Virus record (IMG/VR): IMGVR_UViG_3300002180_000040
Coordinates: 1-32,592 of that record
Origin: a virus
Strand: one strand, 5' to 3'
Length of the DNA: 32,592 nucleotides
Shown here one piece after another: positions 1 to 32,592 of the stretch. A program made the translations under genes and the position numbers. Below the pieces are notes generated by a model. The model did not search any database. It saw nothing but the letters and a program-made list of their open reading frames with translations, and had not been told where the DNA came from. Positions within the stretch are counted from its first letter, which is position 1. Every line of letters starts with the position of its first letter.

Positions 1-985
1 TATAGACGTTTCCGATTTTGCTACAGGAAATAAACATGGAGTAGCTAGGGGAGGGGCTAATATTACGCCTCACATAGATAATTTTAAAATTATACCTATA
101 GGTTTACAGCCTATAAATAACGATGTTAGCTATACAGCGACGAAAAACGGGACTTTGATTTTATCTAAGAACTTTATGCCTCCAACAGATCAAAACGGTA
201 TAGCCGGACATGATATTTATACTATAGGTACTACTAATTACATGGTATTCGCTGCTAGAGATAGTAGTAATAATTTTGTAGGTTTAACTTACGCAACGTC
301 TCCTACTAACGACCCTCATAATTGGACTAGGTATAACGGGTTAATATTAACAGGAGGTTCGGAGAGTATAGCGGACTGCTCTACATACTGGGACGGTAGC
401 GAGATTTACGTAGTTTATAGCGATAGGTTTACGGGTAATATACATTATGCTAAAGGGTCAGATTTATTAAACTTAACTAAACAAGGGGTAATATTAGCGG
501 CTAGCGGTGGTACTTATTATAGGCATCCGGCTTTATTAGTTGAAAACGGGGTATTTTATCTCTATTTAGATGTTAGATACTTTCAGGCTGCCGGGGAGTT
601 TGGAGTAATTGGATTATTTAGCGGAAATTCTTTAAATACTTTAGGGAATTATAAAGAGGTTTTATCTAATTTAGGTTATGATTTTGAACAATGCGACGTC
701 GGAGCTCCGGCTATTAGATATAATTCTGTAAATGAATATTATGAGCTTTTATTTGTAGGGTATCCGGGAGGCGGAGTCCCTTATATACATGAGATAGGTT
801 TAGCTATATCTAAAAATCCTTTAGGGAAATTTGAAAGGGTATCTACAGTACCTTTAATAGCTAACGGAGGCTCCGGGGCTATAGATGAAATTTTCGCTAT
901 AGATCCAACATGGTTGCCTAATACAGATATAGTATACTATACAGCGGACGCGTACGACGGCTTTACATACGCTACATTAACGTAA
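1..985 (+). CDS. Tail fibre or tailspike C-terminal part with GH43-like beta-propeller (5' partial)
   Basis: The reading frame is open to the left edge in the frame starting at base 2, so the N-terminus lies outside the window; the TTG at 155 is only an internal codon. The protein reads as repeated beta-strand units with short aromatic and acidic motifs such as HDIYTIG, HPALLVENGVFYLYLD and DEIFAIDPTW. This resembles the five-bladed beta-propeller of GH43-like glycosidases and related sugar-binding proteins. Lying directly before the lysis genes, it is best read as the receptor-binding or glycan-degrading end of a tail fibre. I infer carbohydrate binding or cleavage; I cannot assign catalytic acids with certainty, and a non-catalytic lectin-like propeller is equally possible. 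A fibre gene of the same direction runs off the right edge of the window and could be the missing N-terminal half. Confidence 0.6.
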   Translation, partial: IDVSDFATGNKHGVARGGANITPHIDNFKIIPIGLQPINNDVSYTATKNGTLILSKNFMPPTDQNGIAGHDIYTIGTTNYMVFAARDSSNNFVGLTYATSPTNDPHNWTRYNGLILTGGSESIADCSTYWDGSEIYVVYSDRFTGNIHYAKGSDLLNLTKQGVILAASGGTYYRHPALLVENGVFYLYLDVRYFQAAGEFGVIGLFSGNSLNTLGNYKEVLSNLGYDFEQCDVGAPAIRYNSVNEYYELLFVGYPGGGVPYIHEIGLAISKNPLGKFERVSTVPLIANGGSGAIDEIFAIDPTWLPNTDIVYYTADAYDGFTYATLT

Positions 986-1056
986 AAAAGTAAGGAGAAA
1001 CCGTAAATTTTAAGGAGTTTCATTTTCGTATCAAAAAAAATGACTATTTTTATATT

Positions 1057-1269
1057 ATGATTAAAAACATTAAAAAAGGTATAATTACTACAATACTAGG
1101 TATTATACTAATCGCCTCCGGTATTTTTTATTTACTATTTCCATTAATTAAAAATATGAGTTACGATATATCCTCTACAGCCCTAACTATTTTATTTGTT
1201 TTCGGCGTAGGATTATTAGTAGCTCCTGATAATTTGTTAACTATTATTAAAGATAAAATAAAAATTTAA
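1057..1269 (+). CDS. Holin-like small membrane protein
   Basis: This 70-residue protein has two hydrophobic segments, about residues 8-30 and 41-56, separated by a short loop, with a lysine-rich N-terminus and C-terminus. Size, topology and position just upstream of a peptidoglycan peptidase are typical of phage holins, which make holes in the inner membrane and time lysis. No sequence motif identifies a holin family, so the assignment rests on topology and neighbourhood. There is a 71-bp gap after the fibre gene with no clear promoter. The start is preceded by an A/T-rich leader, as usual in Bacteroidota. An antiholin or unrelated membrane protein is possible. Confidence 0.5.
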   Translation: MIKNIKKGIITTILGIILIASGIFYLLFPLIKNMSYDISSTALTILFVFGVGLLVAPDNLLTIIKDKIKI

Positions 1270-1279
1270 TCCTCACATT

Positions 1280-1606
1280 ATGACCGTAGCCGCAAAAAAT
1301 AATTTAAAGATATTCGCTCCTTATTTAGCGTTTTTACCCGTTGTCTATATGCTTGTAGCTTGGGGACGTTTTATCGAAAAAAGCGAGTCCCGTATGTTTA
1401 AGGACGCGCACCAAAAAGAGGAGGTTATATCTCATACTACAAAAGGTACGGACGCTTATTTAAACGTACACATGGAGCTCGATAAAAAGGATAACCGCTA
1501 CGTTAAAAAAGGAGAGTTAAAAAACCTACAGGAGGACGTAACGGAAACTAAAGACGCTGTTAAAATAATTCAAAAAGATATTAAAGAAATTCTAAAAAAT
1601 CAGTAA
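1280..1606 (+). CDS. Membrane-anchored coiled-coil protein of the lysis cassette
   Basis: The 108-residue product has one hydrophobic segment near residues 12-28, followed by a charged region. The last 40 residues (KGELKNLQEDVTETKDAVK and onward) look like a coiled coil. It follows the holin-like gene by 10 bp and its stop overlaps the endolysin start as TAATG, so it is probably translationally coupled to it. A single-TM protein with a helical tail in this place could be an antiholin, a pinholin-type partner or a spanin component. No family is recognised and the function is inferred only from position. Confidence 0.45.
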   Translation: MTVAAKNNLKIFAPYLAFLPVVYMLVAWGRFIEKSESRMFKDAHQKEEVISHTTKGTDAYLNVHMELDKKDNRYVKKGELKNLQEDVTETKDAVKIIQKDIKEILKNQ

Positions 1607-2040
1607 TGTATAAAACTGAATTTTTTACTTTGTCCGAATTAGCGCACCCTCAAATTATAAAGGATATAGGAGAGGTTAATACTTGGAGACGTTTAGACGC
1701 TGAGGTTTTAAAAGACTTAGATTATATCCGGGAGGAGTGGTATTTTTTACATAGATCCGGAGTTTATTGTAACCGTTTAAATCTAGGTATTGACTCTAGA
1801 GGTTTACGACCTCCTAACGACGAGGACGGCTCGTTTTACTCTACTCACAAAGAGGGAGGTACTTTCGATTTAGAGCCTGTAAACGGAAAACATAGAGCTT
1901 TTTACGAATTTGTAAAAGGTTTAATATCCTCAGGAAAATTAAAAGCTCTTAATACTTTAGAGAATTTCGAGGATACTTTAAAATGGACTCATACCTCTAA
2001 AATGAATACAGGAGAGCGACCTTTAATTATTAATTTATGA
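1606..2040 (+). CDS. Endolysin, M15-like zinc D-Ala-D-Ala peptidase
   Basis: The 144-residue protein matches the M15 carboxypeptidase-like fold common in phage endolysins and Bacteroidota prophages. The N-terminus carries FTLSELAHPQI, followed by DSRGLRPP and the zinc-binding stretch STHKEGGTFDLEP. Probable zinc ligands are H81, D88 and H129 (in KWTHTS). This fits the SxHxxGxAxD...WxH pattern, except that the second small residue is threonine. It should cleave peptide cross-links in host peptidoglycan. No signal peptide is seen, so export would depend on the holin. It sits between holin-like and spanin-like genes, and its TGA overlaps the next start as ATGA. Confidence 0.75.
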   Translation: MYKTEFFTLSELAHPQIIKDIGEVNTWRRLDAEVLKDLDYIREEWYFLHRSGVYCNRLNLGIDSRGLRPPNDEDGSFYSTHKEGGTFDLEPVNGKHRAFYEFVKGLISSGKLKALNTLENFEDTLKWTHTSKMNTGERPLIINL

Positions 2041-2396
2041 TTTTAAAATATTGGAGTAAGCAAACAGGAAAGGAAAAACTATTTTTAATTATAATAGCTG
2101 GACTCCTTTTTTTTGGTATTTATACTTATATTAAATACGAGATAGCAAACCACAAATTAATAAAGACTCAAAAGGAGCAGCTCGTAGTATACAAGGATAG
2201 CCTAGAGATAACTAAAAAAATGTTACTAGATAACATAGCCTCAGGAAAAAAAGCGAATAAAGACGCTAAAACGAGCTCTCATAAAATTAATAATAAATTA
2301 AAAAATGATACTCAAAAAATTAATAATACTCCTGTTACTGATTTGGAGCTTTCCGAGTTTCTCGCAGAGTACGAAAAAAAAGCTGCTAGTAAGTAA
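2037..2396 (+). CDS. Inner-membrane spanin-like protein (Rz-like)
   Basis: This 119-residue protein has an N-terminal hydrophobic segment at about residues 15-33 (LFLIIIAGLLFFGIYTYI). It is followed by a long, lysine-rich, helix-forming periplasmic region that looks like a coiled coil. That is the architecture of an i-spanin: anchored in the inner membrane with a periplasmic rod. The gene comes directly after the endolysin with an ATGA overlap. Its last 92 bp are shared with the next gene, which begins in the +1 frame with a signal peptide, as in the Rz/Rz1 arrangement of lambda. Spanins share little sequence, so the call rests on architecture and context. Confidence 0.55.
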   Translation: MILKYWSKQTGKEKLFLIIIAGLLFFGIYTYIKYEIANHKLIKTQKEQLVVYKDSLEITKKMLLDNIASGKKANKDAKTSSHKINNKLKNDTQKINNTPVTDLELSEFLAEYEKKAASK

Positions 2397-2676
2397 AGAG
2401 GCTTTAGTTTTAATCAAAAAAGATTTAAGGATTTGCGATAGTTTAGCCGTCGCTTACGAGGCTCAAAAAAAAACGCTCTTATCTTTAGTGGACAGGAACG
2501 TAATTTTATTTAATAAAATTGAGGAAAATAATAAAAAATCTGAATTTTGGCAAAGTCAAATAAAAAAACAGGAGGACGAGATAGTAAAACTTCAAAAGCG
2601 GAAAAAAGACCGTCTTTTATGGTTAGGAGTTGGCGTCTTTACTGGATTGGTTACAGGCGTAGTCATATCTAACTAA
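2305..2676 (+). CDS. Overlapping spanin-like protein with signal peptide and C-terminal TM
   Basis: The 123-residue product begins inside the preceding gene in the +1 frame. Its N-terminus (residues 1-21, ending SFPSFSQ) is a clear signal peptide, which supports the start at 2305 despite the 92-bp overlap. The middle, residues 25-95, is a charged coiled-coil-like helix. Residues 103-121 (LLWLGVGVFTGLVTGVVIS) form a hydrophobic segment with glycine spacing. There is no lipobox cysteine, so it is not a classical Rz1 lipoprotein. An export signal, periplasmic rod and C-terminal membrane anchor recall a unimolecular spanin, but with a cleavable rather than lipid signal. The stop overlaps the convergent minus-strand gene by 4 bp. 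Confidence 0.5.
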   Translation: MILKKLIILLLLIWSFPSFSQSTKKKLLVSKEALVLIKKDLRICDSLAVAYEAQKKTLLSLVDRNVILFNKIEENNKKSEFWQSQIKKQEDEIVKLQKRKKDRLLWLGVGVFTGLVTGVVISN

Positions 2677-2813
2677 TATTTTATATCTAAATCAAAAGTA
2701 TTCTTTAATAACTCTATAGCCGGATTTTTCTCTTTTAATCTATTGTACTGCTCGGTTACTGTACGGGGTTTATCCTTTATTTTAAAACTTATTCTATTTT
2801 TTTTAATTGTCAT
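2673..2813 (-). CDS. Small protein, unknown function (46 aa)
   Basis: The frame encodes MTIKKNRISF... ending in NPAIELLKNTFDLDIKY. It starts inside the last codons of the upstream beta-barrel-like gene (11-bp overlap) and ends in a 4-bp tail-to-tail overlap with the rightward spanin-like gene. Coding character is supported by tight packing in the operon, absence of an alternative gene, and a balanced charged/hydrophobic composition with an amphipathic C-terminal helix. It is the last gene of the leftward early operon. I do not recognise a family; a small replication or host-takeover peptide is only a guess. Confidence 0.55.
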   Translation of the reverse strand: MTIKKNRISFKIKDKPRTVTEQYNRLKEKNPAIELLKNTFDLDIKY

Positions 2814-3288
2814 AGCCCCAGTAATAAATTAAACCTCCGTAGGCTGAGTCCCTCCATATTTGGGAGACGTCCGTAGCCCTCTCTCTAGTAGCTTGTACTG
2901 ATAGTTTTAAATGATTGGTTATTTTGTATGTAACCTCAAAATTAAACGAATAGGATAAAGCAGATACAGCGTATTTTACTGATTTAGGTCTATAGATATG
3001 AGAAAACGAGACTCCCGGTAAAATATCTAAGTTATCTGTTATAGGTATCTCCTGATCTATTTTACAAAAAACCCATTTTGTATATTTAATCTCCGGGAAA
3101 CGCTCGACCTCGATACCTAGTCTAGTATATGTCCCGTTATAGTAGTCTGAGAAACTAATTTTATAATTTAAAGCCGGCTCATTTACAGGGGAGCCGTAAA
3201 TTAAATTACTAAAATCGATACGTAACCCTACGTCCTGAGAAAATACGGACGTAGAGATTAATAGTAATATAAATATTATTTTTTTCAT
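2803..3288 (-). CDS. Secreted outer-membrane beta-barrel-like protein
   Basis: The 161-residue protein begins with a classic signal peptide (MKKIIFILLLISTSVFSQ, cleavage expected after the Q). The rest is made of alternating polar/hydrophobic strands rich in Tyr, Ser and Asn, such as YAVSALSYSFNFEVTYKI, ending in an aromatic strand GLIYYWGYDN. That pattern is typical of small outer-membrane beta-barrels or porin-like proteins of Bacteroidota. It lies 11 bp after the RecF-like ATPase gene in the early operon, an odd companion for DNA-replication genes. A role at the host surface, for example blocking receptor use by other phages, is an inference. It could also be a periplasmic beta-sandwich protein. 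Confidence 0.55.
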   Translation of the reverse strand: MKKIIFILLLISTSVFSQDVGLRIDFSNLIYGSPVNEPALNYKISFSDYYNGTYTRLGIEVERFPEIKYTKWVFCKIDQEIPITDNLDILPGVSFSHIYRPKSVKYAVSALSYSFNFEVTYKITNHLKLSVQATRERATDVSQIWRDSAYGGLIYYWGYDN

Positions 3289-3299
3289 TTTAACAGCTT

Positions 3300-4538
3300 T
3301 TAGTTATCCGCGTCTAGTACTATCTCTAATTTAGTAGCCTCTCGGTCTACTAATTCTATAAACAGCTCTATATTTTCAGACTCCGCCCAGTTTAGAACCT
3401 CCTCGAAATTGTTTTTATCAATTAGAGAGGCGTCTACTTTTAAGATTTTAAGCTCTTTGAGCGTAGAGGCTCCGATTTTCATACCGGCAATTAATTGAGC
3501 GGCTGTATTAATTTGGTTTCGGTCAAATGGCAGCCCGTTATATAGGAAACACTCCCCGGCTGTATCGTAAGTAAGTCCCTCGACTCCGATTAATTCAGAA
3601 ATACGAGCGGCTTTTTTACTTTTTAAGCTCTCGATATTGTCGTTATTTTCAGATATATTTTTTTCTAACTCATCGATACTTTGCTCCTGGATCTGAGCGG
3701 CTTTAGCTGAGGTAATTTTAGCGTTAGTTTTTGTAACATTTTCTAAAGAGTCCTCTAATTCTTTAAACTCGTCTCCGTTTAGAGGTATGTTTTCAGCGTC
3801 TTTTAACCAGTTTTCGCCGTCGATAATTTCTACCTCAGTCTCCTGTAAATCTTTAGTTAATTTAGCGATATCTTCTTTTAATTCTTTTACATTTTTCTCC
3901 CTATCCATTATACCGCCCTCTATGCGCGCGTAATTCTGCCATTTTTCGCGCTCGGCTGCTATCTTTTTAGACAGCTCGACTACGTCTATTACTTCTTTTT
4001 TAGCGTCCTCCGGGTCAAAGTAAGCTATAGTATCGGACAAAGTTTTTAATTCTCTTTTATCGAACCTCCTAGACTCCTCGTTTTCTTCTATTTCCGAGTC
4101 TATATCCGAAAAATCCGCGTCCATTATTTTAGCAAAATATTTTAACTGCTCGGCGTCCGTTTTATTAAAAAATTCGTCTATATCAAAATTTAAAACCCCT
4201 ATTTTATCCTCCATAAAAGAGCGCGGAGCTTTTACAAATTTTTCAGTTTTTTTAGTTGCGTTTTTGTTTTCAATCTCGAAAGCTGTAGGTCGTCCTTTCG
4301 TAAATTTTGTACGAGCTATATAGTCTCCTAAATCTAACTCTATTAATCCTTTTTTAGCCCCGTTAGTAGTTGGCTCAGGAGGGAGGTTTTTTCCTGTTAG
4401 ACCGCACCAAACGGCGTGAATAAAAGAGGTTTTTCCTGTACCGTTACCTCCAATTAAATAAACGTTTTTTCCGTTTACGTCTCCTGTAAAAGACTCGATA
4501 CCTTTAAAATTTTTAATATTTATACTTTGGATTTTCAT
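3300..4538 (-). CDS. RecF/SbcC-like AAA ATPase with coiled coil
   Basis: The 412-residue protein starts MKIQSINIKNFKGI, the usual opening of SMC/RecF/SbcC ATPases. A Walker A loop GGNGTGKTS follows at about residues 30-38. A helical, charged coiled-coil region covers about 120-310. Near the C-terminus NQINTAAQLIAGMKI stands where the ABC signature usually is, and LKILKVDASLID stands where Walker B should be, with V-D-A instead of the usual D-E. Phage proteins of this class often have such degenerate C-terminal halves. A role in recombination, end processing or replication restart with the nearby ssDNA-binding protein is likely. The 96-bp gap to the upstream gene holds a terminator-like hairpin and an AACCAAA-type leader. 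Confidence 0.7.
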   Translation of the reverse strand: MKIQSINIKNFKGIESFTGDVNGKNVYLIGGNGTGKTSFIHAVWCGLTGKNLPPEPTTNGAKKGLIELDLGDYIARTKFTKGRPTAFEIENKNATKKTEKFVKAPRSFMEDKIGVLNFDIDEFFNKTDAEQLKYFAKIMDADFSDIDSEIEENEESRRFDKRELKTLSDTIAYFDPEDAKKEVIDVVELSKKIAAEREKWQNYARIEGGIMDREKNVKELKEDIAKLTKDLQETEVEIIDGENWLKDAENIPLNGDEFKELEDSLENVTKTNAKITSAKAAQIQEQSIDELEKNISENNDNIESLKSKKAARISELIGVEGLTYDTAGECFLYNGLPFDRNQINTAAQLIAGMKIGASTLKELKILKVDASLIDKNNFEEVLNWAESENIELFIELVDREATKLEIVLDADN

Positions 4539-4556
4539 AATATTGCTTTTTTGGTT

Positions 4557-4622
4557 AAAAAAACCCCGACGCTCTCAAAAAAAACCAACTTATTAATAAA
4601 TAAATTACAATTTACGCCGAGG
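4557..4622 (-). terminator. Terminator-like hairpin before the RecF-like gene
   Basis: On the minus strand, arms at 4622-4615 (CCTCGGCG) and 4571-4564 (CGTCGGGG) pair over 8 bp with two G-U pairs. A run of seven T follows at 4563-4557. The loop is long, about 43 nt, which weakens a simple intrinsic terminator. Because the downstream gene has its own AACCAAA leader only about 10 nt later, this may be a leaky terminator or attenuator that lowers ATPase expression relative to the first genes of the operon. Confidence 0.4.
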
Positions 4623-4634
4623 CTATTCTTATTT

Positions 4635-4862
4635 TTATCTTACAGGTCTAGCCTCTCCTCGAAAAGTAGAATACTGCATATCTATACTCTCTAAATTTTC
4701 TTTAGCTGAGGATAAACGTCTCTCGTAATGTTCGTTAACATTTTGTTGAGCCATTTGTAAAATATTTCTTTGATCCTCAGGAGTAAAATTATTTACTAAA
4801 TTCTCGGCTATTTCATTAGCTATTTGAGATACTGGGTCTTGTTTAACACATTCGTTATTCAT
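4635..4862 (-). CDS. Small helical protein, unknown function (75 aa)
   Basis: The product is polar and helix-rich, with FTPEDQRNILQMAQQNVNEHYERRL in the middle and a short basic C-terminus. There is no signal peptide and no membrane segment. It lies between the probable ssDNA-binding protein and the RecF-like ATPase in the leftward operon, with hairpins on both sides. The start is chosen because it is the first ATG after an AACCAAAAAA leader about 17 nt upstream. I do not recognise a family. A small accessory or host-interaction protein of the early region is plausible from position only. Confidence 0.55.
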   Translation of the reverse strand: MNNECVKQDPVSQIANEIAENLVNNFTPEDQRNILQMAQQNVNEHYERRLSSAKENLESIDMQYSTFRGEARPVR

Positions 4863-4887
4863 GATAATTTATTTTTTTTGGTTAATA

Positions 4888-4916
4888 AACTCCGGAGTAA
4901 ATAGTACCCCGGAGTT
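4888..4916 (-). promoter_or_regulatory. Intergenic 8-bp inverted repeat in the leftward operon
   Basis: AACTCCGG at 4888-4895 and CCGGAGTT at 4909-4916 are perfect inverted copies around a 13-nt spacer. They lie between the SSB-like gene and the 75-residue gene. No T-run follows in the direction of transcription; an AACCAAAAAA leader comes instead. It may be an RNA processing or stability hairpin, or a protein-binding site, rather than a terminator. Confidence 0.4.
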
Positions 4917-4933
4917 AGGTTATTTAGATTACC

Positions 4934-5584
4934 TTAAAAAGGTAGTCCCTTTTTTTCGATACCGTCTCCGGCTGCATTTAATTTGTAGCCCTCAGGTATT
5001 GCGTCTCCTGTAGCCCAATTCTCAGGAGTTACTACCTTTTTTTGCTCAGGTGCCGGAGCTGTAGACTCAGTCGAACCGCCCGGAGATAGGAAAGGATTAC
5101 CGTTTTCTACTAACAACTGGCTTAAATCTATAGGAGTAGCTATAAAAGCGTCTACTATCTCCTGAGTAGGCTCTTTTTTAGGTTTAGCTATAAAACTATA
5201 CTCCGTATCCATACCGGAACCTTTTTTACTAATTACTATATCATAGTATTTAGGATGTCCCCAGTCAGCGTCTGCGGCGTGTTTATGTAATGCCGCTATA
5301 ATTGTCTGTTTGTCTAACTCTAAAACCTCTATAGACTCAGTCTCGTAATTCCATACGATTAAAGCCCATGCGTGTTTTACAGAGTCTTTTTGTCCGGCTC
5401 CTTTTGCCGGTTTATTGTCGCGGTCGAATTTAACTCTTTTAGGTTTTCCGTCCGCCCAAATTAGCCAAACCATTAAAGGAGAGGATAGGATACGGAAACG
5501 GTTATCTCCCGTCTCTAACTTTGTAAAACCTCCTCCGCTAGTAGGTACCTCGTACCCGTCAGGTAAAAAACTTTCTTTACTCAT
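4934..5584 (-). CDS. Probable phage single-stranded DNA-binding protein
   Basis: The 216-residue protein has the pattern of phage ssDNA-binding proteins of the gp32-like/replication group. An N-terminal GDNRFRILSSPLMVWLIWADGKPKR leads into a beta-rich core with HAWALIVWNYETESIEVLEL and YDIVISKKGSGMDTEYSFIAKPKK. A flexible Pro/Ala/Glu-rich linker near 165-190 follows, and the extreme C-terminus is KKGLPF. The LPF tip resembles the bacterial SSB tail that recruits partner proteins, although the usual acidic run before it is missing. It is the second gene after the leftward early promoter, suiting an abundant early protein that coats replication intermediates. The exact family cannot be fixed without a profile search. 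Confidence 0.6.
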   Translation of the reverse strand: MSKESFLPDGYEVPTSGGGFTKLETGDNRFRILSSPLMVWLIWADGKPKRVKFDRDNKPAKGAGQKDSVKHAWALIVWNYETESIEVLELDKQTIIAALHKHAADADWGHPKYYDIVISKKGSGMDTEYSFIAKPKKEPTQEIVDAFIATPIDLSQLLVENGNPFLSPGGSTESTAPAPEQKKVVTPENWATGDAIPEGYKLNAAGDGIEKKGLPF

Positions 5585-5602
5585 AATTAAAAAATTTAAT
5601 AT

Positions 5603-5824
5603 TTATTTATTGATTAATAATAAAACTAGATCCTCTAGTTTTTTCGTTATATTCTCGTCTGTAGTCCTAGTCTGTAGGACGTTGTTTAGCTTGGATCTAT
5701 TTTTAGCCGTCTCCGGAAAATCCGCTTTAAAGTAATGAAAAAATAAAGAAGTAATACCGCTTTTAGGTAAATCTTTTTTAGCTTTCAAAACTCGTATTTT
5801 TAAATCCTCGGTCGTAGTATTCAT
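5603..5824 (-). CDS. Small early protein, unknown function (73 aa)
   Basis: This is the first gene of the leftward operon, directly behind the strong promoter at 5851-5881. The protein contains LKIRVLKAKKDLPKSGITSLFFHYF and ends TTDENITKKLEDLVLLLINK. It appears to be helical and soluble, with no membrane segment. Similar short proteins with a 'RxTDExITKKLE' ending occur, as I recall, in flavobacterial phages and prophages, but I know no function for them. Its first position suggests an immediate-early regulator or anti-host factor; that is inference. Confidence 0.55.
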   Translation of the reverse strand: MNTTTEDLKIRVLKAKKDLPKSGITSLFFHYFKADFPETAKNRSKLNNVLQTRTTDENITKKLEDLVLLLINK

Positions 5825-5850
5825 TTTCGTAATAGTTTTTAAATCTGAGA

Positions 5851-5881
5851 CAAATATATAAATTAAATTTTAATGTACAAA
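5851..5881 (-). promoter_or_regulatory. Leftward early promoter (flavobacterial consensus)
   Basis: On the minus strand, TTTGTAC (5881-5875) is followed, 19 nt after its TTG, by TATATTTG (5858-5851). This fits the Bacteroidota sigma-A pattern TTG-N17-23-TANNTTTG. The spacer and boxes are nearly identical to the rightward promoter at 7543-7574, including a TTAAAATNTAATTTATATATTTG core, which suggests duplicated promoters. It would drive the operon 5824 to 2673. Confidence 0.75.
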
Positions 5882-5905
5882 TTTTTTTTACAAAAATATT
5901 TTACA

Positions 5906-5940
5906 TACATTTACAGAATATTTATAACCAATAAATTTTA
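5906..5940 (+). promoter_or_regulatory. Candidate rightward early promoter -7 box and leader element
   Basis: TACATTTA at 5906-5913 is one base off the TANNTTTG box. It is followed after 11 nt by TAACCAATAAATTTTA (5925-5940), a leader element repeated before other phage genes. No good TTG box stands 17-23 nt upstream, so the promoter is weaker than the leftward one or needs an activator. The same TANNTTTA-plus-leader arrangement recurs at 12336-12374. Confidence 0.4.
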
Positions 5941-5944
5941 TATT

Positions 5945-6049
5945 ATGTTTGAATTATTTTATTTTGCCTATTTATTTTTGATTGCTTTATTTTTAATTTC
6001 TGCCGGTACTTTAGTATATGTATTAGTAAAGGAGCACTTAAAAAAATGA
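5945..6049 (+). CDS. Tiny membrane protein (34 aa)
   Basis: The frame encodes a 34-residue peptide with one hydrophobic helix over residues 2-27 (FELFYFAYLFLIALFLISAG and onward) and a basic end VKEHLKK. Its TGA overlaps the helicase ATG as ATGA. It begins 5 nt after the conserved AACCAATAAATTTTA leader, the position of a true start codon elsewhere in this genome. Both points support it as a real gene. It may act on the host membrane or mainly serve as a translated leader coupling ribosomes to the helicase gene; neither is shown. Confidence 0.55.
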   Translation: MFELFYFAYLFLIALFLISAGTLVYVLVKEHLKK

Positions 6050-7536
6050 GTATATTTAAACTTAGACCGTATCAGGAGGAACTAAAAACTGATATTCGTA
6101 ACCTATTTTCTAACGGTAAAAAGCGCGCTATTTTATGCAGCCCTACAGGGTCAGGAAAAACGGTTACTTTTGCAGACATAGCCCGAGAGAGTGTAAAAAA
6201 TGGATTTAAAGTCCTTATTATAGTAGACCGTAAAGAGCTGTTAAATCAAGCTCGGGAAAAACTAATATCTTACGGACTTAATCCGTCAATCATTACCGCC
6301 GGGAGGACTGGGAGATTAAATAACGACTCCTATATAGCAACCGTACAGACTTTAGTAAGGAGGCAATTTCCGCCGGTAGACCTTATTATAGTAGACGAGG
6401 CTCATAAGCAAATATTTGATAAAGTTTTAATACGTGAGGAGTATAAAGACGCTTTTGTAATTGGAGCTACAGCTACTCCGTACCGTACCGGTCGTATGAC
6501 TCAATTAAGTAGTATTTATAGTAATATTGTAGAAACTGTAAATATAGACGACCTGATAAAATCAGGATTTTTAGTCCCGGCTATTACATACGGAGCTAAG
6601 GTAGATACCTCAAAAATAAAGATTAAAAGAGGAGATTTCGATAATCAGGAACTATACAAAGCTTTCGATAAACAGACGCTTTACGCCGGAGTAGTAGAAA
6701 AATATAAAAAATTCGCTAACGGTACAAAAGCTATCTGTTTTAATATTAATGTAGAGCACTCCAAAAAAGTAACAGCCGCCTTTAACGCTGCCGGTATTTC
6801 TGCTATCCATTTAGACGGAAAAACTCCAAAAAAGGAGAGAGAGCGTATATTAGATAGTTTTTCTAAAGGTTATTTTAAAATACTTTGTAACGTAGACGTT
6901 TTAACCGCCGGCTTTGACGAGTGGACTATAGAGACTATAATCGTAAATTTAGCTACAAAATCTTTAACCAAATGGCTACAGATGAACGGTAGAGGCTCTC
7001 GTATTACTCCTTTCGAGTTTAAAGGTAAACCCGGATTTTTACAAAAAGAGCATTTTAATATTATAGATATGGGAGGGAACGTTTTTACGCTCGGATTTTG
7101 GGAGGCTGAGAGAGAGTATAGTTTAACTCATAGAGTAAAATCTACTATAGATCCGGCTCCTGTAAAAATTTGTCCGGAGGATAAAGTAGACGTTAATATA
7201 AATAGAGGTTGCGGAGCTATCGTACATTTATCCGCTCCCCGGTGCAAAATCTGCGGCTTTGTTTTTCCTAAAGAAATTAAAAAAGAGGTAGAGTCTGAGT
7301 TTATCCAGTTAGAAAATCAGCAATATTTACCGCCTGAGCTAATCGGTAAAAGTTGGGGTAGTATGACCGTACAGGAGTTAGAGTCTGTTAGAGTTATTAA
7401 AGGATATAAACAGGGTTGGATCGTTAGGCAAATATTACTTAATAAAGATTTACAGCTCATAGATTACGCTCGATTTAAACAATACAAAAACGCCGCTCTT
7501 TGGGTCGGGCGTATGGAGGATATGTATATAAAGTAA
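6046..7536 (+). CDS. SF2 DEAH-box helicase with C-terminal zinc ribbon
   Basis: The 496-residue protein has the full helicase set: LRPYQEEL near the start, Walker A PTGSGKT at 33-39, DEAH at 117-120, motif III-like ATATPYRTGR at 141-150, and motif VI QMNGRGSRI near 305-313. It matches the ResIII/UvsW-type group of phage SF2 helicases. About residues 372-405 hold four cysteines (CPEDK, GCGA, CKICG) that probably bind zinc. The length is normal for phage members of this group. It most likely remodels branched DNA or unwinds duplexes during replication and recombination. It is the first large gene of the rightward early region and is translationally coupled to the tiny membrane gene before it. 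Confidence 0.88.
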   Translation: MSIFKLRPYQEELKTDIRNLFSNGKKRAILCSPTGSGKTVTFADIARESVKNGFKVLIIVDRKELLNQAREKLISYGLNPSIITAGRTGRLNNDSYIATVQTLVRRQFPPVDLIIVDEAHKQIFDKVLIREEYKDAFVIGATATPYRTGRMTQLSSIYSNIVETVNIDDLIKSGFLVPAITYGAKVDTSKIKIKRGDFDNQELYKAFDKQTLYAGVVEKYKKFANGTKAICFNINVEHSKKVTAAFNAAGISAIHLDGKTPKKERERILDSFSKGYFKILCNVDVLTAGFDEWTIETIIVNLATKSLTKWLQMNGRGSRITPFEFKGKPGFLQKEHFNIIDMGGNVFTLGFWEAEREYSLTHRVKSTIDPAPVKICPEDKVDVNINRGCGAIVHLSAPRCKICGFVFPKEIKKEVESEFIQLENQQYLPPELIGKSWGSMTVQELESVRVIKGYKQGWIVRQILLNKDLQLIDYARFKQYKNAALWVGRMEDMYIK

Positions 7537-7542
7537 ATTATT

Positions 7543-7601
7543 TTTGTACAATTAAAATATAATTTATATATTTGAGCATTATTAATATAAACCAATAAAT
7601 T
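7543..7601 (+). promoter_or_regulatory. Promoter and conserved leader before the C5 methyltransferase
   Basis: TTTG at 7543-7546 lies within the palindrome TTGTACAA (7544-7551). It is separated by 20 nt from TATATTTG (7567-7574), an excellent match to TTG-N17-23-TANNTTTG. The expected start site near 7581 gives a short 5' UTR containing AACCAATAAATT (7590-7601) just before the ATG at 7608. The palindrome overlapping the -33 box could be an operator; it recurs at 10145-10152 and, with one change, at 5873-5880. Confidence 0.75.
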
Positions 7602-7607
7602 AAAATT

Positions 7608-8630
7608 ATGAATGTATTATCACTTTTCGACGGTATGAGCTGCGGACAAATAGCGTTAAATAGAATAGGTATAACTCCCGATAATTATTTCGCTAGTGAA
7701 ATAGATAAACACGCTATAGAGGTAACTCAAAAAAATTACCCCAGTACTATACAAGTAGGAGACGTACAATTTTTAACAAAAGAAACTTTTTTAAATCATA
7801 AAATAGATTTAATAATAGGAGGTAGTCCTTGTCAAGGCTTTAGCTTTGCCGGAAAACAATTAAATTTTGACGACTCTAGGAGTAAGTTATTTTTTGATTT
7901 TGTTAGATTGTATAAAGATTTAAAAGAGGTAAATCCTGATATTAAATTTTTACTAGAAAATGTAAAAATGAAAAAAGATTATCAGGATATAATATCTAAG
8001 TATTTAGAGGTAAAGCCTATAGAGATTAATTCTAGCTTACTCTCAGCTCAGAATAGAAAACGTTTATACTGGACGAATATACAGGGAGTATCTCAGCCCG
8101 AGGATAAAGGTATTTTTCTTAAAGATATATTACAGCCGTTTGTTAGTGATAGTTTTTTAATGAGTGAAAAGTGGGGCGTATGGTGGGACAAAAATTTAGA
8201 GTTTCAATTAAAAAAGAAATATTCAGCCGTTAACCCTGATAAAGCTATTACTATGACGGCTAGACAATACGCCAACTGGAACGGTAATTTTGTTTTTGTA
8301 GGAAATAGCGCGCTAGTTAGGGAGGCTACTAAAAAAGGGTATACAGAGATTAAAGATAAAGACTGTGTAGATTTAACTTTTATAGGTAGTAAAACTCGTA
8401 GAGGTCGAAATATGAAAGAAAAATCTAACTGTTTGACTGCAAATAATTTTAATTTTTTTCAGTTTAAAAATGGAACCTTTAGAAAACTAACCCCTGTAGA
8501 ATGTGAAAGACTACAGACAGTACCCGACAATTACTCGGATATAGCTAGTAACTCTCAGCGTTATAAAATGCTCGGTAACGGTTGGACTGTAGACGTTATA
8601 GCTCATATATTTAAAAATCTTAAATTATAA
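7608..8630 (+). CDS. DNA (cytosine-5) methyltransferase
   Basis: The 340-residue protein carries the ordered C5-methyltransferase motifs. Motif I is LSLFDGMSCGQIAL (5-18) and motif IV is GGSPCQGFSFAG with catalytic C75. Motif VI is LLENV (E117), motif VIII is QNRKRLYW (148-155), and the C-terminus has LTPVECERLQTVPDNY and MLGNGWTV for motifs IX and X. The region between about 160 and 270 is the target-recognition part. It is of the orphan phage type, as no restriction endonuclease is next to it. The likely job is to modify phage DNA against host restriction. The target sequence cannot be read from the protein. It has its own promoter and is followed 4 bp later by the exonuclease gene. Confidence 0.92.
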   Translation: MNVLSLFDGMSCGQIALNRIGITPDNYFASEIDKHAIEVTQKNYPSTIQVGDVQFLTKETFLNHKIDLIIGGSPCQGFSFAGKQLNFDDSRSKLFFDFVRLYKDLKEVNPDIKFLLENVKMKKDYQDIISKYLEVKPIEINSSLLSAQNRKRLYWTNIQGVSQPEDKGIFLKDILQPFVSDSFLMSEKWGVWWDKNLEFQLKKKYSAVNPDKAITMTARQYANWNGNFVFVGNSALVREATKKGYTEIKDKDCVDLTFIGSKTRRGRNMKEKSNCLTANNFNFFQFKNGTFRKLTPVECERLQTVPDNYSDIASNSQRYKMLGNGWTVDVIAHIFKNLKL

Positions 8631-8634
8631 AATT

Positions 8635-9438
8635 ATGAAATTACTAAGAGTAGAAAATATCAATAGTATAATGTTTCTAGACATAGAGACAGCTCCCCAA
8701 TGGGAAAAACTAGAGGACGCTCCCGAGTACGTGCAAAAAGAATGGATCTATAAATTTAAGTTTAGAGACGACGCGCCTAAAAACCCGGACACTTTAAAAA
8801 AAGAAACCGTAGAGAATGAGAACCATACTAATATATTTAGAAAAAAATTAAAAGAAAACTATTTTGAGTATTTCGCTAACCTTTGGACGGCGCAAGCCGG
8901 GCTATATGCTGAATTTAGTAAAATTATCTGTATCTCAGCCGGATATATGGACGGATATAATTTTAAATTAAAATCGTATTCGAGTGAAAATGAAGCGGAT
9001 TTATTAATAGCTTTCAAAAATGACCTTAATAGCTTTTACAATTATAATAAATTTCTAAAGCTATGCGCTCATTATGGTAAAGGTTTTGATTTTCCGTTTA
9101 TTGCTAGACGCTTGTTAATTCATAGACAAGTACTCCCGGTATTATTGGATAACTACGGTCTAAAACCTTGGGAGGGAGTTAATCTAGATACTCATGAGAT
9201 ATGGAAAATTGGTAGCTTTGGAGGTAGCGGTACGCTCGGCTCTATTGCTATGGCTTTCGGTATACCGTCTCCTAAAGACGACATAGAGGGAGCGGACGTA
9301 GCTAGAGCTTATTACGCCGGAGAGTTAGACCGTATAGTTACGTATTGCGATAAAGATACATTTACCTTACTGAACGTATTTAAAGCTATGAGAGGAGAGG
9401 ATTTATTAGACTGGGGAGCTGTTCAAAAAACTTTATAG
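8635..9438 (+). CDS. DEDDy 3'-5' exonuclease, PolB-exonuclease-like
   Basis: The 267-residue protein shows the three exonuclease motifs. ExoI is FLDIETAP with D16 and E18, ExoII is HYGKGFDFPFI with D152, and ExoIII is YCDKD with Y237 and D241, giving the DEDDy type. It resembles the stand-alone predicted 3'-5' exonucleases related to the proofreading domain of family-B polymerases. No polymerase domain is attached and none is found elsewhere in the window. It probably trims 3' ends during replication or recombination, or degrades host DNA. It lies 4 bp after the C5 methyltransferase and 1 bp before the next gene, clearly in one operon. Confidence 0.82.
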   Translation: MKLLRVENINSIMFLDIETAPQWEKLEDAPEYVQKEWIYKFKFRDDAPKNPDTLKKETVENENHTNIFRKKLKENYFEYFANLWTAQAGLYAEFSKIICISAGYMDGYNFKLKSYSSENEADLLIAFKNDLNSFYNYNKFLKLCAHYGKGFDFPFIARRLLIHRQVLPVLLDNYGLKPWEGVNLDTHEIWKIGSFGGSGTLGSIAMAFGIPSPKDDIEGADVARAYYAGELDRIVTYCDKDTFTLLNVFKAMRGEDLLDWGAVQKTL

Positions 9439-9439
9439 T

Positions 9440-9703
9440 ATGAAAAACAAAAGCCCCATTTTCTACGTAACTCTAACGGGACATATCACTACAGGAAAAT
9501 CTAAAAAAGTAGTGGTAGTAGTTGTAAAAGAGCTCGTAGTAAAAGGAACCGACGAACAAATAAAAAACAGCGAAAGGGTAAAACGCAATTTTTTAAAGAA
9601 ACATTTTAAAAGCTCTAAAAAAGCTTTTGATTTCGATTTAAGTAGATTAAAAATAGTAAGTATTAAAGTTTTAGAGAGCTTAGGATATGGAACTCCCGTT
9701 TAA
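9440..9703 (+). CDS. Small basic protein, unknown function (87 aa)
   Basis: The protein has a beta-strand run of valines (KKVVVVVVKELVVKG, about 23-37) and then a lysine-rich helical part (SERVKRNFLKKHFKSSKKAF). It has no cysteines, signal peptide or membrane segment. It starts 1 bp after the exonuclease stop and overlaps the HNH-like gene by 17 bp, so it is part of the replication operon. The strongly basic character would suit nucleic-acid binding. No family is recognised. Confidence 0.55.
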   Translation: MKNKSPIFYVTLTGHITTGKSKKVVVVVVKELVVKGTDEQIKNSERVKRNFLKKHFKSSKKAFDFDLSRLKIVSIKVLESLGYGTPV

Positions 9704-10106
9704 TATTAGCGAGTCTAAAAAAGCTAAAGGTTTGAAATGCTGCGCGTATGCTTGTAATAATAAACCTTTAGCTAAACTCGGCGGACTTTGTCCTAAACAT
9801 TACAGGAGAAAACGCCGAGTCCTGGATCCTGTTTATTGTAGGTATAATGGTTTTAAAGGTAACGCTAAAAAGCGAGGTAAAGATTTCGGTATTACGCTAA
9901 CAGAGTTTAGAGCTTTCTGTAAAAAAACCGGATACCTCAGCAAAGGGCAGCGAGGACAAAACGCTACAATAGACCGCCGCTGTAATATCCATGGTTATTT
10001 TATATGGAATATTCAACTTTTAACAAACAGACAAAACGCTAGTAAAGGCTCCGGATTTTCCGGAGATAATTTCGAGAGGTGCGACCCGGAGGACTTACCG
10101 TTTTAA
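9687..10106 (+). CDS. HNH-like zinc-finger nuclease with SSB-like C-terminal tip
   Basis: The 139-residue protein begins with a cysteine/histidine cluster (CCAYACNN, GLCPKHYRRKRR) that probably binds zinc. It continues with an HNH-like core: FKGNAKKRGKDFGITLTEF, then ATIDRRCNIHGYFIWNIQLLTNRQNASK. The 'IDR...GY...NIQLLT...N' part is typical of HNH proteins of phages. The classical first histidine is not clear, so activity is uncertain. The last residues, DPEDLPF, look like the acidic tip of bacterial SSB. It could be a homing-type or packaging/recombination nuclease, or a DNA-structure binder. It ends just before the promoter region of the second methyltransferase gene. Confidence 0.6.
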   Translation: MELPFNISESKKAKGLKCCAYACNNKPLAKLGGLCPKHYRRKRRVLDPVYCRYNGFKGNAKKRGKDFGITLTEFRAFCKKTGYLSKGQRGQNATIDRRCNIHGYFIWNIQLLTNRQNASKGSGFSGDNFERCDPEDLPF

Positions 10107-10143
10107 TTAATATAAATTATTAAATAAAATAATGTAAATTATT

Positions 10144-10208
10144 TTTGTACAAAAGTTTTGTATATCGAAATAAATACTTTACATTTGAATATTATTAACC
10201 GATAAATT
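10144..10208 (+). promoter_or_regulatory. Promoter and conserved leader before the second methyltransferase
   Basis: A TTG at 10158-10160 stands 19 nt before TACATTTG (10180-10187), matching the flavobacterial promoter. A second upstream TTTG belongs to the palindrome TTGTACAA at 10145-10152, also present at the 7608 gene. The leader AACCGATAAATT (10197-10208) follows the expected start site and lies 6 nt before the ATG at 10215. Together they suggest two methyltransferase genes under the same type of control. Confidence 0.7.
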
Positions 10209-10214
10209 AATAAA

Positions 10215-11036
10215 ATGAATAATACTGTAATTTTAGGATATAGTGAAAAGGAACTAAAAAAGATTAAATCTAATAGTATAGATTTAATAATAACATCTCC
10301 TCCCTACGCAGATAGGAGAAAAAAAACTTACGGGGGTATAGCTGTAGTTAATTATATAGAATGGTTTAAACCTATAGCTATCGAAATTAAAAGGATATTA
10401 AAACCTACCGGTAGCTTTTTTTTAAATATAAAACCTCATACAACTAAAGGAGAGAGAGAATTATATGTTTTTGAGTTGGTTCTATTCTTAAAAAAAGAAT
10501 TAGGATTTATGTTTATAGAGGAGTATTGTTGGACTAAAAACGGTTTTCCGGGAAAATTAAACGGTCGGTTTAAAAATGCCTTTGAGCCCGTTTATCACTT
10601 TACAAAATCGAGCCCTAGCTTAATAAAGTTTAATCCGTTAGCTTGCGGACATCCTGTAAAAAAAGAGAGTCTAGCTAGAGCTAATAGAAAAAGGAGCTCC
10701 GCTCCGGCTAACGGATCCGGAATGACTGCTTTTAATACTGATAATCATAAAAAATTAAAAATAGCCAGACCCTCTAATGTTATAAATGTGAATAACGTTA
10801 GTAATCAATTTACTCTAAAAAGTAAACACTCCGCTACGTTTCCTGTAGGATTGGTAGACTTTTTTATAAAAAGTTTTTCAGATCCTGGAGACTTAATTTT
10901 AGATCCATTTGCAGGGAGTGGTACTGTAGGTTTATCTTGTATTGATAGCGGAAGGAAATATATACTTATAGACAAAGTTTCTGAAAATGTAGATTTAATT
11001 AACACAAGGATAAATAGACTTATTGAAAAATTATGA
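10215..11036 (+). CDS. SPPY-type DNA methyltransferase (probably N4-cytosine, or N6-adenine)
   Basis: The 273-residue protein has motif IV TSPPY at 27-31 near the N-terminus. The AdoMet-binding motif I, DPFAGSGTVGLSCIDSGRKYILIDK, lies near residues 229-254. This order marks the beta class of amino-methyltransferases. SPPY is more common in N4-cytosine enzymes, while DPPY is typical of N6-adenine ones, so m4C is preferred but not certain. The central region (about 110-200) should hold the target-recognition part. No restriction enzyme is adjacent, so it is likely an orphan protective or regulatory enzyme. It has its own promoter, and its stop overlaps the next small gene as ATGA. Confidence 0.87.
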   Translation: MNNTVILGYSEKELKKIKSNSIDLIITSPPYADRRKKTYGGIAVVNYIEWFKPIAIEIKRILKPTGSFFLNIKPHTTKGERELYVFELVLFLKKELGFMFIEEYCWTKNGFPGKLNGRFKNAFEPVYHFTKSSPSLIKFNPLACGHPVKKESLARANRKRSSAPANGSGMTAFNTDNHKKLKIARPSNVINVNNVSNQFTLKSKHSATFPVGLVDFFIKSFSDPGDLILDPFAGSGTVGLSCIDSGRKYILIDKVSENVDLINTRINRLIEKL

Positions 11037-11194
11037 GCTACAACGTAAAAATAAGATTTAAAAGGACTAGATCCAAAGATTACAAATCCGAAACTAAAGA
11101 CTTTGAGTCGGAGGAGGATTTTAATAATTGGCTAGATATTCAATATAAAGACGAAAGTTATAGGAAAGTCCTAGACTGGATTAAAATAGATTAA
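11033..11194 (+). CDS. Small protein, unknown function (53 aa)
   Basis: The frame encodes MSYNVKIRFKRTRSKDYKSETKDF and ends ESYRKVLDWIKID. Its start overlaps the methyltransferase stop as ATGA, and the next gene follows 11 bp later, so translation is probably coupled. A basic N-terminal strand and an acidic helix (ESEEDFNNWLD) suggest a small alpha/beta fold. No family is recognised. Confidence 0.6.
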   Translation: MSYNVKIRFKRTRSKDYKSETKDFESEEDFNNWLDIQYKDESYRKVLDWIKID

Positions 11195-11205
11195 TTAAAT
11201 ACAGA

Positions 11206-11583
11206 ATGAACAAAAAGAAAAAAGAGACTCCGGTAAAGGAGTTAAACGTAAAAGCTGAGATAGTTGCTTTAGAAACGGCTAATCTAGCGACAGGACAAAA
11301 GGTTTATTATAATAACTGGGAGGTACGTCCTGAGGGAAACACTAACGAGGTTTATCCTCCTAGCGGATACTCTAAATATATGGAGCGTTGGACTGCATTT
11401 AACGACGGGAAACTAAAGCACCCGGAACAAATTTACGGATTACCTCAGGCTTTAGAACATATCGAGGAGCTGAGACGCTCTCGTACTAAAGACGGAAAAT
11501 ATCCTTTAGCTCGTACTAAATTCGAGGTAGTCGAGGTTATGATTATTAAGACTAGTTACAAAACTTTAAAAGGTCGTAAGTAA
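11206..11583 (+). CDS. Hypothetical early protein (125 aa)
   Basis: The protein starts with a lysine-rich stretch (MNKKKKETPVKELNVKAEI). It continues with KVYYNNWEVRPEGNTNEVYPPSGY and a helical region QALEHIEELRRSRTKDGKYPL. It seems soluble and mixed alpha/beta. Its stop codon overlaps the next start as TAATG. It belongs to a run of five small genes between the methyltransferase and the primase. I do not recognise it; early-region position suggests an accessory or host-interaction role. Confidence 0.55.
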   Translation: MNKKKKETPVKELNVKAEIVALETANLATGQKVYYNNWEVRPEGNTNEVYPPSGYSKYMERWTAFNDGKLKHPEQIYGLPQALEHIEELRRSRTKDGKYPLARTKFEVVEVMIIKTSYKTLKGRK

Positions 11584-11816
11584 TGAAAATTCAATCTAAA
11601 ATAAACGCATACTCCGGTATGCGTTTTTACAAAGAAAACGGAGGACAAAATATTACTGAAAATGTGAAAAGCGGTAAAACAGTCTTATTTAAAGAAAAAT
11701 CCGAGGCGGATAAATTCGCTAGACAAAAAAGATCCTACGTAGAGGGAGTACGATATACTGACGCCGAAACTAAACATAAAAAGACCAAAATCTACGGCTA
11801 TGGGGTACCGGCATAA
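11583..11816 (+). CDS. Hypothetical small basic protein (77 aa)
   Basis: This 77-residue protein is rich in Lys, Tyr and Gly, with MRFYKENGGQNITENVKSGKTV and KFARQKRSYVEGVRYTDAETK. A high positive charge would allow nucleic-acid binding, but no motif proves it. The start is coupled to the preceding stop (TAATG), and the end overlaps a tiny membrane-protein gene by 17 bp. No family is recognised. Confidence 0.5.
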   Translation: MKIQSKINAYSGMRFYKENGGQNITENVKSGKTVLFKEKSEADKFARQKRSYVEGVRYTDAETKHKKTKIYGYGVPA

Positions 11817-11943
11817 AGAACAAGTTAAACAAGCGTACAGAGCTATTAAAATTATTTTATTGGCTTGGGTTTTAATGATTGCTTTTATATTTTTCCTTTT
11901 TACGCTAATGGAGATTTATATCTATATGAATGAATTAAATTAA
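11800..11943 (+). CDS. Tiny membrane protein (47 aa)
   Basis: The frame begins inside the previous gene and encodes a basic N-terminus (MGYRHKEQVKQAYRAIK). One long hydrophobic helix at about residues 17-37 follows (IILLAWVLMIAFIFFLFTL). The composition is that of a real single-pass membrane peptide with the positive side inside. It precedes another membrane-anchored protein by 18 bp. The role is unknown; membrane modification or superinfection control is possible. Confidence 0.5.
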   Translation: MGYRHKEQVKQAYRAIKIILLAWVLMIAFIFFLFTLMEIYIYMNELN

Positions 11944-11961
11944 ATTTCAAAAATCAATATT

Positions 11962-12330
11962 ATGAGTAGTACAAAAATTTTTTTATTAGTAGACGGATTA
12001 TTATTTTTAGTCCTATTGTTTTTCGTAATTAGAAACGGTATCCGAGGAGTAAAACTAACTAAAGCTATGGATCATTTTAAAGCTCCGGAAATACCCGGAG
12101 ACGTTTTAACTACGGAGGAGATAGTCGATACTATAGAATTTACTCAGGACTATAGTAAAAATTTAAAACTACATAACGCTTTACAAAAAGACGAGGATTT
12201 TTATATACTAGAAGTCGCTAAAGTTTTAGCCGCGGAGCTTGTTAAAAATAAAGCTGTAGACATAGAATTTATACAAGGAGTCGAGAGAGATACAATAAAA
12301 GGAAAAATTAAATACGTTGTTAAAGTTTAA
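11962..12330 (+). CDS. Membrane-anchored protein, unknown function (122 aa)
   Basis: An N-terminal hydrophobic segment at residues 4-24 (TKIFLLVDGLLFLVLLFFVI) is followed by a basic stop-transfer stretch and a soluble domain of about 95 residues. That domain has acidic helices (TTEEIVDTIEFTQDY) and ends in a strand KGKIKYVVKV. It looks like a single-pass anchor with a cytoplasmic or periplasmic domain. The gene closes the first early block, as a promoter-like element follows at 12336. No family is recognised. Confidence 0.55.
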   Translation: MSSTKIFLLVDGLLFLVLLFFVIRNGIRGVKLTKAMDHFKAPEIPGDVLTTEEIVDTIEFTQDYSKNLKLHNALQKDEDFYILEVAKVLAAELVKNKAVDIEFIQGVERDTIKGKIKYVVKV

Positions 12331-12335
12331 TTTCC

Positions 12336-12374
12336 TACCTTTAATACCCTTAATTTATTAACCAATAAATTTTA
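12336..12374 (+). promoter_or_regulatory. Candidate promoter and leader before the primase-like gene
   Basis: TACCTTTA (12336-12343) resembles the -7 box TANNTTTG with the last base changed. A TTG at 12317-12319 stands 16 nt upstream, just short of the usual spacing. The leader TTAACCAATAAATTTTA (12358-12374) is almost the same as the one before the 5945 gene, and the ATG follows at 12380. The replication module 12380-15734 may therefore have its own transcript. Confidence 0.45.
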
Positions 12375-12379
12375 CAGTA

Positions 12380-13282
12380 ATGAATAATATAACCTTTCAG
12401 TACTACCCGGCTAAAGTAGATACTACTAAGCCTCTAGGCTTTGTTACGCTAGCCGAGTTTATAACCGCTATTAAAAATCCGTCCGACAATATTAAAGAGA
12501 TTTTTAAGCAAATAGCAGCCGCAGAAAAAGCCGGAGATATGAAAACTAAGGCAGCTCTAAAGCAAAATAATCTATTTTATTTTACTCCCTGTATACACTC
12601 GAACGGAAAAACGAGAGGGTATAAAGATATAGAAAAGTTTACCGGACTGGCTGTTTTAGATTTTGACCATATCGACCACGCGGACGAGTTTAAAGAGTAT
12701 ATTTTTAATACTTATAAATTTGTATCCGTCTGCTTTTTGTCAGCATCAAAACGCGGAATAAAAGTTTTAATTAAAATCCCAGTAGTAAAATCTGTAGTAG
12801 AGTTTAAGGAATTTTTTTACGGACTAGGCGTTATTTTTGAAAGGTATAAAGGTTTCGACGGGACTACTCAAAACTGCGTACTCCCTCTTTTTTTAAGTTA
12901 TGACGCTGAGTTATTGCACCGGGAGAAACCTACGACTTTTAAAGGTAGAGGTATAAAGCTCGACGCGTTTAAAGAAAATACGACGGTAGATATTAAGAAT
13001 ATCGTTATAGACTCAGAGGACAGTAAACGAGTCTACGCCAATATAGAAAAATCATTTAATAATATCGTTAGCGACGGTCATCCTCAGGTAATTAGCGCGT
13101 GCGTTTCTCTCGGGGGCTATGTTGCCTCCGGCTATGTCTCCGAGGCGGAGGCTCAGACTTGGGTTAGTAATTTTATCAGGAGTAACGGTTATCTTAAAAA
13201 AGGTATCTCCGGATATATTAAAACCTCAGTAACAGCAATTAAAACCGGTATGGGCTCTCCGTTAATTCTTACTAAATCTTAA
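12380..13282 (+). CDS. BT4734/VirE-N-like primase-type replication protein
   Basis: The 300-residue protein matches the BT4734-like/VirE N-terminal domain that Bacteroidota mobile elements carry next to VapE helicases. It contains LFYFTPCIHSNGKTRGYKDIEKFTG, then LAVLDFDHID with D94 and D96, and SASKRGIKVLIKIP near 121-134. These are the positions of the acidic and nucleotide-binding motifs in primase-polymerase folds. Residues 200-300 form a separate helical domain (SDGHPQVISACVSLGGYVASGYVSE). It lies 6 bp before the helicase gene, so the two probably form a primase-helicase pair that opens and primes the nearby repeat cluster. Priming activity is inferred from the family. Confidence 0.72.
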   Translation: MNNITFQYYPAKVDTTKPLGFVTLAEFITAIKNPSDNIKEIFKQIAAAEKAGDMKTKAALKQNNLFYFTPCIHSNGKTRGYKDIEKFTGLAVLDFDHIDHADEFKEYIFNTYKFVSVCFLSASKRGIKVLIKIPVVKSVVEFKEFFYGLGVIFERYKGFDGTTQNCVLPLFLSYDAELLHREKPTTFKGRGIKLDAFKENTTVDIKNIVIDSEDSKRVYANIEKSFNNIVSDGHPQVISACVSLGGYVASGYVSEAEAQTWVSNFIRSNGYLKKGISGYIKTSVTAIKTGMGSPLILTKS

Positions 13283-13288
13283 ATACTT

Positions 13289-14746
13289 ATGATTGATAAT
13301 AGCAAATTTTTAAAAGAGGATTTTTTTATAGGAAAGTATTTAGATATTGACGCTAAAGAGGAGGTAAAAAAGGAGGCTAAAGCCGAGGTAGTCTCAGAAA
13401 ATAAAAAATCTTGGAAAGATATTTACGGGTTTATACATCAAGTAAACCGCTCTGGTAGACCTTGGACGAGTGCCGACGTAATTAATATGTGTGAAATACA
13501 TTTAGTATCTGAGAAAAAAGTAAAGGCAGCTTTCGAGAAAATATTTAAAGAGAATAAGGACGAGTACGGTATTGTAGATAAACCCGAAATTTATAAGGTC
13601 GAGGTATGGCTTAAAAAAAACTGGGACTTTGCAGAGAATGAAATAACTCAGGTTACTGAAATTAAAGAGAAAAAAGATAAAATTTTCGAGCCTCTTAATG
13701 TAGACTCAATCTATAGAAAATTACAGCACGTTAATTTTAAATTTCCTTTCGATAAATTAAAGAGTCTTTTTAAATCCGATTTCGTAGAAAAATATAATCC
13801 TTTTATAGATTATTTTGAGAGCCTGGATCCTTGGGACGGTAAAACCGATTACATAACAGAGCTAGCTAATTACGCTCAGGTAGAGGATCAGGATTTTTAT
13901 GTAACTCAATTTAAAAAAGCTCTCGTACGTTGTATAGGTTGCGGTCTATATAATAAAGAAAATCGTATTGTTTTCGTTTTTGTAGGAGAAAAGCAGAGCA
14001 CCGGTAAAAGTACTTTTATACGTTTCCTTAATCCTTTCGGAGCTAAATATTATACAGAGGCTCCGCTCCATAATAATAAAGACTCTAGTTTTTCTCTAGC
14101 TGAAAATTTCATATACAATTTAGAGGAGCTCGCTAGTCTCTCAAATATCGACGTTAATAGATTAAAAAGTATTATATCTATGGCAAGTATTAAGGAGAGA
14201 AAAGCCTACGCTCGGGACGTAGTAGAACAGCCCCGGAGGGTTAATTTTTTCGCGTCTACTAATAAGAACGAATTTTTAACAGATACCGAGAATACGCGTT
14301 GGCTTTGTTTTAACTTGGAGTCTATGGACTGGGGCTACTCCAAAAAAGTAGATATAAATAAAGTTTGGGCTCAGGCTTTTGCACTTTATAAAGATCCAAA
14401 ATTTAGCGACCAATTAACAAAAGAGGAGGCAGAGTTTCGAGATAAAAAGAATAAAGGTTATGAGATTAACGATTACGAAAAGGAGCTAATAAAGCGATAT
14501 TTTCAAGTCTGCGAACCGTCAGAGGGAGCGTTTTTTTCTAACGCGGATATACTCGAAATTCTACAGGCTGACGGTACAAAAAATTTAAACTCTAGATTTA
14601 TAGGTAAAAACATGGTACAGCTCGGTTTTGAGCGCGGATTACGTAAAATAAATAATCATCCAGTACGCGGATATTTCGCAAAAAGAACGACCGAGGATTA
14701 TAAAACGGAGGAAATTAAAACTAAAAAAGGTAAAAAGCCATTTTAA
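13289..14746 (+). CDS. VapE-type SF3 replicative helicase
   Basis: The 485-residue protein belongs to the virulence-associated E family. Walker A is VFVGEKQSTGKSTF at 230-243, and a Walker B-like IYNLEEL lies at 275-281. The SF3-type sensor RVNFFASTN is at 317-325, followed by TENTRWLCFNLE with a likely arginine finger. The N-terminal 130 residues are a separate charged region. The last 90 residues (NADILEILQADG, FIGKNMVQLGFERGLRK, NHPVRGYFAKR) look like a winged-helix DNA-binding domain that could bind the repeats starting 4 bp after the stop. VapE proteins of satellites and phages act as replication initiators. The C-terminus KKGKKPF is basic. Confidence 0.82.
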   Translation: MIDNSKFLKEDFFIGKYLDIDAKEEVKKEAKAEVVSENKKSWKDIYGFIHQVNRSGRPWTSADVINMCEIHLVSEKKVKAAFEKIFKENKDEYGIVDKPEIYKVEVWLKKNWDFAENEITQVTEIKEKKDKIFEPLNVDSIYRKLQHVNFKFPFDKLKSLFKSDFVEKYNPFIDYFESLDPWDGKTDYITELANYAQVEDQDFYVTQFKKALVRCIGCGLYNKENRIVFVFVGEKQSTGKSTFIRFLNPFGAKYYTEAPLHNNKDSSFSLAENFIYNLEELASLSNIDVNRLKSIISMASIKERKAYARDVVEQPRRVNFFASTNKNEFLTDTENTRWLCFNLESMDWGYSKKVDINKVWAQAFALYKDPKFSDQLTKEEAEFRDKKNKGYEINDYEKELIKRYFQVCEPSEGAFFSNADILEILQADGTKNLNSRFIGKNMVQLGFERGLRKINNHPVRGYFAKRTTEDYKTEEIKTKKGKKPF

Positions 14747-14749
14747 AAA

Positions 14750-15054
14750 GTTACGTTAGAAAATGCTAATGTAACCAAATAACAGCCGGGTTACATTAAA
14801 AGTTACATTATAAGGATAGTTAATGTAACCTATAACTAACTAAAAACCAATATATTAAACTATGGTTACATCAGTTACATTAAAAATGACAAAACGGAAG
14901 GATTACAACGTACGCACTATATATACTACTATATATAATAATAATATTAAAGTTGCTATATTTAATGTAACTAATGTAACCGCCTTGTATCTTATTGTAA
15001 ATCAACTAATTACAGGTTACATCATTAATGTAACCTTAATGTAACTAATGTAAC
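14750..15054. repeat. Iteron-like cluster of 13 nine-base repeats around an AT-rich core; candidate replication origin
   Basis: The motif TAATGTAAC, or its complement GTTACATTA, occurs at 14767, 14790, 14802, 14821, 14874, 14963, 14972, 15026, 15037 and 15046. Variants are GTTACGTTA at 14750 and GTTACATCA at 14865 and 15016. Eight of the copies extend to ten bases (TAATGTAACC). Seven lie left and six right of an A/T-rich stretch (about 14918-14960) that includes 22 consecutive A/T bases at 14930-14951. Many copies are spaced 9-12 bp, about one helix turn. GGTTACAT and ATGTAACC form an inverted pair at 15015-15035. The cluster starts 4 bp after the VapE helicase gene. Iterons flanking an AT-rich core beside an SF3 helicase gene is the layout of satellite-phage origins. 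A regulator operator array is the main alternative. The stretch 14747-15077 holds no other convincing gene. Confidence 0.75.
14862..15044 (+). CDS. Doubtful 60-residue ORF inside the repeat cluster
   Basis: An open frame of 60 codons starts 6 nt after AACCAATATATT (14845-14856), a variant of the genome's leader element, which argues for translation. However, much of the product is simply the translation of the repeats (VTSVTL, NVTNVTA, INVTLM). The centre is the AT-rich core (IYTTIYNNNIKV). Most likely it is a by-product of the origin sequence, though a short translated leader through the origin is possible. Confidence 0.2.
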   Translation: MVTSVTLKMTKRKDYNVRTIYTTIYNNNIKVAIFNVTNVTALYLIVNQLITGYIINVTLM

Positions 15055-15077
15055 CCTAATCATAAAAACTATATAAA

Positions 15078-15734
15078 ATGTTTAAAAACAGCGAGTTAAC
15101 GGAGTCAGAGGCAAAAATTCAAGCGGATAGCTATACTTGGTTTCATAATACTTACCCTCATCTACGCGGATTACTTTACCACGTACCGAACGGGGAGAAA
15201 AGAGAGCCAATCGTAGCGAAAAAATTACAGGCTATGGGGGTAGTACCGGGAGTCCCGGATATGCCTTTTCACTATAGAGGTAAAACTCATTTTTTTGAGT
15301 TTAAAAAACCTAAAACAGGGAAAGCCTCAGACGCTCAGAAAAAAGTACATAAAGCTTTAGAGGATCAGGATTTTTTAATTTGGATGCCTGAGAGTGTAGA
15401 GGAGTTTCAAAAAGTAATTAAAAATATAATTGAAATTAAAAATCCGCTTTTTACAAATGGAGTTACAAAAGAGGATTATTATTATAGACATAAAATTTTT
15501 GATTATCTTTATAACCTCGGGGACGCCGAGCTAGTATTAATAAATGATATTTGCGAGGAGGATACCCAACAGAGATTTATAAATATAATTAGCGAGTTTA
15601 TGAATGAAAACTACGACTCTCTCTCTAAGTTTTCAATATTATTTACTCCTGATTTTAAAGCTTTCTATAAAAAATTAGACGGCTCAGACAGAGAGATAAT
15701 TTATAAAGGGAGTAGTATAGTACAGAATTACTAA
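15078..15734 (+). CDS. VRR-NUC domain nuclease with C-terminal extension
   Basis: The first 110 residues match the VRR-NUC fold of phage nucleases: ESEAKIQ near 10-16, LLYHVPNGEKR (32-42), GVPDM with D61, and FFEFKKPK with E74 and K76. DAQKK (Q87) and a closing WMPESVEEF follow. This is the PD-(D/E)xK active-site layout. Stand-alone VRR-NUC proteins of phages are often about 100-130 residues long; this one has a further 105-residue, acidic, helical part of unknown role. It may cut branched or nicked DNA at the end of replication or during packaging. It lies 24 bp after the last origin repeat and 21 bp before the terminase small subunit gene. Confidence 0.75.
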   Translation: MFKNSELTESEAKIQADSYTWFHNTYPHLRGLLYHVPNGEKREPIVAKKLQAMGVVPGVPDMPFHYRGKTHFFEFKKPKTGKASDAQKKVHKALEDQDFLIWMPESVEEFQKVIKNIIEIKNPLFTNGVTKEDYYYRHKIFDYLYNLGDAELVLINDICEEDTQQRFINIISEFMNENYDSLSKFSILFTPDFKAFYKKLDGSDREIIYKGSSIVQNY

Positions 15735-15755
15735 AGTAGTTATTAATAGTTAATT

Positions 15756-16100
15756 ATGCCAGTAGGAAAAAAATACGGAGGACGTCAAAAAGGAACCGAG
15801 AACAAAGTAACTAAAGATATTAGAGCTATGTTTAAATCTTTGGTAGAGAATAATTTAGAAGATTTACAGGACGACATAGATAAATTAAAAGGGACTGAGC
15901 GCGTAAAGTATACGCTCGAAATGGCTAAATTTTGTATACCTACTTTAAAATCTGTAGATTATAAAGGAGACGTAGAGGTAACGGCTAAACGTCGTATAAC
16001 TTTCGTCGATAAATCTAAAGCTCCTCAGGAGCCTATAGTAATTATTAAAGATAAACCGGAGGAGGATTTTATACCTCCCAGTAATGAGCCAATATTTTAA
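15756..16100 (+). CDS. Probable terminase small subunit
   Basis: The 114-residue protein starts with GGRQKGTENKVTKDIRAMFKSLVENNLEDLQDDIDKL and continues KGTERVKYTLEMAKFCIPTLKSVDY. This 'GRxKGTxNK...' opening with a helical middle is the form seen in small terminase subunits of Bacteroidota phages and prophages. The C-terminal part is extended, acidic and proline-rich. It would recognise phage DNA and hand it to the large subunit, whose gene begins 2 bp later. It opens the late region. No promoter with consensus boxes is visible just upstream, so late transcription may begin further back or use a phage-modified mechanism. Confidence 0.7.
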   Translation: MPVGKKYGGRQKGTENKVTKDIRAMFKSLVENNLEDLQDDIDKLKGTERVKYTLEMAKFCIPTLKSVDYKGDVEVTAKRRITFVDKSKAPQEPIVIIKDKPEEDFIPPSNEPIF

Positions 16101-16102
16101 GT

Positions 16103-17392
16103 ATGGAGGAGGAGGACGTAATATTTTCGGATAAATATTTACCGCTTTTCAATTTACTAGAGGAGGATAACCCGGCTTTAAAAGAAGTCGATACCGTTTT
16201 AATATCAGGAGGGAGAGACTCCGGTAAAACTTTCGGCTTAGGTTGTTTCGTTGGTACCGCTGCCTCAGATTTTAACCATAGGATTTTATATACTCGTCAG
16301 ACTATGGCTAGTACTTCTAACTCAATTACTAAAGCTTTAAAATTACGTCTCGAACTTCTAGGGCTCGATACCGATTTTGTTTTCGCTAATAACGAGTACA
16401 GCTCTAAAACGTGCGACGGTTGTATCTCGATTACCGGACAAAAGACGAGCACCGGGACAGATACCGCTAAACTAAAATCTATAGAGAATTACTCTATTTT
16501 TGTAACGGACGAGGGGGAGGAGCTCGTAAGCTTTGAGGACTGGAAAAAAATTAAAAGATCTATTAGAGCTCAGGACGTACAATGTCTTAGTATAATTTCG
16601 TTTAACCCTCCTAGTAAAAGTCATTGGTTATATAAAGAATACTATACAGATATACCGCCGGGGTTTAATGGAATTAAAGGAAACGTTTTATATATTCATA
16701 CTACATATTTAGACAATGGTAAAGAAAACATGGCTCTCCATAACTGGAACGAATACGAGGAGCTGCGGAAAGCGTACGAGTATTATTTAGCTACTCCTGA
16801 GACTGACCGAGATTTATTACCTAGGACAGTTAAAAAAATGTATGAGGAGTATAAAACTACTATTCTCGGAGGTTTCCGCAACGTAGCCGAGGGAGTAATT
16901 TTCGAGTACACTATCGGAGAGTATGTAGCTCCGGAGTATGGAGAGGTTATCGGAGCGGATCAGGGCTGGACACACCCTAGCGCATTTGTAAAAATGAATG
17001 TAGATAAAAAGCGTAAGCGAGTTTACGCTAAAGAAATATTTTATAAAACCAATTCGACGGAGGGAGATATTTATAATAGTATCGGAGCTGACGTCGGTAA
17101 TACTCGTATATGGTGCGACAATGCCGCCGCGCTATTCATTAGAAATTTAAAGAATAAAGGACTAAATATTAAGGGCTGCAAAAAACCTAAAATAAAAGAT
17201 AGTATTTTAGCTATGCTCGGTTACGAGTGGATTATAGATCCAGGATCTACAAATTTACAGACGGAGCTAGATAATTATCGTTGGGCTGACAAAAATAAAG
17301 AGGAGCCTATAGACGACTGGAACCACGCTATAGACGGAATGAGATACGGGTTTACTCATAAAATAAATGAGCGCGTACCTCAGCTATTATAA
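16103..17392 (+). CDS. terL: Terminase large subunit (PBSX/Terminase_3-like)
   Basis: The 429-residue protein has the packaging ATPase motifs. Walker A is SGGRDSGKTF at 35-44, and the Walker B SIFVTDEGEEL has D136 and E137. The motif LSIISFNPPSKSHW, near 170, is the coupling region. The C-terminal nuclease domain begins with GADQGWTHPSAFV near 275 and contains IWCDNAA and DDWNHAIDGMRYG, supplying the acidic metal-binding residues. The order and length fit the PBSX-type large terminase. It drives DNA into the prohead and cuts concatemers. It directly follows the small subunit and is followed by two tiny genes and the tail module rather than by the portal, which lies 11 kb downstream. Confidence 0.92.
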   Translation: MEEEDVIFSDKYLPLFNLLEEDNPALKEVDTVLISGGRDSGKTFGLGCFVGTAASDFNHRILYTRQTMASTSNSITKALKLRLELLGLDTDFVFANNEYSSKTCDGCISITGQKTSTGTDTAKLKSIENYSIFVTDEGEELVSFEDWKKIKRSIRAQDVQCLSIISFNPPSKSHWLYKEYYTDIPPGFNGIKGNVLYIHTTYLDNGKENMALHNWNEYEELRKAYEYYLATPETDRDLLPRTVKKMYEEYKTTILGGFRNVAEGVIFEYTIGEYVAPEYGEVIGADQGWTHPSAFVKMNVDKKRKRVYAKEIFYKTNSTEGDIYNSIGADVGNTRIWCDNAAALFIRNLKNKGLNIKGCKKPKIKDSILAMLGYEWIIDPGSTNLQTELDNYRWADKNKEEPIDDWNHAIDGMRYGFTHKINERVPQLL

Positions 17393-17409
17393 ATTTAAAA
17401 ATCATCATC

Positions 17410-17613
17410 ATGAAAAAACAAAAAGTACAGATTAAGGATTTAAAGAGAAACCATATCCGACAACATTTAAAAATAGTACACCCGTTTTTAAATCGGGAGT
17501 TTAGAAAATTGAAAGCTACGGAGCTCGATAGTAAAAAAGTTTTTACGGAGCTTTTCGGGTCTGAGAAATTCGCAGCGTATAAACTCCGCGCTATTTTCGA
17601 GTATCAAATGTAA
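17410..17613 (+). CDS. Small basic protein, unknown function (67 aa)
   Basis: The product is strongly basic (MKKQKVQIKDLKRNHIRQHLK, NREFRKLKATEL) and seems helical. It lies 17 bp after the large terminase and 4 bp before the next small gene. Position and charge would suit a DNA-packaging accessory or a head-associated peptide, but no family is recognised. Confidence 0.5.
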   Translation: MKKQKVQIKDLKRNHIRQHLKIVHPFLNREFRKLKATELDSKKVFTELFGSEKFAAYKLRAIFEYQM

Positions 17614-17617
17614 AATT

Positions 17618-17755
17618 ATGAACACTTATTTAACAGCTAATTTAGACGGCTCCTATAATAGCACTCGTATAGAGGCTAGGACATACGCCGAGGCAGAAAC
17701 TCAGAAACCTGAGGGAGTCCGTATTATAGGAATACTCGTAGCGGAAACGGATTAA
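17618..17755 (+). CDS. Small protein, unknown function (45 aa)
   Basis: The frame encodes MNTYLTANLDGSYNSTRIEARTYAEAETQ, ending GVRIIGILVAETD. It fills the gap between the 67-residue and 209-residue genes, with only 4 and 5 bp spacers. The alternation of strands and one helix resembles small beta-beta-alpha phage proteins, but no function can be given. The codon pattern (C before G) matches its neighbours, which supports its being a real gene. Confidence 0.5.
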   Translation: MNTYLTANLDGSYNSTRIEARTYAEAETQKPEGVRIIGILVAETD

Positions 17756-17760
17756 AGACT

Positions 17761-18390
17761 ATGAATTTTATTAAAAAGAAAATATATAAATCTAAAAACG
17801 ATATACCCTACTTTAAATTTTTAGAGTTTTCGGAAATTATCGAGTCCCAGTCTCAGGCGTTTATTATCTCGGAAACGGTTAGGCTTTTTAACCCGGAGAG
17901 TATAGAGGATTTTTCTGTAGCAATTAAAACGGAGGCTCCGTTTCGTCCTAACTTTAAATTAGATTTAGATTTTAAAGCTGCCGGTACTTTTATCGACGCG
18001 GATACCTTTTATACTGACAAAGAGTATAGAGATTTTTTTAAATTAGTATTAAAGCGTAAATATTTCTTTAAAAAGATTAACTTTGAAAATATAAGTTTAG
18101 CGGAGGCGGAGTATATTATAGCTCAATTTTCTCAACTTAAAAACGATCTTAAACAGAGTTACGAGTATTTATATAATCCTCCTATTAGGAATGTAGGTAA
18201 AGAAATGAGCCCCGGAGGTTTGGAGCGCGAGGCTTTCGCTGAACATTACGGAGCTTATATAGAAATGATTTACGTACTTTGTAAAGGAGACTTTACAAAA
18301 TTCGAGGAGGTTGTAGCTTGGGACTTGCACCGGTTTTTATTTCAATCGGAGTATTTAATACGAAAGCGAGATATAGAAAATATAAAATAG
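17761..18390 (+). CDS. Putative tail-module structural or assembly protein (209 aa)
   Basis: The protein is mixed alpha/beta, with FLEFSEIIESQSQAFIISETVRLFNPE at the start. It continues with YTDKEYRDFFKLVLKRKYFFKKINFENISLAEAEYIIAQF and a helical C-terminus including EHYGAYIEMIYVLCKGDFTKFEEVVAWDLHRFLFQSEYLI. The C-terminal part resembles the helical proteins that take the tail-assembly chaperone place in some Bacteroidota phages. It begins the tail module, before the terminator-like and gp10-like genes. The assignment is weak and rests on position and general fold. Confidence 0.4.
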   Translation: MNFIKKKIYKSKNDIPYFKFLEFSEIIESQSQAFIISETVRLFNPESIEDFSVAIKTEAPFRPNFKLDLDFKAAGTFIDADTFYTDKEYRDFFKLVLKRKYFFKKINFENISLAEAEYIIAQFSQLKNDLKQSYEYLYNPPIRNVGKEMSPGGLEREAFAEHYGAYIEMIYVLCKGDFTKFEEVVAWDLHRFLFQSEYLIRKRDIENIK

Positions 18391-18398
18391 TTTAAATT

Positions 18399-18854
18399 AT
18401 GGCTAACGAAATATCTAGGATTAACAAATTTATAACGGACGAGTATAATAAAAACGAGCTCGTTAATACTATCTCGGTAGTACCAACTTTACAGCTCGAT
18501 TTAAACAAAGAAAATATTTATCCTCTCGTAAATATTGATATGACTAATACGGAAATAGAGGAGCAAGTAATTACAGTTTATTTTACTATGACAATTCTAC
18601 AGCAGAGAGATACGCGCCCGGTTAAAACGGACTCTAAATTATTATTAGACGACAATTATATAGATAATATTAACGAGACTAACTCTATAGCTCAGAGATT
18701 TATAAACGTATTACTTACGCAAAATAACGAGGAGCTAATAGAAATAGATACGCTTTCCAATTTGAAAATATTAAAGAAATGGAAAGGCGGAAAGCTAGAC
18801 GGAGTACAATTTACCATACAATTAACAATACCAAACAGAGGGGAAAGCTGTTAG
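18399..18854 (+). CDS. Putative tail terminator or neck protein (151 aa)
   Basis: The core ENIYPLVNIDMTNTEIEEQVITVYFTMTILQQRD is a beta-hairpin pattern seen in tail-terminator/neck proteins of Bacteroidota phages. A helix INETNSIAQRFINVLLTQ and a last strand GVQFTIQLTIPNRG follow. The size (about 150 residues) and the place directly before gp10-like proteins are also typical. It probably forms the ring that stops tail-tube growth or joins tail to head. No catalytic residues are expected. The function is inferred from position and strand pattern. Confidence 0.45.
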   Translation: MANEISRINKFITDEYNKNELVNTISVVPTLQLDLNKENIYPLVNIDMTNTEIEEQVITVYFTMTILQQRDTRPVKTDSKLLLDDNYIDNINETNSIAQRFINVLLTQNNEELIEIDTLSNLKILKKWKGGKLDGVQFTIQLTIPNRGESC

Positions 18855-18857
18855 ATT

Positions 18858-19262
18858 ATGCCGTTAACGGAGCTAGAAATACGAGCTATAGGAGCTAAGA
18901 TAGTACAAAAGTCTAAACGAGAGGCTCGGGTAGATACTGGGGCTCTTAAAAGGTCGATTTCTTTTTCCTATGTTCGTAAGATAATGATATTTAGGGAAAT
19001 GTATTACGGTCAGTACGGGACTAACTCTAATCTAGAGAAAAACGCTATAGCTATGGTACCGAACGGGGTACAATGGAAATTAATACGTACAGCTTTCGGA
19101 GGTAATACTCAGGAAATAGGGAGGACTAGGAACGGTCGAGCGACTCAGAGGACTATATTAAAAGGTTTAAATCGAGGAGCTAGTAATAATATAAAAGCTT
19201 TGATAGCTCGTAATAAGGCTAAAAAAGCTAAAGAGGCTTTAGAAAATGGCGAAAAGACGTAG
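18858..19262 (+). CDS. HK97 gp10-like tail-completion protein (first copy)
   Basis: The 134-residue protein contains AKIVQKSKREARVDTGALKRSISF, the 'DTGxLxxSI' signature of the HK97 gp10 family. MYYGQYG follows, and the C-terminus is highly basic (NKAKKAKEALENGEKT). Such proteins join or complete the tail at the neck. It overlaps the next gene by 17 bp, and that gene encodes a second protein with the same landmarks (DTG and YYGQ). This one is longer and more basic than its partner. Confidence 0.6.
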   Translation: MPLTELEIRAIGAKIVQKSKREARVDTGALKRSISFSYVRKIMIFREMYYGQYGTNSNLEKNAIAMVPNGVQWKLIRTAFGGNTQEIGRTRNGRATQRTILKGLNRGASNNIKALIARNKAKKAKEALENGEKT

Positions 19263-19572
19263 TAGAGCACAAATAGACGCGGACGCTATTATAAAAAAGG
19301 AGCTTAACGAGTTAGGCGAGAAAATTTATAATCAAGCTGTTAGAACTTCTCGGAGAGATACCGGGGTTTTACAGGATACCCAAAACTACATGGTTAAACC
19401 TGATACAGTTTTAACGGTTGCTCAGGTTTATTACGGTCAATGGAATTACCCGGCAGGCGTAACTAGCGGAGAAAAAAACGCTTTACTAATTGCAGTAAAA
19501 GAACATTTACCGGAGTCTACTAAAATTATAGTAACCGAGATTACAGACGAACTATTAAAAAATTTTAAATAA
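19246..19572 (+). CDS. HK97 gp10-like tail-completion protein (second copy)
   Basis: The 108-residue product has a helical N-terminus (DADAIIKKELNELGEKIYNQAVRT), then SRRDTGVLQDTQNY and VAQVYYGQWN. These are the same landmarks as in the protein encoded just before. It is probably a paralogue from tandem duplication that has diverged strongly. A heteromeric neck ring or separate neck and tail-completion roles are possible. It ends 2 bp before the 398-residue tail gene. Confidence 0.55.
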   Translation: MAKRRSRAQIDADAIIKKELNELGEKIYNQAVRTSRRDTGVLQDTQNYMVKPDTVLTVAQVYYGQWNYPAGVTSGEKNALLIAVKEHLPESTKIIVTEITDELLKNFK

Positions 19573-19574
19573 AA

Positions 19575-20771
19575 ATGGCAGCACCGACTACATTACCAAT
19601 AGGAGACAGAACTAAAATAGATAACGAGGAGCAAATAACTTTTATTAACTCTCCTGTACATTTAAGATTACAAAACGACACTACAGACAGCTCTATTATA
19701 TCTGTAGCGGTTTATCTTTGGATATGGAACGGAGCCCAAAATACCGCACTCGGAAAGCCTAACTTTACGTTAGAAAAAACTAAAGTAAGCGTTAACGACG
19801 ACTATATTAATTTACAGATAGCGGATTTAATAAAGTCTTATTTAGAAAACCCTTTAAACGCTCCTAATACTTTTCAGCCTAATTTTTATTACAATGAAGT
19901 AGACGCCCCGGCTATAACAGGACAGGGGGTTTTTTGGCAGATAGTAACGGACATAACCTCCGCAGCCGGGACGGTTAGAAAAAACTACGATACTAATTTC
20001 GCTACTCTCGGTTATCGTTGGAACTACGAGCAAAATATCGGAGTCGGTAATAATGGATTAACGCCTAACGGCTCTCTAGGATTTACCGAAACGGTTAATA
20101 AATGGTATAACCCTAAAATACATCATTATATTACTCAGGCGTTTAATTTAACTAACGAGATAGCAGACGCGACCTCCGCTAATATGATTACTCAGACGGA
20201 AGTAACGCCTCCTCCTAATTGGAGTAGATGCTCTAGGGATCCGTCTCTAATTGTGTTTTTAAATAAGCTCGGACTATGGGAAATGTTTACACCTCATGGA
20301 AAATTTACCGCTAGTACTGGGGTAGATTTCGAGACGTCTAGTATATCGTATAGGGATCCGTCTAGAGTAGATAATTCTTTTTTTCATTCTAAGCAGCGCG
20401 GAGCTATAGACGTTACTCAGTCTTACGTAATTAATACCGGCTCGTTAACGGAGGATATGGCGGCTACAGTAGAGGAGTTAATTTATAGTCCTCGTATCTA
20501 TTTAATCAGGTTTCAGGGAGACATACAGACTCCTGAGCGCGTAGGAATAACGGTAGATAGTACGCTCGTAACTGTAGACGACACTACTATAACGGTAGAT
20601 AATACTCCGGTAGGATTAGAGGACGTAGGGTTTTTTAAGACTAGCCAACAGATACCCGTAATAATTAAAGACTCCGATTTTTTAAGGAAAACGCGAGTAA
20701 ATGATAAAAACGAGGTTAACTATAATATTATGTTTGAGGAGACAAATAATAAAATTAATAACATTCGATAA
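19575..20771 (+). CDS. Tail structural protein, distal-tail or baseplate-like (398 aa)
   Basis: The protein is rich in beta strands and aromatic residues, with SPVHLRLQNDTTDSSIISVAVYLWIWNG near the start. LIVFLNKLGLWEMFTPHGKF in the middle is a motif I associate with conserved tail proteins of flavobacterial phages. Residues 326-346 are three heptads, TVDSTLV-TVDDTTI-TVDNTPV, encoded by a 21-bp triple repeat. The place between gp10-like genes and the large tip protein suggests a distal-tail or baseplate component. The gene starts 2 bp after its neighbour and ends immediately before the next gene. The family has no function known to me with certainty. Confidence 0.5.
   Translation: MAAPTTLPIGDRTKIDNEEQITFINSPVHLRLQNDTTDSSIISVAVYLWIWNGAQNTALGKPNFTLEKTKVSVNDDYINLQIADLIKSYLENPLNAPNTFQPNFYYNEVDAPAITGQGVFWQIVTDITSAAGTVRKNYDTNFATLGYRWNYEQNIGVGNNGLTPNGSLGFTETVNKWYNPKIHHYITQAFNLTNEIADATSANMITQTEVTPPPNWSRCSRDPSLIVFLNKLGLWEMFTPHGKFTASTGVDFETSSISYRDPSRVDNSFFHSKQRGAIDVTQSYVINTGSLTEDMAATVEELIYSPRIYLIRFQGDIQTPERVGITVDSTLVTVDDTTITVDNTPVGLEDVGFFKTSQQIPVIIKDSDFLRKTRVNDKNEVNYNIMFEETNNKINNIR
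20550..20612 (+). repeat. Three tandem 21-bp repeats within the 398-residue tail gene
   Basis: Three consecutive in-frame units of 21 bp encode TVDSTLV, TVDDTTI and TVDNTPV. The DNA copies differ at several third and variable positions (ACGGTAGATAGTACGCTCGTA against ACTGTAGACGACACTACTATA), so this is an old duplication under protein-level constraint. It probably forms a small beta-solenoid-like or linker strand stack. Confidence 0.6.
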
Positions 20772-23060
20772 ATGGCTACTTTAATTACAGAGGTTTATAT
20801 ATCAGTAGACGGAGAGAATTTTACTAAATTAAATTTACATAAGGACGAAAGTATACCTATGCAGTATACGACTAAAGACCTCCAGGATCTAACTAAAATA
20901 TTTTCTCCTTATTCGTTATCTTTTACGTTTCCGGCAGACTCTAGAAATAGAGCGGCTTTCGGTTTTTTTGGAGATACGGACGTAATAAAGATTAACCCGG
21001 ATAATAAGTTTAAAACTAAAATCTATACAGACGGTAATATTAATTTACAGGGGTTTATACAGTTAGAGGCTCTCGCATATAAGAACGCCGTACCTACAGA
21101 TTTTACCGGGAGCTTTTCTACTTCTATGACTAATTTAGCGGCTAGACTTGGGGACGACTTAATCGAGGATTTACCGGAGGAGAGTATCTCTATAGATTGG
21201 AAACCTGATAACGTTTACAGCCTACTAACTAGCGCGCGTAGTACTACTATAGACGGAGTACCGTTAAAATATTTCGTCCCTTTAATATCTAGTACTAGAG
21301 TTTTAGCGTACTCTCAGGATCAGGAGTCTAGTTTAAAAGATAATGTAGCTTATAACGCTTTTATAGATGCTGACTCAGACAAAACAATTAAAGCCGACGA
21401 ACTAAGACCCTGTATCTCATTCTCTACGGTTATAGAATTAATTAAGAAAAAATATAATTTAGACGTAGTAGCTCCTTTAGATTTACGTAAAGAATATACG
21501 GAGGCGGTTATATGGTGTAACTCGGAGACTATGTTTAACCCTGTAGACTCTTTACTAACTGTTAAAAATCCTTTCGGGAGTTTAAAAAAGAGAGACACTA
21601 GAGACGAGGGAGACATACCCGACCCTAAAAAATATACGCCGTCCGTAGATTTAACGGACAGTAGTTTTAAAATACTATCTAGAAACCCTCCTACGAACGA
21701 CGACAAGTATTATACTCAGTATTGTAATATTAGAGCTCGTTTAAATAATGTAATTATTACAGACCAGTCCGACAGTCCTACGGCTACCGTTAAAATAATT
21801 CGTAAAGGTACGGACGAAATATTAGCCTCTAAAAAGTTTGATATTTTAGAGTATGACATGGGAGGTAATTACTTTGAGCTAGATATGCAATTAAACGACG
21901 AGTTATTTATAGACTATGAGTTAGAGTTTTTCATGTATGTACAATTCGACCAACCTACTACATGGCAGTATTGCGACTATGAATTTAATTTTAAATACTA
22001 CGACCCTAGGACTGGATTATTTAGATCCTCTAACAAAGCTACATATTATTATGAGTCGCCTTTTAATTATAACGCTACAGACGTAGGAGGTACTAATATT
22101 AATTTATTTAGTAGCCTCCCTAAAATGAAAGTAGTAGATTTTTTAACTTCTTATTTTAAAACTTTTAATATATCTGTTTTCGATACGTCCCCTAACGACG
22201 ACCGGTTATATTGGTTAACTCCTGAGGATATTAAAACGGAGCTGTTACCTTATTCAAAAGCGACTATAGATTATACTAGATATTTGAACGCTAAGAGATT
22301 TAAAAAAGAGGTGCCTAACGATTTTAACTATTACGACTTTAAACACGCTACGAGTAAATACAGATCTAACGTAGATTATTTAGCAGCTCAGGGCTTAGAG
22401 TACGGTCAAGTTAAATACCCTTTAGAAAAACCTACGAACCCAGTAGCGTTTATCTTAGAGACTGGATTTACTTTAATGGTGCCCGTACTTTTAAACGGTA
22501 GTAACGATATAGTAACTTATTACGGTTTTGACGACGAGGCTCCGGAAATTTTGGAGACTGGGGAGAGTCGATACAGCCCAAACTACGAGGAGCTAACAGT
22601 TTTTTATAATGTTGGAAACACTCCGACGGAGGACGTACTAGGATTTCAAAATATTTTTAATAGCGGAGGGTTTAGCTACTTTTTTGACGGGACTACGATA
22701 ACCTCTCCTTTATCTTCATATATGAAAGTACTACCTATAAACTCAGAAAATAAGACGCTAGCGTTTTCTGTTTTAAAAGAGTTAGGTATCGAGTACCCGG
22801 AGAGTTTATATAAGAGATATTACAAAGCTCAGACGGAGCGTTTATTAGATCCTAACGTTTTGTCTCAGGCTTTTGAGTTAGAGTTACCTCCGGACGAGAT
22901 ATATTTAAACGAGGCTACTACGATACAGGGCTCCGGATTAACTCCTAAAGGCTTTAGATTACAAAACGACATTATACTCCGAGAGGATTTATTTAGTATC
23001 TTAGACGCTACTATAGATATAACTACAGGAAAAACTAAAATAACCCTTTTAAATTATTAA
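20772..23060 (+). CDS. Large tail tip/hub structural protein (762 aa)
   Basis: The 762-residue protein begins LITEVYISVDGENFTKLNLHKDESIPMQYTTKDLQDLTKIFSPYSLSFTFPAD. I recognise this type of opening from large tail proteins of Bacteroidota phages. The body is long beta-rich sequence with many Tyr, Asp and Asn, and no transmembrane or enzymatic motif is evident. It abuts the 398-residue gene and lies 1 bp before the tape-measure gene. It probably forms the tail tip or hub to which the fibre attaches; this is inferred from length and position. A shadow frame on the other strand at 21350-21706 is not a gene. Confidence 0.5.
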   Translation: MATLITEVYISVDGENFTKLNLHKDESIPMQYTTKDLQDLTKIFSPYSLSFTFPADSRNRAAFGFFGDTDVIKINPDNKFKTKIYTDGNINLQGFIQLEALAYKNAVPTDFTGSFSTSMTNLAARLGDDLIEDLPEESISIDWKPDNVYSLLTSARSTTIDGVPLKYFVPLISSTRVLAYSQDQESSLKDNVAYNAFIDADSDKTIKADELRPCISFSTVIELIKKKYNLDVVAPLDLRKEYTEAVIWCNSETMFNPVDSLLTVKNPFGSLKKRDTRDEGDIPDPKKYTPSVDLTDSSFKILSRNPPTNDDKYYTQYCNIRARLNNVIITDQSDSPTATVKIIRKGTDEILASKKFDILEYDMGGNYFELDMQLNDELFIDYELEFFMYVQFDQPTTWQYCDYEFNFKYYDPRTGLFRSSNKATYYYESPFNYNATDVGGTNINLFSSLPKMKVVDFLTSYFKTFNISVFDTSPNDDRLYWLTPEDIKTELLPYSKATIDYTRYLNAKRFKKEVPNDFNYYDFKHATSKYRSNVDYLAAQGLEYGQVKYPLEKPTNPVAFILETGFTLMVPVLLNGSNDIVTYYGFDDEAPEILETGESRYSPNYEELTVFYNVGNTPTEDVLGFQNIFNSGGFSYFFDGTTITSPLSSYMKVLPINSENKTLAFSVLKELGIEYPESLYKRYYKAQTERLLDPNVLSQAFELELPPDEIYLNEATTIQGSGLTPKGFRLQNDIILREDLFSILDATIDITTGKTKITLLNY

Positions 23061-23061
23061 A

Positions 23062-24780
23062 ATGGCTGAAAAAAACGAGGATATAGAGCAAAAAGTAATT
23101 ATAAATTACGATACTAACGCCGAGGAGACGGCTAAAGAAGTTAATAAGCTCGACGACTCCATGGAAAACGTGCAGGATACGCAAAAAAAGAGCTTAAAAA
23201 CTCAGAAAAAAGTATCTAAAGGACGTAAACAAGCTACAAAAGACGTAAAAAATCAAAAGAAAGGGCTAGAGGATTTAGGCGGCGGTATTGGCGGAACTAT
23301 AAAAGGCTTTAAAGGACTCATAAAAACTATGTGGGCTTTCGTAGCTAACCCTATCGGAGCCGTAATAGCCGCTATAGCCGGAGCTTTGATTATTTTATTT
23401 AAAGCTTTTACCTCAACAAAAGGAGGCGCGGAAAAATTCGAGCAAGTTATGGACGGTATCGGAGCTACTATCGACGTACTCCGGGACAGAGTTTTAAAAA
23501 TTGCTACCGCTATAGGTAAATTTTTCTCAGGAGATTTTAAAGGAGCTGTAGAAGTTGGTAAAGAGGCGGTTTCCGGGTTTGGGGAGGAGGTAGCTAGAGA
23601 GTTTCAGATAGCTGCTAACGCTCGTAAGTCTTTACAGGAAGTAGCCGACGCTATGCGAGATTTAGGCGTAACGCGCGCTAAACTTAATAGAGACTTAATA
23701 GCTGCTAAAGAAATTATAGAGGGCTCTACAGCCTCGTATACAGAGAAAAAATCCGCTATAGATGAAGTAAGAAAAGCCGAGACAGAACAAACAGAGGCGG
23801 AGTTAGCTAACGCCCGTAAGAAATTAGAGGCTATTCAAGCTCAAAACAAACAGAGCGACAGTAGCGCGGAGGCTTTACAAGCTGAGGCGGACGCTAAGAT
23901 AGCGGTTTACAATTTAGAGGCGGAGTCCGCTAGAAATAGAACTAAATTTATATTATTAGAGGAGAAAGCGGATAACGACGAGAAAGCTCGTAAGCGAGAA
24001 TTAGCAGCTCAGGCTAAAGAAATAGAGAAACAAAAGGAGGCAGATTTTCAAGCGTATTTAAAACGCGAAAAAATAAAAGAAGAACAGCTAAAAAAGGAGG
24101 AGGAGCAAAAAGAAAAGGAACGCCTACAAAGGGAGCAGGATCTAATAGAGCTACAGGAATACGAGGACGAACAGGAGCGTATTATCATGGAGGCGGAGGA
24201 CAGGCGTATAGAGAATTTACAAAAAGCCGCCGAAAAGGAGAAAGCTATAGAGGAGGCTAAACTAGCTCAGAAAAAAGCCGTACAGGACGCTACGTTTTCT
24301 TTACTGGGAGACGGTCTAAACGCTTTAAAAAATATTTTCGGTAAAAATAAGAAAATACAAAAAGGTATTTTAATCGCAGAGAACGCCGTAGCTCTCTCTA
24401 AATTAACTATGAATACTATAGAGGCTGTTTCCAAAGATAACGCAGCGAGCCCCTTAACGTTTGGTATGCCTTGGAGTGGAATACATATAGCTCAGGGAGC
24501 TATAGGCGCGGCTAATATTATAGCCTCGACCGCCGCCGGATTAAAGGAGTTGGGAGGAGGCTCCGCCGGTACCGCCCCTAATTTAGGCTCTCCTAGAGGA
24601 GGAGGATCTAGCGCGGCTCCGTCTGTAGGATTTCAGTCGTCTAGCGAGAACCAAATAGCTACAACGATAGCAGACAATACTAACGATTTACCGCCTCAAA
24701 AAGCTTACGTAGTAAGTAAAGAAATTACAACAGCTCAGGAGGGAGACAGAAATAAAGTAGATAGTAATAGTCTCGGTTAA
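23062..24780 (+). CDS. Tape-measure-like tail protein (572 aa)
   Basis: The protein is almost entirely helical. A charged N-terminal coiled coil (residues 1-70) leads into a glycine-rich LGGGIGGTIKGFKG. A hydrophobic segment at about 89-113 (MWAFVANPIGAVIAAIAGALIILF) follows, then long Ala/Glu/Lys coiled coils (190-400), and a Gly/Ser/Pro-rich C-terminus. This is the build of phage tail tape-measure proteins, which set tail length and may form a channel in the host inner membrane. At 572 residues it would correspond to a fairly short tail of roughly 80-90 nm, using about 1.5 angstroms per residue. It follows the tip protein gene by 1 bp, the reverse of the usual order. Confidence 0.68.
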   Translation: MAEKNEDIEQKVIINYDTNAEETAKEVNKLDDSMENVQDTQKKSLKTQKKVSKGRKQATKDVKNQKKGLEDLGGGIGGTIKGFKGLIKTMWAFVANPIGAVIAAIAGALIILFKAFTSTKGGAEKFEQVMDGIGATIDVLRDRVLKIATAIGKFFSGDFKGAVEVGKEAVSGFGEEVAREFQIAANARKSLQEVADAMRDLGVTRAKLNRDLIAAKEIIEGSTASYTEKKSAIDEVRKAETEQTEAELANARKKLEAIQAQNKQSDSSAEALQAEADAKIAVYNLEAESARNRTKFILLEEKADNDEKARKRELAAQAKEIEKQKEADFQAYLKREKIKEEQLKKEEEQKEKERLQREQDLIELQEYEDEQERIIMEAEDRRIENLQKAAEKEKAIEEAKLAQKKAVQDATFSLLGDGLNALKNIFGKNKKIQKGILIAENAVALSKLTMNTIEAVSKDNAASPLTFGMPWSGIHIAQGAIGAANIIASTAAGLKELGGGSAGTAPNLGSPRGGGSSAAPSVGFQSSSENQIATTIADNTNDLPPQKAYVVSKEITTAQEGDRNKVDSNSLG

Positions 24781-24831
24781 AAAATAATTCATTATATTTA
24801 AACTCTAAAAATTAATTTAAACCTTTTAATT

Positions 24832-25212
24832 ATGAAAAAAATTTTATTACTATGTTTATTTTTATTTTCTATAGCCCTCAGTTACGGGGGTAGTTTAACG
24901 CCCGAGCCGGCGGAAAACGTAACTATAGAAAATGTTTTATCTTTAGATATAGACGCCGCTATAATTATGGCTAGCCCAGTTATCAGCTACGATATATTTA
25001 TTAAACAAAATTCTTTAGCCTGTTATAATTATGAAAGAGATATTTTTTATAATGAGCTTAGAAAAAAAACAACTAGGAAACGTCATGCTAAAACGATATA
25101 TAGGGAGGGCTTGTTACTATTCTCAATTTCAGAATTAAAAAACTCTAACTCTAACGGCTATAGCTTAATTTTAAACAATACGTCCGGGGGTTTATCTGAG
25201 ATACGGAGTTAA
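24832..25212 (+). CDS. Secreted accessory protein, unknown function (126 aa)
   Basis: Residues 1-19 (MKKILLLCLFLFSIALSYG) form a signal peptide with cleavage likely after SYG; the cysteine at 8 is too early for a lipobox. The mature part has DAAIIMASPVISYDIFIKQN, a basic KKTTRKRHAKTIYREG region and a serine/asparagine-rich end. The gene stands apart in the late region. It has a 51-bp upstream gap with a promoter-like TATATTTA (24793-24800) and a TTTAAACC leader, and two terminators behind it. That isolation is typical of a moron. Its composition suits a periplasmic or surface protein, perhaps for superinfection exclusion; this is inference. Confidence 0.5.
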   Translation: MKKILLLCLFLFSIALSYGGSLTPEPAENVTIENVLSLDIDAAIIMASPVISYDIFIKQNSLACYNYERDIFYNELRKKTTRKRHAKTIYREGLLLFSISELKNSNSNGYSLILNNTSGGLSEIRS

Positions 25213-25231
25213 ACTATTACTTAGTAAGAAA

Positions 25232-25262
25232 AAAGAGCATATTTTAACGATATGCTTTTTTT
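25232..25262 (+). terminator. Intrinsic terminator behind the secreted accessory gene
   Basis: AGCATAT (25236-25242) and ATATGCT (25250-25256) pair over 7 bp around a 7-nt loop. A-rich sequence precedes the stem and seven T follow (25256-25262). It comes 23 bp after the stop at 25212 and should end transcripts of the accessory gene. Confidence 0.7.
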
Positions 25263-25334
25263 ATTGGCTTAAATTAATTACATTTACTATGCTTTTAAGG
25301 ATTTCATATAGATTTATTGGTTAATTTATTGTTT

Positions 25335-25373
25335 AAAATCCGTTAGTTTTCGGAAATTCTAACGGATTTTTTT
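25335..25373 (+). terminator. Second strong intrinsic terminator
   Basis: AAAATCCGTTAG (25335-25346) and CTAACGGATTTT (25359-25370) are perfect 12-bp inverted arms around a 12-nt loop. A T-run follows through 25373. The 203-bp stretch between the accessory gene and the protease gene contains this hairpin, the weaker one at 25232-25262 and no gene that I can see. Two terminators in series isolate the upstream tail/accessory transcript from the head genes. Confidence 0.8.
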
Positions 25374-25415
25374 CGTATACGAGATTTATTAAAAAAAAAT
25401 TACTACATTTACTAC

Positions 25416-26546
25416 ATGAAAGTTTACGAACTTAAATTACAAAAAGGCGGTAAAGGAGTTTTTAAAGTCTCTTTAGTTAAAAATCCGGCTATAGAGAGTA
25501 CTCTTTTAAAGTTTTCTAAAGAGTCTGAGGAGGTTTTAACCTTTGCCGACGAGGAGAAACGTATTATCTACTCCGTAGCTATGCGTCCTAACAAAATGAT
25601 TTTTAGAAAAGACGTAAACGGAGAGCCGGCTAACGTATATTATACTCCCGAAACTGTAGAGGAGGCTCAAATCAATTATTTTAGAAATAACGGAAACAAG
25701 TCTACGAACTTGAACCACGCCGACAACGATATTAAAGGGGTTTTTCCTTTTGAGAGTTGGATAGTAAAAGACGCTAAGACCGACAAAGCTACTCTTATGG
25801 GTATGGAGGTTATAGACGGGGACTGGGTCATGGGTTATAAAATAGATAACTCCGAGGTTTGGGACAAATATATAAAAGAGGGTAAGCTCGACGGCTTATC
25901 TATAGAGGCTACTAATTTAGAACACATTTTTAAAAAAGATACAAAAATGAATAAAACAGAAAAAACACTTTTAGCTAAATTTCTAGAGAGCATTACTAAA
26001 ATGGGCTCAGATCTTTTAAATCCGACTATAGAAATTATGTCCGGAGAGAAAAAATTTACTGCCCCTAATTTAGAGGTAGGTGCTATCGTTTTAGATGCTG
26101 ACGGGAAACCGGCTATTAATTTAGTTTTTGAGGCTGACGAAAAGGAAATGAAAACCGGAGAAAACGGAGAAATTTTAGAGGCAGCCGAACCGCCTAAGCC
26201 TGAGCCTACAGAAAAGGAAAAGGAACTTTTAGCAAAGGTAGCCGAGCTAGAGGGGGTTATCGCTACTTTAAAAGCGGATAAAGTAAAAGAGGACGAAAGT
26301 TTAGAAACTATGACCGCTCAGGTTGTAGAGGCTAAAGAAAACTTAGCAGCTTTACAAGTTGAAAAGGATACTGTAGACGCGACTGTAGTAACTATGACGG
26401 CTCAGATTACCGAGCTTAAAAAGAAAACTCCGGGAGCTCCTCCAATACCTCCGACTCCTAAAGCTGATAAACATTTTTCGGAAAAACCTTACGCAGAAAT
26501 GAGTAACGTAGAGAAAATGAAGTTTAACAGAGATTATAGAAAATAA
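25416..26546 (+). CDS. XkdF-like prohead protease with fused C-terminal scaffold
   Basis: Residues 1-175 match the XkdF-type phage serine protease: KVSLVKNPAIES at the start, STNLNHADND with H101, ESWIVKD at 113-119, and KLDGLSIEA with S162 as likely nucleophile. Residues 178-376 form a different domain: an acidic stretch, a coiled coil (EKELLAKVAELEGVIATLKAD) and a proline-rich linker APPIPPTPK. This is the form of a scaffold protein. The whole would be a protease-scaffold precursor that matures the capsid. An in-frame ATG at 25947 could give a separate scaffold of 199 residues. The start at 25416 is the first ATG after the double terminator. It precedes the capsid gene by one small gene. 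Confidence 0.72.
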   Translation: MKVYELKLQKGGKGVFKVSLVKNPAIESTLLKFSKESEEVLTFADEEKRIIYSVAMRPNKMIFRKDVNGEPANVYYTPETVEEAQINYFRNNGNKSTNLNHADNDIKGVFPFESWIVKDAKTDKATLMGMEVIDGDWVMGYKIDNSEVWDKYIKEGKLDGLSIEATNLEHIFKKDTKMNKTEKTLLAKFLESITKMGSDLLNPTIEIMSGEKKFTAPNLEVGAIVLDADGKPAINLVFEADEKEMKTGENGEILEAAEPPKPEPTEKEKELLAKVAELEGVIATLKADKVKEDESLETMTAQVVEAKENLAALQVEKDTVDATVVTMTAQITELKKKTPGAPPIPPTPKADKHFSEKPYAEMSNVEKMKFNRDYRK

Positions 26547-26561
26547 CCAAAAATTTATATT

Positions 26562-26795
26562 ATGTCAGGTAAAAAAGAAGTAAAAAAAGAAACTCCGGCG
26601 CAAATTCAAGCGAAAAAAAACGCCGCAGAAATAAAAGCTAACGGATTTTTAAATCCATTTAGCCCGGGAGTAACTTATAAAGCGTATTTAGCTACGTTAA
26701 AAAAAGATGAAACCGTAGCGGAGAATTTAAAAGATAAAATTTCTCCGGCTAAATTAAAATGGCTGTTAAATGATTTACAAAATTTAAAAAACTAA
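26562..26795 (+). CDS. Small head-module protein, unknown function (77 aa)
   Basis: The product is lysine-rich and helical (KKETPAQIQAKKNAAEIKANG; AENLKDKISPAKLKWLLNDLQ) and carries FLNPFSPGVTYKAYL in the middle. It sits between the protease-scaffold and major capsid genes, 15 and 6 bp away. Decoration, head-vertex or scaffolding accessory roles are possible. I do not recognise a family. Confidence 0.5.
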   Translation: MSGKKEVKKETPAQIQAKKNAAEIKANGFLNPFSPGVTYKAYLATLKKDETVAENLKDKISPAKLKWLLNDLQNLKN

Positions 26796-26801
26796 AAAGA
26801 T

Positions 26802-27842
26802 ATGCCTATTATTTTTTCGGGGACTAAATTACCCCAATCAGAAATTAAAGAAATTCAATCCGAAATTTACGCGGACTGGGGGACTTTCAGAGAGAGAGAC
26901 GTAAATATACAAGAAAACCACAAATCAGGGACAGAGGTTTACGAGAGTAAAGTTACTGTAGCTAATAAAGCTTACTCTAGCGACGCGGTAACGTCTGACG
27001 CTAACGCTAAGGCTGAGGTAGATAGATCTGCGGTTAACTTAGTTAAAACTATGTTTTCTGACGTTATAGATTATAACGTTTTACTAGATACTCGTTTCGA
27101 GAAGTCTATGAAACAAGGAGCTTTTAATACTGTATCAACTGAGTTTGATAATGCAGTATTACAGTACATTACTCCGGCAATATCTGAGGATATGGAGGAA
27201 ATGACATGGGACGGAGCTACAACAGCTCAAAAAGCTGCTATTGCTGCTTTAACTCCGGGAGCCGGACAGGGTAGTATATCCGCAGCCGCTCAGGTTTTAG
27301 TCGCGGCTATGCCTACTAGATTAGTAAACAGTTTACCGGCTACTATTCTATATAACGACTCTCAGTCTAAAGACACTCCGGGAGCCGGATTAGGAGACTA
27401 CAAAAAAGTAGCTGCTACAGCTTACGACGCTACAACAATAGCGGACGAGTACGCGAAAATGTTTAACGGTATCGAGCCTAAAGTATTGGCGGATAAATTA
27501 AATCCTCCATGTATCTATGCTCCATTAGCTGACCGTCAGTTAATGCTAACAGCGAATAACTCAAAAGGAGCGGCTAGTAACCAAAACTTTTTATTCGCGG
27601 ACAAAACGTTACATAGTAAATGTTACTATAACGGTATCGAGGTTAAATTTAAGCCTTTAGTAGGTTTCCATATTATTAGCCCGGCAAAATATTTAATTTT
27701 ATTGTTTGATTTAATCAACGATATGAATATTTTAGAAACTGGGAAAGTAGCTAACGGAGCGGATCAGTATTACTATAAAAATGTACAGGCTTTCGCTACT
27801 TGGTGTACAAACCAAAGGTACATTACTCTTTACGGAGGATAG
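26802..27842 (+). CDS. Major capsid protein (HK97-fold-like)
   Basis: The 346-residue protein has the features of HK97-fold capsid proteins. A helical N-terminal arm is followed by mixed alpha/beta sequence with VESKVTVANKAYSSD-like strands, FDNAVLQYITPAISEDMEEM, and PATILYNDSQSKD. ADRQLMLTANNSKG and the late NGIEVKFKPLVGFHIISPAKYLILLFDLINDM also match capsid patterns. The length, the position after protease/scaffold, and a hairpin directly behind the gene all fit. No cleavage site of the N-terminal arm can be named with confidence, although a protease is encoded upstream. A short intergenic region with a strong hairpin separates it from the next gene, perhaps to uncouple its high expression. 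Confidence 0.78.
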   Translation: MPIIFSGTKLPQSEIKEIQSEIYADWGTFRERDVNIQENHKSGTEVYESKVTVANKAYSSDAVTSDANAKAEVDRSAVNLVKTMFSDVIDYNVLLDTRFEKSMKQGAFNTVSTEFDNAVLQYITPAISEDMEEMTWDGATTAQKAAIAALTPGAGQGSISAAAQVLVAAMPTRLVNSLPATILYNDSQSKDTPGAGLGDYKKVAATAYDATTIADEYAKMFNGIEPKVLADKLNPPCIYAPLADRQLMLTANNSKGAASNQNFLFADKTLHSKCYYNGIEVKFKPLVGFHIISPAKYLILLFDLINDMNILETGKVANGADQYYYKNVQAFATWCTNQRYITLYGG

Positions 27843-27859
27843 AAAAAAAGTATTAATTT

Positions 27860-27884
27860 AACCTCTCTATTTTATAGGGAGGTT
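27860..27884 (+). terminator. Strong hairpin behind the major capsid gene
   Basis: AACCTCTCTAT (27860-27870) and ATAGGGAGGTT (27874-27884) pair over 11 bp with one T-G pair and a 3-nt loop. An A-rich run rather than a T-run follows, so it is a weak terminator at best. It may instead protect the 3' end of the capsid mRNA or set relative expression of capsid and downstream genes. Confidence 0.5.
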
Positions 27885-27904
27885 ATTTAAAAAAAATATT
27901 ATAT

Positions 27905-28456
27905 ATGAGTTGCGTAACTTTGACAAAAAGTAGAAAATTAAACTGTATTTCCAAAATGCCCGGCGTTAGAGCTGTAGGTATAGGACAGTTTGACTCTCTT
28001 ACTAGATTAGTAAAAACTCCTGAGGGAGTTATAGACGTCGCTACAGCTTTCGGAGCTACTACTATAGCGCGTTTTGAGTTAAAAAATACTACTACGAATT
28101 ACATAGAAAACGGAGTATCAGGAGGAGACAATAGATCTACAGGAGTTACGGGTAACGTACCATGTATTTTTAATGTACCTGAGGGAGCCGACGCGGAATT
28201 AAACGCGGTAGTAGAGGAGCTATTAAAAGGAGAGGTAGTTTTATTTTTAGAAATGAACGACGGTACTATTAAAGCCGCCGGATCTCAGTTAGGAGCGTTA
28301 GCTATTACAGCGGACGACCAAACAGGAGGTACTATCGGGGATTTAAACGGATATACCGTTACTTTTAATACTATGGAGCCTGATTTTTCAAGGGGTTACA
28401 TATTATCAGGGCAAGCCTTAACGGATTACGCCGCGGCGTTAATGCCTTACACATAA
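27905..28456 (+). CDS. Putative major tail (tube) or virion protein (183 aa)
   Basis: The protein begins MSCVTLTKSRKLNCISKMPGVRAVGIG, an opening I associate with a conserved structural protein next to the capsid gene in Bacteroidota phages. It continues with FELKNTTTNYIENGVSGGDN, a long beta-rich body, and ELLKGEVVLFLEMNDGTIKAAG. The ending is NGYTVTFNTMEPDFSRGYILSG. The strand pattern and size suit a tail-tube or decoration protein. Strong hairpins stand before and behind the gene, which would let it be expressed at its own high level. A tail-tube gene within the head module is unusual, so decoration protein remains an alternative. Confidence 0.45.
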   Translation: MSCVTLTKSRKLNCISKMPGVRAVGIGQFDSLTRLVKTPEGVIDVATAFGATTIARFELKNTTTNYIENGVSGGDNRSTGVTGNVPCIFNVPEGADAELNAVVEELLKGEVVLFLEMNDGTIKAAGSQLGALAITADDQTGGTIGDLNGYTVTFNTMEPDFSRGYILSGQALTDYAAALMPYT

Positions 28457-28477
28457 GAAACTAGAATAAAATAAATC

Positions 28478-28508
28478 AAAAAAGCCGTTTTAATTAATGG
28501 CTTTTTTT
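28478..28508 (+). terminator. Intrinsic terminator between the 183- and 109-residue genes
   Basis: AAAAAAGCC (28478-28486) and GGCTTTTTT (28499-28507) are perfect 9-bp inverted arms around a 12-nt loop, and the T-run continues to 28508. It comes 22 bp after the stop at 28456 and 14 bp before the next start, so downstream genes need read-through or a separate start. Confidence 0.75.
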
Positions 28509-28521
28509 GTAATTTTAAAAA

Positions 28522-28851
28522 ATGAAAGTACTTTTTTTAGATGCTGCTTTAGATTTATACCTCATACCTAGAGTTTATCCATTACTTACGGATACTTTAA
28601 CGTTAACACTACGTAACGAAAGCTCTAACGAAACTATTACCCCGGCGGTTACATTCGTTTTAGGGGAAAAATTAAAAGTAACTATTACTACTCAGCCTAC
28701 AGATTTTAAAACTCAGAATAAATATGAGTTAGAATTAAAAAACGGAACGAGCGTTATATACCGCGGAAAAATTATTATCTTAGCGCAAGGTACTGACGTA
28801 CAGAATTACGAGTATAGCTCTCAACCTAACGCGAAATATGGATACAAATAA
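28522..28851 (+). CDS. Small beta-rich virion-associated protein, unknown function (109 aa)
   Basis: The protein is made of alternating strands (LLTDTLTLTLRN; PAVTFVLGEKLKVTITTQPTDF; NKYELELKNGTSVIYRGKIIILAQG), as in an immunoglobulin-like or small sandwich fold. It ends with a charged tail. It overlaps the portal gene by 14 bp. A minor head or tail decoration part is possible; I do not recognise a family. The start is the first ATG after the terminator hairpin. Confidence 0.5.
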   Translation: MKVLFLDAALDLYLIPRVYPLLTDTLTLTLRNESSNETITPAVTFVLGEKLKVTITTQPTDFKTQNKYELELKNGTSVIYRGKIIILAQGTDVQNYEYSSQPNAKYGYK

Positions 28852-30013
28852 GAATGAAGTACACATTTTTAGGAATGAAGTAGATAAACACTCCGCTTTT
28901 CAGCCTATTGATATTAGACCTAGGTTCGGTCAGGATTGGGTATTAAATGGGGTTAATAATTGTAATTTTAAAACCTATCGAGACGCCTACGACGACTCTC
29001 CTACAAACCAATCTATTATTAACGCTTTTGTTAATTACATTTACGGAGAGGGTTTAATAGATACCTCCCAGGATCCAAAAGATTTAACGATATATATTTC
29101 TGACGAGGACGTTTTATTAATGGTACAAGATTATAAAACGTACGGAGGCTACGCCGGTCAGGTAGTTTGGGACTCTAACGAGCTCGATAAAAAGCCTTTA
29201 AAAATTGAGTATATGCCTATCTATAAATTAGGCGTAAATTACATTTATGAAACAGCCGTAATAGACGGATACTGGTATAGTTGGGACTGGACTAGACGTT
29301 TTACCTATAGACCGAAATTATATCCAGTATTTACAGGAACTTATAAAGGAAACGATTTAGAGCTGTTAGTTGTTAGACGACCTACAGCGGAGCCGTTTTT
29401 TCCTATACCGGATTATTTATCGGGTATACCATGGGCTCAGGTAGAGGGACAGTTAGGTAATGCCGGTAAAAATCACTTTTTAAATGCTATGTCGGATATA
29501 ACTGTAGTTAACTATAATCAGGGTAGACAAGAAACCCCGGAGTTAGCTAGACAGGAGGCGGCTAAAGTTAGAGGTAAAGTAGTCGGTACGGAAAACCAAA
29601 GCGCGGTTATAGTTTCTTTTAATGATAGCGCGGACGAGGCTGTAGTCGTTGATAAAGTATCTCCTCCGGAGTTGAACCAACAAAATGTATTTTACTCAGA
29701 GGAGGCAGAGCGTAAATTAATCGTAGCTCATTCTGCGCCGCCTATATTATTTAGCGGATCTAACGCCGGGAACGGATTTAGCTCTAACGCGGACGAGATT
29801 AAAGTAGCTACTAACTCTTTATATAGACGACATATAAACCCTAACAGGAATGTAATTTTAAAGGGTTTAAATTCTGTATTTAGTTTAATAGATAGTAGTA
29901 TTAAATTAGACTTTGCAGATTTTGAGGAGGAGGATTTAGAAAATAAAGAGGAGGAGGTCGTAGAGATTACTCCGGAGCAAAAGTTTAATTTTTTCCAAAA
30001 AATGTTTAAATAA
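28838..30013 (+). CDS. Portal protein
   Basis: The 391-residue protein has the portal pattern: NFKTYRDAYDDSPTNQSIINAFVNYIYGEG near 48-77. EYMPIYKLGVNYIYETAVIDG and PDYLSGIPWAQVEGQLGNAGKNHFLNAMSDITVVN follow. NPNRNVILKGLNSVFSLI lies near the C-terminus, where the long clip/stem helices are, and EEEDLENKEEEVVEITPE is an acidic end. Portals form the ring through which DNA enters and leaves the head. This gene is placed after the capsid gene rather than before the protease, which is unusual. It overlaps its neighbours slightly (14 bp upstream; TAATG downstream). Confidence 0.75.
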   Translation: MDTNKNEVHIFRNEVDKHSAFQPIDIRPRFGQDWVLNGVNNCNFKTYRDAYDDSPTNQSIINAFVNYIYGEGLIDTSQDPKDLTIYISDEDVLLMVQDYKTYGGYAGQVVWDSNELDKKPLKIEYMPIYKLGVNYIYETAVIDGYWYSWDWTRRFTYRPKLYPVFTGTYKGNDLELLVVRRPTAEPFFPIPDYLSGIPWAQVEGQLGNAGKNHFLNAMSDITVVNYNQGRQETPELARQEAAKVRGKVVGTENQSAVIVSFNDSADEAVVVDKVSPPELNQQNVFYSEEAERKLIVAHSAPPILFSGSNAGNGFSSNADEIKVATNSLYRRHINPNRNVILKGLNSVFSLIDSSIKLDFADFEEEDLENKEEEVVEITPEQKFNFFQKMFK

Positions 30014-30492
30014 TGATTACTTTACTTTTAAACGAAAACGATATACCGTCTCTAACTGCTTTTAGCGGTAACATAGACGCGGATAGTCTCAAACCTCACA
30101 TTTATACAGCTCAGACTAACGATATTAAGCGTATTTTAGGAGCTGCCTTATACGATAAAATAGTCGCGGATTATAAATCGGATAGTTTAGCCGGAAATTA
30201 TAAAACAATTTACGAGGATTACGTCGTAAATATGCTAGTCTATTTCTCCTGTACTTACTATATGAGTTTCGGAGGATATAAAACTACTAATAACGGTATA
30301 CATAAACCTACTTTCGACGGCGGACAGACCGTAGATTATAAAGAGGTTAATAATTTAATAGGTCGTTATAGACAATTAGCTAATAATTTAGAGCTACAGT
30401 TTTACGACTATATGAAAACTGTAGAGGTGCCGGAGTACACTCGTACCCAAACAGACGAGAATAATAATAATCCTGTAATACCTTGGTATTAA
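30013..30492 (+). CDS. Head-tail connector/adaptor-like protein (159 aa)
   Basis: The product is largely helical at the start (LKPHIYTAQTNDIKRILGAALYDKIVADYK). YVVNMLVYFSCTYYMSFGGYKTTNNGI follows, and it ends in EYTRTQTDENNNNPVIPWY. This helical bundle with a hydrophobic middle is the form of the gp6/gp15-type adaptor proteins that sit under the portal in Bacteroidota phages. It begins on the portal stop codon (TAATG), which fits co-production of the two. No catalytic residues are expected. I rank it as adaptor from pattern and position. Confidence 0.55.
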   Translation: MITLLLNENDIPSLTAFSGNIDADSLKPHIYTAQTNDIKRILGAALYDKIVADYKSDSLAGNYKTIYEDYVVNMLVYFSCTYYMSFGGYKTTNNGIHKPTFDGGQTVDYKEVNNLIGRYRQLANNLELQFYDYMKTVEVPEYTRTQTDENNNNPVIPWY

Positions 30493-30503
30493 AATTTTAA
30501 TAT

Positions 30504-32592
30504 ATGGCTCAAAAATTTATTAATACTTCAACGCCTAACGACGGGTTAGGGGACGCTTTAAGAGACGCATTTAACGACACTAACGCAAACTTTACGGAGC
30601 TTTACTCTATTAAAGTAGATAAAGTACCGGGACAGGGTTTATCTGACAATAATTTAACGGACGAGCTCGTCGCTAAGATATTGAGTAATGAAGAAAACGC
30701 TCAGGAAAATATACAAAGCGATTGGTTACAAAATGACAATACAGAGGACGACTATATTAAAAATAAACCTACGTCCGTAGATTTTGATATTAATTACCCT
30801 GTAATGTTGTCTTTTGATTTTCCGAAAAATAATAAAAATGTTATTAACGGACTGCATGGGTCTTTATTAATTAATAACTCAGAGGACGGTATAGTATTAA
30901 ATCCTACTACAGATATAACCGGAGACGGAGGAGTATCTAAGGTATTAGCGGCTGTTTTAGCCGGGACTGACGTAACAGGGAGCTTTACTATTACTGGGAC
31001 GTCTGTAGACAGAGAGACAGGCGTAGAAACTGTAGGAGATAGCGAGGTAGTAGCTGTAGACGGTTTGTCTACAGGGAGTACGACTCCAGACGCTAACGGA
31101 AACCCGGTTTATAGTTATGATAATACCTATATCTCGTCTAAATGGTGGAAAGGTACGCTAGTATTTTCTACTACTGATTTAGATATAACGGAGGTACGTT
31201 TTGCTCAGATAGCTTTTGAACAGTTTAACGATAGCGATTTAATAAATATAGAGACTCTAGACGCTACCTATATAATAGATAATAACGACGCCGAGTTAGA
31301 CGCTTATTTATACGCTGTAGAAGTTGACGAGGATAATAAATGTAGCGTTAGCGTAATATCTGAGCTGCATCATGAAAGCGGATTACTAGCAGATAATAGC
31401 TATAGACGCCGTAAAGGAGGTATTAATAAAGTATTAAACGGAAACCGTAGCGGAGTTTTTGTCGATTTATTCATGGCTCCGTTAACTAAAGAGTACTTTA
31501 CGAGCTTTGTTTTAAAAGTTTGGGGTACTGTAGCGAGCACAGGACAGGTCTATATTAATAATACGTCTAATACTGATACGATTACATACGGAGAAACTTT
31601 AGCCGCTGGAGATATTGTTTATTTAGCTCCTAACGGTAAATATTATAAAGCAGATAATACAGACGTATCTACGTCTACTACTCAAATAAGACTAATTTTA
31701 GAGGGAGGTCTAGCCGACGACTCTAAGACGGCTTTAGTAAAAGGTAAATATTCAGTAACAGGATTAACAGCCGGTAACGAATATCTAGGAATTAACGGAG
31801 GTATAACCTCGACTCCTCCTACAGGAGCGTCCGAGGTTGTTAGAATTTTATCGACAGCTATATCCACTAACGAGAGGTATTTTAATCCGGACGTTACCTG
31901 GATCTCAGGAGACGGAGCTATAATTAACGGAGTAAACGTTAGTCCGGAGTCAGACGTAACACTCTCCGACGCTTGGAGCGTAGGAGGTTTAGACGTTAGA
32001 GCCTACGCTACTAACGCTCCTATATTAGATCAGTTTTATACTGGGGCAGCTCAAACTATAACAGTGAATCCGGCTCCTACGACTGTAGATTACCTCAGAT
32101 ACATAGCTATAGTTATGGACGTTAACGGTATTATTACCGCTCAGGACGGAGCAGAGGGTACGGCTGTTTTACCTCCGGCGGTAGATTTGGATAACTATTA
32201 CTTAATTAGGTATTTATTAATTTCTTACGGAGATACAGAGCCAACAGACGAGGACGGAAACCCTACGACTACGTATAATATACTTTATGACGAAAACGGA
32301 ACGGAAGCCGGAGGAGAGAGTAACGTGACTGTAAATAATGCAGCGATAACCATAAACGAGCCGGCGTCTCCATTTGGAGGAGTAGGTATCCGCGGTATAA
32401 ATGTACCGAGATACGGCGCGTATATGTATTTTACATATACTACTAAAAAATTATTTTCAGCTCTTACAGGATTACGATTTAATTTTAAATTAGATACAGC
32501 AAACCGTAGAAATAGAATTTATATTTATTTTTATAACGGTACTGTTAGAGTCGGTAAAGTTTTATTAAGAGACGGAGATTACGGTTTTACCC
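30504..32592 (+). CDS. Tail fibre N-terminal part (3' partial at right edge)
   Basis: From the ATG at 30504 the frame stays open to the right edge (696 complete codons). The N-terminus MAQKFINTSTPNDGLGDALRDAFNDTNANFTELYSI matches the attachment segment of Bacteroidota phage fibres. At about residues 73-91 the motif QSDWLQNDNTEDDYIKNKP appears, a well-known fibre element. The remainder is beta-rich (TDVTGSFTITGTSVDRETG; TTVDYLRYIAIVMDVNG) and ends in a beta-sandwich-like stretch. It follows the connector gene by 11 bp. The gene at the left edge may be its missing 3' part, but direct joining of the edges puts a TAG stop in this frame. Confidence 0.68.
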   Translation, partial: MAQKFINTSTPNDGLGDALRDAFNDTNANFTELYSIKVDKVPGQGLSDNNLTDELVAKILSNEENAQENIQSDWLQNDNTEDDYIKNKPTSVDFDINYPVMLSFDFPKNNKNVINGLHGSLLINNSEDGIVLNPTTDITGDGGVSKVLAAVLAGTDVTGSFTITGTSVDRETGVETVGDSEVVAVDGLSTGSTTPDANGNPVYSYDNTYISSKWWKGTLVFSTTDLDITEVRFAQIAFEQFNDSDLINIETLDATYIIDNNDAELDAYLYAVEVDEDNKCSVSVISELHHESGLLADNSYRRRKGGINKVLNGNRSGVFVDLFMAPLTKEYFTSFVLKVWGTVASTGQVYINNTSNTDTITYGETLAAGDIVYLAPNGKYYKADNTDVSTSTTQIRLILEGGLADDSKTALVKGKYSVTGLTAGNEYLGINGGITSTPPTGASEVVRILSTAISTNERYFNPDVTWISGDGAIINGVNVSPESDVTLSDAWSVGGLDVRAYATNAPILDQFYTGAAQTITVNPAPTTVDYLRYIAIVMDVNGIITAQDGAEGTAVLPPAVDLDNYYLIRYLLISYGDTEPTDEDGNPTTTYNILYDENGTEAGGESNVTVNNAAITINEPASPFGGVGIRGINVPRYGAYMYFTYTTKKLFSALTGLRFNFKLDTANRRNRIYIYFYNGTVRVGKVLLRDGDYGFT

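Follow-up and report, generated by a model that had tools for sequence, protein, structure and literature searches.

Which function is carried by a gap densely filled with short repeats, lying between a helicase gene and a nuclease gene in a viral genome? The stretch of DNA considered here (hereafter the window) is a whole viral contig of 32,592 nucleotides, with an ORF open at each end, and the gap in question follows a gene of the vapE type. In our opinion, the region 14750-15054 represents with high probability a SaPI/Sfi21-type replication origin, i.e., one served by a self-loading SF3 helicase, to which VapE would bind through its C-terminal winged helix, with two hexamers facing each other. 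The copying of the phage DNA would thus very probably start at the array, and VapE is likely its self-loading initiator.

The repeat array and its mirror arrangement

The word TAATGTAAC (complement GTTACATTA, counted on either strand) is present between 14750 and 15054 in ten exact and three one-mismatch copies, divided 7 + 6 by an AT-rich core with 22 uninterrupted A/T bases; the first copy begins 4 bp after the vapE stop codon, and the array occupies the gap up to the next gene (Table 1). The number of copies and their division, the A/T run and the distance from the helicase gene had all been given by a previous sequence-only reading and were reproduced by our recount, the figures of that reading being correct wherever they can be checked. 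The concentration of the word in this single place was also confirmed: no exact TAATGTAAC or GTTACATTA was found outside 14767-15054 in the whole 32,592-base record, the top 9-mer outside the array reaches four copies per 305-bp window versus ten in the array, and no 9-mer exceeded four copies per 305 bp in 40 simulated first-order Markov genomes with the same dinucleotide make-up. A 60-aa ORF (14862-15044) embedded in the array is probably a chance occurrence and was disregarded.

The sequence-only reading described two blocks of repeats; to this we add that the sites are arranged as an imperfect mirror about 14922.5, 10 of the 13 having an opposite-strand partner no more than 2 bp from the mirrored position (random placement expects 5.4) and with many adjacent iterons about one helical turn apart. 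The same layout is often shared by related phages: two inner sites on each side at 44-54 bp from the dyad, a flipped site at about 98 bp and outer sites at 108-130 bp. Moreover, the blocks that are invariant among the relatives using the same word are the iterons and the AT core.

Table 1. Predicted features in and around the array; offsets are from 14922.5, with the strand of GTTACATTA, and the strand column for iterons refers to TAATGTAAC.
Feature	Position	Strand	Offset	Basis or remark
Primase-like partner gene, PrimPol-like	12380-13282	+		PF08800, BT4734-like N-terminal domain
vapE, SF3-type helicase, predicted self-loading initiator	13289-14746	+		PF05272, 1.1e-30; AF2 model vs 7pds
vapE codons 391-468, C-terminal winged helix, predicted iteron-binding domain	14459-14692	+		DUF3874-like; wing residue P453
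Predicted replication origin	14750-15054			13 iteron-like sites, imperfect mirror
Iteron variant TAACGTAAC, leftmost	14750-14758	-	-168, +	one mismatch
Iteron TAATGTAAC	14767-14775	+	-152, -	exact
Iteron	14790-14798	-	-128, +	exact; mirrors 15046-15054, centre ±128
Iteron	14802-14810	-	-116, +	exact; mirrors 15037-15045, centre ±116/118
Flipped iteron	14821-14829	+	-98, -	exact; mirrors 15016-15024, centre ±98
Inner-pair iteron variant TGATGTAAC	14865-14873	-	-54, +	one mismatch; mirrors 14972-14980, centre ±54
Inner-pair iteron	14874-14882	-	-44, +	exact; mirrors 14963-14971, centre ±44
A/T run of 22 bases, candidate unwinding element	14930-14951			TATAATAATAATATT common to related origins
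Inner-pair iteron, right side	14963-14971	+	44, -	exact
Inner-pair iteron, right side	14972-14980	+	54, -	exact
Flipped iteron variant TGATGTAAC, right side	15016-15024	-	98, +	one mismatch
Outer iteron	15026-15034	+	108, -	exact; no mirror partner in this phage
Outer iteron	15037-15045	+	118, -	exact
Outer iteron	15046-15054	+	128, -	exact
VRR-NUC-like nuclease gene	15078-15734	+
Predicted small terminase subunit	15756-16100	+		by position
Large terminase subunit	16103-17392	+

VapE and its primase-like partner

The assignments that the sequence-only reading had made for the genes upstream of the array, that is, an SF3 helicase with a winged-helix-like C-terminus adjoining a primase-like gene, agree with the domain searches (Table 1) and with the predicted structures. 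The AlphaFold2 model of VapE (pLDDT 82) has a SaPI Rep-like fold, its nearest solved structure being 7pds (PriRep1-dsDNA; Z 25.0, rmsd 4.3, 374 residues, spanning 88-478, with about 17% identity over the match), followed by the SaPI5 primase-helicase (Z 13.4); 7pds is also the top match in a sequence-profile search (E 2.4e-19). Residues 391-468 form a winged helix both in the whole model and in the domain modelled alone (pLDDT 72), whose nearest folds, among general winged helices, are RFX5 (Z 9.5, 77 residues, rmsd 2.2), Zur (7.8) and RFX1 (7.7). PriRep1 is absent from the fold matches listed for the isolated domain, which we did not count against the likeness. At the sequence level, no RFX match was found for the C-terminus; Pfam gives DUF3874, which matches 15 of the 25 members, several of them below the curated cut-off.

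RFX1 reads DNA with its wing and not with its helix (PMC4333399). In the VapE alignment, the column best separating TT-AC words from the others is residue 453, located in the wing, which is T, P or N with TT words and K (as in the TGGAACA phages), Y, V or I otherwise; given the relatedness of the loci and the ranking of some 450 columns, this residue is only suggestive as a tracker of word class. A simple recognition-helix code (N/S/T residue after GK) was also considered and does not track word class in the alignment. Besides, the last residue of VapE is an invariant F in the 25 aligned sequences, and PF tips (GLPF, EDLPF, KKPF) end several early proteins (4934-5584, minus strand; 9687-10106 and 13289-14746, plus strand), recalling the C-termini of bacterial SSB proteins.

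The partner gene product also gave a weak, sub-cutoff match to a CRISPR-associated PrimPol. In line with the sequence-only reading, no DNA polymerase was found among the 20 proteins scanned against Pfam, which yielded only a lone 3'-5' exonuclease domain, and no polymerase is listed for two complete relatives. The completeness of the phage given by that reading is less secure, an ORF being open at each end of the contig. The window also harbors two DNA methyltransferase genes, 7608-8630 and 10215-11036, of the C5-cytosine and N6/N4 type.

The idea that VapE is the iteron binder is well supported by linkage, by the structural match of the model to PriRep1-dsDNA and by the winged-helix C-terminus. 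We infer binding, melting, hexamer loading, bidirectional replication and the use of a host polymerase. In such a scheme, the C-terminal winged helix of VapE would bind the nine-base iterons; the near-mirror array would set two groups of VapE subunits face to face across a spacer of about 80 bp with the AT-rich stretch; each group would form a hexamer, and the two hexamers would melt the core and launch two opposed forks; the primase-like partner would prime, and the host polymerase would elongate. A GC-skew peak at the array, which the sequence-only reading had named as a sign to look for, was not found: there is no turn at 15 kb, and the skew follows the gene strand.

Arrays in related phages and alternative explanations

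The analysis of relatives whose VapE is 41-78% identical revealed an array after vapE, often made of another word. In about 22 loci, an unsupervised scan of the whole locus, in which the position of vapE was not used, placed the top word cluster directly behind vapE or with at most a few small inserted genes in between; the words differed. GTTACATTA is the word in L001, L002, L003 and L020, GTTACATGA in L004, TGGAACAT in L006-L009, TGGAACAC in L010, GGTTACACT in L012, GTGACCAGT in phi18:1 and GTGAACG in L051 and L052; as the scan results were turned into word models by hand seeding, the exact site lists involve some analyst choice. The Winoviridae FPSV-S1 and lotta8-1 share the gene order of the window phage and have the array in the same vapE-downstream gap, which is not annotated as an origin; their words are GGTTACACA and TGGAACA, respectively, instead of GTTACATTA. 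Hamiltonella phage APSE-1 and Paenibacillus phage Rosalind likewise carry an array after vapE, whereas no array was detected 3' of vapE in L014, L015, L018, L019, L021, phi46:1 and BT23. A scan of a genome collection for further VapE relatives retrieved six distant matches, of which little use was made.

Some loci depart from this order. In phi12:1 (L034), a DNA methyltransferase gene and small ORFs (5424-6107) lie between vapE and the array and are absent in phi18:1 (L032), which suggests that the array stays together under gene insertion. L062 has 12 copies of ATTACAT at 2815-3092, upstream of a primase-VapE fusion gene, between this and a divergent terminase module; L016 has six copies of GTTACCA at 10207-10422, about 4 kb after vapE, where they closely precede the start of a minus-strand gene (9700-10137).

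The geometry is partly conserved under changed words. When a template of 12 positions taken from the window array was compared with arrays built from other words, the fit reached the floor of the test (p 0.002) in L004, L006, L009, L012, L030 and L052, and p 0.007 in L007 and L017; the fits are weaker when the strands alone are shuffled. The fit is not significant in L008, L010, L011 and L051, and the template does not fit L005, L032, L034, L046, L053, L058, L063 and L033, several of which are more distant or use a GACC word. L008, L011 and L031, which make up the lotta group, have their AT box outside the inner pair. This box, TATAATAATAATATT (14934-14948 in the window), is common to the GTTACATTA group and to the TGGAACA lotta group, exactly or with one mismatch, despite their different iterons.

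Which protein does the word follow? Across 23 loci, the word distance correlates with VapE distance at rho 0.47-0.50 for three of the four VapE parts (SF3 helicase core 0.49; N-terminus 0.26), at 0.35 with the VRR-NUC and at 0.29 with the small terminase (TerS). Given the SF3 core, the partial correlation is 0.18 (p 0.044) for the VapE C-terminus, similar to that of the middle part (residues 101-165; 0.15), and 0.21 (p 0.024) for the nuclease. The sequence-only reading had proposed a comparison of relatives for co-variation between word and VapE C-terminus: the word tracks VapE, but so weak an increment does not single out the binder domain; taken together, the statistics favor VapE as a whole over terminase or nuclease, only weakly.

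This leaves room for an origin bound by something other than the VapE C-terminus, e.g., the primase-like partner, the N-terminal or middle part of VapE or a host protein. The similar correlations of several VapE parts are in line with this, and so is the fusion of primase and VapE in some relatives, which makes the primase inseparable from VapE by linkage; nevertheless, the modelled C-terminal winged helix, the wing residue that ranks first for word class and the C-terminal binding of both SaPI Rep and Cch2 (PMC7581432) render another binder unlikely. The strongest rival is a pac site, since most of these phages have terminase genes behind the array, and even in L062, where the array is upstream of vapE, it still lies between vapE and terS; the small terminase, encoded about 700 bp downstream, would bind the array, and packaging would begin there. 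Indeed, pac sites commonly contain repeats close to terS. However, the repeat word does not follow the small terminase: the TerS of the window phage, L001 and L002 has no blastp similarity to that of L003 and L020, yet all use GTTACATTA, while L046 has the TerS family of the window phage and a different word, and many words are found alongside a single TerS family. The pac explanation fails on this exchange of TerS under an unchanged word, together with the arrays after vapE in APSE-1 and Rosalind, near which there is no terminase gene; furthermore, the word distance follows TerS less than the helicase core, and dyad symmetry about an AT core is, to our knowledge, not an expected pac feature. 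We therefore consider a pac site improbable.

A cluster of operators, on which a repressor or activator would control the downstream nuclease and late genes, might be suggested by the nuclease, terminase and structural genes that lie downstream of the array; autoregulation is also frequent among iteron arrays. Against it, a promoter and terminator scan of the region gave promoter-like matches at chance level only, no conserved regulator gene was recognised beside the array, a mirrored span of about 300 bp about an AT core is unlike typical operators, and the array is kept with different downstream genes (the VRR-NUC gene, for instance, is not required, being absent beside the array in L017, L058 and APSE-1), so that we regard this explanation, too, as improbable. 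As for a chance or neutral expansion of functionless repeats, the region is indeed non-coding and AT-rich, but ten copies versus at most four in the simulated genomes, and a position and geometry kept under changed words, leave it a negligible probability, and the comparative data refute it.

The interpretation of the array as an origin, already advanced by the sequence-only reading, is supported by its position, layout, uniqueness in the record and persistence beside vapE under many words, as well as by an annotated origin likewise placed in phage Sfi21. Several features expected of this origin type are present: an SF3/VapE-type gene immediately upstream, multiple short iterons downstream of it (13 sites, above chance), an AT-rich segment between the iteron sets and, in the model, a SaPI Rep-like helicase fold with a C-terminal winged helix. 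A wider scenario can be put forward only tentatively, as a possibility that we would not yet call probable: flavobacterial and related phages might have in common one rigid mirror-symmetric pattern for two helicase hexamers, whose word, read by an RFX-like DUF3874 wing, switches between relatives, giving rise to mutually incompatible replicons.

Significance and comparison with known origins

If this interpretation is correct, the origins of many VapE phages could be read directly from sequence, DUF3874 could be assigned a likely role in origin recognition, and a concrete geometric model for two self-loading SF3 hexamers placed face to face would follow from the conserved spacings; the word swaps, in turn, represent a natural series for studying how initiator specificity changes. 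In a limited search of the open-access literature, covering VapE with iterons, PriRep1 and flavophage origins, we came across no account of a replication origin in these phages or of the FPSV-S1 and lotta8-1 arrays, and no earlier description of a conserved mirror geometry with a changing word or of a role for DUF3874.

The Streptococcus thermophilus phage Sfi21 record carries an annotated non-coding origin of 302 bp directly after the primase-helicase gene, with GTTAC-type inner sites flanking an AT core; a 1998 study is reportedly the source of this annotation. The Sfi21 origin thus shares with the window the position, nearly the same length and the inner sites about the AT core, whereas it has fewer sites, an unrelated host and a distant helicase; the fit of the 12-site template to it is not significant.

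In the SCCmec element, the helicase Cch2, also proposed to be self-loading, uses its C-terminal domain to bind repeats that closely follow its gene; this system differs in that only three iterons are reported (5-nt AAGTG), with no comparable long mirrored array (PMC7581432). SaPI Rep likewise recognises, through its C-terminal domain and apparently as two hexamers, iterons that come immediately after the gene encoding it (PMC7581432), in agreement with the SaPI-type layout that the sequence-only reading had invoked; in the window, the A/T run lies between the two iteron sets. SaPI origins (Rep/PriRep1) and the array share an SF3-type helicase with a C-terminal DNA-binding domain (predicted for VapE), iterons directly downstream and a partner primase; they differ in the element (a satellite versus a Bacteroidota phage), in the word and in the helicase, about 17% identical over the structural match. 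The kind of origin is already known from SaPI and Sfi21, and it is very probably present here in a flavobacterial phage.
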